A DNA stretch of 64,000 nt from an uncultured Acidobacteriota bacterium. Lineage in GTDB: Bacteria; Acidobacteriota; Terriglobia; Terriglobales; Acidobacteriaceae. Below the pieces are notes generated by a model. It worked only from the letters and a program-made list of their open reading frames with translations, had not been told where the DNA came from and did not search any database. A program made the translations under genes and the position numbers. Of this stretch, positions 1-64,000 are shown one piece after another; positions within the stretch are counted from its first letter, which is position 1, and each line of letters opens with the position of its first letter. The stretch spans positions 1 to 64,000 of the forward strand of contig CAILAC010000009.1 of the NCBI GenBank assembly GCA_903832055.1, written 5' to 3'.

Positions 1-644
1 AGACCGAGGCATTGGGCGATCTGTACCATCAAGCGCCACGGCTCTTGCAGAGTCGCAACGATGAGTTCGAACTCCTCAACAGTCAGAGTGGTCGGACGTT
101 GCCGGCGCTTGCTGCCGCCCTTGACGCGAACCAGTGCTATTGGGTTTCTCTGCTCGTTAAAGACTTCCCAGCGCGCGGCACACTGATACATCAGGTGCAT
201 CACGCTCTTCAAATGTGCCTTGGACTTCGGGGCCATAGGGAGATTCTTCAACCAATCCTCGACCGCCATCGGTCGAATTTTTTCGAGTAGATACTCGCCC
301 CAGCGTGGCTTCAGGTGATTAACGATGTTGGCCCGATACGACTTCGCAGTGGAGTACCGTTCCGGCATCTCTTCCTGCATGTATCGGTCGCAGATAGCAC
401 CGAATGTCACCGCGGCCATGCGCTGCTGCGGAGTTTCAGAGTTGAGGGTTAGAAGAAGGGCTTCCACTGCCTTCTGCGCGTGAGCTTTGGTTGGCAACTT
501 TTCGACTGTGCCGACGATGCAGGACTTACGTCTCCTGCCGCCCTGCTCGGTCGGTTCGTAGTACCGAAACTCCCATGTATCAGGCCCCTTCTCCCGCTTC
601 TTTCGGGTGAGGCTTCCGAATTGGTAACATGCTCGTGGTATCAA
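1..644 (-). CDS. Tyrosine site-specific integrase, N-terminal part (cut by window edge)
   Basis: About 214 residues are visible and the gene continues past base 1. Residues about 10-60 are basic and include RRRKS, like the arm-binding region of phage/ICE integrases. Residues about 78-150 (from TFGAICDRYMQEEMPE) fit the helical core-binding domain. Residues from about 185 (TLTVEEFELIVATL) open the catalytic domain, whose first catalytic Arg would fall just beyond the edge. The start is taken as TTG because a strong ribosome binding site (AAGGAGG, minus strand, 649-655) lies 4 nt upstream; an in-frame GTG at 662 is the alternative. The product would catalyse integration and excision at the tRNA-fMet site. 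The family assignment is firm; the exact subfamily is not. Confidence 0.85.
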   Translation of the reverse strand, partial: MIPRACYQFGSLTRKKREKGPDTWEFRYYEPTEQGGRRRKSCIVGTVEKLPTKAHAQKAVEALLLTLNSETPQQRMAAVTFGAICDRYMQEEMPERYSTAKSYRANIVNHLKPRWGEYLLEKIRPMAVEDWLKNLPMAPKSKAHLKSVMHLMYQCAARWEVFNEQRNPIALVRVKGGSKRRQRPTTLTVEEFELIVATLQEPWRLMVQIAQCLG

Positions 645-735
645 GATTCCTCCTTGATTCACGGCACGAATGGCTGCATTAAGGGTAGCCGAGTGCGGGC
701 CGATTGATCTGCGGAAAACATAGCTTTTTTTGTCT

Positions 736-1236
736 TCAGCCAGCCTGCTTGCGGTCGATCCATTGATCGATTGCGGAGGCCCGGAATCGCCACAGCTTGC
801 CCACTTGAACACCAGCGATTTGCCCTCGAAGCACCATGCGTTGGAGAGTGCGCGGATGAGCGTGATCGCGAAGCCAAGCTGGAAGGAGTTCCCGGCGGAT
901 TTCGTCGGACCATTTCTTCTCCTGACTGCGACTTGGCGGAATAGCGTCGATACCGCCAGGAGCGCTGCGAACCAGTTCAGGAGCGAGTGCTCGAATGTCG
1001 TAGGTGAGGTCAACGTCTTCAGAAAAGCGGCTGATTACCTTATGGGCCTTGGACAAAGCCGTGCCCCCCTTGAAGACGAGATGGGCTCCCAACTCGGACT
1101 GAAAGAGGGCGGAAAGCGCCCAGACGACCCAGATGTCCTTCTCCAGCAAGTGGGGCGCGCGGCCAGATGCTTCCGAAGCCGCATCAATGGCACTGGCCTG
1201 ATTCTTGACGCTCAGTTGGAAGTAGCTATCAGGCAT
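736..1236 (-). CDS. Chimera: truncated AbiEii nucleotidyltransferase toxin fused to excisionase C-terminus
   Basis: Residues 1 to about 126 match the N-terminus of AbiEii/AbiGii type IV toxins: KGGTALSK at about 56-63, SEDVDL at about 72-77 as the metal-binding half of the nucleotidyltransferase motif, and the conserved RSQEKKWSDEIR stretch. Residues about 127-166 (HPRTLQRM, then VGKLWRFRASAIDQWI) instead match the end of excisionase-type helix-turn-helix proteins. AbiEii proteins are normally close to 300 residues, so more than half of the toxin is missing. The ATG at 1236 overlaps the antitoxin stop by 8 nt and has GGAG 9 nt upstream; a GTG at 1245 is also possible. The toxin is probably inactive. 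The remaining tail could still bind DNA, but that is speculation. Confidence 0.75.
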   Translation of the reverse strand: MPDSYFQLSVKNQASAIDAASEASGRAPHLLEKDIWVVWALSALFQSELGAHLVFKGGTALSKAHKVISRFSEDVDLTYDIRALAPELVRSAPGGIDAIPPSRSQEKKWSDEIRRELLPAWLRDHAHPRTLQRMVLRGQIAGVQVGKLWRFRASAIDQWIDRKQAG

Positions 1237-1825
1237 CGACGGCACTCCGGCTCAAGGCGCTCGCCATCCAACTCGGAAACCGGGAGACTTGCTGCGCGAC
1301 CTTCTGTATCTCGGTCCGGGGAACTTTCTCCTCGATCTCCTTCAGAACCGCATGAACTCTCTCCGGGCCGGCCCATGCCAGCGCACGGACGATCTCTCCG
1401 GCGCGTTCCTTGGCAAAGGCGAGTTGCCAGGACGGGACATGCACCAGCTGGATCACCAGCTTCCCGAGATTCAGCTTGCGACTCCGGCCCGATGTCCAAT
1501 AGATCATCTGGGTGGGAACCTGGGTGGTGAGTCCAAGCGCGTTCGCGGACGTAGCACCCGAGGGCACAATGTCTTCACCGCGCTGCGCGGAGAGTTCCTC
1601 GATCAACCGGTGGGCCGAGGGCGCATGAGTCCCAAACCGGCTTCTCACAGGCGAGAGGTACATGCCCCGGCCAGCTCTCAGGAGCTTGCCGCGCCGCGCA
1701 AGCCGGGAGAGCGACTGATCCACAGCGGGGCGCGTGCCGAGATGCAGCAGCATCTTGGCGCTAACCGGCGCTCCCTCGGGGAGTGCGCTCGTCCTTTGGA
1801 GAATGGCTTCTGTGAGGCGTTCCAT
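1229..1825 (-). CDS. AbiEi-like type IV antitoxin (DUF6088 family)
   Basis: A 198-residue protein with an N-terminal winged-helix segment (VSAKMLLHLGTRPAVDQSL, then LARRGKLLRAGRGMYL at about 40-57), the arrangement of AbiEi/DUF6088 antitoxins. The following part (GATSANALGLTTQVP, IYWTSGRSRKLNLG) is the conserved body of this family. In AbiE systems the antitoxin represses the operon and counteracts the nucleotidyltransferase without binding it. It is the first gene of the operon and overlaps the truncated toxin gene, as expected for translational coupling. A candidate promoter with flanking inverted repeats lies just upstream. The gene looks intact although its partner is not. Confidence 0.8.
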   Translation of the reverse strand: MERLTEAILQRTSALPEGAPVSAKMLLHLGTRPAVDQSLSRLARRGKLLRAGRGMYLSPVRSRFGTHAPSAHRLIEELSAQRGEDIVPSGATSANALGLTTQVPTQMIYWTSGRSRKLNLGKLVIQLVHVPSWQLAFAKERAGEIVRALAWAGPERVHAVLKEIEEKVPRTEIQKVAQQVSRFPSWMASALSRSAVDA

Positions 1826-1837
1826 GATTCACCTACT

Positions 1838-1863
1838 GTTAGAAGTATATGCCTATTTCTGAC
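1838..1863 (-). promoter_or_regulatory. Candidate abiE promoter/operator
   Basis: On the minus strand TATACT (1849-1844) fits a -10 box 20 bp before the antitoxin ATG. It is framed by an imperfect inverted repeat, GTTAGAA (1838-1844) and TTCTGAC (1857-1863), 6 of 7 bases paired. AbiEi proteins are known to repress their own promoter by binding inverted repeats, so this is a natural operator candidate. The role is inferred. Confidence 0.45.
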
Positions 1864-1934
1864 ACTATGAACAGGAACCACTTTGGGTTGGCAGATCCGA
1901 TTCCCAAGATTTCCGGGGCTACTCGCCTTGAATC

Positions 1935-2040
1935 TGGCCGATCTTCACTCCGCTCAATGCCACGCTCCGAAAGGAAGAACTGCCAAAGTGAAACTCGGAT
2001 TGGCCGATGTTGTGGCCGATGTGTGGCCCTGGGTGGCCGT
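1935..2040 (+). repeat. Iterated TGGCCGAT motif near the element end
   Basis: TGGCCGAT occurs at 1935-1942, 2001-2008 and 2013-2020, followed by partial copies TGGCCCT (2024) and TGGCCGT (2034). The copies at 2001, 2013, 2024 and 2034 are spaced 10-12 bp, close to one helical turn. Clustered, phased repeats between an integrase gene and its att core are typical of accessory integrase/excisionase arm sites. That function is an inference. No convincing gene occupies 1864-2261. Confidence 0.4.
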
Positions 2041-2043
2041 CCC

Positions 2044-2076
2044 AACCTTTAATAGCTCGACGCGCTATTAAAGGTT
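2044..2076. repeat. Perfect 13-bp inverted repeat
   Basis: Arms 2044-2056 (AACCTTTAATAGC) and 2064-2076 are exact reverse complements separated by 7 nt (TCGACGC). It sits between the antitoxin promoter and the att core. There is no U-tract of the kind an intrinsic terminator needs, so a protein-binding site or a cruciform near the recombination site seems more likely. Confidence 0.6.
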
Positions 2077-2261
2077 CGCCGAACAGAAAGCTCCGTGTGT
2101 AGCCCTTCGCGACGGAGAATCCTACGACCTGTTTACGGGGAAACCCAACGGTCGAAACGCGCTCCCAACCGGCTCCCATGAGGCTGTCCAATGCGTACTT
2201 TTCGATACTTTTAAGTCGCCATTCGTACCGCAAATTCAACAACATACGCGTTCCGGGGGTC

Positions 2262-2307
2262 GCTCATAACCCAAAGGTCGTAGGTTCAAATCCTACCCCC
2301 GCAACCA
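2262..2307 (+). other. 3' half of an initiator tRNA-fMet gene: attachment-site scar
   Basis: The stretch starts at GCTCATAACCC with anticodon CAT at 2265-2267. It continues through the variable region, a perfect T-arm (GTAGG, TTCAAAT, CCTAC; 2280-2296) and the acceptor strand CCCCGCAACCA (2297-2307). The A before the discriminator (unpaired 72 position) and the three C of the anticodon stem mark it as initiator rather than elongator Met tRNA. Upstream the D-arm and 5' acceptor strand are absent: GTC stands where GGG of the stem should be. Homology begins at the anticodon loop, the commonest integrase crossover position in tRNA genes. It cannot make a tRNA on its own. Confidence 0.82.
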
Positions 2308-2342
2308 ATCAAAGACGCCCCTTGTTTGAGTCTGAGCCTCTG

Positions 2343-2367
2343 GCTCCTCGCGAGGGGATTTTTTATT
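2343..2367 (+). terminator. Possible intrinsic terminator originally behind tRNA-fMet
   Basis: GCTCCTCG/CGAGGGGAT gives a short GC stem, with one G-T pair and almost no loop, followed by TTTTTTATTT. It lies 36 bp after the tRNA fragment, where the native tRNA gene would have ended transcription. The tight loop makes this uncertain. Confidence 0.4.
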
Positions 2368-2434
2368 TCTACCCAGTGGATTCGAAACAAGGAGCGGGGG
2401 CGGCAGCCACACGCCAAACGAGTTGCTTCCCCCC

Positions 2435-4624
2435 TCAATTTGCTATTGCGACAGGCAACCTGTGCGCCTGGATGCGCACGGCAGGCCCAGGCGGTTTGAC
2501 TGGCTGCAGTTCCCATTCGTCCGGCTTTACGGCGGAGAGACGAAATTCGCGGTTCACATCTTGCAGCTGAGCCTTGATGTGCTCGGGGAAAGCGCAGGCT
2601 TGCCGGGCAGTCTCCCATTGCCGAATCACATTGAGAACCGCTGCTTTTTTCTTGTCCAGGCCTGCAACGCTGCTGCTGCTCTGGGTTGCCTTGCTGTCAA
2701 AACTGGTCGCCAGCGCAAAGCCGGCATCGAACCCTGCCGCCCGCGCGCAAAGCCATTCGACATCTTCCACCGTCGTCTCGTCGCGTACTGCAAACCAGCC
2801 GAGCATGGGCGGTATCAGGTTGCGCCGGAAGAATAGCTGATTCTTGAGCCGATAGAGTGTCTGACTCTGGCGGAAGCCGGCGTACCACGGTTCGCCCCAG
2901 TTATAGCGGGTGGCGATGTGCCAGTTGAAATGCTTGGGCATGCTGGCGTCGTTGATCACGTGTCCGCGCAATTGCGGCGCGAGCGCTTCGTACCAGGTGC
3001 TGGTGAAAAGCGAGCAACCGTATTGCCCCATGCCTGTGGACCAGTTGCCCTCCAGTCCATCGAGTGAGAGCTGGACAGCACCCGTGTCGTTGCAGAACTC
3101 GGCAATCTTGCGTGCGACCTCCTGGCAGAGCGCAGCGTCGGTCAGAAATACCTTGTAATCGTGATCCATTAACTTGCTGACGGCGTCGCCCTTCGGGTGC
3201 GCAGCGGCTTTCGTGCCCCATGAGCCGCGCTGACATTTGAGCAGCCGCCAGGGAGCTTCAGCGGAGATGCCGTCGTACCTGACCAGTTCTTCTCCAATCA
3301 TGACGGTGCTCATGGCTGTCTTTTTCTGAAAATAAGCGGGCGAAGCGACTGAGATTTCTGTCTCAGCCGCATCGATTTCGGTGGTCAGTTCGCTGGCGCC
3401 AATGCGTGCCAATCGCGGGTCTGGTTTCGGGGTCACATACGGATCGTTGGGCGTGATGAAGTTGGAGAGTGTGTGGAATCCCACGCCAAGGCCTGCCTTG
3501 CCGGCCTTCTTCACGCATTCGCTGAAGCCATCCCAGCCGCGCGGGAATGCATCTGGCTTCAGCTGGAAATGGCCCCAGGTTTCGAATGGCGAACTGTGAT
3601 AGAGCACCTTCAGTCCAGCCTGCTGCGTCATTTCGATGACCTGGTCGATTGTGGCTTCGCTAAAGTCCGCGATGAGATAGGATGCGGTCGCAGCTGGCGC
3701 AATCTTTGCCCATGTGCCGTCCAGCACTGGATGCGGCAAACTCTCCGCGACTTCAATCTCTCCCAGAGTTGCCAGAGCCTCTGTCGCCGGGCAAGCAAAC
3801 AACGCGATCCTGCTGCCGATTACGCCTCCATCGGCAAATGGAAGAGCTTCGAACCTTTCTTGTCCCCAATTGCTGATGACGCGCTTGCGGTCCCGGTTCC
3901 GGCAATATGCCTGCAAGCTGCTGCCATACGGGGTGTGCCGGGCGGTATCGCCGCGCCAGCGCTGCTCTTTATTCAGTTCCACCGGCAAGCCGGGATAATG
4001 GCCGGGGTCGTCTGCCACCAGTTCATCCGGCTCGACATCGCTCTCCTGTAAGGGATAGCCGCCCAGCGTCTTGACGTTCAGCGCCTGAATGCCAATGGCC
4101 AGTTCAGAGTTGCGCACAACGCCAACCACCTCGCCAACCAGATCGCCAATCGCGAGCGGATATGGCCCCCATAGCACCAGATCAACGTGCTTTGCGGTGC
4201 GCAACTCCGTCAATTCAAACGTTACATGTGTCGGCTGCGAGCGCACCTTCAGTACCGCTGTTGCCCCGATGTCTTGGTAATCGAGCGTCAAGCGATTTCC
4301 GACCGTGTCCCAGGCCGCATGATTCGGGGCATACAGCTCGCCATCCACGCTTACGCTCATCAGCGGCGCTGGTTGTCCTGGCGCAAGCTTGTTGCGTCCG
4401 TTGAAACTGATTGCGCTGAATACTCCCGTCGAATTGATGGTGAACTCGGCCTGTCCGGCTCTCAGGGCCAGCGATTCGCCGGCCAGCGCGGCCCCCAGCT
4501 GCGAATCTTTCGCGTTCAACCCGCGTTCGGCGTTCTCACCCCTCGCTTGCCGAAGACCCAAAGAAGAAAGTGATGCCACCGAAGCTCCCAGCACTTGAAG
4601 GAATTTTCTCCGCCGTATTCTCAT
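2435..4624 (-). CDS. Tat-exported protein of unknown function, probably a TIM-barrel glycosidase
   Basis: The 729-residue product starts with a Tat signal (RIRRRKFLQVLGASVASLSSLG), so it should be exported folded. I chose the ATG at 4624 because GGGAGG lies 3 nt upstream and the twin Arg follows at once; an in-frame GTG at 4666 would add 14 residues. The N-terminal part is beta-rich. The central part (residues about 300-400, with YHSSPFETWGHF and GVGFHTLSNFI) looks like a glycoside-hydrolase barrel. It is interrupted near residues 415-480 by a small beta domain (LTTEIDAAETEIS to RGSWGTKAAAHPKGDAV). Acidic candidates sit in LSLDGLEGNW. No CAZy family could be assigned. Its neighbours are carbohydrate enzymes, which supports but does not prove a glycan role. 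Confidence 0.7.
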   Translation of the reverse strand: MRIRRRKFLQVLGASVASLSSLGLRQARGENAERGLNAKDSQLGAALAGESLALRAGQAEFTINSTGVFSAISFNGRNKLAPGQPAPLMSVSVDGELYAPNHAAWDTVGNRLTLDYQDIGATAVLKVRSQPTHVTFELTELRTAKHVDLVLWGPYPLAIGDLVGEVVGVVRNSELAIGIQALNVKTLGGYPLQESDVEPDELVADDPGHYPGLPVELNKEQRWRGDTARHTPYGSSLQAYCRNRDRKRVISNWGQERFEALPFADGGVIGSRIALFACPATEALATLGEIEVAESLPHPVLDGTWAKIAPAATASYLIADFSEATIDQVIEMTQQAGLKVLYHSSPFETWGHFQLKPDAFPRGWDGFSECVKKAGKAGLGVGFHTLSNFITPNDPYVTPKPDPRLARIGASELTTEIDAAETEISVASPAYFQKKTAMSTVMIGEELVRYDGISAEAPWRLLKCQRGSWGTKAAAHPKGDAVSKLMDHDYKVFLTDAALCQEVARKIAEFCNDTGAVQLSLDGLEGNWSTGMGQYGCSLFTSTWYEALAPQLRGHVINDASMPKHFNWHIATRYNWGEPWYAGFRQSQTLYRLKNQLFFRRNLIPPMLGWFAVRDETTVEDVEWLCARAAGFDAGFALATSFDSKATQSSSSVAGLDKKKAAVLNVIRQWETARQACAFPEHIKAQLQDVNREFRLSAVKPDEWELQPVKPPGPAVRIQAHRLPVAIAN

Positions 4625-4968
4625 GCGCCTCCCTGCGTCTGCCAGTTCAGAATCTTTGGGACGCACACGGCACGCCCTTCCGAAGAATAACCATCGTTGC
4701 CGATACCGTCGGAGTCTGTCGAGTGCCCGGGCTGAGAATGCTCGAGTTGTCTGATTTCCTCGGTTTCAAAAAGGCAATCTGAGAACGCACCTGCGCGGCT
4801 GATTGAATTCGTCTTGTTCTCTTATGCAGGCATTTTAAGCCGACTGTTTTCGAGTGAGGCACGATGCATCGTGAAGCGGACATTATCGGTCGAATTGGCG
4901 TGCTTGTGCGTGAGAGAGGCCAATTTACACCCCCTTCTTACCGTAAATTGAGCGTAAATCCGGTCTGA
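4625..4968. other. Non-coding stretch with no remnant of the missing GH81 N-terminus
   Basis: The minus-strand gene starts at its left edge and the truncated GH81 gene at its right edge. In the plus frames I see frequent stops and nothing resembling the N-terminal beta-sandwich of GH81. It presumably holds the promoter of the leftward gene. Confidence 0.4.
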
Positions 4969-7900
4969 TACCTCGGGTTTGCGCAGGTAGGTGCGGCCAC
5001 GGGTGATACCAAACTCAGAGACACGGGCATTTGGCTCTATACGCAGGAGACAAAATCCGTTGCGTATTACTGGTTCAATGAGAAGCCCAGCTTTATCAGC
5101 ACAACTGCGGCCAGCACCTTCCCATCCTGGTTTGCTCCGTTGCGGGTAGCCAATGTATTTGATGACAAGGGTGATACGGGAACCTTCTTTGGAAATAACC
5201 CGGACTATGAACACGGCATCGAGTTTCTGCCATTTACGGGCGGATCAATGCATCTCGGACTAGACCCCAACTATGTGCAGGCAAATTACAACGAGGACAA
5301 TACTGCGAACGGAAATGTTCCGAAGGATTGGCCGGACTTGATGGAGATGTATGAAGCTCTGTCTGATCCTGAAACTGCCTGGACTCAATGGCAAAGTGTT
5401 ACTGCTGCGACGAGTGGTGAGACGCTCGCCCATGAGTATGCCTGGCTGATGTCGCTGCGGGATTTGGGCCACGTGGATTCAACCGTCACCGCGAATACTC
5501 CGTTCTATGCTGTCTTCAACAAGGGAGGCACAAAGGCACACGTTGCATTTAACCCGACGAGCGCGACACTGAATGTGACCTTTTCAGATGGAGCGATGGT
5601 GTCGGTGCCTGCTGGAACGATGTCGTCTGACTCGGCTCTGGTTACAAGCGTGACCATTGGCTCGGGGACGACGCCTCCCGCTCCTCCGGCCGCGCCTGTG
5701 GGTTTGACTGCGACGGCTAAGTCCGCGAGTGAAATTGACCTGAGCTGGACACTTGCGAGTGCAGTTACCTACAACGTATACCGCAGCACGGTCAGTGCCT
5801 TTACTCCTGATGGCAGCAATCTGGTTGCGAGCGGCTTGAGCGCGGCAGCATACGCTGACATGGGGCTCACGGCATCGACGACCTATCATTACGTCGTTGA
5901 AGCGGTGAATTCCGGCGGCAATTCAGCACCTTCGACGGAGGCGTCTGCAACGACCAGCGCCTCGGGCGGTGGCGGCGGTGGAACAGTCAATGAATCGAAC
6001 ACGCTGTACCTGCTCGGTGGAGCGACTGCAACTTCGCCAAGCTTGCTGACATTTACCAATGGCCCCTCTGGGACCGACAGTATCCCTGCCAATGTGCCGC
6101 AATCGCCTGGCACTCCAGAGAATCCTCTCGTCTACACCATCACCGGTGTAAGCGGAAGCTACAACAGTGCCATGTCCACTGCATTTGACTTATTTGTGGA
6201 CGCTCAAACGAACGTGGGCGAAGCGGCGCAGGTTGAAGTGTTGTATGACCTCAATGGTACAGGTACCTTTGATCGCACCGAGCTTTACAGCTTGTTTGCG
6301 ACCAATGCTGCAATTGACTACGAGGACTACAACCAGAACGCTCGCGGTGGTCTGCAGACAGCGACGGGTACTTTGGGCAACATGAACAAAGGCACGATCG
6401 TGATCAAGGTATGGAACGCGCTGCCTGGTCCGAACGCTGCGCCGATCACACTGAGTGTTGGCAACAATCCCGGCGCAACATCGAATCTCGTAATTCCGTT
6501 CACGAGCGTAACTCTTTCGTTGACTCCTGCGGTTGCTCCGGCAAGTTTGCAGGCAGTTGCTGTGAGCAGCTCAGCAATTAACCTGGCCTGGACTGCAAGC
6601 ACAACTCCTGGCGTGACTTACAGCCTTTATCGCAGCACGACGAGCGGCTTTACTCCCTCATCGTCCAACATGGTATCGAGTCTTTTGAGTGGAACCTCAT
6701 ACACTGATCTGAATCTCGATGCATCGACTGCCTACTACTACGTTGTAGAGGCTGTGAATGGATTGGGTAACTCAGCACCCTCCGCTCAAGCTACCGCGAC
6801 GACGCAGGCCTCGCAGGGTGGTACGCCGGGCAGCAACACGCTCTATCTGGTTGCGGGCGCTACGGTCACAACGCCAAGCAAACTGTCTTTTGTAGGCGGC
6901 CAGTCTGGCGTTGACAACGTTCCCGCGAATAATCCGCAGTCACCGGATACACCAATGAATCCGCTGGTGTACACGATCACTGGCTTGAATGCGAAGTACG
7001 ACAGCACGCTGGCGACCACTGCCTTTAACATGTACATCGATGCCGGTTTGAATGTCGGTGAAGGTGCACAGGTTGAGGTTCTGTACGACCTTACTGGCAG
7101 CGGAACATTTGATCGGACTGAGCTCTATCACTTCTTCGCAACCGATCCAGTCGTAGGCTACGAGAACTATACAGAGACGTCTCGCGGAGGACTTGAAACT
7201 GCAACTGGTACTTTGAGCGACATGACCAACGGCACGGTCGTCATCAAGGTATGGGATGCGCTTCCGGGTCCGAACGCTGCGCCAATCCAGTTGAGTGTGG
7301 GTAACAATGTAAATGCGCTCAGCAAGTTGGTGATTCCGTATAACTCGGTCACTCAATCGGCAGCTGGCCCTGCCGCACCAACAAGCGTGATGGGAAATGC
7401 TGCTTCAGATACAGAAGTGGATCTTTCATGGACGGCCAGCACGACCTCGGGCGTAACCTACAACGTGTATCGCAGCACTACCTCAGGATTTACGCCGGGG
7501 ACCGCTAATCTGCTTACCAATGTCAGCGGTACAACTTATGCTGACATGAGTGTGACGCCTTCAACGACGTACTACTATGTCGTGGCAGCCACTAATAACA
7601 CGGGAACAACCGCTGCAGCACAGATTACCGTTACGACTCCGGCACCGCCGCTGTTGACGACCACGACGGCACTCACTCTGTCTGCCGCCGCGATCAATGC
7701 TGGAACGCCTGAAATGCTGACTGCGACCGTCTCGCCTGTTGCGGCGACGGGAACTATCACCTTCATGGATGGTGGCACCACTCTGCAGTCCGTAGCAGTG
7801 GTTGCGGGCCAGGCGACCTACACGGCGAACAACCTTAGTATTGGTCAACACCCGATCACTGCTAACTACAGCGGAGATGCGACCTACGCGATGAGTGCTT

Positions 7901-8442
7901 CGGCATCGCAGACGGTTACTGTCACTGCTGTTCAGCCTAACTTTGCCATTACCTCTACGCCGACAAGCGCTACGATTTCGGCCGGCCAATCTGCAACGTT
8001 TAATCTGTCAATCGCACCGCAAGGTGGATTCAACCAACTGCTTTACCTCACGTGCAACGGACTGCCCGCGCTGGCAACATGCTCGTTCAGTCCTCAGCAG
8101 GTGACGCTCAACGGCTCAACGCCGGCGGCGGTCGTGATGACGGTGAATACAACGGGTAAGGCGACGGCTGCGAACAAGGGTAGCAACGGAATGACACCGC
8201 TGTACGCGGCGATTATCCCGTTCGGCTTTGCTGCGCTGCTGTTCGGCCGCAAGCAAAGGCGTGCAGTGTTGCGGCGGTTTATGGTGGTGGGCTGCACGCT
8301 GATGATTGCTTCTGCCTTCGTGGCCTGCGGTGGTAGCAAAGCAGCCAAGCCGACTACGCCGACTGGTTCGAGCACTGTCACTGTTACGGCGAGTTCTGGT
8401 GGAGTCACCAACACTCTGAATCTCACACTAACAATCCAGTAA
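4969..8442 (+). pseudogene. 5'-truncated GH81 endo-beta-1,3-glucanase with FN3, repeated carbohydrate-module and Ig-like domains
   Basis: The reading frame opens right after a TGA (4966-4968) inside the GH81 fold: YLGFAQVGAATGDTKLRD, then GIWLYTQE and YYWF, and later HGIEFLPFTGGS. Catalytic-domain sequence ends near 5640. About the first two thirds of a GH81 enzyme, and any signal peptide, are missing. The first possible start codon in frame is a TTG at 5140, already inside the domain. Downstream are FN3 domains (about 5690-5965, 6535-6815, 7370-7640), two copies of a beta-rich module (5998-6510 and 6835-7350), an Ig-like repeat domain (about 7650-7920), one further beta domain, and a C-terminal membrane segment followed by a Thr/Ser-rich tail. 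GH81 enzymes cut beta-1,3-glucans such as callose or laminarin. Codons are less GC-rich than in neighbouring genes. I read it as a decayed gene; expression from an unusual start is possible. Confidence 0.72.
5998..7350 (+). repeat. Duplicated FN3-plus-carbohydrate-module block inside the GH81 gene
   Basis: Module A (5998-6510) and module B (6835-7350) both begin NTLYL and share VEVLYDL, GTFDRTELY, RGGL-TATGTL and KVW-ALPGPNAAPI. They remain similar at DNA level (for example GGTCCGAACGCTGCGCC occurs in both). Each is followed by an FN3 domain. This indicates an internal duplication of about 840 bp. The module resembles carbohydrate-binding modules attached to beta-1,3-glucanases; its exact CBM family is not determined. 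Confidence 0.65.
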
Positions 8443-8474
8443 CTGGAAGTAATTGCAGCACGGATTACTTGATG

Positions 8475-8506
8475 AAGGCTGCAGGCTAAACGCTCGCAGC
8501 CTTTTT
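8475..8506 (+). terminator. Intrinsic terminator after the GH81 gene
   Basis: AAGGCTGC (8475-8482) pairs perfectly with GCAGCCTT (8496-8503) around a 13-nt loop and runs into a T-tract (8502-8506). It separates the GH81 remnant from the following sugar operon. Confidence 0.75.
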
Positions 8507-8583
8507 CATTGCGAATATTCCGGCCATATTGGCGGACCACAAGCTGCAATCGATAGAATCAGGAGGCTGATGACGGAGAGAAG

Positions 8584-9429
8584 ATGAAGATTGGGGTAAG
8601 CGCCTTTGCCTGGACAACCACGTTCACCGACCGCCATTTGGGTCTGTTGGCAGGCATGCGGGAACATGGAATCAGTTGCTTTGAGATTGCGATGTTCGAT
8701 CCGGCAAGCTTGCCTTTGGCGGGACTGCGCCGAGCCTTTGACGAGAGCGGCCTTGAGGCTTCGGTCTGCGCAATCCTGCCATCGGGTATCAACCCGATTG
8801 AGGCGAGCGTATCGGCGCGGAAGAAGGCTCAGGAGCACCTGAGGCGGTGCATTGAAGCAGCGGCGGAGTTTGGAGCGCGGCTGATCTGCGGGCCGGTTTA
8901 TGCGCCAATCGGCTACCTACCGGGCCGGCGGCGCAATTCTGACGAATGGGCCTGGGCGGTGGAGTGCATGCAGGGGCTGGGCGATGCGCTTGAGGCACAC
9001 GGCATGACGCTGGCGGTGGAGCCGGTGAACAGGTCTGAGACGTTTCTTCTCAATTCAGCTGCAGAGGCGGTGGAGTTTTGCCGTGCGATTGGTCATCCGC
9101 GTGTCGGCGTCACGATCGATACCTTCCACGCGAATATCGAGGAAAAGAGCCTGACAGAAGCAGTTCTGCTTGCGGGAAAGCACCTGAAGCATATGCACAT
9201 GAGCGAAAACGACCGCGGGCTCCTGGGTTCGGGCCATGTGGATTTTCCCGGAATTGTCTCGACATTGAAGGCAGTGGAATACGACGGTTGCCTGATGATC
9301 GAGGGCTTTGGTTATTCGCCGGATGAGCCGAACTCGCTTGGCGCGCGTTGGGGTGATTTGAACGTCACTCCCGAAGATGTGGCTTTTCGAGGGGCGAAGT
9401 ATTTGCAAGGCCTGCTGCAATCGTCCTGA
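8584..9429 (+). CDS. Sugar phosphate isomerase/epimerase-family ketose 3-epimerase
   Basis: A 281-residue xylose-isomerase-like TIM barrel. Four metal ligands fall at E146 (AVEPVNR), D179 (TIDTFHAN), H205 (KHMHMSEN) and E240 (MIEGFG). This is the spacing of D-tagatose/D-psicose 3-epimerases, in which the divalent metal and the two Glu exchange the C3 proton. GGAGAG before the ATG is a good ribosome binding site. It is the first gene of the plus-strand sugar cluster and precedes two rhamnosidase genes. A ketose, perhaps L-rhamnulose or a related 6-deoxyketose, is a reasonable but unproven substrate. No signal peptide, so it acts in the cytoplasm. Confidence 0.8.
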   Translation: MKIGVSAFAWTTTFTDRHLGLLAGMREHGISCFEIAMFDPASLPLAGLRRAFDESGLEASVCAILPSGINPIEASVSARKKAQEHLRRCIEAAAEFGARLICGPVYAPIGYLPGRRRNSDEWAWAVECMQGLGDALEAHGMTLAVEPVNRSETFLLNSAAEAVEFCRAIGHPRVGVTIDTFHANIEEKSLTEAVLLAGKHLKHMHMSENDRGLLGSGHVDFPGIVSTLKAVEYDGCLMIEGFGYSPDEPNSLGARWGDLNVTPEDVAFRGAKYLQGLLQSS

Positions 9430-9588
9430 AGGGCATCGGATTTCAATGCACGAAGCAGATGCCTGAAAGTTCGGCATAGAAAAAGTTTCTGAATTGGTCT
9501 GTCCTTTTGTGGCTTTGACCTCGTAGAATCGCAGTGCATTTGCCGCAATCGATTTCTGCGTACGATTTTCCCAAGGACAGACCATCCC

Positions 9589-12453
9589 ATGTTTCGAATG
9601 ATTGCTCGTCGCTATCGTCATATCGTTGCCGCATTCGCGGTTTGCACTTGCTTGTCTTTTTCCGTGTCTGGGCATTGCGCTATTCCATCCCCCGCCGCTA
9701 TCAGGGCGACGGGTCTGCGAATTGCCGGACTTGAAAATCCAGTCGGCGTAGATGATCGCCATCCTGAGTTCGCATGGACCCTCAGCGCCGTTGACCCCAG
9801 CGCGCGCAATCTTTCGCAGGCGGCTTATCAGGTGCTGGTGGCGAGTTCGCCTGAGGCGCTGGCGGCGGGCAAAGGTGATATGTGGGATTCGGGCCGGATT
9901 GCAGCGTCTGCTCATTGGGGTGTGGCCTACGCCGGGCAGCCGCTCTACTCGCACACGCGCTACTTCTGGAAAGTGAAGGTGTGGGACCAGAAGGGTGCGG
10001 CTTCGCGGTGGACGCACGCTGCTGAGTGGACCACGGCGCTGCTTGACCCGGCGGAGTGGCAGGCAAAGTGGATTGCGGCTGAGCCGGATACCGCTGCCGC
10101 GCGACAGGCGCAGGGAGACGATAACCAGACGACGGAGACGGTGCAGCCCAAGCCGATCTTTCGCCACGAGTTTGCGCTGGGCAAGCCGGTGAAGCAGGCA
10201 GTGGTCTATGTGAGCGGGCTGGGCCAGTATGAGTTGAGCCTCAACGGCAACACAGTTGGCGACGCAGTGCTCAATCCGGGGTGGTCGGCGTACCGCAAAA
10301 CAATCCTGTATCAGACGTATGACGTAACTTCAGCACTGCGTCAGGGCGCCAACAGCTTTGCGGTGATGCTGGGCGGGGGCATGTATGACGTGCCGGGCGT
10401 CAAGGGCCGGTATACAAAATTTGTGGGCAGCATGGGGCAGTCCAAGCTGATCCTGCAGATGCATGTGTCATACGCCGACGGCTCCACGGATACCGTGGTC
10501 AGCGACAAGAGCTGGAAGACGACTGCGGGTCCGGTCGTGTTTTCGTCGACCTACGGTGGTGAGGATTACGACGCCCGCCGCGAGCCGCAGGGCTGGAAAG
10601 AGCCCGGATTCAACGATGCGGCCTGGGCGAGCGCGCTGGAAGTGGCAGCGCCCAGGGAGCCAGGAGCGGACGCTGGCGGGCAGCTGGCGGGCCATATCTT
10701 TCCACCGATGAAGGTGGTGAGTTCCCTGAAACCGGTCAAAGTGACTGAGCCAAAGCCCGGAGTAAGGGTGTATGACTTCGGCGAAAACTTCTCCGGGTGG
10801 CCCAGCATTCGCGTACGTGGCCATGCCGGCGACTTGGTCAAGCTGACGCCCGCGGAGTTGCTGGATCCCAGCGGCATCGTTTCCCAGGCCAGCGCGAATG
10901 CTTATCCCGCTGACCCGGTACTGATGCAATACACGCTCAGGGGCACCGGGCAGCCAGAGGCCTGGCACCCGCGCTTCATGTATTACGGCTTCAGGTACGT
11001 GCAGGTTGAGACGGCCTCGGCCGTAGCGGAACCTGCCACCAAGCCCGTGCTGCTATCGATTGAGCACCAGGTCATTCATGACGCTGTCGAACAATCGGGC
11101 ACCTTCACGGCCGCGCTGCCGCTCTTCAATCGCATTCACAAGCTCATCGACAATGCGATACAGAGCAATATGGCGAGTGTGCTTACGGATTGCCCGACGC
11201 GCGAAAAGCTGGGCTGGCTGGAGCAGACCCACCTGATGGGCAACTCGATCATGGCCAACTACGGCGTGCTGGGGCTGTATAAGAAAATGGCACGCGACAT
11301 GGCGGACTCGCAGTTGGCGAGCGGGCTGGTGCCTGCGATTGCGCCGGAGTATGTGGCATTTCTTGACCAGAACGGGCACGACACCGCGTTTCGCGATTCG
11401 CCCGAGTGGGGCAGTGCAATTGTTCTGAGCCCTTGGACGGCCTATCAGATTTATGGGGACCAGAAGCTGCTGGCAGATGCGTATCCGGCAATGACGCACT
11501 ACGTGGAATTTCTGCGGAACAAGACCCTCGACCATGTGCTGGAGTATGGCCTGGGCGACTGGTACGACATTGGGCCAAACGATCCGGGTGAATCTCAGTT
11601 GACGGTGAAAGGGATCACGGCGACGGCCATCTACTACCAGGATCTGCAGGCGATGATTCAAATCGCCGGGATCATCGGCAAACCGGAGGATGTTCCGGCT
11701 CTTGTGGCCGAGGCTGCCACGGTTAAGGATGCCTTTAACCGGCATTATTTTCACGCAGAGACAAACGTGTATGACCGGGGCAGTCAGACGGCGCAGGCAA
11801 TGCCGCTGGTGACGGGGCTGGTGCCGGACGGGCATCAGGCGGCAGTGCTCGAGAACCTGATCGGGGATATTCGCAAACATACCAATCATGTGACGGCGGG
11901 GGATATCGGCTTCCATTATGTCGTTCGTGCGCTGACGGATGCGGGCCGCTCGGATGTGCTGATGGACATGCTGTCGCGAACAGATACGCCGAGTTATGGA
12001 TCGCAGTTGGCGGCAGGTGCGACAACGCTGACCGAGGCGTGGGATGCAAACCCGCACAGCTCACAAAACCATTTCATGCTGGGGCATGCGGAGGAGTGGT
12101 TTTTCCGCGGTCTGGCAGGCATTGACCTCGATCTGAACCGCCCTGCCTCACGCCAGATCGTGATTCGGCCGGCGTTCTTGAAAGAAGCCAAAGGCGCTAC
12201 GGCAAGCATCGATACCGTGCTTGGGACGATTCGCAGCGCGTGGGCATATGACAAGGCTGGATCGGGTTGGTCGCTCGACGTGGATATCCCGGTGGGCGCG
12301 ACGGCGACAGTGTATCTGCCCGTGGGCGCCACAATGGGGGGCGGAAGGCCGATTTCGCTCTCAGGCCTGAAGCAGCAGCCTGCAGAACTGGGCAGTGAGA
12401 GCAGCGTGGTGGTCGGCTCTGGCCATTACCGCTTCGCTGCAATGGCAAAATAG
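9589..12453 (+). CDS. Secreted GH78 alpha-L-rhamnosidase
   Basis: The 954-residue protein has a Sec signal (hydrophobic core about residues 11-30, ending near SGHCA). It then shows the GH78 order: N-terminal beta domains (RIAGLENPVGVDD, FAWTLS at about 40-65, substrate-side W-K motifs near 155), a jelly-roll region (VYVSGLGQYELSLNG), and the (alpha/alpha)6 catalytic barrel starting near residue 500. The barrel carries the hallmark DCPTREKLGWLEQ at about 535-547, whose acidic residues include the general acid. A C-terminal beta-sandwich follows (ASIDTVLGTIRSAW). It releases terminal alpha-L-rhamnose in the periplasm or outside. The next gene encodes a second, differently exported GH78 protein 24 bp downstream. 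Confidence 0.9.
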   Translation: MFRMIARRYRHIVAAFAVCTCLSFSVSGHCAIPSPAAIRATGLRIAGLENPVGVDDRHPEFAWTLSAVDPSARNLSQAAYQVLVASSPEALAAGKGDMWDSGRIAASAHWGVAYAGQPLYSHTRYFWKVKVWDQKGAASRWTHAAEWTTALLDPAEWQAKWIAAEPDTAAARQAQGDDNQTTETVQPKPIFRHEFALGKPVKQAVVYVSGLGQYELSLNGNTVGDAVLNPGWSAYRKTILYQTYDVTSALRQGANSFAVMLGGGMYDVPGVKGRYTKFVGSMGQSKLILQMHVSYADGSTDTVVSDKSWKTTAGPVVFSSTYGGEDYDARREPQGWKEPGFNDAAWASALEVAAPREPGADAGGQLAGHIFPPMKVVSSLKPVKVTEPKPGVRVYDFGENFSGWPSIRVRGHAGDLVKLTPAELLDPSGIVSQASANAYPADPVLMQYTLRGTGQPEAWHPRFMYYGFRYVQVETASAVAEPATKPVLLSIEHQVIHDAVEQSGTFTAALPLFNRIHKLIDNAIQSNMASVLTDCPTREKLGWLEQTHLMGNSIMANYGVLGLYKKMARDMADSQLASGLVPAIAPEYVAFLDQNGHDTAFRDSPEWGSAIVLSPWTAYQIYGDQKLLADAYPAMTHYVEFLRNKTLDHVLEYGLGDWYDIGPNDPGESQLTVKGITATAIYYQDLQAMIQIAGIIGKPEDVPALVAEAATVKDAFNRHYFHAETNVYDRGSQTAQAMPLVTGLVPDGHQAAVLENLIGDIRKHTNHVTAGDIGFHYVVRALTDAGRSDVLMDMLSRTDTPSYGSQLAAGATTLTEAWDANPHSSQNHFMLGHAEEWFFRGLAGIDLDLNRPASRQIVIRPAFLKEAKGATASIDTVLGTIRSAWAYDKAGSGWSLDVDIPVGATATVYLPVGATMGGGRPISLSGLKQQPAELGSESSVVVGSGHYRFAAMAK

Positions 12454-12477
12454 CAGCGGAATTGACGAGACAGGAAG

Positions 12478-14970
12478 ATGATGACAGCGCAACTCAATCG
12501 AAGGAAATTTCTAAAGACTGGTTTGGTCGCCGGGGCCGCGCTCAGCGGAAGCCGGGTTACCTTTTTCATTGACCGGGCACAAGCAGCAGGGCAGTCGGAT
12601 GAGATGCTTGCCGCGCACCTGATCTGGTGCGCCGAGTCTGCGCCAGTGGATTTAAGGCGCGAGGGTCGGGCTGTCGGCATCGCCTCGTCTGCAGATGGCA
12701 AGCTGCCGGAGGCGACGCCAGACCTGCACACGGTATTCGTAAAGGAATTTTCGCTGGAGGCGCTGCCGTCCAAGGCGGAGATTCGCCTGTTTGCACACAC
12801 CCGATACCGGCTCTATGTGAATGGTGTCTACCAGGGCCGTGGACCAAGCCGCTACCAGATCCAGCATCCGGAGTACGACACGCGCGACATTCTCGCGGCG
12901 CTGCATCCTGGCGTAAACCGCGTCGCCGTACTGGTGCACCGAGACGCGCCAACGGGCCGCATCATGCGCCATGAGCCTGGCTTTGCGGCGGCTGTTCGGC
13001 TGGTCCACGCTGGTAAAGCGCATGACTTCATGACGGATGCTACATGGCTTGCGCGTCCTGACCGCAGTTTCAGGCCAAGGGAAGAGGCCTGGGCTTCGAT
13101 CCAGGAGAATATCGATGCTCGGTTAGGTGAGGGCTGGAGCAGCCCGGAGTATCAGTTCACTGGTTGGGCGCCCGCAGTACTCGTGAAAAACACAGAAACG
13201 GCTCCCATCTGGCCGCGTACGACGCCCCTGCAGGGCGAGACTGCTGTCCCTTGGAGTGCCAGTGCTCCGACAACGCCGGTAGATCTTGCTGCGGGAAAGG
13301 AAATGATCTTTGGTCTCACGCAGATCGTGCAGGGCTACCACCTTCTTGATTTCGAAGCGGAGCCCGGTAGCGAACTGGAAGTGAGTTACCTGCTTCCCGA
13401 GGGCACGAACAACGGTGTCAGCACCTACATTACTCGCGCGGGCCGGCAGCTCTGGATGGGCGGCGACACGTTTGCCTGCAACAAGATTTCAGTGAAACTC
13501 AAGTCGGGGCAGGTTAAGCTGCTGCGGGCGCAGGCGATTGAAGTGCGCTATCCCTTTGAACGCGTGGCTTCCTTTCACTCCAGCGACCCATATCTCAACC
13601 AGCTCTGGACCATCTGCGCCCGTTCCCTTGAGGTGCTGAGCGAGGACTCGTATGTGGATTGCGCTGACCGCGAGCGCGTGGAGTGGACAGACGACAGTCC
13701 GCCCGCTTTTGACTGCACCCGCGTGATGATGCGCGGTCCAGACAGTGGCGGCAAAACCTATTGGGGCGACAACCGGTTGCTCAAATCACTGCTGCGGCGC
13801 ATTGCGCTGAGTCAGCAATCAGACGGGCAACTCAAGGCGCACAGTTGCTCAGAACGATTCGATATTCACGCCATCATGGAGGACCGTTCCTGCGACTGGG
13901 TGGTGCTGCTGCGCGAATACCTTGAGAGCTCCGGCGATTTGGAACTGGTGCGCGAGCTTTGGCCAACACTGACCCGGCTTTTGAAGTGGTTCCTCGATCG
14001 CAGAACGCACCGAGGCCTGGTGCTGGCCCGCGAATGGGAGGTCTGGGACAATCCTCTGCGCTACCAGGTCTGCGAGGGTGCCGGGCTCAATGCATTCGTC
14101 TACCGGGCCCTTGTCGATGCGGCATATCTGGGCAAAGCCATTGGCAGAATTGCAGAGGGCAAGGCTTACGCGGGCGCGGCTGCGGAACTTCAACGGAGCT
14201 TCAATGAACTGCTGTGGAACCATACCGAAGGCAGCTATGACGGGGCGTTGTTTGGCCCTGATTCAAAGCGCGCTGAGCAGTTGAATGGGAAGCTCTTTGA
14301 CGGGCCCATCACCGGCACATGGACGGATGGCCGCTACCAGCCTACGTCCCAGGCAGCACTCTTTGCGCTGTATGGCGGTATTGTCCCGGCAGAGAGAGTA
14401 GCTCCTGTGCGAACGTGGCTGCTGGCGCATCTGGACGGCGTGAAGGGGCCGATGTCGCACTACTATCTCTTCCGTGCGCTATACGAAATGGAAGACCCGC
14501 AACACGACAGCCTTGTGCTGGCGCGCATGCGCACCGGCTGGAAGGCGCAGGTCGATTCGCCGTGGCAGAGCTGCTGGGAAGATCTGCCGGACGAGGGCGG
14601 GTCAAAGATTCACATGTACGGGCTTGTGCCGGGCTGCTATCTGACCACGCATGTTCTGGGAGTGCGCCGGGTGGGGCCGATAGGCGACAGGGCGATTCGC
14701 ATCGAACCGCGCTGCGGCGGCCTCGATGCGGCCGAGGGCATCGCGGTGACCGAGTTTGGCCCGGTTCCCGTGAAGTGGACAAAGTCTGGTGATGGGGCAA
14801 TGCGGGTCGAGTGCGAGACGCCCGCAGGCACCACGACCCAGTTGCGGTTCTACAGGGTGAAAGAAAGTCGATTCGTGCGCGTCGATGGACTGCGGCGAGA
14901 GGCAACTGTGGAGGGCGCTTTCCTGAGAATCGAACTTGCGGCGGGCAAGCATGTTGTCGAATCAGCATAG
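12478..14970 (+). CDS. Tat-exported GH78-like alpha-L-rhamnosidase
   Basis: An 830-residue protein with a clear Tat signal (NRRKFLKTGLVAGAALSG). After a beta-sandwich region (LFAHTRYRLYVNGVYQGRGPSRY, about residues 104-126) it shows the family catalytic signature as DCADRERVEWTDD near residue 397. The barrel and a closing beta domain follow (PCPGLDAAEG-type end). It belongs to the GH78 clan but diverges from the neighbouring enzyme, so it may take a different linkage or remove side chains after the first enzyme. AGGA lies 5 nt before the second of two adjacent ATG codons. It follows the Sec-exported GH78 gene by 24 bp, probably in one operon. Confidence 0.82.
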   Translation: MMTAQLNRRKFLKTGLVAGAALSGSRVTFFIDRAQAAGQSDEMLAAHLIWCAESAPVDLRREGRAVGIASSADGKLPEATPDLHTVFVKEFSLEALPSKAEIRLFAHTRYRLYVNGVYQGRGPSRYQIQHPEYDTRDILAALHPGVNRVAVLVHRDAPTGRIMRHEPGFAAAVRLVHAGKAHDFMTDATWLARPDRSFRPREEAWASIQENIDARLGEGWSSPEYQFTGWAPAVLVKNTETAPIWPRTTPLQGETAVPWSASAPTTPVDLAAGKEMIFGLTQIVQGYHLLDFEAEPGSELEVSYLLPEGTNNGVSTYITRAGRQLWMGGDTFACNKISVKLKSGQVKLLRAQAIEVRYPFERVASFHSSDPYLNQLWTICARSLEVLSEDSYVDCADRERVEWTDDSPPAFDCTRVMMRGPDSGGKTYWGDNRLLKSLLRRIALSQQSDGQLKAHSCSERFDIHAIMEDRSCDWVVLLREYLESSGDLELVRELWPTLTRLLKWFLDRRTHRGLVLAREWEVWDNPLRYQVCEGAGLNAFVYRALVDAAYLGKAIGRIAEGKAYAGAAAELQRSFNELLWNHTEGSYDGALFGPDSKRAEQLNGKLFDGPITGTWTDGRYQPTSQAALFALYGGIVPAERVAPVRTWLLAHLDGVKGPMSHYYLFRALYEMEDPQHDSLVLARMRTGWKAQVDSPWQSCWEDLPDEGGSKIHMYGLVPGCYLTTHVLGVRRVGPIGDRAIRIEPRCGGLDAAEGIAVTEFGPVPVKWTKSGDGAMRVECETPAGTTTQLRFYRVKESRFVRVDGLRREATVEGAFLRIELAAGKHVVESA

Positions 14971-15088
14971 CTTCCCGCGCCCTTGCCCAAAGCAGGCTGT
15001 TGGCCCTATTATCGCCGTGATCGTGCATCTCCCATGTTGAACCTTCCCCAGGGATTTGTTGCGGAATTTGAGCGCCGGGAGCTGCCTT

Positions 15089-16078
15089 GTGTATCAGCCT
15101 GAAACGTATGTCATCGCGTTGAGTTTCATGTTCGTGACCATGTTGTGCTGGGGTTCGTGGGCCAACACGGTCAAGCTCTGCCCCGGCTACCGCTTCCAGC
15201 TTTTCTACTGGGATTATGTTGTCGGCCTGATTGTGGGCGCGCTGGTCTGGGGTCTTTCGCTGGGCAGCATGGGCGCGACCGGGCTGGCTTTTCTGCCGGA
15301 TCTTTCGGCAGCGGATGGGGCGCATATTGCCTGGGCGATGCTGGGCGGAGCCATCTTCAACGTGGCCAATCTGCTGCTGGTGGCGGCTATCGACATTGCC
15401 GGTCTTGCGGTGGCGTTTCCAGTCGGCATCGGCCTGGCGCTTGTTGTTGGCGCGGTGAGCAGCTATTTGCTGGCCCCGGCCGGTAACCCCTGGATGCTGT
15501 TTGGCGGCATCGTCCTGGTGGTTGCAGCGATTGTCTGCGACGCCGTCGCCTACGGGCTGCGCGAGAGTGAACGGGCCGCCACCAGCCGCCGAGGCGTGAT
15601 TATCAGTCTCATCTCAGGCTTGCTGATGGGTAGCTTTTATCCTTTTGTTTCGCGGTCGATGACGGGCAGTCATGCACCGGGGCCGTATGCAGCGGCATTC
15701 TACTTTGCGCTTGGCGTCGCCATCTGCGCTGTTCCAGTGAATCTGCTGCTGATGCGCAAGCCGCTCGATGGCAAAGCCGCAGTCGCGATGAGCGGCTATG
15801 GAAAGGCGCAACCAGCCTGGCATGTTTGGGGAATTCTGGGCGGCATGATCTGGTGTACTGGCGCGGTGTTGAACTTTGTGGCCTCGCGGGCGCACATTGT
15901 CGGGCCTGCAGTCTCTTATTCGATTGGCCAGGGAGCGACGATGATTTCAGCGGCGTGGGGAGTTTTTATATGGCGCGAGTTTGCCACCGCTCCGGCAAAG
16001 GCAAAACAGTACCTGGTATGGATGTTTCTGCTGTTTCTGGTGGGACTTGGGCTGGTGGCGCTTGCGCCGTTGTATTGA
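15089..16078 (+). CDS. DMT-superfamily sugar permease (RhaT/GRP-like)
   Basis: A protein of about 329 residues with ten predicted membrane helices and almost no soluble part. It starts with YQPETYVIALSFMFVTMLCWGSWANT, the signature of the bacterial sugar / plant ureide permease group. I chose the GTG at 15089 because CGGGAG lies 8 nt upstream and related proteins start at this point; a TTG at 15056 would add 11 unconvincing residues. It lies 12 bp before the ribokinase gene, so ribose or another pentose/deoxyhexose is the likely cargo, driven by an ion gradient. Substrate is inferred from neighbours. Confidence 0.8.
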   Translation: MYQPETYVIALSFMFVTMLCWGSWANTVKLCPGYRFQLFYWDYVVGLIVGALVWGLSLGSMGATGLAFLPDLSAADGAHIAWAMLGGAIFNVANLLLVAAIDIAGLAVAFPVGIGLALVVGAVSSYLLAPAGNPWMLFGGIVLVVAAIVCDAVAYGLRESERAATSRRGVIISLISGLLMGSFYPFVSRSMTGSHAPGPYAAAFYFALGVAICAVPVNLLLMRKPLDGKAAVAMSGYGKAQPAWHVWGILGGMIWCTGAVLNFVASRAHIVGPAVSYSIGQGATMISAAWGVFIWREFATAPAKAKQYLVWMFLLFLVGLGLVALAPLY

Positions 16079-16090
16079 GGGCTGAGTGAG

Positions 16091-17050
16091 ATGAACGATA
16101 AAGCGAGTAAGCCAATCGTCGTAGTCGGCAGCATCAATATGGATCTGGTGGTCAAAGCGGGCCACATCCCGCTGCCGGGAGAGACGATTTTTGGCAGCCA
16201 TTTTCAGACTTTTCCCGGAGGCAAAGGGGCCAATCAGGCTGTTGCTGTGGGCCGGCTTGGCCATCCGGTGAGCATGATTGGCCGGCTTGGCGCAGATGGA
16301 TTTGGCGAGCAGTTGCGCCGTTCGCTTGAAGACGCCGGGGTGAATACGCAGGCCGTCACAACGACACCGGGCAGCTCAGGTGTAGCGCTGATTGTGGTCG
16401 CAGCAAGCGGTGAAAACAGTATTGTGGTCGTTTCGGGGGCCAACACGCTGGTGACTCCGGAGGACCTGGATGTTCAGATCGAAATGATTCGCGGTGCCGG
16501 GATGGTGCTGGCGCAGCTTGAGATTCCGATGGAAACGATTGAACATCTGGCAGTGATTTGCGAGCGCGAGGGGGTGCCGCTGATGCTCGACCCGGCACCA
16601 GCAGCGGCCTTGTCGCCGCAGCTGTTACGTCGTGTGGGCTGGATGACTCCCAACGAAACTGAAGCCGCCTTTTACGCAAAGAGTCTCGGTGCGAGTGCCG
16701 GGGAAGACTCATCGAACTTGATGCGAACGCTGCTGGACGCTGGGCCGCAGGGAGTCGTGCTCAAGCTGGGTGGCAATGGCGTTCAAGTCGGAGATCACTC
16801 CGGATTCGACCAGCATGTGGCGGCCTTTCCTGTGAAAGCGATCGACACCACGGGTGCCGGAGACTGTTTCAACGGTGCCTTTGCGGTTGGACTCATGAAC
16901 GGAATGAGCACGCTTGAAAGCGCGCGATTCGCCGCCGCCGCCGCTGGCGTCTCAGTCACACGTTCAGGCGCGCAGTCTTCGATGCCCAATCTTGCAGATA
17001 CTGAAGCGTTGCTCCACAGCACCCCCCGGCCTACCAACTCAAAAGGATGA
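16091..17050 (+). CDS. rbsK: Ribokinase (PfkB family)
   Basis: A 319-residue PfkB carbohydrate kinase. It shows the N-terminal sugar-binding opening (VVVGSINMDLVV), PGGKGANQAVA at about 42-52 and the C-terminal ATP-site signature DTTGAGDCFNGAFA at about 253-266, whose GAGD Asp is the catalytic base. Length and motifs fit ribokinase, which makes ribose 5-phosphate in the cytoplasm. It follows the permease gene by 12 bp and overlaps the next gene by 4 bp (ATGA), so permease, kinase and the secreted fusion enzyme are translated together. Another furanose substrate cannot be excluded. Confidence 0.88.
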   Translation: MNDKASKPIVVVGSINMDLVVKAGHIPLPGETIFGSHFQTFPGGKGANQAVAVGRLGHPVSMIGRLGADGFGEQLRRSLEDAGVNTQAVTTTPGSSGVALIVVAASGENSIVVVSGANTLVTPEDLDVQIEMIRGAGMVLAQLEIPMETIEHLAVICEREGVPLMLDPAPAAALSPQLLRRVGWMTPNETEAAFYAKSLGASAGEDSSNLMRTLLDAGPQGVVLKLGGNGVQVGDHSGFDQHVAAFPVKAIDTTGAGDCFNGAFAVGLMNGMSTLESARFAAAAAGVSVTRSGAQSSMPNLADTEALLHSTPRPTNSKG

Positions 17051-19248
17051 GAATTTTGCGCATGACATCTCGAAATCTGCCTCTTCGCTGGGCAATATCT
17101 ATCTGTTTTCTAACCATGATTGCCGCCGTTGCGAGGTTGCACGCGCAAGACACCCAATTCAACCCGACGGGTCAGCAGATTCCCGGGCCCAGCTGTCTTG
17201 AGAAGACAGAAGCGTGGCAGGGGCCGCAGTTGCCATGCACCAGCCTGACCCATCAGCTTTGGCTCAAGGACATTCGTCACTGGCGTGCTGAGCGCCAGAT
17301 TCGCATTGGTTACAGTGGTGAGCGATATGCGATGCCTGAGCTGGCGTGGACGCAATCCAGCTTCATGCAGCCGCAACTGATGGTGCACGACCGTTACTTC
17401 TACGACCCTGAACAAGGCAGGTACACCGTCGACCGCTATCTCGACGACCTGACCAAGCGCTACGGCGGCATCGATGCCGTGCTGGTCTGGGCGACTTATC
17501 CAAATATGGGTATTGATGATCGCAACCAGCTGGACATGGTGCGCTCCATGCCGGGCGGCGTGGCAGGTGTGCGGCAGATGGTCGCGGATTTTCACCGGCG
17601 CGGGGTCAAGGTGCTGTTTCCCATGATGATGTGGGATCAGGGCACGCACGACCCCGGCAAGCCGTGGCAGGATGCTATCGCCGAGCTGATGAAGGAGATT
17701 GGAGCAGACGGCATCAATGGCGACACCCAGGACGGTGTGCCGCTGGCCTTTACCGTGGCTGCGGAAAAGATCGGCCACCCGCTGGCCTTTCAACCCGAGG
17801 CAAGCCCGCATGACGAAGGTCTGGCGTGGAACGTAATGACCTGGGGGCAGTACCGCTTTCCGTTTGTGCCCATGGTTGACCGCTTCAAATGGCTGGAACC
17901 GCGCCACATGGTCAACCTCTCTGACCGTTGGAATCGCGTCAAGACCGATGATCTGCAGTTCGCCTTCTTCAATGGCGTGGGCTGGGAGAGTTGGGAAAAC
18001 ATCTGGGGCATCTGGAACGGAATCACCGAGCGCGACGCCGAGGCCACCCGCCGCGTGGGGACGATCGAGCGCGGGATTGCTCCCTTCCTCATCAGCCCGG
18101 AGTGGGAGCCGCTCTATCCCATGCATCGCTACGGCGTCTTCGCCAGCCGCTGGCCTCTGCAGGGGCAGACGGTTTGGACCATCGTCAATCGCAATGAATA
18201 CGACCTTGGCGGTCGTCAGATCTCAGTGCCTGCGCAGAGCGGCATGCGCTACTTTGACCTTTACCACGGTGAAGAGCTGACGCCGGAGCATGAGGGCGAC
18301 AACGATGTGCTCTCGTTTGATCTTGAGGCCAAGGGCTTTGGCGCGGTACTGGCAACTGCAGGAGCACCCAGCCCTGCCATCGAAAAGCTGATGGCTCAGA
18401 TGCACACAGTAACGGCGAAGACGCTCGACAGCTTTTCCAATGACTGGAAGACGCTGCCCCAGGCGCAGGTGCCCATTGCGCCCACCAAGCTGGCCAATGC
18501 GGTGCCAGAGGGGATGATTCGGATTCCAGGCGGCGCATTTCTCTTCAAAGTTGAAGGGATTGAGATTGAGGGGCGCGACGATATTGGCGTGGACGTGCAA
18601 TATCCGTGGGAAGACATGCCCCGCCGCTTTCACGAGCACGAGATGACGATGCGGCCGTTCTACATCGACAAGTATCCGGTGACCAACGCCCAGTTCAAGG
18701 CTTTTATGGATGCAACGCACTACCACCCCAGAGACGATGGCAACTTTCTGCGCGATTGGAAAGGCGACAACTTTCCTGAGGGCTGGGCAAACAAACCGGT
18801 TACCTGGGTTTCGATTGAAGATGCCCGTGCGTATGCGAAATGGGCAGGGAAGCGGCTTCCTCATGAGTGGGAGTGGCAGTATGCCGCGCAGGGAACAGAC
18901 GAGCGTCTGTACCCGTGGGGCAATCAGACGGTTGTGAATGTACTGCCGGCAGCCAACCAGACCCGCGTCCTCAGCGCGCCGGATGCGGTGGATGCTCACA
19001 CTGCCGGTGCCAGCCCCTTTGGCGTGATCGACATGGTGGGCAACGTCTGGCAGTGGACAGATGAGTATCGCGATGAGCATACGCGCACGGCAATCCTGCG
19101 CGGGGGCAGCTATTATGTGCCGCAGGGGTCGATCTGGTACTTTCCGCAGGCGTACCGGAACGACCAGCATGGCAAGCTGCTGCTGATGGGGCCGGGGTAT
19201 GATCGCTCCGGAACTGTCGGCTTCCGATGCGTACAGGATGCGCCATAA
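17047..19248 (+). CDS. Secreted fusion: glycoside-hydrolase-like barrel plus SUMF1/FGE-type domain
   Basis: A 733-residue protein with a Sec signal (about residues 14-34, ending ARLHAQ). Residues about 100-440 form a putative TIM barrel (GGIDAVLVWATYPN, DFHRRGVKVLFPMMMWDQG, IGADGINGDTQDG, with acidic residues at strand ends). Residues about 490-731 are a formylglycine-generating-enzyme/SUMF1 fold: PEGMIRIPGGAF, EMTMRPFYIDKYPVTNAQFK, WVSIEDARAYAKWAGKRLPHEWEWQYAA, GVIDMVGNVWQW, RGGSYY, VGFRCV. The Cys pair that true FGE uses in the RGGSY-to-GFRC stretch is absent (YFPQAYRND there), so it should not oxidise sulfatase Cys. A binding or structural role is more likely. An ATG at 17062 is an alternative start. 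Confidence 0.75.
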   Translation: MRILRMTSRNLPLRWAISICFLTMIAAVARLHAQDTQFNPTGQQIPGPSCLEKTEAWQGPQLPCTSLTHQLWLKDIRHWRAERQIRIGYSGERYAMPELAWTQSSFMQPQLMVHDRYFYDPEQGRYTVDRYLDDLTKRYGGIDAVLVWATYPNMGIDDRNQLDMVRSMPGGVAGVRQMVADFHRRGVKVLFPMMMWDQGTHDPGKPWQDAIAELMKEIGADGINGDTQDGVPLAFTVAAEKIGHPLAFQPEASPHDEGLAWNVMTWGQYRFPFVPMVDRFKWLEPRHMVNLSDRWNRVKTDDLQFAFFNGVGWESWENIWGIWNGITERDAEATRRVGTIERGIAPFLISPEWEPLYPMHRYGVFASRWPLQGQTVWTIVNRNEYDLGGRQISVPAQSGMRYFDLYHGEELTPEHEGDNDVLSFDLEAKGFGAVLATAGAPSPAIEKLMAQMHTVTAKTLDSFSNDWKTLPQAQVPIAPTKLANAVPEGMIRIPGGAFLFKVEGIEIEGRDDIGVDVQYPWEDMPRRFHEHEMTMRPFYIDKYPVTNAQFKAFMDATHYHPRDDGNFLRDWKGDNFPEGWANKPVTWVSIEDARAYAKWAGKRLPHEWEWQYAAQGTDERLYPWGNQTVVNVLPAANQTRVLSAPDAVDAHTAGASPFGVIDMVGNVWQWTDEYRDEHTRTAILRGGSYYVPQGSIWYFPQAYRNDQHGKLLLMGPGYDRSGTVGFRCVQDAP

Positions 19249-19274
19249 CCGTTTTGATTGAGAGACAGGTGACT

Positions 19275-20432
19275 GTGTTCAAGAGCCGAGCACTTTTCCG
19301 TTGGGATCGCAAATTTCGTAGCCGCTTGCCGTCCTGTTTTTTTGCAGCCGTTGCCGTGTTCAGCGGTGTAACTGCGATAGCTCAGCAAGGCTGGCAGCTT
19401 GGGCCCTTTGTGCGTCCACTAACCGGCAATCCGGTCATCACGCCGGACAAGGCTGCCGCGTTCACTGACCCCATTCTGAATGCGCCAGCGCACTGGGAGG
19501 CCCTGCATACCTTCAATCCCGCAGCTGTCGTGCGTGGCGGTAAGGTCTTTGTGCTGTATCGCGCTGAGGATGACAGCGGCACCATGCAGATTGGCATGCA
19601 CACCTCGCGACTGGGCCTCGGAGTCAGCAAAGACGGTGTCCATTTTGAGCGCGAAGCGGCACCGGTCTTTTATCCCGCAAAAGATGATCAGCAGGCGCGC
19701 GAATGGCCCGGCGGCGTCGAAGACCCGCGCCTCGTTGAGTCAGAAGACGGAACGTATGTCCTGACCTACACGCAGTGGAATCGAGAGACCTACTCTGTCG
19801 GTATCGCCACATCGCGCGATCTGCACCACTGGCAGAAGCACGGCCCAGCCTTTGGCGCGTCGGGCAAGTACGCCCGGCTTATGTATAAATCGGCGGGCAT
19901 CGTGACGACGGTGAAGCACGGCAAGCTGGTGGCGACAAAGATTCGCGGCAAGTATTGGATGTATTGGGGTGAAATTCACGTGCACCTTGCGACTTCAGAC
20001 GACCTGGTGCACTGGACGCCGGTTGAGGGCGCAAATGGCGATCCGCTGGAGGTGCTGAACGCCCGCGAAGGCCGCTTTGACAGCGGCTTTCCTGAGACTG
20101 GCCCACCGCCCGTGCTGACATCGCATGGGATCGTGATGATCTACAACGGGAAGAATTCCCCGGAGCATGGCGACCCCGGCCTGGGGGCGAACGCATACGC
20201 CGCCGGGCAGGTTTTGTTCGCAGCCGATGATCCGCAAAAGATATTGGCTCGGGAGGACAAGCCGTTCTTCTTTCCGAGTGAGGCTTACGAGAAAACCGGG
20301 CAGTATGCAGCTGGAACAACTTTCGTCGAGGGTCTGGTGCTGTTCAGGGGGAAATGGTTTCTCTACTACGGCTGCGCAGATTCACTGGTCGGCGTAGCGA
20401 TTGCTGACTCCCATACAGGCTCCAGGCCTTAG
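19275..20432 (+). CDS. Secreted GH130-type mannoside phosphorylase/hydrolase
   Basis: About 385 residues with a Sec signal (ending VTAIAQ) and a five-bladed beta-propeller of GH130 type: HTFNPAAVVRGGKVFVLYRAED, then GGVEDPRLVESEDGTYVLTYT near residues 145-165. The Asp of EDPR is the catalytic acid in this family. IMIYNGKN- and YYGCAD-like blade ends follow. Family members act on beta-mannosides, as phosphorylases in the cytoplasm or as hydrolases when exported; the signal peptide favours a hydrolase. I prefer the GTG at 19275 (AGACAGG 5 nt upstream); an ATG at 19227 would overlap the preceding gene by 22 bp. Confidence 0.78.
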   Translation: MFKSRALFRWDRKFRSRLPSCFFAAVAVFSGVTAIAQQGWQLGPFVRPLTGNPVITPDKAAAFTDPILNAPAHWEALHTFNPAAVVRGGKVFVLYRAEDDSGTMQIGMHTSRLGLGVSKDGVHFEREAAPVFYPAKDDQQAREWPGGVEDPRLVESEDGTYVLTYTQWNRETYSVGIATSRDLHHWQKHGPAFGASGKYARLMYKSAGIVTTVKHGKLVATKIRGKYWMYWGEIHVHLATSDDLVHWTPVEGANGDPLEVLNAREGRFDSGFPETGPPPVLTSHGIVMIYNGKNSPEHGDPGLGANAYAAGQVLFAADDPQKILAREDKPFFFPSEAYEKTGQYAAGTTFVEGLVLFRGKWFLYYGCADSLVGVAIADSHTGSRP

Positions 20433-20596
20433 TCTTTGGGCGAGAATATCGCCCTGTGCTTGCGGCGATGGTGGCCGGCAGCGGCGCCGTCCAGGCCAGG
20501 GCAAGGCTGAGTTTGCCGGGTACTCTCACTGTACTGTGCGGCCGATGTAACTCTCTTGTAACGCCAGGGACACCCCGTATTTGATACCGTTGCGGG

Positions 20597-23467
20597 ATGA
20601 AGATTCGATTGCAAACGACGTTGATCGAAACGGCCCGGCTGTCTGTTGTTCTGGGGTTGGGCCTGTTGGGTACGGGCAAAGGTTTGGCTCAGACAGTCAA
20701 CCTGGCCACCAGCAAGCAGCTTATCGGCGAGATCCCTGGTCGGCCCGAACGGCTCAATAGCCTGCCCATGACGATGGCCGTTTCTCCCGACCATCGCTAT
20801 GTTGTCACCGTCAATGCAGGATTCGGGACTTTCGAGTCCGATTACAGTCAATCGATCGCAGTGCTCGATTCTCAAACCGGTGCGCTTGCCGATTTTCCGG
20901 ATGTGCGCACCCAGGTGGGAGCGCATCAGACGCTCTATTCAGGCCTCGCCTTCAGCGGCGACGGCAGCCATCTCTACGCCAGCATGGGCTCGGTGACCGA
21001 CCCCAAAGGCGAAGGCAAAGACAGCACCGGCAGCGGCATTGTGGTGTTCGCATTTCACGAGGGCAGGATTACTCCGGAACGGATCATTTCGTTGCCCCTG
21101 CAATCGCTTGCTGCTGGCCGCAAAACAAAGCTGATTGGCAGCGTTGAAGGCGATAAGGGCGTGCCTTTTCCAGCAGCCCTGGCGATTGTCGGTTCAGGCG
21201 TAACCGAGCGTCTGCTGGTAGCCGACAATCTCTCCGACGATGTGCTGCTGCTCAACCCCGCTCCAGGAGCTGCAAACAATGGCATCGAGCAGCGCTTTGA
21301 CTTGTCTGAAAGCAACGCCGTCCCCTCGACGTATCCCATCGCCCTGGCGGTCGCAAAGGATGGCGTGCACGCCTATGTCGCTCTCTGGAACGCCTCTGAA
21401 ATCGTCGACCTCGACCTGAAGTCCGGCAAAGTCGGCCGCAAGCTGGCCCTGCTCAAGCCCAGCAGCCCCATCGCAGCGGGTACGCATCCCTGCGCGCTTC
21501 AATTTTCGCCTGACGGACGCATGCTGTACGTCGCCCTCGCCAATCGCGATGCCTTGGCGGCAGTCAGTGTCGGCGCAGGTCAATTCTCGGTGAGGGGATA
21601 CTTTGACACCCGCCTCCCGGGTCAGAGCTACTTTGGCGCGGAGCCCGAAGCCCTGGCCGTCAACGCAGATGGAAGCCGCCTCTACGTCGCCAACGCCACC
21701 ACCAACTCGCTCGCCGTCATTGATCCCCGCAAGCTCACCGCAGCGGCAGCGAAAAAAGGCATGGTCGAGCCGCTTGGGTTTGTGCCCACCGAGTGGATGC
21801 CCATGTCGATAGCCTTCCTCGGTTCACAGCCGGGGGGCAAGTTGTATGTAGCCACAGCCAAGGGCAAGGGAACAACACCCAACGGCATGCTGCAGCGTGA
21901 AACGCCCTCTACCAAAGGCAAGGGAGGGAAGCGCGGCTATACCTACATCGGGACTCTTCTGTACGGTTCGCTGGCCACGCTCGACACCGCAGAGATTGAG
22001 AAGAACCTGCCCGGCTTCACTGCCAACGTTGTCGAATCCAACCGGCTCAAGGCGGCCGAGGAAAAGGTCATCTTTGCCAACGGCGCGCGCGACCGCATCA
22101 AGCACGTCATTTACATCATCAAGGAGAACCGCACCTATGACCAGGTTCTCGGCGACCTTAACGTCAATGGCAAACCTGTCGGCAATGGCGACCCGAGCCT
22201 GACAATGTACGGCCAGTCCATTACCCCCAACGAGCACAAGCTGGCCTTGCAGTTTGGTGTGCTTGATAACTTCTTTGACTCGGGCGAAGTCTCCGGCGAC
22301 GGCCACGTCTGGTCGACGGCCGCCATCGGCACCGACTATCTCGAAAAGACCTGGCAGCAGTCGTACCGCGGCGGCGAACGAACCTACGATTACGAGGGTG
22401 TGGTTGCTGAGGGCTATCCGCTGCTCCAGAAGATTCCCGACGTCAATGAACCCATGAGCGGCTATCTCTGGGGCAATCTCGCTTCGCACGGCAAGAGCTA
22501 CTACCACTTTGGCGAATTCATCGCTACCACCTTCTGCAACGAGGTCAAGACGGCCAATCCGCAGCAGGGGCCCGTTCTTCCCGGGCAGGATTGCAAACGG
22601 AAAGCGGTTGCTCCCGGAGAACAATTGCCGTCCGAGTGGGGCGGGGGCGAGAACAAGTGGCCCTGGGGCATTCCAATGATGGCCTCGAACATCGCCACCA
22701 AGCCTGAACTTGTCGGCCACTTCGCCACCGAGGCGCCTGACTTTGAACTCCGATTCCCCGACCAGTTGCGCGTCAATATCTTTGAACGGCATCTCAAACA
22801 GTGGGTTGCAGATCGAGCGCTGGGCAAAGATACGATGCCCAGCTTCATTCTGCTCCGCCTCGGCAATGACCATACCGCCGGCACCACGCCTGGCGACCCC
22901 ACACCAAAGGCCTCAATTGCCGACAATGATCTGGCAGTCGGGCGTGCGGTCGAGGCTATTTCGCATTCACCTTACTGGGACGATACCGCGTTCTTCATTC
23001 TCGAGGACGATGCGCAGGATGGCGGCGATCACGTTGACGCCCATCGCAGCGTTGCGCTGGTCGTCAGCAAATATGCGCCGCACTCCGCCGATGGCGCGCC
23101 CTTTGTCGATAGCCGCTTCTACACCACGGTCAGCGTGATTCGCACCATGGAAACGCTGCTTGGCCTGCCGCCAATGAACAACAACGACGCCTTCAGTTCG
23201 ATGATTTCGACGCTTTTCACCGGACCCGGCGACCAGCCAGCCTATACCGCTGACACCGCCAACCGCGATAACGGCCTTATCTACACCGCCAACGCCAGGA
23301 CAGCTGCCGGAGCGCGCGAAAGCCAGAAGATGGACTTTCGCCACGCCGACCAGGCCGACGCACAAAAGCTGAACGCAATTCTGTGGCGCGATGCAATGGG
23401 CGACAAGCCGATGCCTGCCGCTCTCATCGTTCATCGCAAAAAGTCTTTGAAAGACGGCGACGACTAG
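20597..23467 (+). CDS. Secreted beta-propeller (YVTN-type) and phosphoesterase bifunctional protein
   Basis: A 956-residue exported protein (signal ending GKGLAQ, about residue 32). Residues about 40-440 contain propeller blades with the YVTN pattern (AVSPDHRYVVTVNAG, LQFSPDGRMLYVALANRD, LAVNADGSRLYVANATTNSLAVID). Residues about 495-940 are an alkaline-phosphatase-superfamily phosphoesterase like phospholipase C/acid phosphatase (IKHVIYIIKENRTYDQVLGD, where E and N are metal-site residues; NDHTAGTTPG; FILEDDAQDGGDHVDAHR). Such proteins cleave phosphate esters outside the cytoplasm; the natural substrate is unknown. Its stop codon lies 3 bp from the stop of the opposing kinase gene. Confidence 0.82.
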   Translation: MKIRLQTTLIETARLSVVLGLGLLGTGKGLAQTVNLATSKQLIGEIPGRPERLNSLPMTMAVSPDHRYVVTVNAGFGTFESDYSQSIAVLDSQTGALADFPDVRTQVGAHQTLYSGLAFSGDGSHLYASMGSVTDPKGEGKDSTGSGIVVFAFHEGRITPERIISLPLQSLAAGRKTKLIGSVEGDKGVPFPAALAIVGSGVTERLLVADNLSDDVLLLNPAPGAANNGIEQRFDLSESNAVPSTYPIALAVAKDGVHAYVALWNASEIVDLDLKSGKVGRKLALLKPSSPIAAGTHPCALQFSPDGRMLYVALANRDALAAVSVGAGQFSVRGYFDTRLPGQSYFGAEPEALAVNADGSRLYVANATTNSLAVIDPRKLTAAAAKKGMVEPLGFVPTEWMPMSIAFLGSQPGGKLYVATAKGKGTTPNGMLQRETPSTKGKGGKRGYTYIGTLLYGSLATLDTAEIEKNLPGFTANVVESNRLKAAEEKVIFANGARDRIKHVIYIIKENRTYDQVLGDLNVNGKPVGNGDPSLTMYGQSITPNEHKLALQFGVLDNFFDSGEVSGDGHVWSTAAIGTDYLEKTWQQSYRGGERTYDYEGVVAEGYPLLQKIPDVNEPMSGYLWGNLASHGKSYYHFGEFIATTFCNEVKTANPQQGPVLPGQDCKRKAVAPGEQLPSEWGGGENKWPWGIPMMASNIATKPELVGHFATEAPDFELRFPDQLRVNIFERHLKQWVADRALGKDTMPSFILLRLGNDHTAGTTPGDPTPKASIADNDLAVGRAVEAISHSPYWDDTAFFILEDDAQDGGDHVDAHRSVALVVSKYAPHSADGAPFVDSRFYTTVSVIRTMETLLGLPPMNNNDAFSSMISTLFTGPGDQPAYTADTANRDNGLIYTANARTAAGARESQKMDFRHADQADAQKLNAILWRDAMGDKPMPAALIVHRKKSLKDGDD

Positions 23468-23470
23468 GTC

Positions 23471-25051
23471 TTATCCGCGCTGGGCTCTCGCTGCGATGCT
23501 GCGCAGCGCAGGCAGCACAGTGCCCAGCGCCACAGGAGCGGCATCGCGCGTACCCAGCGCAAAGTAGACTGCGCGGTAATGCTGGTAGAGCTCCTCGTAT
23601 ACCGCTGCCGCCGACGCGTCTGGTTCCACCGTGCGCAGACCCAGGCACACCGCTTCCTGCGCCGCCTCGATGGTCTTGTACACTCCGGCCGCAATCAGCG
23701 CAAAGATGCCTGAGCCCAGGCTCGTTGGCACGCCCGCCGGCACCAGCACCGGCTTGTTCAGTACGTTGGCGTAGACCTGGTTGAGCACTTCGTTCTTTTG
23801 CGGAATACCCCCGGCATTGATGACCCGGTCTACCGGCACCCCGTGCTCGGCCATGCGCTCAAGAATAATGCGCGTGTGAAAGGCTGTGCCCTCGATTGCC
23901 GCAAAGAGCTCATCCTGCGCCGTGTGCAGCAGATTCCAGCCAAGGGTGACGCCGCCCAGTTCAGGATTGACCAATACAGTGCGGTCGCCGTTATCCCATG
24001 AGAGGCGCAGCAGGCCAGTTTGCCCGGCGCGGTACTCATCCAGTCCCCGTGAAAGCTCGGCCACGCTGGTGCCTGCCCGGCGCGCGATTGCTTCAAAGAT
24101 GTCTCCAGTTGCCGACAGCCCAGCCTCGATGCCTGTGTAGTCAGGATGCACGCTGCCTGGAACGACGCCGCATACGCCCGGGACGAGCTCCGTCTCCTTG
24201 GCCATCGCAATGATGCAGGTAGAGGTGCCGACCACGTTGACCACATCGCCCTCGCGGCAGTTTGACCCAATCGCGTCCCAGTGCGCGTCAAAGGCGCCAA
24301 CCGGGATAGGAATACCCGCATGCAGCCCGAGCTCCGCAGCCCATTCAGGCGAAAGATGCCCGGCGATATGATTTGAAGTGAGGAATTCGCCACCCATCTT
24401 TTCGCGCACACCAGCCAGCAGCGGGTCGAGTGAAACCAGGAATTCTTCCGAAGGAAAGCCGCCCCATTTGGGGTTCCAAAGCCACTTGTGCCCCATGGCA
24501 CAGACGCTGCGCTTCAGGTCGGCAACCGACGTGACTCCGGCCAGAGTTGCGGCCACCATGTCGCAGTGTTCAAGCGCCGTCACGAACTGGCCGCGCTTTT
24601 CAGGATTGTGACGGAGCCAGTGCAGCAGTTTCGCCCATCCCCATTCATGCGAATAGACCCCCCCGCACCAGTCAATTGCTTCAAGACCGACCGCATGGGC
24701 ACGGGCAGTGATCTCCTCGGCCTCTGACTTGGCGCGATGGTCACACCATAGGTAATACTCGTCGAGCGGCTCCAGATTTTCGCCAACCGGAATCACGCTT
24801 GATCCGGTGGTATCGAGCGCCAGGGCGACAATGCCGGCACCGGCAACGCCCGTCTCTTCAAGCACCGCGCGCATGGCTCGCACCAGCGCCTGCATCTGGT
24901 CATAGTGCGACTGGGTGGCAAAGTCTGGATCTTCCCGCTTGCGATGCAGAGGATACTCCGCTGAAGCGGTGCCAATCGGCCCCTTCTGACTGTGAACAAG
25001 GGTTACGCGGACACTCAGGGTACCAAAATCGACGCCGGCGACAAGGGGCAT
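23471..25051 (-). CDS. araB: L-ribulokinase (FGGY family)
   Basis: A 526-residue FGGY carbohydrate kinase. It shows the opening VAGVDFGTLSVRVTL (phosphate-1 loop), DTTGSSVIPV, WCDHRAKSEAEEI, GAFDAHWDAIG with the catalytic Asp, and the C-terminal adenosine loop INAGGIPQKNEVLNQVYANV. The length and the DFGT/SVR start are those of AraB, which phosphorylates L-ribulose in arabinose catabolism. The ATG at 25051 has GGAG 8 nt upstream; a GTG at 25060 is in frame. It faces the phosphoesterase gene tail to tail. A palindromic operator candidate lies 166 bp upstream. The other arabinose genes (araA, araD) are not in the window. Confidence 0.87.
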   Translation of the reverse strand: MPLVAGVDFGTLSVRVTLVHSQKGPIGTASAEYPLHRKREDPDFATQSHYDQMQALVRAMRAVLEETGVAGAGIVALALDTTGSSVIPVGENLEPLDEYYLWCDHRAKSEAEEITARAHAVGLEAIDWCGGVYSHEWGWAKLLHWLRHNPEKRGQFVTALEHCDMVAATLAGVTSVADLKRSVCAMGHKWLWNPKWGGFPSEEFLVSLDPLLAGVREKMGGEFLTSNHIAGHLSPEWAAELGLHAGIPIPVGAFDAHWDAIGSNCREGDVVNVVGTSTCIIAMAKETELVPGVCGVVPGSVHPDYTGIEAGLSATGDIFEAIARRAGTSVAELSRGLDEYRAGQTGLLRLSWDNGDRTVLVNPELGGVTLGWNLLHTAQDELFAAIEGTAFHTRIILERMAEHGVPVDRVINAGGIPQKNEVLNQVYANVLNKPVLVPAGVPTSLGSGIFALIAAGVYKTIEAAQEAVCLGLRTVEPDASAAAVYEELYQHYRAVYFALGTRDAAPVALGTVLPALRSIAARAQRG

Positions 25052-25426
25052 TGAACACACTCCAGTAAACGATTACCGAGACTCTCGGAAGTCTATCCCA
25101 TTCAGCCCAAAACTGTCATCGAATTTAGTTTTTGCTCACCTGCTGCCCGCGCCCAACTTGCAAATCGTCGTCTATCTCCGCCTAACCCAATGGAGCTAGG
25201 GGTCACCCAATCGCGTGGTAACTGTTACCGAAGGGAGGCCTCATGATGCCCGTTGCGTCATCCCGTAAAGACTGAAGGTGCATTGTCTCTCGATTCAGGC
25301 CCGCGCATACTCAGGACGAGTTCAAAACACGGATCAGGGTGTCACATTTCCAGGCACTTAAATGATTCCGAAATTGAAGAGAACTGGAGCCCGAAAAATC
25401 GAGCCCAGGGTAATTTGGAGAATCTC
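25052..25426. other. Divergent intergenic region between araB and a secreted protein gene
   Basis: About 375 bp without a supportable gene. It must hold promoters for both directions. The clearest element is the palindrome at 25217-25229. A plus-strand frame from 25253 runs into the next gene, but the first 58 codons look non-coding and the ribosome binding site is at 25416. Confidence 0.5.
25217..25229. promoter_or_regulatory. Palindromic operator candidate GGTAACTGTTACC
   Basis: GGTAAC, one T, GTTACC: a perfect palindrome with 6-bp arms in the araB upstream region. Symmetry and location fit a dimeric sugar-responsive repressor of LacI or GntR type. A shorter relative, GGTAAGTTACC, occurs at 55782-55792. 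Function is inferred. Confidence 0.4.
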
Positions 25427-26626
25427 ATGAAGGCCAACTTTGCAGCACTGCCCAAAGTAACGAATCGCCTTGGCGCTCTCATCCTGACTGCAGCCTGCGT
25501 GGCTGCTCCCCTTGCCGCTCATGCTGCCGGCGCTCCGACCCTCCATGTTGTCTCTGGAGCTAATCAGATGACCCGGTATACCTCGCCTTTCGCTGCACCG
25601 CTGGTAGTCCGCGTTACCGATTCAGTAACGCACGCCGTGATTCCCGGCGTCGCAGTGCGCTTTACTGCCAGTGAAGGCATCGCCCTGAGTGCTTCGACGG
25701 CAAAGACAGATCACCACGGCCTCGCCGCGGTATCAGCCAAGGGACTTATCGTCGGCAGCGATTCTGTAGAAGCCGCTCTGGTGGAGTATCCGACAGTCAG
25801 CGCCACTTTCGAGGGCCTCGTCGTCCAGAAGGCGCTGTTGACAGTTGTACCCGCCGATCTGGCATCGCACGTCGGAGAGATTCCTGCCATCACCGACTAC
25901 GTCATCAAGGGCTTCGTCAACGGCGAATCGCTCGAGACGGCCAAAGTTACCGGCGCTCCGGTCCTTTCGACTTCGGCTACTGAACACAGCCCGGATGCAA
26001 ACTATGCCATCAAAGGCGGCGTCGGTTCGCTCACCGCGCCCAATTACGAGTTCGTTGCCGGCTTCGGCACACTTGTCCTCGTCGGCGACCGGGCATCATC
26101 TCGCCACGATGGTACCGGGGACGAAGCATCCGATCCCCGTTTCGCCGCAATCAATCAGAACCCCAATGAAGTACGCCGCGCCCTGTCGAACCAGGTAGCA
26201 TTCGTTCCCTCGCCGACAATCATCACCGCGGGCAGCCGCAACGGCGCCAACGACCTGGTCAAAACAGCCGTCGACGTCCGCGCTTCAAAGGCAAATGCAA
26301 GCCCCCTGCTGGCGGCTGACGTCAAGAGTGTTGCGAGCTTCAGCCGCAGCGAGGTGAGCTCGACCGGAAGCGCTAAACCTGTGCGTCAGGCCCTGGCAGC
26401 CAAGGTGGCTTCGGTCGCCTCAGACAGCAGCGCAAAGCCGGTACAGGCGGCCCTGAATACGAAGTCCGCATCCAGCCTTCCGACAATTCTGGCGGGTGTC
26501 AATCGTGCCGGTGTTGTTGAGAGCGTGCGCTCGGCACTGCAACTTACCTTTGTCACGACGCCTTCGGTCATGCTGGCTGCACAAAATCCACAGGTGATTC
26601 GCAGCGCTTTCCCAGTCAAGAAGTAA
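25427..26626 (+). CDS. Secreted protein with Ig-like and MBG domains and a C-terminal degenerate repeat
   Basis: About 399 residues from the ATG at 25427, which has GGAG 6 nt upstream and begins a Sec signal (ending AHAA, about residue 34). Residues about 38-140 look like a bacterial Ig (Big_1/invasin-like) domain (PLVVRVTDSVTHAVIPGVAVRFTAS, KTDHHGLAAVSAKG). Residues about 143-215 match an MBG-type domain (YVIKGFVNGESLE, HSPDANYAIKGG, NYEFVAGFGTLVLV). The last 170 residues contain about six degenerate units built on VR-x-AL. Such domains usually act in surface adhesion or as stalks. No catalytic motif is visible; the function is unknown. Confidence 0.65.
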   Translation: MKANFAALPKVTNRLGALILTAACVAAPLAAHAAGAPTLHVVSGANQMTRYTSPFAAPLVVRVTDSVTHAVIPGVAVRFTASEGIALSASTAKTDHHGLAAVSAKGLIVGSDSVEAALVEYPTVSATFEGLVVQKALLTVVPADLASHVGEIPAITDYVIKGFVNGESLETAKVTGAPVLSTSATEHSPDANYAIKGGVGSLTAPNYEFVAGFGTLVLVGDRASSRHDGTGDEASDPRFAAINQNPNEVRRALSNQVAFVPSPTIITAGSRNGANDLVKTAVDVRASKANASPLLAADVKSVASFSRSEVSSTGSAKPVRQALAAKVASVASDSSAKPVQAALNTKSASSLPTILAGVNRAGVVESVRSALQLTFVTTPSVMLAAQNPQVIRSAFPVKK

Positions 26627-26639
26627 CTCGGTACGCACG

Positions 26640-26690
26640 AAAAAAAGCCCGGCCGCCTCGTTGACAGTAGAGGCGGCCGGGCTGCTTGTT
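26640..26690. terminator. Strong bidirectional terminator between convergent genes
   Basis: A 14-bp perfect GC-rich stem (26646-26659 with 26670-26683) around a 10-nt loop. On the minus strand it is followed by seven U (from A at 26640-26646); on the plus strand by GCTTGTTT. It serves the MBG gene and the alpha-galactosidase gene, which converge here. Confidence 0.85.
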
Positions 26691-26698
26691 TGCGGACT

Positions 26699-28960
26699 TT
26701 ATTTCTTGTCCAGCGAGAAGGCTGCTCCCTGAAAGTCTCCCCGCAACATCAGGTCGATCCCGTGATTCATCCACCATGCCCCGGTTGCTTCTGCCGGAGT
26801 ATCCGGTGCCGCCTTCCCTTCAATCGAGGTCAGCGCATACGTCGCCGCCGGATCGAGGCCCATCAGCTGCAGTCGGGGAAAGCTGCGCCCCTCCTGCGTC
26901 GAATGCACAAAGGCAAAGAAGGCAGCCTGCGATTTATCTGCTGAGACCGACTCGGTAGCAGAAAATTCGCTGCCATCCGTCGGCGAAATCAGCCGGTACA
27001 GGTCACCCTGCTGCACGGTCTTTTGCACCTTGTGGTAGGCCGCGATCAGCCGCTTCGCCGTCGCCATTTCCTCCGCATTCCAGTTGTTGAGATTCGCCCC
27101 AATGCCAAGTGATCCCTGCATTGAAACCAGCATCCGGTACGTCACCGAGGTGGCGCGGTTGTTGAGCCAGTGCGGCGAATCCGTAACCCAGGCCATCATC
27201 ACCTGCACCGGATACGCCCGAGAAAATCCATCCTGCTGCGTCAACCGGTCGAGCGGATCGGTGTTATCCGATGGCCAGACCTCGTCGGTGTAGCGCAGAA
27301 TGCCAAGATCCACACGCCCGCCGCCCCCCGAGCAGCTTTCAATTTCCACGCCCGGATGCTTGGCCCGCAGCTCCGCCAGGATCGAGTACAAATTGCGTGT
27401 GAATTCGACATAGACCCGCTTTTGCTGGTCGCCGGGCAACTGGTCCCAGCCCGGTTCGCTCCAGTTGCGGTTGTAATCCCACTTCAGAAACGAGATCTGG
27501 TTCTCGCTCAGCAATTTATCCAGAAAGCCGAAAACATAGGCCCGCACATCCGGCCTTGCCAGGTTCAGCACCAGTTGCGTCCGCTGCTCGGTGCGTGGGC
27601 GGCCGGGAAAATTCAGCACCCAGTCAGGGTGCTTGCGGTAAAGGTCAGAGTCAGGATTGACCATCTCCGGCTCGACCCACAGGCCAAAATCCATGCCCAG
27701 CGACTTCACCTTGTCGATCAGCGGCTTCAATCCGTTGGGGAACTTCTCCTTGTTCACGTACCAGTCGCCCAGGCCCGCATGATCCGTCTTGCGCTGGCCA
27801 AACCAGCCGTCATCCATGATGAATCGGTCAATACCGAGCGCCGCAGCCTTCTCTGCCAGAGCCTCCTGCCCCGGCTCGGTCACGTTCATTTCGGTCGCTT
27901 CCCAACTGTTGTAGATCACCGGCCGTGTTTTTGGATTGGGTGCCTGGGGCAGCACATGTCCACGGATAAACCGATGCAGTGATCTGGAGGCCCCGCCGTA
28001 TCCATGATGGGTGTATCCCGAATAGAAAATCGGCGTCTCCAGCCGCTCGCCCGGCTTGAGCGTATAGCCAAAGTCAAATGGATTGAATCCGCCCGTCACG
28101 CGCACCTTGTCCAGCGCGTCCTGCTCAACCGTGATGCGCCAAGAGCCCGACCAGGCGAGCGCACCGTACCAAACCTCGCCATTCTCCTCGCCCGCATCGC
28201 CCTTGCCAATCGCAAACCAGGGATTGTTCTGGTGCCCGGTCGAGCCGCGGCGGCTCTCCAGCACGCGCTGCCCCTGCTTGATCGTCTCGCGATTCAGCGT
28301 CCACTCCCCAGCCCAGCGCCCGCTCAGATAGTTCAGCGTGTAGTGCGCCGGGGGCAGGGAATAGGCGGCAGCCGCAGCCTGCTCCACCACGACCGCCTTC
28401 GGCTCAGCGTTCTCAATGGTCGCGGCCCGCGCCAAAATGCCTGAATCCGGGTCCATCGTGTAGTGCAGCGTTACCGTAATCGCGCGGCTGATGTCCTTCA
28501 GCACGATATTCAGCGAATTCTCGTCCGGCTTGTTGCTCGAAACATAGTGGAGCACCAGGTCGCGATTGCCATCGGCAAACGTCACCTTCAGCGCCGGCTC
28601 CATGTAGAGCCCCTGGCCCCAGCCAGCATATTCCTGGGGTGTGTTGTTGTAGGAGTTATCAAACGATGCCAACTCCATGGCAGCCTTGGGCGTCGGGATG
28701 GCATCGCCTGCACCCAGTTTGCCGCCCCAGTAGATCTGCTGCAATTCGCCGCGCTCATTCACGCCAAAGGCGTAAGTCATGTTGCCGCCATCCAGGCGAA
28801 AGACGGGCTGGTAGGCAGCGCGCTGGGCTGCCGTCTGCTCGGCAGTCGTCTGCGCAAAAGCTTCGCTGGTCGCACCCAGCAGCACGGCAAAGGCCAGACC
28901 CGCCGAAACGGACAACAGAGCTGGTTTCAAGAGTGGAAAGGTTTTCATACGCACGTTCAT
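26699..28960 (-). CDS. Secreted GH36 alpha-galactosidase
   Basis: A 753-residue protein with a Sec signal (ending SEAFAQ). An N-terminal beta-supersandwich is followed by the GH36/GH-D barrel: YNSWEATEMNVTEPGQ, GIDRFIMDDGWFG, GLWVEPEMVNPDSDLY, FLKWDYNRNW with the nucleophile Asp near residue 494, and WPSDNTDPLDR with the acid/base Asp near 565. The C-terminal beta domain completes the family order. It removes alpha-1,6- or terminal alpha-galactose from oligosaccharides or galactomannan outside the cytoplasm. The ATG at 28960 has GGAGAA 11 nt upstream. It faces the MBG gene and shares its terminator. Confidence 0.9.
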   Translation of the reverse strand: MNVRMKTFPLLKPALLSVSAGLAFAVLLGATSEAFAQTTAEQTAAQRAAYQPVFRLDGGNMTYAFGVNERGELQQIYWGGKLGAGDAIPTPKAAMELASFDNSYNNTPQEYAGWGQGLYMEPALKVTFADGNRDLVLHYVSSNKPDENSLNIVLKDISRAITVTLHYTMDPDSGILARAATIENAEPKAVVVEQAAAAAYSLPPAHYTLNYLSGRWAGEWTLNRETIKQGQRVLESRRGSTGHQNNPWFAIGKGDAGEENGEVWYGALAWSGSWRITVEQDALDKVRVTGGFNPFDFGYTLKPGERLETPIFYSGYTHHGYGGASRSLHRFIRGHVLPQAPNPKTRPVIYNSWEATEMNVTEPGQEALAEKAAALGIDRFIMDDGWFGQRKTDHAGLGDWYVNKEKFPNGLKPLIDKVKSLGMDFGLWVEPEMVNPDSDLYRKHPDWVLNFPGRPRTEQRTQLVLNLARPDVRAYVFGFLDKLLSENQISFLKWDYNRNWSEPGWDQLPGDQQKRVYVEFTRNLYSILAELRAKHPGVEIESCSGGGGRVDLGILRYTDEVWPSDNTDPLDRLTQQDGFSRAYPVQVMMAWVTDSPHWLNNRATSVTYRMLVSMQGSLGIGANLNNWNAEEMATAKRLIAAYHKVQKTVQQGDLYRLISPTDGSEFSATESVSADKSQAAFFAFVHSTQEGRSFPRLQLMGLDPAATYALTSIEGKAAPDTPAEATGAWWMNHGIDLMLRGDFQGAAFSLDKK

Positions 28961-29079
28961 CAAGGGAAGGTTCTCCAGTCGCTGTCATCCTACCATCTAC
29001 GGCGAGCATGTGACACCCCTTTGCAAAGCGCCCGTTCAGCAGACGCATCGTCCTTCCCAAGACGTCTCAAATCGCCGCA

Positions 29080-29451
29080 TCAACCGCAGCCCGGAACATC
29101 CGCAAGCTGCTCAAAAACCAGCAACCCCTGCTCCCTCGCCAGGCGCACATCCTCGTCGGCTCCATTTGAAGCACCCGGCAGCCGCAGCACCGCATCGCAA
29201 CGACGAATCAACCGATTCGCAATCGGGTAAAGGATCTCGTCGTAGATTGCGTCGCCCGGCTTCTTTGAACCCGCTTCGCGCAAAAGCGGTAGCGCCAGCC
29301 ATTCGCCGATCAGCGGAATATGCCCCGCCCGGTACAGCGGCAGTGCGACTGACTCCAGCGCTCGCAAGTTTTTGTCCATCAACGCCGGGTCGTCGCCCGT
29401 TCCAGACCGGTAAGGCCCGGCAATCAGAATCATCAAAGACTGCACACTCAT
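29080..29451 (-). CDS. Small DUF4406/nucleoside deoxyribosyltransferase-like protein
   Basis: About 123 residues from the ATG at 29451 (CAGGAG 9 nt upstream; an ATG at 29457 is equally possible). It opens LMILIAGPYRSGTGDDPALMDKNLR, followed by AGHIPLIGEWLALPL and a late ADEDVRLAREQGLLVF. This is the Rossmann-like pattern of DUF4406 and nucleoside 2-deoxyribosyltransferase-like proteins (GPYR for substrate binding, conserved E near the end). The function of this subgroup is not known to me. It diverges from the DeoR regulator with only about 90 bp between, so it is probably that regulator's target. Confidence 0.65.
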   Translation of the reverse strand: MSVQSLMILIAGPYRSGTGDDPALMDKNLRALESVALPLYRAGHIPLIGEWLALPLLREAGSKKPGDAIYDEILYPIANRLIRRCDAVLRLPGASNGADEDVRLAREQGLLVFEQLADVPGCG

Positions 29452-29491
29452 GCGCATTTTCTCCTGTTTTGAAGTAAATTTGCTTGCAGTC

Positions 29492-29520
29492 TGCAATTTA
29501 TCGTGCAATTTCGTGCAATG
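29492..29520. promoter_or_regulatory. Tandem TGCAATT repeats: candidate DeoR operator
   Basis: TGCAATTT at 29492-29499 and 29504-29511 and TGCAATG at 29514-29520, spaced 12 and 10 bp, lie in the short region between the divergent DUF4406-like and DeoR genes. DeoR-family repressors typically bind repeated half sites in their own divergent promoter. The match in place and periodicity is good; binding is inferred. Confidence 0.5.
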
Positions 29521-29544
29521 TCAAGTATTGTTGTAAAAGATAAT

Positions 29545-30300
29545 ATGCTCACCACGCATCGAAAACAGCAAATTCTCGCACTCCTCAAAAGCCAGGGCCA
29601 GGTCGTCGCCAAAGATGTGAGCCGTCAAATGGGTGTCTCTGAAGACACCATCCGCCGTGACCTCCGCGAACTGGCCCAGGAGGGCCTGCTCCAGCGCGTC
29701 CACGGCGGCGCTCTGCCGTCCTCCCCCGCCATCGCCGATTTTGCCGGCCGCGAGCGCCTCACTCCCGACGGCAAATCCGCCATCGGCCGCGCCGCCGCTC
29801 TCATGGTCCAGCCCGGCCAGGTCGTCATCCTTGACGGAGGCACGACCGCCCGCCAGCTCGCGCGGCACCTGCCCGCCGACCTCCGCGCGACCATCGTCAC
29901 CCATAGCCCGACCATTGCAATCGAGCTGATCCATCACCCCGAGATTGAAGTCATCCTCATCGGTGGCCGCCTCTTCAAGCATTCAGTCGTAGCCATGGGC
30001 GCGGCCGCGCTCGAATCGATCGCCAACATCCGCGCTGACACGTTCTTTATGGGCGTCACCGGAGTTCACCCCAGGGCCGGCCTCACCACCGGCGACTTTG
30101 AAGAGGCCGCCATCAAGCGCGCCCTCAGCCACGCTGCCGCCGAGACATTCGTTCTCGCCTCGTCAGAAAAACTGAATGCGGCATCGCCCTACTCCGTTGT
30201 GCCACTTGCAGAAATCAGCGGCATCATCACCGAATCCTCCACAGACCCCGCGCTGACCGAGCCTTTTGAAAAGCTCCGCATCCCCGTCATTCGCGCCTAG
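29545..30300 (+). CDS. DeoR-family transcriptional regulator
   Basis: About 251 residues from the ATG at 29545, which puts the start at the usual place (MLTTHRKQQILALLKSQG). Residues 1-57 are the winged helix (KDVSRQMGVSEDTIRRDLRELAQEGLLQRVHGGAL, the standard DeoR signature). Residues about 75-235 form the DeoRC sugar-phosphate sensor (ILDGGTTARQLARHLP, VILIGGRLFKHSVVAMG, FMGVTGVHPRAGLTTGDFEEAAIKRAL). These repressors respond to phosphorylated sugars. The likely target is the divergent gene and its own promoter. GTG at 29503 and ATG at 29518 are earlier in-frame starts with weak support. Confidence 0.88.
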   Translation: MLTTHRKQQILALLKSQGQVVAKDVSRQMGVSEDTIRRDLRELAQEGLLQRVHGGALPSSPAIADFAGRERLTPDGKSAIGRAAALMVQPGQVVILDGGTTARQLARHLPADLRATIVTHSPTIAIELIHHPEIEVILIGGRLFKHSVVAMGAAALESIANIRADTFFMGVTGVHPRAGLTTGDFEEAAIKRALSHAAAETFVLASSEKLNAASPYSVVPLAEISGIITESSTDPALTEPFEKLRIPVIRA

Positions 30301-30310
30301 TTCCACGAAA

Positions 30311-30352
30311 CAAAAAGGCCCGGCAGCAATCGCCACCGGGCCTCTCTGCTTT
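30311..30352. terminator. Bidirectional terminator between deoR-type gene and OYE gene
   Basis: AGGCCCGG (30316-30323) pairs perfectly with CCGGGCCT (30336-30343) around 12 nt. A-tract on the left (AAAAA before the stem) gives U residues for minus-strand transcripts; TCTCTGCTTTT follows on the plus strand. Confidence 0.75.
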
Positions 30353-30366
30353 TGATTGAACAGATC

Positions 30367-31503
30367 CTACTGCGCGATCGCACTCACTTCCGCCAACGTT
30401 GGGTAATCCGTATAGCCCTTTGCTGTCCCGCCGTAGAAGGTGCGCCGGTCCGGCACATTCAGCGCTGCATCTTCGCGGAATCGCTCCACCAGGTCCGGAT
30501 TGGCAATGAAGAGGCGTCCAAACGCAACTGCATCGGCGTCGTGATTGGAGATGGTCTCCTCCGCGCCTTCAGCGGTGTAGCCGCCCGCCGAGATCAGCAC
30601 GCCCGAGAACGCTTTGCGGAATAGATGCGAAGTCCGTGGCGCACCATCGTAGCCCTCTTTCCCAGCCCCCGCACCGCTCGACCGCGGCTCGATGACGTGC
30701 GCATAGGCAACGCCGCGCTCTGAAAGCTGCGCCAGCACGTAGGTGAAAAGCGCCACCGGGTCAGAATCGCTGATACCGGCAAACGTGCCAAACGGAGAAA
30801 GCCGCACGCCGACGCGTCCCTTGCCCCACACGCCCACCACGGCATCTGTAACCTCAAGCAGCAGCCGCGCCCGGTTCTCAATTGAACCGCCATACGCGTC
30901 CGTCCGCTGGTTCACGCCGTCCTCGAGGAACTGATCCAGCAGGTAGCCATTGGCCGAGTGGATTTCGACGCCATCAAATCCAGCTGCCTTGGCATGCTCT
31001 GCCGCACGTACATAATCCGCCACAATGCCCGGCAGTTCAGCCGTTTCAAGCGCACGCGGCGTCTCATAGGGCACCTGCCGGAATTCCGCCGTAAAGGTCT
31101 TGCTGCCATCCGAGGGCGCAATCGCCGACGAAGAAACCGGCAGACCCGCCTCAGGATGCAGCGAAGAGTGGCTGATGCGCCCCACGTGCCAGAGCTGCAA
31201 GAAGATGAAGCCGCCCTTGGCATGCACAGCCTCGGTCACCAGCTTCCAACCCTCCACCTGCGCGTCTGAATGGATGCCCGGCGCCGCCGGATATCCCTTG
31301 CCCTGGAGCGAAATCTGCGTCGCCTCTGAGATCAGCAGCCCGCCCCGCGTTGCGCGCTGATGGTAGTACTCGGCGTTCAGAGCATTCGGCACGTCACCCG
31401 GCTGCGTCGAGCGCATCCGCGTCAAAGGAGCCATCACCACACGGTGAGCCAACTGCAGCTCACCCACCTGAAGAGGGGAGAGAAGATTCGAGTATTTCGT
31501 CAT
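30367..31503 (-). CDS. Old yellow enzyme family alkene reductase (NemA-like)
   Basis: A 378-residue FMN-dependent TIM barrel of the NADH:flavin oxidoreductase family. It shows LLSPLQVGELQLAHRVVMAPLTRMRS at the start, ATQISLQGKGYPAAPGIHSD, LWHVGRISHSS, HSANGYLLDQFLEDGVNQRTDAYGGSIENRAR with the substrate-binding His and Asn, and a phosphate-binding ISAGGYTAEGAEE / AVAFGRLFIANPDLVERF end. These are class I OYE features as in N-ethylmaleimide reductase; such enzymes reduce activated C=C bonds, nitro groups or nitrate esters. It diverges from the LolA-like gene. Physiological substrate unknown. Confidence 0.88.
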   Translation of the reverse strand: MTKYSNLLSPLQVGELQLAHRVVMAPLTRMRSTQPGDVPNALNAEYYHQRATRGGLLISEATQISLQGKGYPAAPGIHSDAQVEGWKLVTEAVHAKGGFIFLQLWHVGRISHSSLHPEAGLPVSSSAIAPSDGSKTFTAEFRQVPYETPRALETAELPGIVADYVRAAEHAKAAGFDGVEIHSANGYLLDQFLEDGVNQRTDAYGGSIENRARLLLEVTDAVVGVWGKGRVGVRLSPFGTFAGISDSDPVALFTYVLAQLSERGVAYAHVIEPRSSGAGAGKEGYDGAPRTSHLFRKAFSGVLISAGGYTAEGAEETISNHDADAVAFGRLFIANPDLVERFREDAALNVPDRRTFYGGTAKGYTDYPTLAEVSAIAQ

Positions 31504-31628
31504 AGACCATACAGATGCGATTCACCCGACACTTGATGCAACACAAACACTCGTCAGCCAAGTTTCTTATCAGCGAATCAATTCGCCAGCTGAACTGCTG
31601 CTGTGCCTCCTTCGTATACAAAGGAATC

Positions 31629-32543
31629 ATGACCGCACCCCGATCTGTCTTCCTCCTCATTTCCGCCCTCTCCCTGTGCAGCGCGCTTCTATCGGCGCAA
31701 CAGCCTTCCACGGATGCCTCGGCTCCGACTGCTGCGGACATCATGGCCCGCGTCGCCAGCAATCAGGACCAGGCCGAATCTGAGCGTGTTCACTACGTCT
31801 ACCTTCGACACGCCAAAATCACCTCGCGCAAAGGCAAGACCATCCAGTGTGAAGAGATCACAGATAGCCGAATTACCCCCTCTGCTGGCCAGTCGAATCA
31901 GCAACTGCTCAAGCTCGAAGGCCGCTACCTGAAAAACGGAAAATACATTCTGTATAAAGAACCGCTCCCAGGGAACGCCAACAAGGAAAGTACGGATGAC
32001 GATGGATTTTCACTGAGCATCGGCGATGACGATCGCAGCCTCGTCGAATCGATGAGCGCAAATCTCTCAAACTCCAAAACCAAAGACGGCATCGGTTCCC
32101 ATCTCTTCCCGCTGACATCAAAAAACCAGGGCGACTACGCCTTTCACCTCATCGGCACCGAACACCTCAACAACCATGAAGTCTTTCACATCGAATTTCG
32201 CCCAAAAGATAAAAACGAATTCGACTGGAAGGGTGACGCTTATATCGATACAACTGCTTACCAGCCCGTCATGGTCAGCACATCCATGTCCCGCAAGTTG
32301 CCTTTTGCAGTCCGCACGTTACTCGGCACCAGCTTTCCCGGTCTGGGATTCACCGTCATCTGCGCTCCCCAGCCAGACGGCACCTGGTTTCCTGTAAGTT
32401 TCAGCACAGAATTCAAGATCAAAGTCCTTTTCCTTTATCACCGCGAAATCCTGATCGATTCCAGGAACTCAAACTTCGAAAAGACTCACTCAGATTCCAC
32501 AATCATCAGCTCGGTCGAGCCCAAACCCGCTCCGCAACCTTGA
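31629..32543 (+). CDS. Exported protein of LolA/outer-membrane lipoprotein-sorting type
   Basis: About 304 residues from the ATG at 31629, which has AAAGGAA 2 nt upstream and begins a Sec signal (MTAPRSVFLLISALSLCSAL, cleavage near LSAQ). Earlier in-frame starts from 31515 would place an odd Cys-rich leader before it. The body is a single beta-rich domain (TAADIMARVASNQDQAESERVHYVYLRHAKI, then YLKNGKYILYKEPLPG, YHLIGTE-, FEWKGDAYIDTTAYQPVMVSTSM) recalling the half-barrel of LolA-like lipoprotein carriers, but without clear identity. It stands alone between OYE and CstA. Function uncertain. Confidence 0.55.
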   Translation: MTAPRSVFLLISALSLCSALLSAQQPSTDASAPTAADIMARVASNQDQAESERVHYVYLRHAKITSRKGKTIQCEEITDSRITPSAGQSNQQLLKLEGRYLKNGKYILYKEPLPGNANKESTDDDGFSLSIGDDDRSLVESMSANLSNSKTKDGIGSHLFPLTSKNQGDYAFHLIGTEHLNNHEVFHIEFRPKDKNEFDWKGDAYIDTTAYQPVMVSTSMSRKLPFAVRTLLGTSFPGLGFTVICAPQPDGTWFPVSFSTEFKIKVLFLYHREILIDSRNSNFEKTHSDSTIISSVEPKPAPQP

Positions 32544-32644
32544 GACATCCCTGTCGTGAATCTGTTTCATGCGAAGACACTAAATCTGGCCATTGATATA
32601 CTTCCCTCATCCGACTTCCCCGTCTCTGAGGCCCCAATCCAACC

Positions 32645-34510
32645 GTGAACACACTCCCCCTGCTCCTGATCGTCATCGGCATCTACACGGTGGCCTACCG
32701 CTACTACAGCGCGATGCTCGCCACCCGCGCTTTCATGCTTGACGATCGCAACATCACCCCGGCGCATCGCTTTAAAGACGGCCATAACTACGTGCCCTCG
32801 CCCAAGTGGGTGGTCTTCGGCCATCACTTCGCGGCCATCGCGGGGGCAGGCCCGCTGGTCGGCCCAACCCTCGCCGCCCAGTTCGGCTTTGCGCCCGGCC
32901 TGCTCTGGCTCGTCGCAGGCGCGGTGCTCGCCGGTGCCGTGCAGGATTTCACCACCCTCGCCGGCTCCCTCCGTCACAACGGCAAATCGCTCTCCTACAT
33001 CGTCAGCCGCGAAGTAGGCCCGGTCACCGGCCTGCTCGCCATGATCGCCGTCCTGCTCATCCTCATCGTGGCCATGGCCGGCCTCGCCATTATCGTCGTC
33101 AACGCGCTTTCGCAGAGCCCCTGGGGCATCTTCACCATCGGCATGACCATCCCCATTGCCATGGTGATGGGTGTCTGGATGTTCAAGAGCAATCCGAGCA
33201 AGGTCACCGTGCTCGGCCCGTCCATCTTTGGCGTTATCGCCATCTTTGCCGCGCTCATCGGCGGCCACTGGGTGGCCAACTCCACCTACGCGCACCTGCT
33301 CCTCTTCGACGCCCACCAGATCGTCATCATCCTCTGCGTCTACGGATTCCTCGCCTCGGTGCTACCCATCTGGCTGCTGCTTGAGCCACGCGACTACCTC
33401 TCGACCTATGTCAAGCTCGGCACCCTGGCGGCGCTCATCATCGGCGTCCTCGTCGTCCACCCGAACCTCCAGTTCCCGGCATTTACCCCCTACATCCATG
33501 GCGGCGGCCCGGTCATTCCCGGCAAGCTCTTCCCGTTCCTCTTCGTCACCATCGCCTGCGGGGCCATCTCCGGCTTTCACTCCCTTGTCGCCACCGGCAC
33601 CACTCCCAAGCTCATCAGCCGGGAGACAGACGCCCGCTTCATCGGCTATGGAGCCATGCTGGCCGAGTCGCTCGTCGGCGTGCTCGCGCTTATCGCCGCC
33701 TGTTCCATGGCCCCTGGCGACTACTTCGCCATCAACGTGCCCCCGGCGCTCTACGCCAAGCTGGGCCTCCATGTCGTGAATCTGCCAGAGTTCTCCCGCG
33801 AAGTAGGCGAACAACTCGCCGGGCGCACCGGTGGTGCCGTCTCCCTCGCCATCGGCATTGCCCAGATATTCCGCAACATCCCCGGCATGCGGGCTCTCAC
33901 CGGCTACTGGTATCACTACGCCATCATGTTTGAGGCGCTTTTCATCCTCACCACCATCGATGCCGGCACCCGCGTCGCCCGCTACGTCATGCAAGACCTG
34001 ATGGGCAAACTCTACAAGCCGCTGGGTCGCGCCAACTGGCTGCCCTCAAACATGCTGGCCACGGGAATCATCGTTCTCAGCTGGGGCTACCTCATCTGGG
34101 GCGGGACGATTGCCACCATCTGGCCGCTCTTTGGCACCGCCAACCAGTTGCTCGCCTCCATCGCTCTCGCCACCATGACCACCTGGCTGGTGAACCACAA
34201 GAAGGCCGCCTTCGCATGGTGCACCCTTGTCCCCGCACTTTTTGTGCTGGTGACTACGGTCTCCGCCGGAGTTTTGTCCATTCAGAATGTCTTCTGGCCG
34301 ATGGCCTGGCGACAGGGAAGTGAACTCCAGGGCTGGATTGAAACCGGACTCATGGCTACTTTCATCGTCGGAGCGATCGTCATCGTCGGCTCGGCCGCCG
34401 TCCGATGCGTTCGAACTCTACGCGGCGTTCCCCCACCGTCAGCCGAAACCCTCACCACCGAACCCGGCAAAGTAGAGCTTGAACCGGCCGCGCCCTATCG
34501 CTGCTGCTAG
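32645..34510 (+). CDS. cstA: Carbon starvation protein CstA (peptide/pyruvate transporter)
   Basis: A 621-residue membrane protein with about 16 helices and the family's conserved stretches: RFKDGHNYVPSPKWVVFGHHFAAIAGAGPLVGPTLAAQ, FGFAPGLLW, GAVQDFTTL, SGFHSLVATGTTPKLI, FEALFILTTIDAGTRVARYVMQD, PLFGTANQLLA. CstA proteins import peptides or pyruvate and are induced on carbon limitation in other bacteria. Start is GTG at 32645 without an obvious ribosome binding site. The next gene (motB) converges on it with only 16 bp between stop codons and no visible terminator. Confidence 0.92.
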   Translation: MNTLPLLLIVIGIYTVAYRYYSAMLATRAFMLDDRNITPAHRFKDGHNYVPSPKWVVFGHHFAAIAGAGPLVGPTLAAQFGFAPGLLWLVAGAVLAGAVQDFTTLAGSLRHNGKSLSYIVSREVGPVTGLLAMIAVLLILIVAMAGLAIIVVNALSQSPWGIFTIGMTIPIAMVMGVWMFKSNPSKVTVLGPSIFGVIAIFAALIGGHWVANSTYAHLLLFDAHQIVIILCVYGFLASVLPIWLLLEPRDYLSTYVKLGTLAALIIGVLVVHPNLQFPAFTPYIHGGGPVIPGKLFPFLFVTIACGAISGFHSLVATGTTPKLISRETDARFIGYGAMLAESLVGVLALIAACSMAPGDYFAINVPPALYAKLGLHVVNLPEFSREVGEQLAGRTGGAVSLAIGIAQIFRNIPGMRALTGYWYHYAIMFEALFILTTIDAGTRVARYVMQDLMGKLYKPLGRANWLPSNMLATGIIVLSWGYLIWGGTIATIWPLFGTANQLLASIALATMTTWLVNHKKAAFAWCTLVPALFVLVTTVSAGVLSIQNVFWPMAWRQGSELQGWIETGLMATFIVGAIVIVGSAAVRCVRTLRGVPPPSAETLTTEPGKVELEPAAPYRCC

Positions 34511-34526
34511 AAAATGAGGGGCAGCT

Positions 34527-35486
34527 CTACTTCTTCGGCTTGCCCCCTGGAATCATGCCCTTCAGCTGGTCCATCATGCTGGGTTTGATGGCCGGCGCTG
34601 CGGCCGGGGTTCCCGCACCTGGCTTGGCAGGCGCAGCAACTCCTGGTGCGGGAGCCGCCGGTTTGGCTTCGCCGCCCGCCCCAGGTTTGGCCTCGCCTTC
34701 TTTTTTGCCTTCGCCAACCTTGCCTTCGCCGCCTTCCCCCTTCGCGCTTCCACCCGGCGGCACAGGCACCGTCACCCACTGCACAATCAGTGAAATCCGC
34801 CGGTTCGATGCATCCATTGGGTCATTCTTGACGCGCAGAAGTTGGTCGGCATAGCCCCTCACTTGCGAAATCTGCTGTTGCCCCACACCATTCTGCTGCA
34901 GCAGCCGTCGCGCCGCATTGGCCCGGTCTGCCGAAAGCTCCCAGTTTGAATAGCCGTTGTCGGTCGAGTAAGGCTGCGCGTCGGTGTGCCCCTCAAGCAG
35001 CAGGTGATTGGGCAATGGCTTCAGCTGGCCAGCCAGCATGTTGATCAACTGCTGCCCGCTGTCACTCAGCTTTGCACTGCCGCTCTGGAAAAACGTGCCC
35101 TGCTTGTCTTCGATCAGCTCAATGCGCAGGCCCTCGGGCGTAATCGTTATTTCGATCTGCTTGGCCAGCTTCTCCAGGTCCTTCTGCTCCTTGATCGCCT
35201 TCTGGATTTGCTCCTTCAGTTTCTGCACATTCTGCTTGTCAATCGGGATGCTGTCGTCGTCTCCCATCTTGTCGGAGCCAGTCTCCTTTTGCGAACTGTG
35301 CGGGTCGTTGAAGTAGCCAGCTACCGCTTTCTTCACCTTGGTACTCGAACTAAGCAGCCACAACACAATGAAAAGCGCCATCATCGCCGTCACAAAGTCG
35401 GCATAGGCCACCTTCCACGCGCCGCCGTGGTGCCCGCCGTGTCCGCTCTTCTTCTTGATAACAATGATTGGCTTGCCTGCGGCCAT
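34527..35486 (-). CDS. motB: Flagellar motor stator protein MotB-like
   Basis: A 319-residue protein with a basic N-terminus (KKKSGHGGHHGGAWKVAYADFVTAMMALFIVLWLL). D30 in its single membrane helix is the expected proton-binding Asp. A plug/linker region (about 70-110, coiled-coil prone) precedes an OmpA-like peptidoglycan-binding domain (LLEGHTDAQPY, NWELSADRANAARRLL, VRGYAD, SNRRISL; about 130-240). The last 70 residues are low-complexity Lys/Gly/Glu then Pro/Ala, an unusual extension. GAGGAG lies 8 nt upstream of the ATG. It follows motA by 28 bp. It anchors the MotA channel to the cell wall. Confidence 0.9.
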   Translation of the reverse strand: MAAGKPIIVIKKKSGHGGHHGGAWKVAYADFVTAMMALFIVLWLLSSSTKVKKAVAGYFNDPHSSQKETGSDKMGDDDSIPIDKQNVQKLKEQIQKAIKEQKDLEKLAKQIEITITPEGLRIELIEDKQGTFFQSGSAKLSDSGQQLINMLAGQLKPLPNHLLLEGHTDAQPYSTDNGYSNWELSADRANAARRLLQQNGVGQQQISQVRGYADQLLRVKNDPMDASNRRISLIVQWVTVPVPPGGSAKGEGGEGKVGEGKKEGEAKPGAGGEAKPAAPAPGVAAPAKPGAGTPAAAPAIKPSMMDQLKGMIPGGKPKK

Positions 35487-35514
35487 GGCTTTGTCTCCTC
35501 AGGATTTTGCGGCG

Positions 35515-36387
35515 TCAGGCAGCAGCGGCAGGGGCACCGCCGCCCTTGCATGCCTTTTCCATTTCGCTGAACGAAGGCCGAACGTGCGCCGGAATCGCCC
35601 GCCGCCCAATCTCGATTGCAATCAGCGGGGCATTCCCCTTCAAAAAGCTCAGCATGAGTACCCGCAACACCCCCAGGTATTCATTCTGCTCATCGGCGCC
35701 TTTGGTCATGTTGGCCGCCAGCGGACCCACCAGTCCGTAGCACAGCAGAATCCCCAGAAACGTTCCCACCAGCGCCGCCGCCACCTTGTGCCCTACCTCT
35801 TCAGGAGGGCCGCCAATCGCGCCCATCGTAATCACCACGCCCAGCACCGCCGCCACAATGCCCAGCCCCGGCAAGGCATCTGCCACCGTTGATAGGGCCG
35901 AAATCGGTGCGCCGACCCCGTGATGGTGCACCTCCATGTCCCGTTCCATCATTTGGTCCATGTCAAAGGGATCCACGCCGCCGGTAATCGCCATGCGCAG
36001 CGTGTCGCAGACAAAGTCCATCACGTGATGGTCTTTCAGAAACGCTGGATATTTCTTGAAAATAGCGCTCTCCTTCGGCTTCTCCACATCGTTTTCAACC
36101 GAAAGAAGCCCCTCTTTACGCACCTTGTTCAGGAATTCGAACATCATTTTCAGCGTGTCAAGATACCGCGCCTTGCTGAATGGCGAGGGTTTCAGCACCC
36201 CCAGCACTCCCCCTACCATCGCTTTGATAATGTGCATCGGGTTGGCGATGAAGAGCGTGCCCAGCGCTGCGCCGCCGATGATAATCAGCTCCGCCGGCTG
36301 CACCAGCACCAGCAAGTTGCCCTTTTCCATCAGGTATCCAGCTACAATCGCGCCGAAAACCACGACGATGCCTATAATTGCGAACAT
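35515..36387 (-). CDS. motA: Flagellar motor stator protein MotA-like
   Basis: About 290 residues from the ATG at 36387 (FAIIGIVVVFGAIVAGYLMEKGNL), the usual MotA start; longer frames from 36555 overlap the upstream gene in another frame. It has four membrane helices in 2+2 arrangement, with a cytoplasmic loop (LKMMFEFLNKVRKEGLL, HHVMDFVCDTLRMAITGGVDP) and the conserved helix 3 (ADALPGLGIVAAVLGVVITMGAIGG), whose Pro is used in torque generation. With MotB it forms the ion-driven stator. Its start codon lies inside the end of the PAS-GGDEF gene, so the three are co-translated. No other flagellar genes occur in the window. Confidence 0.9.
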   Translation of the reverse strand: MFAIIGIVVVFGAIVAGYLMEKGNLLVLVQPAELIIIGGAALGTLFIANPMHIIKAMVGGVLGVLKPSPFSKARYLDTLKMMFEFLNKVRKEGLLSVENDVEKPKESAIFKKYPAFLKDHHVMDFVCDTLRMAITGGVDPFDMDQMMERDMEVHHHGVGAPISALSTVADALPGLGIVAAVLGVVITMGAIGGPPEEVGHKVAAALVGTFLGILLCYGLVGPLAANMTKGADEQNEYLGVLRVLMLSFLKGNAPLIAIEIGRRAIPAHVRPSFSEMEKACKGGGAPAAAA

Positions 36388-37295
36388 TCCTGCCCCCTGG
36401 TTCCTGGAATTTCTCTCGTTGTCGCCTGGTTGCCGCCTGCATACCGGCTCGTTTCCATCAACTTCTGGGCGCGCTTGAGCAGGCAGCCAAGCTTCTCGTT
36501 CGCTTCTGCCTGGGCAGCACCTACGCTTACCGTCAGGCTCGTCCGGTCGCCCCACCAGCGAAAATCAGCCGTCCGCGCCAGCGCGCCAACCCGCTGCGCA
36601 TGCGCATCCATCATCTCCAGCGTGCGCTCATGGCACAGCACCAGAAACTCGTTGCTCCCCCACCGCCCCAGAATCTCCGTCGGCCGTAGCGCATGCACCA
36701 GTGTCCGTTCCACGATCTGCATCATCGCCTCAGCCGCGTCCCGCCCATGAGTCCGGCGCAGATGCGCCGCCTGATCCACGGTGATCCAGAGCAACCCAAA
36801 CGGCACACCATCCTGATTCCACTCCTGAAAGGCCTCATCCAGCCGGTCTTCCATATCGGCCTGGCTATGTTCCAGCTGGTTGTCCAGCTCGCTGTCTTCG
36901 CTGTTTTCGCCGTGCGGCAGCGCATCTAATTCATCGATGATGTGAAAGCGCAGCAATGTGCCAAACCGCTTCCCAATCGCATCCCGCAGCGGCGTGCGCC
37001 GCAGCATCGCCGGCAGAGTATGCCCCCGCTGGTGCAGCAGGTGCACCGGAACCGGCCTCGACGCCGCTCTCAGATTGTGTGATGAGACAGGATGCGGATC
37101 CACCTGATACAGCTCCGGGGGCAGGCTGCGCGAAAGCATCTCCGCGCCCAGGTAACCGGTAATCTCGGTCGCCGCATGGTTCCAAAGCAGCACATGCGCG
37201 TCAACGTCGACCACGACGATGCCTTCGTCAAAGGCCTCAAAAGCAGCCTCCAGAATTTCCGCGTAATGATCGACAACGCCCTCAGGCTCCGCCAT
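36372..37295 (-). CDS. PAS domain protein with degenerate GGDEF domain
   Basis: A 307-residue cytoplasmic protein. Residues about 10-130 are a PAS sensor (FEAFDEGIVVVDVDAHVLLWNHAATEITGYLGAEML). Residues about 150-290 are a diguanylate-cyclase-like fold (FGLLWITVDQAAHLRRTHGRDAAEAMMQIVERTL, LTVSVGAAQAEANEKLGCLLKRAQKLM). The signature loop reads GRWGSNEFLVL instead of R-x-GGDEF, changing the second Gly and the catalytic Asp. It may bind GTP or c-di-GMP without making it. The gene overlaps motA by 16 bp and heads the motA-motB operon, so a role in tuning the stator is a fair inference. Confidence 0.78.
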   Translation of the reverse strand: MAEPEGVVDHYAEILEAAFEAFDEGIVVVDVDAHVLLWNHAATEITGYLGAEMLSRSLPPELYQVDPHPVSSHNLRAASRPVPVHLLHQRGHTLPAMLRRTPLRDAIGKRFGTLLRFHIIDELDALPHGENSEDSELDNQLEHSQADMEDRLDEAFQEWNQDGVPFGLLWITVDQAAHLRRTHGRDAAEAMMQIVERTLVHALRPTEILGRWGSNEFLVLCHERTLEMMDAHAQRVGALARTADFRWWGDRTSLTVSVGAAQAEANEKLGCLLKRAQKLMETSRYAGGNQATTREIPGTRGQECSQL

Positions 37296-37321
37296 GTACT
37301 CATCGCCCCATCAAGCTCAAC

Positions 37322-37380
37322 TGAGGCATGTATCGGCAACCTGAGGCGCAACTTCACCCGGTCGCCTCATGTATTGAGGC
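37322..37380 (-). promoter_or_regulatory. TGAGGC repeats upstream of the PAS-GGDEF/motAB operon
   Basis: TGAGGC appears at 37322-37327, 37342-37347 and 37375-37380, with its inverse GCCTCA at 37364-37369 forming a 6-bp palindrome around 5 nt. It covers the region 27-85 bp before the operon's start. A clustered repeat with one inverted pair suggests a regulator site. The rest of 37296-37581 shows nothing recognisable. Confidence 0.35.
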
Positions 37381-37581
37381 AATCCGTGAGCGAAAAGGGA
37401 ATTCGCTATCAGCGTGGTTACGGCAGCAGTGCAGAGGGAGTGACAAGCGCCCGATTTGATAATTGCTGCGCGACGAGCTCATTGACACGCAAGGCGCATT
37501 GCGCTTCCACAGTCCAGAGGAGGCGCAACTGGCGATGCGGCATCAACTGGAAGAAAATACAGGTCTGCAGCCTAGCCGATA

Positions 37582-39021
37582 TCAGGCCGACGCCTGCGGC
37601 AGCCGCACCACAAAGCGCGTCGAACCCGGCTTCGAATCAACATCGATCTGCCCGCCAAAGCCCTGCGTCACCAGGCGCTGCACAATCTCCAGCCCCAGCC
37701 CCGTCCCCTGGCCAACCGGCTTGGTCGTGAAGAACGGATCAAAGATCTTCGACTTGAGCTCTTCAGGAATTCCGCTGCCCTGATCCGACACGCTCACCGC
37801 CAAGAAGCCGGGCTCGCTCCACGTGCGAACCTCAATTTCACCGCCCTCAGGCGACGCGTCAATGGCGTTGTCAATCAGGTTCGTCCACACCTGGCTGACG
37901 GCCACGCCCGTGGTGCGAAGGTTGGGCTGCGCAGCGTCAAAGTGCTTCACCACCTGAATCTGCCGCTGCCTCAGCTTGTGCCCCATTATCGTCAGCGTGC
38001 TTTGAATGCTGTCATGCACATCCACTTCGCGCATCGTGCAGCGGTCGTCGTAAGCAAACTTTTTCACCGCCATCACCAGGTCAGAGACCCGCGCGATGCT
38101 CTGTTCGATCGCGTCCACCAGGCTCACGCTCGAAACCAGCGATTCCAGCCAGTTCAGCGCATCCGACAGTCCGCTGCCGCCAAACGCCGCACGCGTGCAC
38201 TCCAGTTCGCGCGTGTCCAGCCCGATTCCCACCAGGGTAGGCGCAATTTGGTATGCGTTCTCAACGCCGGAGGACTCCAGCCACTCGGCCATCGCTTCTT
38301 CTGCGTCCGCTTGCTCCAGCGAGCCCATCGCCGCTGTCCGCGCGTGGGTAATGGCGTCCTTTTGCAGGTCGCGCATGCAGGCAATTTGCTCCGGTGTATT
38401 CTCGCGATCGCAGAAGCGCAGGCTCAAATCCTGCAACCGCAGCAGATTTGCCCGCAACTGAGACGCAGCCCGCTTTGCCGCCGAGCCCGGATTATGCAAC
38501 TCGTGCATCAGCCCCGCTGCCAGGGTGCCAAGCGAAATCAGCTTCTCACGGTGCGCAGCTTCTGCCTGGTAAGTCTGTAGACGCTGCGCCATGTGCGAGA
38601 GCACCGCCTTGCGCACGCTGGGGCAGCAGGACATCAAATTCCAGAAGTTCTCTTCAGAAAATCGCAGCAGCACAGAGGGCATCGTCGATTTCACCAGCAT
38701 GCTCGGTGATTTGCCCGCAAGTAAAACGACCTCGCCAAAGGTTTCGCCCTGATGTGCCATGCCGATGCGCGTCAGCGAACCATCCTTCTCGACGCGGTTG
38801 GCTAAAACCTCGCCCTCCAGCATCACCCAGTACGCCCGTACAGGATTCGCCGGATCGAGCACAATTCCGTCGGCAGGCAAATGGATCAGCTCCACCTCGT
38901 CCAATCCGCAGAACTGGTCGGGCGTCACCCCGGCAAAGACGGCCACCTTGCTCAACGCCTCGGCATAGTTGCCGAGCGAGACCGTTTCGATGCTGGTTTC
39001 CTGCACTTCGCCCATTGCCAT
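37582..39021 (-). CDS. Sensor histidine kinase with N-terminal cyclic-nucleotide-binding domain
   Basis: A 479-residue soluble kinase. Residues about 25-145 are a CRP/cNMP-binding fold (IVLDPANPVRAYWVMLEGEVLANR, GETFGEVVLLAGKSPSM). H173 in LAAGLMHELHNPGSAAKRA is the phosphoacceptor. A long helical insert follows, then the HATPase domain: N box NLIDNAIDASPEGG, G1 DQGSGIPEELKSKIFDPFFTTK, G2 GQGTGLGLEIVQRL. No membrane segment, so it senses an internal signal; the cNMP pocket may bind cyclic nucleotide or another ligand. It lies 36 bp downstream of the receiver-oxidoreductase gene and is surely its partner. Confidence 0.88.
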   Translation of the reverse strand: MAMGEVQETSIETVSLGNYAEALSKVAVFAGVTPDQFCGLDEVELIHLPADGIVLDPANPVRAYWVMLEGEVLANRVEKDGSLTRIGMAHQGETFGEVVLLAGKSPSMLVKSTMPSVLLRFSEENFWNLMSCCPSVRKAVLSHMAQRLQTYQAEAAHREKLISLGTLAAGLMHELHNPGSAAKRAASQLRANLLRLQDLSLRFCDRENTPEQIACMRDLQKDAITHARTAAMGSLEQADAEEAMAEWLESSGVENAYQIAPTLVGIGLDTRELECTRAAFGGSGLSDALNWLESLVSSVSLVDAIEQSIARVSDLVMAVKKFAYDDRCTMREVDVHDSIQSTLTIMGHKLRQRQIQVVKHFDAAQPNLRTTGVAVSQVWTNLIDNAIDASPEGGEIEVRTWSEPGFLAVSVSDQGSGIPEELKSKIFDPFFTTKPVGQGTGLGLEIVQRLVTQGFGGQIDVDSKPGSTRFVVRLPQASA

Positions 39022-39057
39022 TCGACCGTTCTACCTCGCCGTCAATCTCGATTCAAC

Positions 39058-40710
39058 TCAGAAGCTCGCCAGATACTGGTGAGCAAACTGCACCGCAATT
39101 GAACCTTCCCCTACCGCAGAAGCCGCCCGCTTCACTGATCCGTGCCGCACGTCTCCCGCCACAAAAACCCCGGGAATACTGGTCTCCAGCAGAAAAGGGT
39201 CGCGCGCCTGCTTCCATATGCCCGCAAACTTTGCCGACGCCTTCAGCTCCGGCCCGGCCAGGATGAATCCCTTCTCATCCCGCAATACCGCATCCGGCAA
39301 CCACTCTGTCCTCGGTACAGCTCCGATGAATACAAACAGCGAAGCTGCCTCGCGCACTGATTCGCCCGCAGGTCCACCAATCCGCAAAGCTTCCAGATGT
39401 TCCTCGCCCATCGCTTCCAAAACCTGCGTGTTGGGCTCAACCACTATATTGGATGTGCGTTCTATCTCATCGATTAAGTATTTCGACATGCTGGCCTCTA
39501 AACCGCTCGCCCGGACCAGCATGGTTACCTTGCAGGCAAATTTGGCAAAGTGCAGAGCCGCCTGTCCGGCGGAATTTGCCCCGCCGACAATGTAGACTTC
39601 CTCGTCCCTGCACGCCGCTGCCTCTACCAGCGCTGCGCCGTAGTAGATGCCGCGCCCGGTCAGCTTGTCGGCCCCCGGAATCTCAAGCCGCCGGTACTGC
39701 ACACCCGTTGCCAGCAACAGCACGTGGCTTGAAACCTCGCGCCCATCCGCCAGCACCACAAACCTGTACTGCCCGTCGATCCGCAGCCCTACCGCCCGCT
39801 GCACCAGGAACTCCGCGCCAAAACGCACGCCCTGCATGTGTGCCCGGCGTCCCAGATCGGCCCCGGTAATGCCCGCCGGAAAACCCAGGTAATTCTCAAT
39901 GAGCGATGACGATCCGGCCTGCCCGCCTGGGGCCATGGGCTCGATTACCAGCGTCTTCAACCCCTCTGAAGCGCCGTAAACCGCCGCCGCCAGCCCCGCT
40001 GGACCTGCGCCGATCACCACCATGTCATAAAAGTCCTGCGCCGCCTGGGTTCGCAGCCCAACACGCGCCGCCAGCACATCGGTTTCAGGATTCACCAGCG
40101 CGCTGCCGTCGGCAAACAGCACCACCGGCAGCACTTCCGGGTCCAGCGAACGCTCCTGCAGCAGCGTCCGCGCATCGTCGCTCGCCGCCGCGTCAAGCCA
40201 CCGGTACGGCACGTGATTCCGCGACAGAAAACTCCGCAACTGATGGTCCCTGAGCGACCAGCGGTGCCCGATGACCCGCAGCCCTTCAAACCGTGGCTGA
40301 TACCCTGAATTCCAATCGGCCAGCAGGTCGTCCAGCACCGGATACAGCTTTTCCTCTGGCGGATCCCATGGCTTGGTCAGATAGTAGTGAATGCGCGCCG
40401 TGTTGATTGCCCGGATAGCCGCTTCGGTATCGGCATACGCTGTCAGCAGCACGCGCCGCGCTTCCGGGTAAATCGCCTGCGCCGCCTCCAGAAACTCGAC
40501 GCCCGTCATCCCCGGCATCCGCTGGTCGCTCAGCAGCAGCGCCACGGCCTCTTCGCGCACCTTTAATTGCCGCAGGGTGTCCAGCGCCGCTTGCCCGCTG
40601 CCCGCTCGCAGAACCCGATACGTGGCGCCATACTTGCGGCGCAGATCCTGCACTACGGCCTCAAGCACGCTGATGTCGTCGTCAATTGCAAATAGAATAG
40701 GGCGGCTCAT
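39058..40710 (-). CDS. Response regulator receiver fused to a thioredoxin-reductase-like flavoprotein
   Basis: A 550-residue fusion. Residues 1-125 are an intact receiver: acidic pair in FAIDDD, phosphoacceptor D62 in LLLSDQRMP, Thr in LLTAYAD, Lys in YLTKPW. Residues about 140-225 form a thioredoxin-fold-like linker. Residues about 228-550 are a two-dinucleotide-domain oxidoreductase (VVIGAGPAGLAAAVYGASEG for FAD, YIVGGANSAGQAALHFAKFA for NAD(P), GVFVAGDVRHGSVKRAASAVGEGS). The CxxC redox pair of thioredoxin reductase is missing (YYGAALVEAAAC in its place). Phosphorylation by the adjacent kinase may gate electron transfer. AGGCAGGT precedes the ATG. Confidence 0.88.
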   Translation of the reverse strand: MSRPILFAIDDDISVLEAVVQDLRRKYGATYRVLRAGSGQAALDTLRQLKVREEAVALLLSDQRMPGMTGVEFLEAAQAIYPEARRVLLTAYADTEAAIRAINTARIHYYLTKPWDPPEEKLYPVLDDLLADWNSGYQPRFEGLRVIGHRWSLRDHQLRSFLSRNHVPYRWLDAAASDDARTLLQERSLDPEVLPVVLFADGSALVNPETDVLAARVGLRTQAAQDFYDMVVIGAGPAGLAAAVYGASEGLKTLVIEPMAPGGQAGSSSLIENYLGFPAGITGADLGRRAHMQGVRFGAEFLVQRAVGLRIDGQYRFVVLADGREVSSHVLLLATGVQYRRLEIPGADKLTGRGIYYGAALVEAAACRDEEVYIVGGANSAGQAALHFAKFACKVTMLVRASGLEASMSKYLIDEIERTSNIVVEPNTQVLEAMGEEHLEALRIGGPAGESVREAASLFVFIGAVPRTEWLPDAVLRDEKGFILAGPELKASAKFAGIWKQARDPFLLETSIPGVFVAGDVRHGSVKRAASAVGEGSIAVQFAHQYLASF

Positions 40711-41151
40711 ACCTGCCTCTCAGTGTAGAACGTCCCGGCCATCTCAGAAACAGGCCAATCCAACGTAACCTTCGCTACACTGCATCCCGCTCAATTTCGC
40801 ACCTTGCCACTGGTTGCACCCGTCCAGTCTTGACGGGGAAAGGGTACCAACGCTATCTTGCAACGTTTTCATTTCAATAGAAAAATTATTCATATCCATT
40901 TCATTTGTTGCAAAGACACGATAGTATTATCGGCAGAATTTAGATTACCAGCGGGCATGAGATCCGCGCTTATGAGTAGCAAAACATAGTCTTACTGCCT
41001 CAGCTGTCGCGAAACAGATCAAATCGAAGTAGTTCAGTGTGCTGCCGATATTTCAATTGAGTGCCCCGTTTGGGAACTGCACATGATCAGAAAGTCAGGC
41101 TCAAACCTGTAACTTCGTCCGGATCAGAAGACAGCGAGGGAAAGATTCAAC
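40711..41151. other. AT-richer intergenic leader before the LuxR-type gene
   Basis: About 440 bp without a supportable coding frame. The segment 40861-40960 is clearly AT-richer than its surroundings and contains a small hairpin (CGATA-GTAT-TATCG, 40919-40932). It may carry a long 5' leader, an upstream control region or a small RNA; I see no recognised riboswitch. Confidence 0.4.
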
Positions 41152-41868
41152 ATGAACAAAATTATTTTGGCTGATTCAGAGGCTATTTTTCGTGCGGGTG
41201 CGGCCAAGGTCCTGGCTTTGAATGACGACCTCCGCATCATCGCCCAGTGTTCTGACACCGAACGCATGATGCATGCCGTCACGACCTTTCCCAACGCAGT
41301 CGTAATCTTCGCGTCCGCGCTTAAACCAGAGCTGAATCGCCTGCGAACCCTGCTTGACACCATGGGCAGCCGGGGCATTGTCATCGTCGAGAACGGTGAG
41401 TCCGCAGCGCCGTTCCTCCAGCATGGTTTTCGCGGCGTCATCTTTCGCAATACCTCAGGCTCAGCGCTTGCTGAATGCGTCCGCAAAGTAGCTGCCGGAG
41501 AAACCTGGCAACCTCTGCACTCAGCCGCCCCGCATCCCATTGATGAGGATATGGTCGGCACACGCGTACGCGATCGGCTCACGCCAAAGGAAATGCGTAT
41601 CGTTGCATTGATCGTCCAGGGCTGCAAAAATCGCGAGATCGCCACCCGCCTCAAGACCACCGAGCAGGTCATCAAAAACTATCTGCGATCCATCTATGAC
41701 AAGACCGGCGTTGGCGATCGCCTCGAACTTGCTCTCTTCACACTGCATCACCGGGTCCTGGCAGAGGCTGCCGCAGATGTCGGAGACCGCATCGACGCCG
41801 AAGAGCAGTCCAATAACCCTGCGGCGGTCGCAAACATCGTTCAACAATTACCCCGCACTGGAACCTAG
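41152..41868 (+). CDS. LuxR/NarL-type regulator with a receiver lacking its phosphoacceptor Asp
   Basis: A 238-residue protein. Residues 1-120 have the receiver fold (KIILADSEAIFRAGAAKVLALNDDLRIIAQCSD). The strand that should end in the phosphorylated Asp reads AVVIFASALKP, with Ala in its place. The acidic pocket is also poor. Residues about 138-205 are a LuxR helix-turn-helix (RLTPKEMRIVALIVQGCKNREIATRLKTTEQVIKNYLRSIYDKTGVGDRLELALF). It is therefore an atypical response regulator, probably controlled by a ligand, dimerisation or expression level. GAGGGAAAG precedes the ATG. Confidence 0.82.
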   Translation: MNKIILADSEAIFRAGAAKVLALNDDLRIIAQCSDTERMMHAVTTFPNAVVIFASALKPELNRLRTLLDTMGSRGIVIVENGESAAPFLQHGFRGVIFRNTSGSALAECVRKVAAGETWQPLHSAAPHPIDEDMVGTRVRDRLTPKEMRIVALIVQGCKNREIATRLKTTEQVIKNYLRSIYDKTGVGDRLELALFTLHHRVLAEAAADVGDRIDAEEQSNNPAAVANIVQQLPRTGT

Positions 41869-41880
41869 CCAACCTCTGAT

Positions 41881-41914
41881 TCTGCAAGGTTATCGATTGA
41901 GACAACCTTGCAGA
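41881..41914 (+). terminator. 11-bp perfect hairpin after the LuxR-type gene
   Basis: TCTGCAAGGTT (41881-41891) pairs with AACCTTGCAGA (41904-41914) around 12 nt, 12 bp behind the stop codon. There is no T-tract, so it may protect the mRNA end or act in factor-dependent termination rather than as a classic intrinsic terminator. Confidence 0.5.
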
Positions 41915-41996
41915 TTCAACATGCAAGATCGGGTGGGATTGATCCCCTGATTACCTCAAGATCGGCCTCTTGAGATATCTCCCGCAGTCGCGCATC

Positions 41997-42794
41997 CTAT
42001 TCAACCAGCGGTACGCCGACCAATGCCGCAAACTCCGTTGCGATACCCGGCGCTGAAGCAAAAATTACGTTCCCCTTCAGCAGTCCATCCCCCGCCAGAA
42101 AATCATTCACCCGGCCGCCCGCTTCCTTCACCAGCACCAGCCCGGCCAGGCAATCCCACGAATACATGTGGGTTTCATAGCATCCGTCAACACGTCCGCA
42201 GGCCACATTGGCCACCGCCAGCGCGCCTGACCCCGCCCCGCGAATCCCCGCACCCGTCGCCATCACCGTATCCAGCATCGCCAGATACGTCGCCTGCGGC
42301 TGCCGCGAAGCACGCCCTACCTCCAGCATCGACCGCGACAGACTCGTCGTCGACGAAGCCTTGATCGCCTCGCCGTTCAGCGTCGCGCCTCCGCCCGCAG
42401 CTCCTGCATAGAGTTCGTCTGACATCGGCGCATAGATCACTCCAATTGAAGCCACGCCCTTCAGAACAAACGCAATCGAAACGCAAAAATACGGGATGCC
42501 CCGCGCAAAATTCGAGGTCCCGTCAATCGGGTCCACCACCCACGTCCGGTCGCTCACCTGCCCGCCGTCTTCCTCGCCCAGAAACGTATCCCCGGGAAAC
42601 GCCCCCAGCAGCCGCTCCCGCACCAGTCTCTCCACTTCGCCATCGGTCGCCGTCAGGTAGTCCTGTGGCCCTTTGAACTTGTAGATCATGTTTTCGCGAT
42701 CCAGAAAGCGCCGCTTCTGCAGCGCCCCCGCCTCCCGCGCCACTGCGCAGGCCACCAGCAATCGATTTTCCAAAGCTTCCTCGGCCATCATCAT
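41997..42794 (-). CDS. suhB: Inositol monophosphatase family phosphatase
   Basis: A 265-residue member of the IMPase/FBPase metal-dependent phosphatases. GEEDGG (about residues 73-78) and WVVDPIDGTSNFARG (about 85-99) bind the Mg ions, and YSWDCLAGLVLVKEAGG (about 216-232) holds the third Asp. Substrates of this family include myo-inositol 1-phosphate, related sugar phosphates and PAP; the exact one cannot be read here, so the symbol is tentative. Three ATG codons stand in a row; the third (42788) has GAGGA at the best distance. Confidence 0.85.
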   Translation of the reverse strand: MMMAEEALENRLLVACAVAREAGALQKRRFLDRENMIYKFKGPQDYLTATDGEVERLVRERLLGAFPGDTFLGEEDGGQVSDRTWVVDPIDGTSNFARGIPYFCVSIAFVLKGVASIGVIYAPMSDELYAGAAGGGATLNGEAIKASSTTSLSRSMLEVGRASRQPQATYLAMLDTVMATGAGIRGAGSGALAVANVACGRVDGCYETHMYSWDCLAGLVLVKEAGGRVNDFLAGDGLLKGNVIFASAPGIATEFAALVGVPLVE

Positions 42795-42890
42795 TCCTCG
42801 AACTCAAGTATCGCAGCCTTACCGCACCGATACGCCCAGTTTCAACACACCAAATTCCCTTAAAATCCTCATGGAACTGAACCCCCGGCC

Positions 42891-44330
42891 GTGCAATCAT
42901 CGACGAACATGCCCGCCGATCCGGTACTCCAGCCTCAAGATGACCCAACCGAAGTCCACCCCGGTTTGCGCCGTTCCATGCGCCTCGGAGACCTCATCCT
43001 TACCCAGGTCCTCTTTGTCGTTGGCAGCGGCTGGGTCGGCACCGCCGCTGGCCTCGGCCGCTCCCAGGCCGTCACCTGGATTGCCGCCATGCTCGTCTTC
43101 TACCTGCCCATGGCCTGCTCCGTCCTCTGCCTCAACCGCCAGATGCCCCTCGAAGGTGGCCTCTACGCCTGGGCCCGCTCCGCCTTCGGCGACTTCATCG
43201 GCTTCCTCGTCGCCTGGAACATCTGGGTATACTCCATTGCAGTCGCCGCCGTCATCCTCTACTCCATGCCGACGGAAATCTCCTACATCCTCGGCCCTTC
43301 CGCTTACTGGCTCCCGGAAAATCACCTCGTCTCGCTCGCCATCATCCTCACCTTGCTGCTCGCCATCACCTTCGGCGCCCAGCGCGGCCTTCAGGTCGGC
43401 AAATGGCTTCAGAATCTCGGCGGCGCGGCCATGCTCACAGTCTTCCTCGCCCTCATCCTTCTTCCCGCCGCGCTCCTGCTCCGTCATCACTCCATCCACT
43501 GGGAGCCGCTCCCACTCGCCCTGCCCCGCCGCGACCCCGTCGCCCTCGCCCGTCTCGGCCAAATGATGATTGGCGGCCTCGCTGGCCTGGAATACATCGC
43601 CATCCTCGCCGGGGAAACCCGTTCCCCCGCCCGCACCATAGGCCGCTCCGTTCAGATCGCGTCACCCATGATCTGCCTCATGTTCATCCTTGGCACCAGC
43701 TCCGTCCTCGCCCTCAATCACGGCAAAATCGATCTCATCGCCCCCATTCCCCAGACCTTCCGCATCGCCCTGGCAAACAGTGGCCTCGGCAGTTGGCTTG
43801 CCATCACCGCCATCGCCTTCCTTCAAATCCGCCTCATCGGCACCGCCAGCCTCGTCTTCACCGGTGCCACTCGCCTCGCCCTCACCGCCGGCTGGGATCA
43901 CCTGCTCCCGGCCTGGTTTGCGCGCCTCCACCCCACCCGCCGCACTCCCATCAACTCCATCCTCTTCACCGCCCTGCTCATCGTTGCCGCCCTCCTCATC
44001 GCCTCCACCGGAGTCCACGCGCAGGAGGCTTTTCAGGTCCTCATCAACGCCGGCACCGCCCACTATGCCCTCGCCTACATGGTCATGTTCGCCATTCCGC
44101 TCTGGGGCTTGCACCGCCTGCGACAAACGCTCCCCACCTGGCTCAAATGGACCTCCGCCGTCGGCCTCGCCGCTACAGTCTTCAGCCTGATCGTCTCCGC
44201 CTACCCCTTCGTCGAAGTCGTCAATGCCCCTGCCTTCGCCGCTAAAATCATCGGCACCACCCTCATCAGCAACCTCGCCGCCATCGCCTTTTACCGCAAA
44301 AGAAAAAGCCTCAGCCAAATCCCCGGCTGA
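42891..44330 (+). CDS. APC-family amino-acid permease
   Basis: A 479-residue protein with about twelve membrane helices. The APC pattern is visible: LGDLILTQVLFVVGSGWVG in helix 1, LEGGLYAWARSAFGDFIGFLVAWNIW in helix 3, GGLAGLEYIAILAGETRSPART in helix 6. It exchanges or imports amino acids at the inner membrane. The frame opens with GTG at 42891; an ATG at 42909 is a plausible alternative. The neighbouring convergent gene is P5C dehydrogenase, which hints at proline, ornithine or related substrates. Codon use is strongly C-ending. Confidence 0.85.
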   Translation: MQSSTNMPADPVLQPQDDPTEVHPGLRRSMRLGDLILTQVLFVVGSGWVGTAAGLGRSQAVTWIAAMLVFYLPMACSVLCLNRQMPLEGGLYAWARSAFGDFIGFLVAWNIWVYSIAVAAVILYSMPTEISYILGPSAYWLPENHLVSLAIILTLLLAITFGAQRGLQVGKWLQNLGGAAMLTVFLALILLPAALLLRHHSIHWEPLPLALPRRDPVALARLGQMMIGGLAGLEYIAILAGETRSPARTIGRSVQIASPMICLMFILGTSSVLALNHGKIDLIAPIPQTFRIALANSGLGSWLAITAIAFLQIRLIGTASLVFTGATRLALTAGWDHLLPAWFARLHPTRRTPINSILFTALLIVAALLIASTGVHAQEAFQVLINAGTAHYALAYMVMFAIPLWGLHRLRQTLPTWLKWTSAVGLAATVFSLIVSAYPFVEVVNAPAFAAKIIGTTLISNLAAIAFYRKRKSLSQIPG

Positions 44331-44333
44331 GGC
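44308..44333 (-). terminator. Terminator for the dehydrogenase gene lying inside the permease 3' end
   Basis: GCCTCAGCC (44308-44316) and GGCTGAGGC (44325-44333) form a perfect 9-bp stem. Read on the minus strand it ends in GGCTTTTTCT, a proper intrinsic terminator. On the plus strand there is no T-tract and the stem overlaps the permease stop codon. It lies about 80 bp behind the end of the convergent P5C dehydrogenase gene. Confidence 0.65.
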
Positions 44334-44362
44334 CTCCTCCTACCAAATTGAATAACTATGTG

Positions 44363-44399
44363 CCCCATCCTTGAATCGCTTTTTGATTCAAGGGTGGGA
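44363..44399. repeat. Long intergenic hairpin, possible dispersed palindromic repeat
   Basis: CCTTGAATC (44369-44377) and GATTCAAGG (44385-44393) pair perfectly around 7 nt; the outer bases CCCAT and GTGGG extend the stem with one wobble pair. It stands between convergent genes and has no adjacent T-tract. Its form (conserved flank CCCCATCC, variable palindrome, GGGTGGG) looks like a member of a dispersed repeat family, which needs a genome search to confirm. Confidence 0.5.
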
Positions 44400-44411
44400 T
44401 CCGCAACTCCC

Positions 44412-46001
44412 CTAAATTTTCTCTGCTACGCTCTTCGCCTGCGTAAACAGCAGCAGATAATCCGGCCCACCTGCCTTCGAATCTGTCCCGCTCATATTGA
44501 ATCCCCCAAAGGGATGCGCCCCCACCATCGCCCCCGTGCACTTCCGGTTCAGGTAAAGGTTCCCCACGTGGAACTCCGCCGCAGCATAGTCCAGCCGAGC
44601 CCGGTCCGCCGTATAGATTGCCCCGGTCAGCCCATACTCCGTGTTATTCGCCACCGCCAGGCCCTCTTCGTAGCTCTCCACCTTGATCAGCGCCAGTACC
44701 GGCCCAAAAATCTCTTCCTGCGCAATCACCGCCTCCGCATCAATATCCGCAAATACCGTCGGTTCGATGAAATAGCCGCCTGCTTCTGTCTCAACCGGCG
44801 CACCGCCCGCAATCAGCCGGCCCTCAGCCTTGCCCGTCTCGATATACCCCAGAATGCTGTCAAACGCTGCCTTGTTCACCACCGGCCCCATATTCGGGTT
44901 TTCTGTGGGGTCGCCGACCGTCAGCTTGGCCACGCGCTCCCGCACTTTTTCGACAAAACTGTCGTAAATCGGAGCCTCGATAATCGCCCGCGAACACGCC
45001 GAGCACTTCTGCCCGCTGAAGCCAAACGCCGCCGCAACCACCCCATCCGCTGCCGCGTCCACGTCCGCATCCGCGCAGATCAGCATGGAGTCCTTGCCGC
45101 CCATCTCCAGCACCGTGCGCTTGATCCAGATCTGACCCGCCTGCGTCTTGGCTGCCTTCTCGTGAATGTCCAGGCCCACAGCCTTTGACCCCGTAAACGC
45201 AATGAACCGCGTCTTCGGATGCTCCACAATCGCATTGCCAAAGCTCGCCCCCGAACCGGGACAAAAATTCACCACCCCGGCCGGCAGCCCAACCTCTTCC
45301 AGCACCTCCATCAACAGCGCCGCAATCGTCGGCGAGTCGCTGGAAGGCTTCAAAATCACCGTGTTCCCGGTCACAATCGCCGCCGCCGTCATGCCCGCCA
45401 TGATCGCAAACGGAAAATTCCACGGCGGAATCACCGCGCCCACCCCCAGCGGAATATACAGCAGCCGGTTCTTCTCCCCCGGCAACTGAATCGGCGTCGT
45501 CGCCTGCGCCAGCCGCAACGCCTCACGCGCATAAAATTCCAGAAAATCAATTGTCTCTGCCGTGTCCGCGTCCGCCTCGGCCCAGTTCTTGCCCACCTCA
45601 TACGTGAGCCACGCCGAAAACTCCAGCTTCCGCTCGCGAATCACCGCCGCCGCATTCAGCAGCAGCGAAGCCCGAACCTCCACAGGTACCCGGCTCCACG
45701 AGTGAAACGCTCTGAGCGCCGCGTCCATCGCCTCCTGCGCATGCTCCGCGCCGGCTTTCTGGTGCACGCCCACCACCTGCGCAGGTCGCGCCGGGTTCGT
45801 CGACACAATCTTGCCCGCCGTCCGCTCCCGGTGCCCGCCAATCACCAGGTCATACTCCCGACCCAGCCGCGTCGCAACGTCAGCCAGCGCAGCCTGCATC
45901 GCCCGCTTGTTCTCGGGCTCGGCAAAGTTCACAAAAGGCTCATTCACAAACCCGCCCTCAGGCGAGCGCATCTGGATTCCGGAAACCGCAGCAAATGTCA
46001 T
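44412..46001 (-). CDS. pruA: 1-pyrroline-5-carboxylate dehydrogenase
   Basis: A 529-residue aldehyde dehydrogenase of the RocA/PutA-C type. It has the long N-terminal extension of this subfamily (FVNFAEPENKRAMQAALADVATRLG), GAVIPPWNFPFAIMAGMTAAAIVTGNTVILKPSSDSP for NAD, LEMGGKDSMLI with the activating Glu, and GFSGQKCSACSRAII with the catalytic Cys (SGQKCSA). It oxidises glutamate semialdehyde/P5C to glutamate in proline and arginine breakdown. GGAGGGG sits just before the ATG. It faces the permease and diverges from the porin/cytochrome genes across a region with two Rrf2-type operators. Confidence 0.92.
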   Translation of the reverse strand: MTFAAVSGIQMRSPEGGFVNEPFVNFAEPENKRAMQAALADVATRLGREYDLVIGGHRERTAGKIVSTNPARPAQVVGVHQKAGAEHAQEAMDAALRAFHSWSRVPVEVRASLLLNAAAVIRERKLEFSAWLTYEVGKNWAEADADTAETIDFLEFYAREALRLAQATTPIQLPGEKNRLLYIPLGVGAVIPPWNFPFAIMAGMTAAAIVTGNTVILKPSSDSPTIAALLMEVLEEVGLPAGVVNFCPGSGASFGNAIVEHPKTRFIAFTGSKAVGLDIHEKAAKTQAGQIWIKRTVLEMGGKDSMLICADADVDAAADGVVAAAFGFSGQKCSACSRAIIEAPIYDSFVEKVRERVAKLTVGDPTENPNMGPVVNKAAFDSILGYIETGKAEGRLIAGGAPVETEAGGYFIEPTVFADIDAEAVIAQEEIFGPVLALIKVESYEEGLAVANNTEYGLTGAIYTADRARLDYAAAEFHVGNLYLNRKCTGAMVGAHPFGGFNMSGTDSKAGGPDYLLLFTQAKSVAEKI

Positions 46002-46083
46002 AGCCCCTCCAGTCTAGCCGAGGAAGGGAATCGATGACTGCTTTGAACAGCACGTTTTCCTTGCAGAAATCTCAAAACCGAGC

Positions 46084-46112
46084 TTGACACGAATATCCGA
46101 CCAATTTAGTCT
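46084..46112 (+). promoter_or_regulatory. Candidate promoter for the porin-cytochrome operon
   Basis: TTGACA (46084-46089) is a perfect -35 box; 17 bp later TAGTCT (46107-46112) is a weak -10. Both overlap the first Rrf2-type operator, so a bound repressor would block polymerase. Inferred from sequence only. Confidence 0.45.
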
Positions 46113-46149
46113 CCATTGAGCGCAATATACGACTAAATTAGTCCGAATA
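46093..46149. promoter_or_regulatory. Two Rrf2/IscR-type operators, 32 bp apart
   Basis: Site 1 (46093-46117) has ATATCC, core GACCAATTTAGTC, then TCCATT. Site 2 (46125-46149) has ATATAC, core GACTAAATTAGTC, then CGAATA. Both fit the IscR type 1 pattern ATA-N3-4-GACT-N5-AGTC-N-TAT-like; site 2 is nearly symmetric. Centres (46105, 46137) are 32 bp apart, about three helical turns, so two dimers would sit on one face. Rrf2 proteins sense iron-sulfur status, nitric oxide or redox. No rrf2 gene lies in the window. Confidence 0.6.
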
Positions 46150-46202
46150 CGAGCGCATGTTTCTAGCTTTGTCACAAACACTTTCATCTCGGAGACTCTT
46201 TC

Positions 46203-47099
46203 ATGCCTTTCCGCTTTTTCGGCCAACCAAAATTACTCACGTTGGTCGCAGTTTTCTTCCTGGCACCGCTGCTCCACGCTCAGGAAAAGCCCTACTTCGT
46301 TACCTACTCCGCTGATCTCGAAGAGCCCGGCAACCTCGAAATCGCCTTCAACGGCCTCGCAGCAGCCCCCAAAGGCTCAAACGCTTTTTCGAATCACACC
46401 CTTGAGCTCGAGTATGGAGCCACCGCCTGGTGGACCGCCGAGTTCTACGCCCAGGCACAGTCAACCGCGAACGATTCAACCGTCTTCACCGGATTCCGCA
46501 TCGAAAATCGCTTCCGCCCACTCCCCCGCGAATATTGGGTCACCCCGGCCATTTACATCGAATACGAGCAGGTCTCCGACGCCGACAAGAGCATCCTCGA
46601 GGTCACCGGTAACGACGGCATCGACAAATTCCGCGATACCAACGCCGAGAGCCGCAAATCCATCGCCCACACCCTCGAGGGCAAGCTTCTGCTCTCCAGC
46701 AACCTGCGCGGCTGGAACATCTCAGAAAACTTCATCGCTGAGAAAAACATGAACAACAATCCCTGGGAGTTCGGTTACGCCGTCGCCGCCTCGCGTCCCC
46801 TCGCCCTCGCAGGCGGCGTCACGCGCTGCATCTTTTGCCGTCAAAACTTCGCCCTCGGCGCCGAAATCTACGGCGGCCTCGGCACCCGTTACGCATTCGG
46901 CTTCAGAGACACTTCCCACTACGCCGGCCCCACCGTCAACTTCCGCATCCCCAGCGGACCCACCGTGAGCTTTTCGCCGCAGTTCGGTCTAAGCGACAAT
47001 AGTGTTGGCACACTCTGGCGCTTCGAAGTTGCCTATGAAGTGCAACAGCTCCGCGATCTCTTTCACGCAAATCTCACGCACACAAAGGAAGTTCGATGA
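46203..47099 (+). CDS. Outer-membrane porin-like protein
   Basis: A 298-residue exported protein (signal ending LLHAQ, about residue 26). The rest alternates in short beta strands with aromatic girdles (YFVTYSADLEEPGNLEIAFN, EYGATAWWTAEFYAQAQ, WVTPAIYIEYEQV, NFALGAEIYGGLGTRYAFG, FSPQFGLSDNSVGTLWRFEVAYEV), which suggests a beta-barrel. A CIFC pair near residue 214 is unusual for a porin. GGAGA precedes the ATG. It overlaps the cytochrome gene by 4 bp, so the two are co-translated under the Rrf2-type operators. It may pass small solutes or support periplasmic electron transfer; the role is unknown. Confidence 0.65.
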   Translation: MPFRFFGQPKLLTLVAVFFLAPLLHAQEKPYFVTYSADLEEPGNLEIAFNGLAAAPKGSNAFSNHTLELEYGATAWWTAEFYAQAQSTANDSTVFTGFRIENRFRPLPREYWVTPAIYIEYEQVSDADKSILEVTGNDGIDKFRDTNAESRKSIAHTLEGKLLLSSNLRGWNISENFIAEKNMNNNPWEFGYAVAASRPLALAGGVTRCIFCRQNFALGAEIYGGLGTRYAFGFRDTSHYAGPTVNFRIPSGPTVSFSPQFGLSDNSVGTLWRFEVAYEVQQLRDLFHANLTHTKEVR

Positions 47100-47521
47100 A
47101 GAACCGTCTCCCCATTCTCCTGCTCATAAGCGGCCTCGCTGTACTATCCTATGTTGGCTACGCCCAGACTGGCAGTCCAGACGCCAGCAAGTTCGACGGC
47201 AAATGGCTTCGCCGCGTAACAGACGAAGATCACGCCCGTCATAGCCCTTTCGCCGGGCAGCCCCAGGCCGCCGCCGCCGGCAAGCTCATCTTTGCCGAAA
47301 ACTGCGCCAAGTGCCACGGTGCCGAAGCCAATGGCCGCTCCACCCCGCCGGCCCGCCCCAGCCTCCGCAGCGAACGAGTCCGCCATGCCACCGATGGTGA
47401 CATCGCCTGGCTGCTGCGCAACGGCAATCCCTACAAGGGCATGCCCTCCTGGAGCTCTCTGCCGGAGCAACAGCGCTGGCAGGTCATTGCCTTCCTCCGC
47501 ACCCTGCCCCCGGCAAAGTAG
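47096..47521 (+). CDS. Periplasmic mono-heme cytochrome c
   Basis: A 141-residue protein with a Sec signal (residues 1-23, ending GYAQ). The class I cytochrome c domain shows GKLIFAENCAKCHGAEANG, where CAKCH (about residues 70-74) binds heme. A Met in KGMPSWSSLPEQQRWQVIAFLRTL (about 114) is the likely sixth ligand. It shuttles electrons in the periplasm. It starts inside the stop of the porin-like gene (ATGA). Its promoter region carries two Rrf2-type operators, which would link expression to redox, iron-sulfur or NO status. Partner oxidase or dehydrogenase is not visible nearby. Confidence 0.88.
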   Translation: MKNRLPILLLISGLAVLSYVGYAQTGSPDASKFDGKWLRRVTDEDHARHSPFAGQPQAAAAGKLIFAENCAKCHGAEANGRSTPPARPSLRSERVRHATDGDIAWLLRNGNPYKGMPSWSSLPEQQRWQVIAFLRTLPPAK

Positions 47522-47567
47522 CTTCTTGTATAGCGTAGCGTTACGACGTACTGACGTTTTCTTCTCA

Positions 47568-47609
47568 TGAGCCAAGCGAAGCACCGCTTTTCACCCTCCG
47601 CTTGGCTCA
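47568..47609. terminator. 11-bp hairpin between convergent genes
   Basis: TGAGCCAAGCG (47568-47578) and CGCTTGGCTCA (47599-47609) are perfect complements around a 20-nt loop, following the cytochrome gene. The T-tract is poor (CGATGCTTTT), so termination strength is uncertain. Confidence 0.55.
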
Positions 47610-47619
47610 CGATGCTTTT

Positions 47620-47644
47620 CACACTCACACTCACACTCACACTC
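47620..47644 (+). repeat. CACACT hexanucleotide microsatellite
   Basis: Four exact copies of CACACT plus one base, ending 3 bp before the stop codon of the leftward GH18-NodB-GT2 gene. It is too short and regular for a CRISPR array. Slippage here would not alter either coding frame. Confidence 0.85.
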
Positions 47645-47647
47645 GTC

Positions 47648-50600
47648 CTACGCCCCCTCCATCAGCTTCTCCGTCTCCTTGCTCATCTTCGCCGTCCGCG
47701 CAATCTTGTCCCAGTTAAAGGGCCGCCCATCGATCGCACGTTTCACCGTCTTGAAAAGCACCACAGAAAACACCTGCCGGTAAGCAAACCGCTGCAGCCA
47801 GATGTGAAACAGCAGCCAGCCGTCGCCCTTGTTCGCCGCATGTTTCCGCTCCAGGCTGAAAGCCACCGCCGACGTCACAAAATCAATCACCATGAAGCTC
47901 AGGAAGTACGCCAGCAGCTTTTCAAAGCTCGCCGTACTCGCCGCCTCAGGATGGTAGTAGCGGTCCACAAAAAATTGCCCAACGCCGATCAGGAACATCA
48001 AGTCAATGAACGGCGAAACCAGCGGCAGCAGCATCTGGAAAATCACAATGTTCGGCAGCGCAAACAGCCCCATCGCCTTGTTCCGCACAAACGCCGCGCG
48101 ATGCTTCCACACCGCCTGCAGCGTTCCAAATGACCACCGGAAGCGCTGCCGCATCAGCCCCTTGGCGTCAATCGGCGCCTCGGTAAACGCCAGCGAACGA
48201 TCCTCGTACACCACCTTCAGCCCCTGCTCCAGCAGGCTCATCGTCAGGTCGGCATCCTCGGCCACCGTGTTGATCGGGTACCCCCCGGCCAGCTTCACCG
48301 GCCCCGTCCGCCATGCCCCAATCGCCCCCGGCACCACCGTCACCACATTGAACAGGTTCAGCGCCCGCCGCTCAAAATTCTGGCTCGTGATGTATTCGAG
48401 AGCCTGCCACCGCGTCCAGAGATTCACCCGGTTGCCCACCTTGGCATTGCCCGCCACCGCACCGACCAGAGGGTCTTCAAAGTGTGGCATCAGCTTTGAA
48501 ATCGCATCCGGCGCAATCACCGTATCCGCATCAATGCCGACGTAGTACTCCTCGGTAAGCTGCTCCACGGCAAAGTTCAAAGCCGCTGCCTTGCCGCCAT
48601 TGGCCTTGGTGATCACTGCCACCTTGCCCTCGGCAATCTCCGCCGCATAAGCCGCCTTTGCCACTTCAAACGTCTTGTCGCTCGACCCGTCATCGATCAC
48701 AATCACGTGCAGATTCGGATAGTCGGAGTTCAGCACCGAACGCACCGTGCGCGCAATCACCGTCTCTTCGTTGTAAGCCGGCACCAGCACCGCCACTCTC
48801 GGCGTAAAGCCCGGCGTCGGATCCTTGTGCCTGCGTAACCGGTCGATAATCGCCAGCACGCCCACCAGGATCAGTCGCGACGACATCAGCACGTCGCCAA
48901 CGAAAAAGACCCACACAATGAAGTGCCCAAAAAAGGCCAGAATCGTGAACGCAACCGAGTCAGCCCGCGCCCGCCAGTATTGCCAGGTCGTAATCTTGGG
49001 CATCACCTCGGCCGTCGTCTTGCCCATCAACGCGCTCACCGGCACAATCTTGTATCCATGTGCCCGCAGTGCATCGATCAACACCGGCAGCGCCGCCACC
49101 GTAGCCGACCGGTTACCGCCGCCATCATGCAGCAAAATCACGCTGCCCAGCAGATCCTGTCGGCCCTGCATCCGGTTCAGGTAACTCAGCACGGTATCGG
49201 TTATCTGCTGCGGCGTTTTTCTCGGATGCTCGTTCCAGTCATCGGTATCAATCTTGTCCCCGATGACCGTGTACCCCATCTGCTGAATCCGGTACGCCGG
49301 CTCCGCCTGGTCATCGGTATCCGGCTCCTGGTCAATCGAGTACGGCGGCCTGAAGTACAACGGATCAAGCCCCAGCTTGCTCGCAAAAAGCCGCTCCGTC
49401 AGGTTCATCTCAAGCTGCAACTGCCGCGTCGAAACTTCACTGATGTCTGGATGCGAATAGGTGTGGTTGCCAATCTCGTGGCCCTCCCGCACCATCCGCT
49501 GCATGATTCCCACATTCTCCTGGGCCTGCGAGCCGATCAGCATAAAGGCCGCTTTCACGTCCTTGGCCTTCAAGATGTTCAGAATCTTCGGCGTCCACTG
49601 CGGGTCTGGCCCGTCATCAAAGGTAAGCGCCACTTCCCCCGGATGGTACCCGTAGTACTCCACCTTGTAGGTCAGCGGATATTCATCCATGTGTTCGTCG
49701 ATAATCAGTTGCCGCCGCGGGTCGGTTTCATCCGTATCCACCTGCACCGTTCGGTGCCCCGGCTTTGGAGTCCCTGTCACGCGCATGATGTCGCCGGCAC
49801 CCTCGATATCGAGATCGTGTCCCGGCAACACCGTCCCAAGCTCTGAGAGAGAATCAGCGTTCGTCGGCTTGTCCCAGACCGACCACAACGAACGATCCTC
49901 CTGACCCAGCCGCCACAGCGCAAACGTCTGCAGACCCATCCCGCGCGCCGCGCGCATTTCATTCAGCAGCGAAACAGCGTCGAGAAACCACACCACGTGC
50001 CGTACATGCTTGTCTTCGTCGATAAACGAGTAGTGCGGATTGAGCGAGTTGTAATCCAGATCAAGATCCGCGTCCGCATCCGCAGCTCGCTGCCATGCTT
50101 CCTGCACGCTCAACACGTCCGTGTTCAACACGGTAGACTTCGACTTCTTGTCCTTGGAGTCCGGGATCGACATCGTCCAGTCGTACCCGTAGTTCCCCAC
50201 CGCGCAGATGATCTTTTCCTTTGGCACCACCTTCATCACGCGCTTCAGGTTGTCCACAAACCACGTCTGCGAAGCGATCGGGCCCGGCTGGCTTTCCACC
50301 TCGTGCTCGTCGTAGTTCATGATCATCATGCCGTCAGAGCTGGCGGCAATGTTCTTCAGGTCCTCATCATCCGTTGACGCCGCCGTATTCACATAGAGCC
50401 GCAGATTGTGCGCGTGCATGTCCGAGTACAGCTCTTCAATGAACTGCACATACGCATCATCCGCGCTGTCCGGCAGGTTCTCAATATCCAGCGAAAGCCC
50501 CCGATACGTCGGAATCGCCACCAAGAACGTCACAATCTGATTCTTGAGATTTTCGCGTTTGGCGGGGTCCAGCAGCACCGCTCCGATGGCCGGATCAAAG

Positions 50601-51175
50601 CTCTGCGTGTGCGTGTTAAAGCTCGTCAGGTGCGGAAAGATTTCCGTATCTTCCTTCGCATCCTGAATGACGTGCTTGATCTTGTTCTGCTCATCCGGAT
50701 CATGCACCCCCCGCTTGTCCACAACCGCATATTCCTGGTTGTCAGAGGTCAGAGCCATCAGGTTGCCATCCGGTTCTGAAACGTGCAGCCACTCCGGAAA
50801 GAGCATGTCTAACTGGTGTACGTGCTCTTTGAACGATGCATAGCTCGCCGCGTCGTCCTGCATATAGTACGCCGCACGCAAGCCCTCCCCCGTATTGAAT
50901 GGGATCTCCGACGCCTTGCGGTTGGTCTTGCGCCGGGCAGGGCGTTCTTTCGCCTCTCGCGCACGCATCAGGTCAGACTGCTTGTCCTTGAGCGCCCGGT
51001 AGTTGTGCTTCGGCGCCGGCAGCAGCAGCTCCGGCAACTGTTGCTGTCGCAGCACGTTGAAAATGAAAACGGCGACCACGATCGTAAACAGCAGGGCTGA
51101 AATATCAAGAATGCGCCGCAGTCGCTTCCAGCGCTTGAGTTGCGGATCGAAGAAGATTTGCTTGTCTGGCGTCAT
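47648..51175 (-). CDS. Three-module GH18 / NodB deacetylase / GT2 membrane protein
   Basis: A 1175-residue protein. One helix (about 22-42) anchors it. Residues about 95-470 are a GH18-like barrel with the shortened acidic motif GLSLDIENLP. Residues about 505-730 are a NodB polysaccharide deacetylase (LTFDDGPDPQWTP, GHEIGNHTYSHPD, YFRPPYS, LLHDGGGNR: metal and catalytic residues all present). After two helices (about 755-790) comes a processive GT2 domain (VLVPAYNEETVIARTV, IDDGSSD, GIDADT, AEDADLTM, RQRFRWS at about 1008) and C-terminal helices. The modules match those needed to make, deacetylate and trim a poly-GlcNAc-like polymer. It diverges from the GT-C type gene. Confidence 0.9.
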   Translation of the reverse strand: MTPDKQIFFDPQLKRWKRLRRILDISALLFTIVVAVFIFNVLRQQQLPELLLPAPKHNYRALKDKQSDLMRAREAKERPARRKTNRKASEIPFNTGEGLRAAYYMQDDAASYASFKEHVHQLDMLFPEWLHVSEPDGNLMALTSDNQEYAVVDKRGVHDPDEQNKIKHVIQDAKEDTEIFPHLTSFNTHTQSFDPAIGAVLLDPAKRENLKNQIVTFLVAIPTYRGLSLDIENLPDSADDAYVQFIEELYSDMHAHNLRLYVNTAASTDDEDLKNIAASSDGMMIMNYDEHEVESQPGPIASQTWFVDNLKRVMKVVPKEKIICAVGNYGYDWTMSIPDSKDKKSKSTVLNTDVLSVQEAWQRAADADADLDLDYNSLNPHYSFIDEDKHVRHVVWFLDAVSLLNEMRAARGMGLQTFALWRLGQEDRSLWSVWDKPTNADSLSELGTVLPGHDLDIEGAGDIMRVTGTPKPGHRTVQVDTDETDPRRQLIIDEHMDEYPLTYKVEYYGYHPGEVALTFDDGPDPQWTPKILNILKAKDVKAAFMLIGSQAQENVGIMQRMVREGHEIGNHTYSHPDISEVSTRQLQLEMNLTERLFASKLGLDPLYFRPPYSIDQEPDTDDQAEPAYRIQQMGYTVIGDKIDTDDWNEHPRKTPQQITDTVLSYLNRMQGRQDLLGSVILLHDGGGNRSATVAALPVLIDALRAHGYKIVPVSALMGKTTAEVMPKITTWQYWRARADSVAFTILAFFGHFIVWVFFVGDVLMSSRLILVGVLAIIDRLRRHKDPTPGFTPRVAVLVPAYNEETVIARTVRSVLNSDYPNLHVIVIDDGSSDKTFEVAKAAYAAEIAEGKVAVITKANGGKAAALNFAVEQLTEEYYVGIDADTVIAPDAISKLMPHFEDPLVGAVAGNAKVGNRVNLWTRWQALEYITSQNFERRALNLFNVVTVVPGAIGAWRTGPVKLAGGYPINTVAEDADLTMSLLEQGLKVVYEDRSLAFTEAPIDAKGLMRQRFRWSFGTLQAVWKHRAAFVRNKAMGLFALPNIVIFQMLLPLVSPFIDLMFLIGVGQFFVDRYYHPEAASTASFEKLLAYFLSFMVIDFVTSAVAFSLERKHAANKGDGWLLFHIWLQRFAYRQVFSVVLFKTVKRAIDGRPFNWDKIARTAKMSKETEKLMEGA

Positions 51176-51273
51176 GGGGAGTATGAGGAATGTGCTCTCG
51201 AACCTGGTCTGGCGGTATCTGTCCGCAGTTGGTATTGCGCACCAATTTCTCAGCGCGGTTACACTCGAATCCT

Positions 51274-52878
51274 ATGGAAGGCAAAAATGCGCGTCAATCG
51301 AAAGGAAACCAATCTGCGGCTGGGCGGAGCCTGCCAATCCACTCCACCTCTGTCTCCAGTGTAAGCTGGCCTCGCCAACTGCTGTGGCGGTTTCCGTTTG
51401 CCCTCCTCGGAGGCCTGCTCCTCCGGCTTTGGATGATGGGTGCTTTTCCACAAACTGGTGGCGATACCCTCATCTATGGAAACATCGCAAAGAATCTTTT
51501 GTTGCGCGGACAGTACGCTTTATCTGATGGCAGCGGCATAACCCATCTGACCCTGATCCGCGTCCCCGGCTACCCCTTCTTCCTCGCAGCGTGTTTTCGT
51601 ATATTCGGAATCGACAACTACAACGCTGTCGCATGGCTGCAAATAGCCCTCGAACTCGCCGCCTGCTTGCTCCTCGCTGACTTCGTCCGCCGCATCGGCA
51701 CCCCCCGCGCCGGCCTCAATGCCTTGTGGCTGGCCACCCTGTGCCCCTTCACCGCCGTCTTTTCCGCAGCACCCCTCACCGAATCCCTCACCTTTGACGC
51801 GATCTGCCTGTCCCTCTGGTCTCTCGAACGGCACCTGAGCCTCTTTGCCGATCAGAATTCACTCGGCTCGATGGGCTCTTCAGAACAACCGCCTAAGGCC
51901 GAGGAACCCCCGGAGCTCAGCAGCGCTGCGCACATTCTGCGCAGACGGGGTGCTCTCGTCCTGCTGACCGTGGCCCTCAGCGCGGCAGCTTTGCTGCGCC
52001 CCGACGGAGCCATTCTCTCCTTTGCCCTGTGGCCGGCCCTGATCTTCTCTCGTCCAGCGACTCTTTCCTTTGCCGTTCGCCTCCGGCCGGCGCTTCTGTG
52101 CGCACTGCTCTCGCTGGTGCCCTTCGCCATCTGGACACAACGCAACTGGCAGGCCTTCCACGTCTTCGAACCCCTCGCCCCCCGCTACGCCAACGACCCC
52201 GGCGAAGACCCCCACCTCGGATGGCAGCACTGGGTCAAAACCTGGTGCCTCGATTTCACCTGCACCTACGACATTTACTGGAGCGTCCCGGACGAGAAAC
52301 TGGACCCCGCCTCACTCCCTTCTCAGGCTTTTGATTCGCCAGACCAGCAGGTACGCACCCTCGCGCTCTTCGCCCGCTACAACAAGAGCCTCGATATCTC
52401 GCCCGATCTTGACGCCGATTTCGAAGCGCTCGCGCAGGAACGCGCCCAATCTCACCCTCTGCGCACCCATCTGCTGCTGCCCTTGGGGCGTCTCGCTGAC
52501 ATGGCCCTGCGCCCACGCGTCGAAAATCTCACCATCGACCTCCGCTGGTGGGAATACAACCAGCACCGCGCTGAGACAAGATTCAGCTGGGCCTACGCAG
52601 CACTCAATTTAATTCTGCTTGTATTGGGGCTCGTGGGAGTCATCCACCGTCCACGCCTGTGGCCGTATATGGCCGCCTACCTGGTCATGCGCAGCTTGCT
52701 CCTCATGACAATTGAGGCGCCGGAAACCCGCTATACCCTGGAGTTCTTCCCGTTCGTCTTCGCCTTGGCAGGCATAGCGATGCAGCGAATCCATGCGCTT
52801 GCGGCAAAGCAGATAAAACGCCCGCCAATCATCGCATCAACGCCAGACTTCCCCAGGCAGCTTCCCTCTAGTGATTGA
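51274..52878 (+). CDS. Multi-pass membrane protein, GT-C (GT39-like) glycosyltransferase type
   Basis: About 534 residues from the ATG at 51274 (the in-frame stretch from 51190 has no supporting features). It has roughly ten membrane helices. The first outer loop holds QTGGDTLIYGNIAKNLL, an Asp-containing motif in the position of the GT-C catalytic Asp. APLTESLTFD and LLRPDGAILS are also typical of dolichyl/polyprenyl-phosphate-sugar-dependent enzymes. It diverges from the polysaccharide synthase gene and converges on the LolA gene. A role in cell-surface glycosylation is likely; donor and acceptor are unknown. Confidence 0.65.
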   Translation: MEGKNARQSKGNQSAAGRSLPIHSTSVSSVSWPRQLLWRFPFALLGGLLLRLWMMGAFPQTGGDTLIYGNIAKNLLLRGQYALSDGSGITHLTLIRVPGYPFFLAACFRIFGIDNYNAVAWLQIALELAACLLLADFVRRIGTPRAGLNALWLATLCPFTAVFSAAPLTESLTFDAICLSLWSLERHLSLFADQNSLGSMGSSEQPPKAEEPPELSSAAHILRRRGALVLLTVALSAAALLRPDGAILSFALWPALIFSRPATLSFAVRLRPALLCALLSLVPFAIWTQRNWQAFHVFEPLAPRYANDPGEDPHLGWQHWVKTWCLDFTCTYDIYWSVPDEKLDPASLPSQAFDSPDQQVRTLALFARYNKSLDISPDLDADFEALAQERAQSHPLRTHLLLPLGRLADMALRPRVENLTIDLRWWEYNQHRAETRFSWAYAALNLILLVLGLVGVIHRPRLWPYMAAYLVMRSLLLMTIEAPETRYTLEFFPFVFALAGIAMQRIHALAAKQIKRPPIIASTPDFPRQLPSSD

Positions 52879-53587
52879 TAATCCGCGTGTCCGATGCCGT
52901 CTTGATCTCAAACGCACCCGGCGGCACTGAAGCGTTCATCCGCATCTTTGTATAGTGCACCACCCGGTAGTTGCCCGTCGGGTCAAAAGACTGCTGTTTC
53001 AGCGCAATACCCGTGTCTGTATCGATCCAGAGCAGAACTTTGGGAAAGGTCTTGCGCACGCTCTCCTCGCGCGGAATCAGTTGCAGCTTCCAGGTCTCGT
53101 CCCCATCCACCGCCTCTGTACCGACCAGGCTGACCTGCCACGATTTCTCCAGGTCCTTGCCGCTTCCACCAAATCCAAGCGTCAAAATCGTGTCGGCTTC
53201 CGCTCGGTTTGTCCCCGCCTTGAAAACCTGCATCTGCTTGATCTTGGGTTCGTAAAGCTTGAACAGCCCCTCCGCGTAGACCATGTCTTTCTGGATTGGC
53301 TTACCGTTCTCCGTCCGCAAGTGCAGCGCCATGCGCAGTTGCCCGGACTTGCGCTCAAACAGCACATTCCCTACCTGCATGTCCGAGTCGGGAATCGGCT
53401 CAGTCTGCACGTTCTCCCACGTAATTTCAGCCTGCGCAGACTTGAACTTACCTGAAGCAGCATCCAGCTTGGCCAGCACTTTGGCCAGATCATCCGCAGC
53501 CACAGCCGGCCGCGCCGCGCCGGATAAAGCAATCAACGCCATCAGAATGAACAACCTGAGGCGAATTGACGTGAAGTAGACTTTCAT
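52868..53587 (-). CDS. LolA-like outer-membrane lipoprotein carrier
   Basis: About 239 residues from the ATG at 53587, where a Sec signal begins (KVYFTSIRLRLFILMALIALSG, cleavage near AVAA). The body has the LolA half-barrel pattern: LAKVLAKLDAASGKFKSAQAEITWENV, GNVLFERKSGQLRMAL, MVYAEGLFKLYEPKIKQMQVFK, LLWIDTDTGIALKQQSFDPTGNYRVVHYTKMRMN. Such periplasmic chaperones carry lipoproteins or other lipids to the outer membrane. Its stop overlaps the end of the opposing membrane-protein gene by 11 bp. It lies downstream of serS and a small membrane protein, probably in one transcript. Confidence 0.8.
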   Translation of the reverse strand: MKVYFTSIRLRLFILMALIALSGAARPAVAADDLAKVLAKLDAASGKFKSAQAEITWENVQTEPIPDSDMQVGNVLFERKSGQLRMALHLRTENGKPIQKDMVYAEGLFKLYEPKIKQMQVFKAGTNRAEADTILTLGFGGSGKDLEKSWQVSLVGTEAVDGDETWKLQLIPREESVRKTFPKVLLWIDTDTGIALKQQSFDPTGNYRVVHYTKMRMNASVPPGAFEIKTASDTRIINH

Positions 53588-53654
53588 CTCGGTGCTCGAT
53601 TCCTGAGTTACTCGATTCACGCCTCGCGCATACCGCGGCGCGACCGCAAACAGT

Positions 53655-54029
53655 TTAGCGATGAGCCCAGACCTTCCAGGCCGCGGGTTTGCCATTCGCG
53701 TCAGAGACAGTCTCCCAGCGAACAACCGCGACCGCATCCCCGGTCACCGGTTCAATGGCCTGGTGCAACGCGCGGCGCACCGCCCACTCGCTCGCGTTCG
53801 GGTCCACCCAGACATCTTTTGCCTGCACCGTCACAATCAGCCCGTGATCGCCGTCGCCCGTGACCTGAATCAGGCTTGAAACATCCGCTTCGCGCCGCGG
53901 CTTGTCGCCGTAATTCCACAAATGCGGCGTAATGAAGATGAACGCCAGAATCAGCGTCACCATCACGTCGTAATGGAAGCTGCCGCGCGGATGAGTCCAG
54001 AAAAAATAGCTCTTGAACGTCTTTTGCAT
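53655..54029 (-). CDS. Small membrane-anchored protein of unknown function
   Basis: About 124 residues from the ATG at 54029 (QKTFKSYFFWTHPRGSFHYDVMVTLILAFIFITPHLW). There is one membrane helix at about residues 21-39, N-terminus inside, and a periplasmic domain of about 80 residues (VSSLIQVTGDGDHGLIVTVQAKDVWVDPNASEWAVRRALHQAIEPVTGDAVAVVRWETV). Longer frames to 54200 overlap serS and are not needed. No known family is recognised. Position between serS and lolA suggests an envelope function. Confidence 0.6.
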   Translation of the reverse strand: MQKTFKSYFFWTHPRGSFHYDVMVTLILAFIFITPHLWNYGDKPRREADVSSLIQVTGDGDHGLIVTVQAKDVWVDPNASEWAVRRALHQAIEPVTGDAVAVVRWETVSDANGKPAAWKVWAHR

Positions 54030-54091
54030 GAATCCTTCTGTGTATCTGATGAGCCGAAACTGAAAAAGTCGCCCCCGGCCCCTTCGGATAG

Positions 54092-55420
54092 CTAGCCTTT
54101 TGCTGAAATCTGCTCCAGCCCGCCCATATAGGGCCGTAAAACCTCTGGTACCTTTACCGATCCGTCCGCCTGCTGGTAGTTCTCCAGCACCGCCAGCCAC
54201 GTGCGCCCCACCGCCAATCCGCTGCCGTTGAGCGTATGCACAAATTCCGTCTTGCCCTTGCCACCCGGCTTGTAGCGAATGTTGGCGCGCCGAGCCTGAA
54301 ATGCCTCAAAGTTTGAGCAGGAAGAAATCTCCCGGTACAGCCCTTGTCCCGGCAGCCACACTTCCAAATCGTACGTCTTCGCCGCAGAGAACCCCGTGTC
54401 CCCCGCACAAAGCAGCATACGGCGGTAGGGCAGGCCGAGCAATTCGAGAATGGTTTCAGCGTCGTGCGTCAGCTTTTCGTGCTCAGTATCTGACTCTTCA
54501 GGCCGCGCAAACTTGACCAGCTCAACCTTCTGAAACTGGTGCTGCCGGATAATTCCCCGCGTATCGCGCCCCGCCGCCCCGGCCTCCGCGCGGAAACACG
54601 GCGTATACGCAGCAAAGCAGATCGGCAGGCTGGCATCATCCAGGATCTCGTCCCGAAAGAGATTCGTCACCGGCACTTCAGCCGTCGGAATGAGCCAGTG
54701 ATCATTGTCGCGGTACTCGCCTTCGACAAATCCAGCGTCCTCGGCACCATCGCCGCAGCGGAAAAGGTCTTCGGCAAACTTGGGCAACTGCCCCGTCCCA
54801 AACAGGCTCTTGCTGTTGACCATGAAGGGAGGCAACACCTCGGTGTAGCCATGAGCTTCCGTATGCTGGTTGAGCATGAAATTGATCAGCGCCCGCTCCA
54901 GCCGCGCCCCAGCGCCCTTGTAGACAGCAAAACGTGCGCCGCTCAACTTTGCAGCGCGTTCCAGGTCGAGAATTCCAAGCGATTCGCCCAGCTCCCAGTG
55001 CGGCTTCGGCGTAAAGTCCAGCGTCGGGATCGTACCCCAGCTCTTCACGACGACGTTGTCCGCCTCGGATTTACCTGCCGGCACTTCGTCGCGGGTTAGA
55101 TTTGGGATTCGCGCCAGCGATTGGCGCATCTCCACGTCGAGCGCCGCCGCAAGGGTGTCTAGTGTGTCCAGCTGCTCTTTGAGCGCCTTGGTTTCTTCCA
55201 CCAGCGCCGTCGCATCCTGACCAGCCTTCTTGAGGGTGCCGACCTGCTGGCTCAACTCATTCCGGCGAGCCTTCAAGAGCTCTGCCTGGGTGATTGCTTC
55301 GCGGCGACGTCCATCGAGAGAGACAAAACCAGCCAGCAGGGCGGCGGGGTCAGCATTGCGCGCGCGCAGCTTATCTTCGACCAGCGACAGGTTGTTGCGT
55401 ACAAAAGAAAGGTCCAACAT
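54092..55420 (-). CDS. serS: Seryl-tRNA synthetase
   Basis: A 442-residue class II synthetase. The N-terminal antiparallel coiled coil (about residues 27-105, EAITQAELLKARRNELSQQVGTLKKAG) grips the long variable arm of tRNA-Ser. The catalytic core follows with motif 2 (YTPCFRAEAGAAGRDTRGIIRQHQFQKVELVKF), the serine site (PTAEVPVTNLFRDEIL) and motif 3 (LNGSGLAVGRTWLAVLENYQ). It charges tRNA-Ser and tRNA-Sec with serine in the cytoplasm. It is the first gene of the leftward group ending with lolA. No T-box or other leader is visible upstream. Confidence 0.96.
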   Translation of the reverse strand: MLDLSFVRNNLSLVEDKLRARNADPAALLAGFVSLDGRRREAITQAELLKARRNELSQQVGTLKKAGQDATALVEETKALKEQLDTLDTLAAALDVEMRQSLARIPNLTRDEVPAGKSEADNVVVKSWGTIPTLDFTPKPHWELGESLGILDLERAAKLSGARFAVYKGAGARLERALINFMLNQHTEAHGYTEVLPPFMVNSKSLFGTGQLPKFAEDLFRCGDGAEDAGFVEGEYRDNDHWLIPTAEVPVTNLFRDEILDDASLPICFAAYTPCFRAEAGAAGRDTRGIIRQHQFQKVELVKFARPEESDTEHEKLTHDAETILELLGLPYRRMLLCAGDTGFSAAKTYDLEVWLPGQGLYREISSCSNFEAFQARRANIRYKPGGKGKTEFVHTLNGSGLAVGRTWLAVLENYQQADGSVKVPEVLRPYMGGLEQISAKG

Positions 55421-55795
55421 AGCCTAACCAGATTACTATGGCCGCTTCCCGTCCCGCGCTCGCAATCAATGTTGCCCGCCCTCTTGGTATGAAATCAGCG
55501 CCAAAGGCGCGGCTAATACCAGCCCGGACAATCGGCCTTGGTTCAAGGTGCGAACAACAGACCGAGGGCTGAAGTTCCGATCCAACCGTTGCCGATAATT
55601 ACACTCTCCCGGCGTAGTCTAGGGATGAGGAGACCCAGCTCCCACCACAATCCAGCCCGAGGAACCACGCAAAAGCGGTAAAAAGACACTCAAATATCGC
55701 CAGGTAACCACCATCTAAAAGGTTCATAAAAAGAGACTTGTCATGGAATTTGGCAAAAAACACCCCACCCCCCCCTTGCGAGGTAAGTTACCAAA
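55421..55795. other. Intergenic region between serS start and ndh end, with a C8 tract
   Basis: About 375 bp with no convincing gene. It contains a short hairpin (GCGCC-AAA-GGCGC near 55500), the palindrome GGTAAGTTACC (55782-55792) and a C8 run (55768-55775). On the minus strand, directly behind the ndh stop, this reads as a G-run followed by T6, which may help end ndh transcription. Confidence 0.45.
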
Positions 55796-57175
55796 TCAAA
55801 TTTTCGTCCGGCTCACTTCTTCGACCCTGTTTTGGGCCTGATCCTGAGTCGCCTCATCCCAGCCTGCCAGGTGCTGGTCGCCGGTAATGAGCCGCGCCCC
55901 ATCGGTAAACGTGAAATAAGTCCAAGCCCACGTCGCGAAAATGGTAATCCGGTTGCGAAAGCCAATCAGGAAGTAGATATGCACCACCAGCCACGTCACC
56001 CAGGCCATGAATCCGCCCCAATGCGCCTTGAATGGCCATTCAATCTTCGCCACCGCCGCCAGGCGTCCGATAGTCGCCATGTCGCCCTTGTCCCAGTAGC
56101 GGAAGCTGGGGCGCTGCTTACCGGCAAGGTCGGCTGCAATCACCTTGGCGGCGTGCCGGCCCATCTGCATCGCCGGCTGCGCAACCCCCGGCACCGGGCG
56201 CCCATCCTGTTCAAAATGCGCCAGATCGCCGCAGACAAAGACCTCCGGCATCCCCGCAGGATTCAACTGCTGGTCCACAATCACCGCACCGCGCTTGTCA
56301 ATCCTGGTAAACGGTGCAACGTCGAGCATTTTGCCCAGGGGAGAAGCGGCTACGCCAGCGGCCCACAGCGTCACAACCGCATCAATCCGCTGATCGCCCA
56401 CCATCACATAGCCCGCTCCCACGTCCGTGACGTGCTTGCTCGTCCAGACCTCAACCCCAATCGCTTCCAACTGCGTTTGCGCCTTGGCGCTCAGGTCCTC
56501 GGGAAAGGCCGCAAGCACCCGCGGCGAGCCTTCAATGAGCAACACGTGCGCCATAGAAGGATCAATGTGGCGGAAGTCGCTCTTCATGTACAAGCGGGCG
56601 ATATCTGAAACCGCACCTGCAAGCTCCACGCCAGTCGGTCCGCCACCGATGATGACAAAGTTCAGCGGCGGATGCCAGCCGTGCTCAAGCATATGGCGTT
56701 CGGCCAGTTCAAACGCCAGCAGCACGCGGCGGCGAATCTCGGTGGCGTCTTCAACCGTCTTCAGCCCGGGCGCAAATTTGGCCCATGTATCGTGGCCAAA
56801 ATAAGAGTGTGTGGCTCCTGTCGCCAGAATCAGGTAGTCGTACGCAAAGTCGGTTCCGCTCGCCAAAATCAGCCGATGTGCGGCAGCGTCGATCGCCGTG
56901 ACCTCGTCCATCAGCACTTCGGTGTTCGCGTTCCTGCGGACGATGGTACGAATAGGCTGCGCAATCTGCGCCGGGGAAAGCACGGCCAGTGCCACCTGGT
57001 AGAGCAGCGGCTGAAACGTGTGGTGATTGCGGCGGTCAATCACCGTCACGTCGACTGGCATCTTACCCAGGGCAAGGGCCGCGTTGATGCCGGCAAATCC
57101 GCCTCCGACGATGGCGACGCGAGGACGACGATTGGCGGACAGGGAAGCAGGGGCAACAAACTGGCTCATGGCCAT
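55796..57175 (-). CDS. ndh: Type II NADH dehydrogenase
   Basis: A 459-residue single-chain NADH:quinone oxidoreductase. RVAIVGGGFAGINAALALG binds FAD and FVIIGGGPTGVELAGAVSDIA binds NADH. NHHTFQPLLYQVALAVLSPAQIAQPIR is the family's conserved stretch, and VFVCGDLAHF plus AQPAMQMGRHAA form the quinone-side signature. The C-terminus has a hydrophobic helix (about 395-425, WVTWLVVHIYFLIGFRN) that anchors it to the inner membrane. It feeds electrons to quinone without pumping protons. It lies 39 bp downstream of the large secreted protein gene on the same strand; a functional link is not evident. Confidence 0.92.
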   Translation of the reverse strand: MAMSQFVAPASLSANRRPRVAIVGGGFAGINAALALGKMPVDVTVIDRRNHHTFQPLLYQVALAVLSPAQIAQPIRTIVRRNANTEVLMDEVTAIDAAAHRLILASGTDFAYDYLILATGATHSYFGHDTWAKFAPGLKTVEDATEIRRRVLLAFELAERHMLEHGWHPPLNFVIIGGGPTGVELAGAVSDIARLYMKSDFRHIDPSMAHVLLIEGSPRVLAAFPEDLSAKAQTQLEAIGVEVWTSKHVTDVGAGYVMVGDQRIDAVVTLWAAGVAASPLGKMLDVAPFTRIDKRGAVIVDQQLNPAGMPEVFVCGDLAHFEQDGRPVPGVAQPAMQMGRHAAKVIAADLAGKQRPSFRYWDKGDMATIGRLAAVAKIEWPFKAHWGGFMAWVTWLVVHIYFLIGFRNRITIFATWAWTYFTFTDGARLITGDQHLAGWDEATQDQAQNRVEEVSRTKI

Positions 57176-57214
57176 GAGATGCCTGAGGCAGCAGAAAGGA
57201 AACAGCCTTCGAGC

Positions 57215-60200
57215 CTATGGATGTTGCTCGACGGTAAATGTAAGCGTTCCCGCGTTGCCCGTGGCGGCCAGTCCGATGAGGTTGGTGGCAGCTCCAGGCA
57301 TCGACAACGGTGTGAGCGTGACAGTTCCGTCCAGAGCAGAAGTCAGCGTCACTGCCTGAGTACCAAGCAGTTGCGCCTGCGGGCAGCGCCCGTGCGCAGG
57401 GCAGGCAGGTGCCCAGGCGTAGAGCGCCTGGTTGATTGTGACCGTACCGCCCGCCATCGGGTGTCCATTCATATCGAGTACGCGCAGGGTGACGGGGGCT
57501 GGCTTGGTCACGTCGCCCAGGCTCTGGCTCGTGCCCGAGACTGCTGCCAACGCCGCAAATTCTGGCCGCGCACCAAAGACGCCAAAGGCCACGCAGGCAA
57601 CGTTGCCATTGAGACAGGCATTTGAAGTGGCGGTTTGTCCCTTTGCCAGCGGTCCAACAGTCAGGGTGGCAACTGCCGTACCCATGGCATCGGTCATCGC
57701 AGCACTGGTCGGCGCGAGAATGCCCGAAGCACTCTGCCAGACGACAGGCTGGTTCGCCAGCGGTGATCCTCCGCTTTGGGCAAGAGCCTGGACTGGCCAC
57801 TTTACCGAGGCTCCAGCCGCGAGGTAAAGCGTAGGAGTGATTGCGCTGAGAGCCGCCGCCGCGCCACCATAGAAGTGGGCCTGAACACTCGATCCGTTGG
57901 TGAGCGAAGCAGTCACGACCGACGGCGTGGAATCGATGGCTCTTACTGAAATCGTAGCCAAACCATCGCCTGAAGCTGTCACCGGGCATACCTTCTGGCC
58001 GCATGCAAGCGTCGCCGATCCGCTGGTGACGGAATAGAGAACGGTCACGCCACCGGCTGGCGCGCCGTCCGCCCCCTCGGCCAGCACCGTAAACGGTTGA
58101 GCGACATTCACGGGCACCTGGTTCGCAGGCGCCACAAGCAGGCTCAATGCGTCGCCTGTGCCCGCGTCAAAGCTGACTCCGCCCGGTATCACCGCCATCG
58201 CATTGAAAAGCGGTGAGTCGTCCACTTCCACATCCTGCGAGCCGGTCATTGTGCCCGTGGCGGCGGGGACAACGGCCGTAATTTCCGTTGGCAGAATGCT
58301 GACAACCTGCGCTGCAACTCCGCCAACTTCCACCGAGTCTCCGGCGCGAAAGCCCGTGCCGCGGATGACGATGGTTCCCCCGGAGGCAGGCAGCCGCGCC
58401 GGAGAAACTGTGTCAGCGTAGAGTACCCAGCCGCGGTAGACATAGTCAGGACGGCCGTCGCCGCGCTGATCGGCTACCGCCATGCGGACAATCTCACTTC
58501 CCGCTGTCGCCACCTGCAGCCAGGTTTCACCCGTCGCAAAGCCGTTTTGTGCCGGTGCCCAGCCCACCGAAGTGGTACCCACCTGGTCAAATCCATCCCA
58601 AACTCCAATGGCAGGCATGGCTTTCGCCATACTGGGCGTGCCAGTCTCGTCAAGGGCCTGGGTGACAATGGTAAAAAGTCGATTCCCGCGCACCGGCACA
58701 TTGAACCAGTCCGTTTGGCCAACCTGCGCGATGCGACTGTTCCAGAAGCCATTTGCGGGCAAAAGGCGCGGGTCAGACTCCGTTCCGGCGCTGTTCGGGC
58801 GGCGGACTTTGACCACGCCTGACCGAGGCTGGCCGAGATTGCGGCGCTGAAGAAATACCCGATAGGGTGTCCGGCCGCCAGCTGGTCGCGGCACCGGATA
58901 GGCGCCAACCCGGCCCGGTCTCGCCTGACGCTGATCGTTCGTCTGGCACATCCTGCACGGATTCACCGGCAACGGCTGACCCGCTGCAGAACTGCTTGCA
59001 ACAACCGACAGGGTCTGCGAACTGCCGGCCTGCATTCCGGGAACAGAGACGGACTGAATTGCCCCCGACGGTTGCGGCGAACCGAGAATGTATGGTCCAA
59101 CTGAGGACGCGAGGATGTACAAGGGGTTCATTGATTCAAAGCTCACCCGATAGTTGGCGACCGTAACGCCGGGGGGCAGGGGAATGCCGCTCAGATCAAA
59201 ATAGCCCTGCAAACTCAGATCATCGCTGCCAAATCGGTCCAGGCGGTTGCCCAGCAAATCATTCCAGCCGGTGACGGGGTTGCCGTGATTGCCGCCGAAA
59301 TATGCCCCGGAGACCGAAGTCACCGTGTACGCGTAGAGTGGGTTGCCGTTAACATCAAGAGGCCGGACGACAACATTGACGCCCTGCATTCCCACTCCAC
59401 CACGAAAGCTGATCGTGCCCTGAATCGCGATCGTATTGGCAGCGGTCAGCAACTTGCCGGGAAAACTGCTCTGATTTGCGCTGGTAACGGGATAGATCCT
59501 GTTCAACGCCGCGATATCGTCCAGGCGCAATTGCGCGGGGTTCGGAATGCAGGTTCCGCCGCCTGCGCCACAGGTGCCGTTTTCCGGCAGCATGACCGGC
59601 CAGCCCAGCAGGCCGTTTGGCATGGTCGAACCGGAGCCCTGCGCGCCATCATTCACCTGCGAAAAATCCAGGCCAAGCAGACGGCCAAAGGCGCGTTCCA
59701 GTTGGTAATTCATCATTGCCAGCAGGTTAGCGCTGGTCGCGCACAGGCCGTTGAGTACGATCACCCCATGCGCAAATGTCGCGTCCGGGTTGATGTTGTC
59801 AATCCAGACCAGAACTCCGTTTTGCGAACAGTTGTCGGGCTGGCTCGCACCGGTGCCTTCAAGCGCGTCGATGACTGCTCCGTCGGCGTCAAAGATCACT
59901 GCGACCGGCGCAGAGGTGGCCGTGGGAGCAACATCGCCCGGCTGCCCAAGAGCGCCACTGCCGGCCAGCACATTCGCACCGTTGACGTCCTCGGCGAGTG
60001 CTCCGGCATCGGTGAGGCTCACGGCGGCGGTTGGCACCGCGCTCCAAAGGGCAGCTGCGGAATCAACCATGGCGACTGCCTTTGCGTTTGAAACCGCCGC
60101 ATTGAGCGGTCCCTGGTCTACAAAGTAGGTGAGCTGACCCGCCGCCCAGTGCACCGGCTGGCCCTTCACGCCGGGGTTGAAGTAGCTGACTCCGGCCACA

Positions 60201-60322
60201 TATTTTGGCCCCCCGGCGAAGGCGGCGTTACCAAAGAATGCGAGCAACCAGGCAACCAGGAGCCCAATCGCAAACAGGTACTGAGGTGAGCGGTTTTTGC
60301 CAATGTGCGCCTTAGATTCCAC
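57215..60322 (-). CDS. Large secreted protein with degenerate matrixin-like domain, IPT/TIG and Ig-like domains
   Basis: A 1035-residue exported protein (helix about 14-36, ending NAAFAGG). Residues about 45-290 resemble a matrixin-type zincin (VHWAAGQLTYFVDQGPLN, VIVLNGLCATSANLL). Where HEFGHLLGLDH is expected it reads RAFGRLLGLDFSQVN, so both first His, the Glu and the third His are changed. A carboxypeptidase-regulatory-like domain follows (IQGTISFRGGVGMQGVNVVVRPLD). An IPT/TIG domain (SPARLPASGGTIVIRGTGFRAGDSVEVGG) sits near 650-710, and Ig-like Big domains run to the end. Residues about 440-510 are oddly Arg/Pro-rich. Start is GTG. It looks like a surface binding protein derived from a protease. 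Confidence 0.68.
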   Translation of the reverse strand: MESKAHIGKNRSPQYLFAIGLLVAWLLAFFGNAAFAGGPKYVAGVSYFNPGVKGQPVHWAAGQLTYFVDQGPLNAAVSNAKAVAMVDSAAALWSAVPTAAVSLTDAGALAEDVNGANVLAGSGALGQPGDVAPTATSAPVAVIFDADGAVIDALEGTGASQPDNCSQNGVLVWIDNINPDATFAHGVIVLNGLCATSANLLAMMNYQLERAFGRLLGLDFSQVNDGAQGSGSTMPNGLLGWPVMLPENGTCGAGGGTCIPNPAQLRLDDIAALNRIYPVTSANQSSFPGKLLTAANTIAIQGTISFRGGVGMQGVNVVVRPLDVNGNPLYAYTVTSVSGAYFGGNHGNPVTGWNDLLGNRLDRFGSDDLSLQGYFDLSGIPLPPGVTVANYRVSFESMNPLYILASSVGPYILGSPQPSGAIQSVSVPGMQAGSSQTLSVVASSSAAGQPLPVNPCRMCQTNDQRQARPGRVGAYPVPRPAGGRTPYRVFLQRRNLGQPRSGVVKVRRPNSAGTESDPRLLPANGFWNSRIAQVGQTDWFNVPVRGNRLFTIVTQALDETGTPSMAKAMPAIGVWDGFDQVGTTSVGWAPAQNGFATGETWLQVATAGSEIVRMAVADQRGDGRPDYVYRGWVLYADTVSPARLPASGGTIVIRGTGFRAGDSVEVGGVAAQVVSILPTEITAVVPAATGTMTGSQDVEVDDSPLFNAMAVIPGGVSFDAGTGDALSLLVAPANQVPVNVAQPFTVLAEGADGAPAGGVTVLYSVTSGSATLACGQKVCPVTASGDGLATISVRAIDSTPSVVTASLTNGSSVQAHFYGGAAAALSAITPTLYLAAGASVKWPVQALAQSGGSPLANQPVVWQSASGILAPTSAAMTDAMGTAVATLTVGPLAKGQTATSNACLNGNVACVAFGVFGARPEFAALAAVSGTSQSLGDVTKPAPVTLRVLDMNGHPMAGGTVTINQALYAWAPACPAHGRCPQAQLLGTQAVTLTSALDGTVTLTPLSMPGAATNLIGLAATGNAGTLTFTVEQHP

Positions 60323-60438
60323 AAAGGATTCATCGGCGCTGGTCCTGAAGACTAAAAATCATTAAGTAATAGGAATTTCCAATGAATTGGTTCCAAAGGA
60401 GGTTCCTTTTGCAGATGCAGTACAGTTCTCCCCGAGCG

Positions 60439-60660
60439 CTAGATTTCGGGATAGAAATCAAAAAACGCGTCGATGCTCATGCGCAGCTGGCCTTCAATTT
60501 CTTCCCGTGAACCTTCCAGTACGTGCATGGTTACGTGAGCCTCGTGGCCGTTTGCCAGCTTGAGGGTTGCGTCTTGAATCGCGCCGGGTACCTGGGCAAT
60601 TTCGCCTTCGGGTAACAGGCGCAGGCCGTAGATGAGAGTCAGATTTGCCATAAGCTTCAT
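60439..60660 (-). CDS. Small conserved hypothetical protein
   Basis: About 73 residues from the ATG at 60660, which has GAGG 5 nt upstream; the longer frame to 60762 overlaps the trxB start region. The sequence MANLTLIYGLRLLPEGEI, ATLKLANGHEAHVTMHV, EGSREEIEGQLRMSIDAFFDFYPEI is a compact alpha/beta fold without signal or membrane segment. No known family is recognised. It diverges from trxB with about 100 bp between. Function unknown. Confidence 0.6.
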   Translation of the reverse strand: MKLMANLTLIYGLRLLPEGEIAQVPGAIQDATLKLANGHEAHVTMHVLEGSREEIEGQLRMSIDAFFDFYPEI

Positions 60661-60764
60661 CTTATCCTCAACCAGCTGATTCCTGCCGGCCTGAGGCGGC
60701 CGACCGAGCGTCGGCTCCCGTACAATCAGGTAGTCAGTCGAAAATGATTGGGAAAGAAACAATA

Positions 60765-61697
60765 ATGTCTGAAATTCGCGATACGGTCATTCTGGGTTCG
60801 GGATGCGCTGGCCTGACGGCGGCGATTTACACGGCCCGCGCCAACCTCAAGCCGCTTGTTCTGGAGGGTCACGAACCCGGAGGGCAGCTCTCGATTACCA
60901 CCCTGGTTGAGAACTTTCCCGGCTGGCCGGAAGGCATCCAGGGCCCGGAACTGATTGAAAACATGAAGAAGCAGGCCTCCCGCTTTGGAGCAGAATTCAA
61001 GATGGGCCACCTCGTGTCAGTAGACCTGAGCGTCCATCCCTTCAAGCTGAAGACTTCGCTTGGTGAAATCTGCACAAGGACTCTGATCATCGCCTCCGGT
61101 GCCAGCGCGCGCTGGCTGGGTCTGCCCAGTGAGCAGGCGCTTATCGGCCACGGCGTTTCAAGCTGCGCCACCTGCGATGGATTCTTCTTCAATGGCCATG
61201 ACATTGCCGTGGTCGGCGGCGGAGATACGGCCATGGAAGAGGCTTTGTTTCTCACCCGCTTCGCCACCAAGGTCTATCTGCTGCACCGGCGCGAAAGCTT
61301 CCGGGCTTCCAAGGTCATGATGGAGCGTGTCGTGGCCCACCCAAAGATTGAAATCATGACCAATACGGTCGTCGAAGAAGTGCTTGGCATCGAGGAGAAG
61401 TCGGTCCGCGGCCTGCATATTCGCAATGTGAAGACTGGAGACAAGTCGGTCCTTCCTGTCACCGGATTCTTCCTCGGCATTGGTCACGAACCGAACGCAA
61501 AAATGTTTGCCGGTCAAATTGATCTTGATGAAGACGGGTACATCCGGACTACCGACAATGTGCTGACCAGGGTCCCCGGCGTTTTTGCCTGCGGAGATGT
61601 GCAGGACCGCCGCTACCGCCAGGCGATTACCGCCGCCGGAACCGGCTGCATGGCGGCTCTCGAGGCAGAAAAGTACCTGGAGAACCACGGTCACTAA
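60765..61697 (+). CDS. trxB: Thioredoxin-disulfide reductase
   Basis: About 310 residues from the ATG at 60765 (GGGAAAG upstream; an ATG at 60744 is also in frame). FAD site VILGSGCAGLTAAIYTARANL, GQLSITTLVENFPGWPEGIQGPEL, redox pair CATC (SSCATCDGFFF), NADPH site IAVVGGGDTAMEEALFLTRFATKVYLLHRRESFRAS, and the closing VFACGDVQDRRYRQAITAAGTGCMAALEAEKYL are all intact. It reduces thioredoxin with NADPH in the cytoplasm. It contrasts with the receiver-fused relative at 39058, which lacks the CxxC. Confidence 0.96.
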   Translation: MSEIRDTVILGSGCAGLTAAIYTARANLKPLVLEGHEPGGQLSITTLVENFPGWPEGIQGPELIENMKKQASRFGAEFKMGHLVSVDLSVHPFKLKTSLGEICTRTLIIASGASARWLGLPSEQALIGHGVSSCATCDGFFFNGHDIAVVGGGDTAMEEALFLTRFATKVYLLHRRESFRASKVMMERVVAHPKIEIMTNTVVEEVLGIEEKSVRGLHIRNVKTGDKSVLPVTGFFLGIGHEPNAKMFAGQIDLDEDGYIRTTDNVLTRVPGVFACGDVQDRRYRQAITAAGTGCMAALEAEKYLENHGH

Positions 61698-61714
61698 TCG
61701 CAGGAAACATCGAA

Positions 61715-61755
61715 CTCCCTCCAGGCTACGGTTAATTCGTCCCGGAGGGAGCTTT
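61715..61755 (+). terminator. Terminator candidate after trxB
   Basis: CTCCCTCC (61715-61722) pairs with GGAGGGAG (61744-61751) around 21 nt, then CTTTG. The T-tract is short and the loop long, so strength is uncertain. The opposing DUF486 gene ends 11 bp further on. Confidence 0.5.
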
Positions 61756-61766
61756 GATTCCGACAC

Positions 61767-62138
61767 TTACCAGGGCTTGAAGACGAAAAACGCCGCGGCC
61801 ACCAGACAAACAGCGGCGGCAGCATGGTTCCATCGAAGCTGAGTGCCAAAGTAGAGCACCGTAAAGACCGCAAATACGGTTAAAGTGATGATTTCCTGCA
61901 TCACTTTGAGCTGAACGGGACTGAAGCGGTCTGCCCCGATGCGATTAGCTGGTACCTGCAGGCAGTATTCAAAGAAAGCGATGCCCCAACTGACGAGGAT
62001 CACTTTCCAGAGCGTGTCCTGGCGATATTTCAGGTGGCCGTACCAGGCAATGGTCATGAAGATGTTCGAGAGGATGAGCAGGATGACAGTCCACATGGGT
62101 GTGTTGGATGTGGATTGATCGTCTGGAGTTGCAGCCAT
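61767..62138 (-). CDS. DUF486/DMT-family small membrane protein
   Basis: About 123 residues. After a short polar start it has four membrane helices (WTVILLILSNIFMTIAWYGHLKY, LWKVILVSWGIAFFEYCLQVPANRIG, LKVMQEIITLTVFAVFTVLYFG, HAAAAVCLVAAAFFVFKPW), which is the full DUF486 pattern. The family belongs to the drug/metabolite transporter superfamily; cargo unknown. The ATG at 62138 overlaps the start codon of the divergent yggS gene. An internal ATG at 62096 (MWTV) matches the usual family start, and neither has a clear ribosome binding site. Confidence 0.82.
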   Translation of the reverse strand: MAATPDDQSTSNTPMWTVILLILSNIFMTIAWYGHLKYRQDTLWKVILVSWGIAFFEYCLQVPANRIGADRFSPVQLKVMQEIITLTVFAVFTVLYFGTQLRWNHAAAAVCLVAAAFFVFKPW

Positions 62139-62949
62139 GAATGAACGCGCAGAACTGCCCGAAGAAACCAGCGCGGAAGAGACCAGCGCAGAGATCCGGG
62201 CGCGGCTGGCCGACAACCTGGCCCGCCTTGAGCAGCAGATCACGGCGGCTTGCAACCAGGCTGGTCGCCCCCGGGCAGAGGTTGAGCTCGTGGCGGTTTC
62301 AAAGACCCATCCCGCGCCCGTTCTTCGCGAGGCAGTCAGTCTTGGGCTGCACGTTTTCGGCGAAAATCGCGTCCAGGAGTTTGCTGCCAAGTCCGCAGAA
62401 TTGTCCCTGAGCCGGTTGCCGGGTGCGGCTGCGACGGTACGCAGCCATATGCGGGTGCACCTGATCGGGCATCTGCAGTCAAACAAGGCAGCAAAAGCGG
62501 TCGAAGTCTTCGATGCCGTTGACTCGCTTGACTCGCTGAAGCTCGCAGAGCGACTGAACGCGGCGGTGGCTGAGTCTCCATTATGGAAGGCAAAGCGGCT
62601 GCCCGTCCTGATCGAGATCAAATTGAGCGCGGAAGAAACCAAGGCCGGCCTGGCCCCCGACTCGCCTGAACTGGCTGAACTGCTGGAGCGACTGCCCCAT
62701 CTCAGTCACCTTGAGGCGCAGGGGCTCATGACGATTGCCCCGCTTGACGTACCTGAGGCAGAGACCAGGGCTTGCTTTCGAGCACTTCGGCTGCTGCGGG
62801 ATAAGCTCGCCCAGGCGCGCCCGCTTTTGCACTTGCCGGTGCTTTCGATGGGGATGAGCGGAGATTTCGCACTGGCCATCGCCGAGGGCGCGACCCGCAT
62901 TCGCGTCGGAACAGCGCTCTTTGGCGTGCGGCCGGGATACGGCAAGTGA
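62137..62949 (+). CDS. yggS: YggS/PLPBP pyridoxal-phosphate homeostasis protein
   Basis: A 270-residue single-domain PLP-binding TIM barrel like the N-terminal half of alanine racemase. VELVAVSKTHP (about residues 47-57) has the PLP Lys, FGENRVQEFAAK and VHLIGHLQSNKAAKAV follow, and SMGMSGDFALAIAEGATRIRVGTALFG binds the phosphate. It manages PLP and affects amino-acid metabolism rather than acting as an enzyme. The N-terminus carries a small in-frame duplication (EETSA twice). Its start codon overlaps that of the DUF486 gene on the other strand, and it overlaps yggU by 4 bp. Confidence 0.92.
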   Translation: MNERAELPEETSAEETSAEIRARLADNLARLEQQITAACNQAGRPRAEVELVAVSKTHPAPVLREAVSLGLHVFGENRVQEFAAKSAELSLSRLPGAAATVRSHMRVHLIGHLQSNKAAKAVEVFDAVDSLDSLKLAERLNAAVAESPLWKAKRLPVLIEIKLSAEETKAGLAPDSPELAELLERLPHLSHLEAQGLMTIAPLDVPEAETRACFRALRLLRDKLAQARPLLHLPVLSMGMSGDFALAIAEGATRIRVGTALFGVRPGYGK

Positions 62950-63257
62950 CTGCTGCGGAAGGGCTGGTTCGCGAACGGGCTGACGGCTGTTCGCTTGCCG
63001 TGCGGGTGCAGCCGGGAGCCAGGCGCACTGCGATTACCGGGTTCTACGATGACGGCCAGCAGCCTCAGTTGAAGATCGCCCTCAAGGCCCCGCCCATCGA
63101 AGGCCGTGCGAATGAAGCATTGATCGCGTTCCTTGCAGAGTTCTTCGGGCTCACCCGCTCCGCGGTTACGATTGCCCACGGAGAAACCGGGCGTTCAAAA
63201 CTTGTACTGCTTGCCGGCGTCAAAAAGACCGATGCGCTGATTCGATTGTCACTGTAA
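62946..63257 (+). CDS. YggU/DUF167 family protein
   Basis: A 103-residue protein starting with GTG inside the yggS stop (GTGA). It shows the DUF167 pattern: CSLAVRVQPGARRTAITGFYDD, LKIALKAPPIEGRANEALIAFLAEFFGL, VTIAHGETGRSKLVLL. The fold is a small alpha/beta barrel of unknown biochemical role that is often encoded next to yggS. It is the last gene of this two-gene operon and is followed by a strong terminator. Confidence 0.9.
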   Translation: MTAAEGLVRERADGCSLAVRVQPGARRTAITGFYDDGQQPQLKIALKAPPIEGRANEALIAFLAEFFGLTRSAVTIAHGETGRSKLVLLAGVKKTDALIRLSL

Positions 63258-63259
63258 AC

Positions 63260-63291
63260 AAAAATGCCCCCGTTCGCGCGGGGGCATTTTT
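63260..63291. terminator. Strong bidirectional intrinsic terminator
   Basis: A 13-bp perfect stem (63260-63272 with 63279-63291, GC core flanked by A5/T5) and a 6-nt loop. The A/T flanks give a U-tract in both directions. It separates yggU from the convergent gene at the right edge. Confidence 0.92.
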
Positions 63292-63304
63292 GAGTTGAGG
63301 TTGA

Positions 63305-64000
63305 TTACAAGCCAGAGAGGCAGCCCTTCTGGCCGGAACTGTTGGCGTAGCCGGTGCCTGCGGTGAAGGCCGCATTGGACCACTCGCCCTGAATCTTCCA
63401 CTGGCTACCGTTGCTGAATGTGACCAGCGGTGCGCCAAAAGTCCAGGCGCACTTGTCGCCATTTTCTGCGCCCGATGCGTCGTACCATGCGCCGGGGGTG
63501 GCGGGGTCAGAGCGCGCTTCAGAGAGCTCGTGTCCGCTTACATTGGCGATTGCCGCAAGTCCCTGGGAATGCAGCCCGGAAGTATCAGCCGGGTCGCAGC
63601 CAGCATCGCCGTCGAGTTTCCAGAAGAAGGCAAACTGAACAGCCTTGCCGCCGCAAGAGCCGGCGCTGTGCCATGCGCAATATCCGGCACTACCACGTGG
63701 CAAGTCGGTATAGACAGCGTAGTAGCCATTGCCGCTCGCATCAGGAGTGGTGATGACTTTGCAAACTTCCGCGAGGATAGCGGCGGTGTTGCCACCCCCG
63801 GCTGCAGCCGTTGTGTCGATCACGTGGCCCTGATGGGTCAGGGTCTTGGTCACCTGGCCATTGGTTCCGGTGTACTCGTCGGTAGTTCCGGCGTAATTCG
63901 AGTTGTTGAATCCTGTGTACCAGGTATCCATACCCGTTATCTTGTCACCTGTGTAGCTGCCCCAGCTGGTACCCCAGAAAATCGTCTTGGACACGGTGTA
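63305..64000 (-). CDS. Secreted-type protein of unknown function, C-terminal part (cut by window edge)
   Basis: At least 231 residues; the frame stays open through base 64000, so the true N-terminus is outside. Visible parts include IFWGTSWGSYTGDKITGMDTWY, CGGKAVQFAFFWKLDGDAGCDP, and SGHELSEARSDPATPGAWYDASGAENGDKCAW. Rich aromatic/Gly/Ser content and several Cys suggest an extracellular protein. The HELSE motif followed by DP and a Glu/Asp-rich turn resembles a zincin-like motif (HExxE) in uncharacterised secreted proteins; distant likeness to EXORDIUM/phosphate-induced proteins is possible. Activity is not established. Confidence 0.6.
   Translation of the reverse strand, partial: YTVSKTIFWGTSWGSYTGDKITGMDTWYTGFNNSNYAGTTDEYTGTNGQVTKTLTHQGHVIDTTAAAGGGNTAAILAEVCKVITTPDASGNGYYAVYTDLPRGSAGYCAWHSAGSCGGKAVQFAFFWKLDGDAGCDPADTSGLHSQGLAAIANVSGHELSEARSDPATPGAWYDASGAENGDKCAWTFGAPLVTFSNGSQWKIQGEWSNAAFTAGTGYANSSGQKGCLSGL

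Follow-up and report, generated by a model that had tools for sequence, protein, structure and literature searches.

The locus analysed here, part of a 64,000-nucleotide stretch of DNA (the window), raises the question of whether a phosphorelay can have a flavin oxidoreductase as its output. Both open reading frames, one for a kinase (HK) and one for a response regulator (RR), lie where a preliminary description of this DNA had placed them, on the minus strand and with 36 nt between them (Table 1). The residue counts given below refer to 81 aligned RR sequences, namely that of the window and the best 80 of 580 loci, a sample weighted to near relatives, and to 72 HK sequences.

Table 1. Positions in the window of the two genes and of their domains and key residues
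Feature	Residues	Coordinates	Strand	Basis
HK gene		37582..39021	-	479 aa ORF
Catalytic ATP-binding domain of HK	~331-477	37591..38031	-	PF02518; ThkA match
Four-helix insert between the two DHp helices	210-279	38185..38394	-	AF2 model
Predicted phosphorylated His	H173	38503..38505	-	72/72
cNMP-fold domain of HK, degenerate phosphate-binding cassette	~15-122	38656..38979	-	PF00027; model
RR gene		39058..40710	-	550 aa; REC + glutaredoxin-like domain + TrxR-like flavoprotein
TrxR-like FAD/NAD(P) two-domain enzyme	226-548	39067..40035	-	Pfam match, structure match
Conserved residues after lost CxxC	E363 to C367	39610..39624	-	E363 81/81, C367 77/81 (window + best 80 of 580 loci)
Site of lost CxxC (GAAL)	358-361	39628..39639	-	Alignment to canonical TrxR
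Glutaredoxin-like domain without catalytic Cys pair	143-219	40054..40284	-	Alignment to L131 CPDC glutaredoxin; P195
Receiver last helix/connector	122-136	40303..40347	-	AF2 model; beta5-alpha5 region 109-136 of low entropy
Receiver domain (REC)	4-118	40357..40701	-	PF00072 + AF2 model
Predicted phosphoacceptor	D62	40525..40527	-	D in 81/81 (window + best 80 of 580 loci)

Judged by gene order and sequence, HK and RR are a conserved two-gene system. The co-occurrence survey proposed in the preliminary description was carried out and found a cNMP-fold kinase near RR in 71 of the best 80 of 580 loci (HK limit 180 bits), the other nine having no such kinase above 180 bits in the fetched flank. Across 149 Acidobacteriota genomes HK adjoins all 19 full-length REC proteins found, at a gap of 28-268 nt, and across 198 Bacteroidota genomes it lies at most 300 nt from 26 of 28 RRs, one of these being divergent. 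Since relatives with 50-79% identity are spread over the records of some ten phyla and mostly keep the kinase linkage, the architecture is not due to chance. Some loci (L045, L046, L052 and L056) have two such kinases. Counting against a dedicated pair, one Acidobacteriota genome (G121) has HK next to a version of the enzyme without REC, and a search upstream of that version found no receiver; counting in its favour, at another locus (L120) the receiver is degenerate, with D62 replaced, and the genome gave no HK match at E 1e-35. Linkage of the genes is proof neither of phosphotransfer nor of the direction of control.

The receiver was described beforehand as intact, and it is: the Response_reg match (PF00072, residues 8-118) scored 54.1 bits against a cut-off of 30.2, and the acidic pair, phosphoacceptor Asp, Thr and Lys are all present, with D11, D62, T90 and K113 each identical in the 81 sequences and D12 in 79 of them. 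Within this family alone (40 of the 81 rows), alpha4 (0.74 bits) and beta5-alpha5 (0.78 bits) are the least variable of the receiver helices measured, with 1.20-1.76 bits for alpha1-alpha3 and 1.09 bits for the whole REC. Downstream, the Pyr_redox_2 match (residues 228-536, 117 bits against a cut-off of 26.1) bears out the prediction of a two-domain FAD/NAD(P) enzyme lacking the thioredoxin reductase (TrxR) CxxC, as none of the 81 sequences (window plus best 80 of 580 loci) has a cysteine in residues 356-363, the column range of that motif. Isolated CxxC motifs occur at 328 in six of them and at 426 in one, neither of which is the TrxR site or conserved. The FAD and NAD(P) residues G234, G236, G239, G376, N379, S380, R400, G519 and D520 are identical in all 81; on average the NAD(P) domain is less conserved than the FAD domain (variability 1.42 versus 0.95 bits). 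The AF2 model of RR has the FAD/NADPH two-domain fold (5mh4, Z 34.0, rmsd 2.0, 299 aligned) and is nearer to this flavin-reducing conformer of TrxR than to that enzyme's flavin-oxidising conformer (5mjk, rmsd 7.9), an argument that is weak because the flavin-side segments 265-277 and 523-527 were modelled at pLDDT below 50. As for a housekeeping role for RR, this was rejected, a canonical TrxR with CATC being encoded in the same window (60744-61697).

The segment that links receiver and enzyme had been put forward, as a thioredoxin-fold-like domain, as the possible electron acceptor. A search of the full RR with Pfam gave no glutaredoxin match, and the tentative assignment of this linker to a glutaredoxin-like fold comes from a relative, L131, which has PF00462 at the same place (35.5 bits against a cut-off of 22.9) and can be aligned to the linker of the window; P195 is present in all 81 sequences. 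Although some cysteine occurs in residues 143-219 in 37 of the 81 (window plus best 80 of 580 loci), and a single one at 149-158 in two (L066 and L097), none has a CxxC there, and without a cysteine pair the linker is no dithiol acceptor, so that this proposal had to be abandoned. Because L131 carries both a CPDC in its glutaredoxin domain and a CATC at the TrxR site, comparison with it suggests that the RR family has lost both dithiol sites.

HK has the H, N, G1, F and G2 boxes of a histidine kinase, and H173 and the residues counted in the other boxes are invariant in the 72 kinases, apart from a single X at N385 (71 of 72). Its HATPase_c match (PF02518, residues 374-477) scored 92.4 bits, and residues 328-479 match the catalytic domain of ThkA (3a0t) with Z 22.1. 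The kinase was described beforehand as soluble, and its AF2 model, inspected by eye, appears to leave no helix over that could cross a membrane. The cNMP-type sensor proposed for this kinase is upheld as a fold, with a PF00027 match over residues 47-130 (30.3 bits, cut-off 27.5), and not as a ligand-binding site: the Arg of the canonical phosphate-binding cassette is absent from the HK of the window and clear in only three of 72 kinases (L065, L069 and L087), by a simple pattern that matched six, of which L041, L070 and L079 were judged by eye not to have the cassette Arg. This weakens the case for cyclic nucleotide sensing, and the binding of cyclic nucleotides has probably been lost here.

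A further result, absent from the preliminary description, is that the same module of glutaredoxin-like domain and CxxC-less TrxR-like enzyme is also found fused to a cNMP-fold domain in place of REC. By homology this is one enzyme family with two kinds of input domain, and REC- and cNMP-fused enzymes share a single CxxC-less branch (support 100/99). The relatives annotated as "Cyclic nucleotide-binding domain-containing thioredoxin-disulfide reductase" have 47-49% identity to RR over about three quarters of its length, and no kinase is annotated near the cNMP-fused enzyme in the three RefSeq plasmid records of this name that were read, where the gene tables (PLSDB) have gaps. A possible special kinship between the cNMP domain of HK and that of the fused enzymes was examined with a profile built from the HK domains, which gave 36-78 bits against 13 fused-enzyme cNMP domains; against the genome of the window it gave 31 and 39 bits for L002 and L003, other proteins with a cNMP domain, and 80 for L006, a paralogue of the kinase, and against the two-domain cNMP protein L001 it gave 117 bits (best single domain, 60). 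Three label changes for cNMP were needed in a first tree, one of them because the protein L122 is truncated at the end of its contig. After removal of L122 and of a long canonical TrxR, the test did not reject one group for cNMP (p-AU 0.437). The cNMP-fused form may thus have arisen once, for which reason only one exchange of input is claimed, and not repeated swapping.

Also new is a gene for a small protein with a UBP-type zinc finger, which tends to accompany the module. It is found in 20 of 28 module genomes and nine of 121 others in Acidobacteriota (29 in total, among them G072, which scored under the curated cut-off), and in 21 of 32 versus two of 166 in Bacteroidota (23 in total, not counting G201 and G309, which scored under it); the association was assessed by Fisher tests, which ignore phylogeny. 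The genome of the window has such a gene as well (C16:182105-182305, locus L129:5106-5372). The domain is known mainly from ubiquitin systems. We infer that this protein is the likeliest dedicated partner of the module, and its recurrent gene offers a concrete candidate for an enzyme without the usual acceptor site.

Taken together, the gene linkage, the invariant phospho-residues and the direct fusion of the same module to a cNMP-fold domain, without an annotated kinase in the vicinity in three records, support the idea, already present in the preliminary description, of a kinase and REC-enzyme pair that acts through an enzyme, and we give a probability of about 0.55 to HK and RR being a dedicated two-component pair with the flavin enzyme as its output. 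The cNMP-fold domain of HK would sense a ligand or a partner and thereby set the autophosphorylation of H173, from which the phosphoryl group would pass to D62 of the adjoining RR. The alpha4-beta5-alpha5 face of the receiver and its last helix could then rearrange the redox-dead glutaredoxin-like domain relative to the FAD/NAD(P) core, which would switch electron flow from NAD(P)H to FAD and on to a non-dithiol acceptor. In the cNMP-fused relatives the fused domain presumably gates the same enzyme directly. It is a rather doubtful extension that exchangeable inputs, in some cases a kinase with its receiver and in others a cNMP-fold domain joined to the enzyme, gate this doubly dithiol-less flavoenzyme so that electrons, or a redox-dependent contact, reach the dedicated zinc-finger protein; if true, this would be a module widespread in bacteria in which a phosphorelay drives signalling from a flavin to a zinc finger.

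The loss of both dithiol sites, the zinc-finger association and the lower conservation of the NAD(P) domain would also fit a TrxR-like part that is no longer a catalyst and serves as a scaffold or redox reporter with bound FAD and/or NAD(P)H, its output being a protein contact, for example with the zinc-finger protein. We consider this unlikely, if worth keeping in mind, as all 81 sequences (window plus best 80 of 580 loci) agree at every FAD and NAD(P) motif position counted, seemingly beyond the needs of a scaffold. Less probable is that RR still works on thiols and disulfides, with C367 or the cysteines of a partner (thioredoxin or the zinc finger) standing in for the CxxC. C367 is present in 77 of the 81 sequences, and three plasmid records, two from Rhodococcus and one from Streptomyces, have trxA behind clpB in the row of genes that includes the enzyme; however, C367 is a lone cysteine six residues past the old site and is missing from the remaining four and from the cNMP-fused L108, L109, L123 and L132. 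No column but 367 has cysteine in most sequences, the next being 328 with 35 of the 81. Signalling could even run in reverse, with a flavin domain that responds to redox state or NAD(P)H and adjusts a receiver serving the kinase as phosphate sink. The architecture alone would allow this, as would the loci with two such kinases, but a cNMP-fused enzyme without an annotated kinase in the vicinity in three records (given the incomplete PLSDB gene tables) fits the enzyme as output, and the reverse direction seems very improbable.

Receivers that switch metabolic enzymes are entries in censuses, and no functional study or worked-out case of this class was found in the literature searched, a scope that took in few subscription journals. 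As the family of RR extends over records of about ten phyla, mostly with the kinase next door, a single purified pair might settle the question of whether electron transfer through a flavin can be gated by a phosphorelay.

Compared with known enzymes, RR resembles TrxB in its fold and its FAD and NAD(P) motifs and differs from it in lacking the CxxC, and it scored below the NCBIfam cut-offs for both TrxB (TIGR01292, 207.4 bits against 343.45) and AhpF (TIGR03140, 135.3 against 502.9). Like AhpF and NTRC, it joins a TrxR-like core to what is probably a thioredoxin-fold domain; unlike those enzymes, in which that domain is redox-active, RR has no cysteine pair in its glutaredoxin-like domain and carries a receiver besides. 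TrxR-type ferredoxin/flavodoxin-NADP reductases and YpdA/Bdr also have a TrxR-like fold without the CxxC of the NADP domain and are stand-alone enzymes; FNR2 (8c16, Z 27.3, rmsd 3.4) and YpdA/Bdr (7a7b, Z 26.4) match the RR model with lower Z than do TrxRs in the flavin-reducing form. The enzyme named in RefSeq plasmid annotation as a cyclic nucleotide-binding thioredoxin-disulfide reductase shares the homologous module, and unlike RR it has a cNMP-fold domain instead of REC and, in three records, no kinase annotated nearby. The earlier claim that databases already annotate fusions of this kind is confirmed by the passages concerned, in which "TrxB" is a response regulator class in a census table (PMC9953108; its TrxB and cNMP_binding rows have one entry each in the second column, not to be read as one genome) and a fusion of REC with thioredoxin reductase is mentioned (PMC5847659). 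RR, with its C-terminal pyridine nucleotide-disulfide oxidoreductase-type domain fused to REC, is like the members of that class; unlike those passages, which list the class or the fusion only, the present case adds a linked cNMP-fold kinase, the loss of cysteines, a glutaredoxin-like domain and a candidate zinc-finger partner.

Sequence comparison supports the pairing of the receiver-flavoprotein fusion (RR) with the adjacent histidine kinase (HK), both encoded on contig C9 (genome size 4.57 Mb), and phosphorylation of D62 by HK would most likely gate flavin electron transfer through the receiver output face. Pfam places the receiver of RR at residues 8-118 and Pyr_redox_2 at 228-536, and the cNMP-fold and ATPase domains of HK at 47-130 and 374-477. 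The nearest RR relatives (64-79% identity) are Acidobacteriota records, and relatives down to 50% identity come from Cyanobacteriota, Actinomycetota, Chloroflexota, Bacteroidota, Pseudomonadota, Gemmatimonadota and more, phyla being as labelled in the records. The preliminary description had proposed an intact receiver joined to a flavin enzyme lacking the CxxC, and this held throughout the 81 sequences compared (the window's and those of 80 loci): D11, D62, T90 and K113 were invariant, as were P195, G234, G236, G239, G358, E363, G376, N379, S380, R400, G519 and D520, and cysteine was absent in 81/81 from the TrxR CxxC site (residues 356-363); D12 was kept in 79/81 and C367 in 77/81. In HK (n=72, the window plus 71), H173, E174, N177, P178, N381, D413, G415, G417, F430, G439, G441 and G443 were invariant, and N385 was found in 71, the remaining residue being X. 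The cNMP-type sensor ascribed to the kinase stands as a fold, but the window's cassette lacks the Arg, which a simple pattern finds clearly in just three of the 72 kinases (L065, L069 and L087). The same genome holds an HK paralogue (L145:5593-7062, + strand) with 28% identity over residues 22-476.

A survey of the co-occurrence of both genes, suggested in the preliminary description, strengthened the pairing. Out of 580 relatives the 80 loci are the best, a choice that favours close kin; a kinase of the HK type (>180 bits) lay nearby in 71 and none was called in nine. It was on the same strand downstream in 44 loci, on the same strand upstream in 25 and on the opposite strand in two, and same-strand gaps were below 200 nt except in L101 (210 nt), L090 (747) and L056 (2474), negative values reflecting mechanical ORF starts placed too early. 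The Grx-like and TrxR-like module, spanning RR residues 143 to 548 or thereabouts, was present in 28 of 149 Acidobacteriota genomes; all 19 full-length REC proteins, in 18 genomes, had the kinase 28-268 nt away, and four of the 131 remaining genomes contained it (E 1e-35). One of these, G121, has it adjoining a REC-less enzyme (L128:2686-3993, - strand), possibly a truncation or assembly artefact. Among Bacteroidota (module in 32/198 genomes), the kinase was within 300 nt of 26 of 28 REC proteins, one of them divergent; for the other two it lay at 2057 nt and on another contig only.

The module is also associated with a small UBP-type zinc-finger protein (PF02148, 45.1 bits, cut-off 22.7), which adjoins RR or HK in 17/80 loci. 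With phylogeny ignored, it occurred in 20/28 Acidobacteriota module genomes versus 9/121 others (Fisher 5.6e-12), in 8/15 versus 9/119 outside the window's own family (4.7e-5) and, above the curated cut-off, in 21/32 versus 2/166 Bacteroidota genomes (2.6e-18). It is not obligatory, since 8/28 and 11/32 module genomes lack it. Whole-genome scans found it in 23 of 30 genomes chosen from the 80 loci and in 2 of 14 named controls; in the window's genome it lies at C16:182105-182305, away from RR and HK. A relative with a solved structure, 2ida, is titled only 'hypothetical protein'. A Rhodococcus plasmid (L110:1-7239) carries the row dnaK-grpE-dnaJ-cbpM-clpB-trxA-zfUBP-cNMP-fused enzyme, and a second (L141) shares dnaJ-cbpM-clpB-trxA-zinc finger-enzyme; a Streptomyces record (L139) has the same row, the zinc finger not being annotated, while Tsukamurella and another Streptomyces show the order RR-HK-zinc finger. 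Neighbours in the remaining plasmid records examined had no common theme.

That the enzyme is the output of the pair is less firmly supported than the pairing; the main sequence argument is that two fusions occur in one enzyme family, with a cNMP-fold domain or with a receiver that has a cNMP-fold kinase to serve it. The cNMP-fold domain replaces REC in L110 (PF00027, 70.5 bits), L119 (48.5 bits) and further cases, a layout that goes by the annotation 'cyclic nucleotide-binding domain-containing thioredoxin-disulfide reductase'; L107 and L124 carry the module without a domain of this kind. Profile comparison did not establish a special kinship between the cNMP domains of HK and of the fused enzymes. 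In L120 (1334-2905, + strand) a degenerate receiver with its Asp replaced is joined directly to the enzyme, the Grx-like domain being absent, and no kinase match at 1e-35 was found in its genome. When 37 TrxR parts were placed in one tree, a single branch (100/99, length 1.03) holds all 35 CxxC-less rows, leaving outside the window's canonical TrxR and L131. Rows group by input, yet four cNMP rows are drawn beside REC rows. As read from the tree and the domain orders, there was at least one exchange of the input domain; we claim just one, because a single origin of the cNMP-fused form was not rejected when the truncated row (L122) was dropped. One exchange is enough for the argument on output. 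L131 (1883-3154, - strand), which may resemble the module's ancestor, combines a glutaredoxin CPDC (PF00462, 35.5 bits) with a TrxR part CATC and has no regulatory domain, so the most economical reading is that an active Grx-TrxR fusion later lost both dithiol sites.

The AF2 model of RR (37 sequences; pLDDT 86.7, pTM 0.71) aligns its TrxR-like part better with the flavin-reducing form of L. lactis TrxR (5mh4; Z 34.0, rmsd 2.0) than with the flavin-oxidising form of the same enzyme (5mjk; Z 28.5, rmsd 7.9). Such a conformer would be compatible with NAD(P)H passing hydride to FAD with no dithiol in between, but segments 265-277 and 523-527 are below pLDDT 50. In the HK model (32 sequences; pLDDT 85.9, pTM 0.58), a helix bearing H173 (134-205) is followed by a four-helix insert (210-279), a further helix (282-327) and a catalytic domain of ordinary form, which matches ThkA (3a0t) at Z 22.1. 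Over 40 non-redundant rows, with no control family alongside, entropy was 0.74 bits in receiver alpha4 and 0.78 in beta5-alpha5, 1.20-1.76 in alpha1-alpha3 and 1.09 in the whole domain; the Grx-like domain was most variable (1.74). Most likely, HK would pass the phosphoryl group to D62 and the receiver output face would shift the Grx-like spacer and enzyme, a movement that would switch electron flow from NAD(P)H through FAD to a non-dithiol acceptor on or off. Phosphotransfer and activity are predictions here, as are the sign of control, the ligand and the acceptor.

Genes resembling the divergent LuxR-type regulator recur around RR across many Acidobacteriota loci, in a 28-locus cluster that includes other regulators as well. 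The PAS-GGDEF gene sits between HK and two genes that by eye resemble motA and motB, and relatives of these genes come after HK in L023, L024 and L030.

Features of the RR-HK region and the canonical reductase
Feature	Position	Strand	Remarks
RR gene	39058-40710	-	550 aa; upstream of HK, 36 nt between
HK gene	37582-39021	-	479 aa; comes after RR
Divergent LuxR-type regulator	41152-41868	+	receiver-like part without phosphoacceptor Asp at expected place (VVIFASAL, by eye)
PAS-GGDEF protein	36372-37295	-	WGSNEF instead of GGDEF
Canonical thioredoxin reductase	60744-61697	+	CATC; 20 kb from the Cys-less enzyme

The literature searched contained no description of the linked cNMP-fold kinase, the double dithiol loss, the two kinds of input or the zinc-finger association, and the class to which RR belongs is uncharacterised there. 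The class itself is known: 'TrxB' is among the response regulator classes listed in PMC9953108, and RR is accordingly one of its members.
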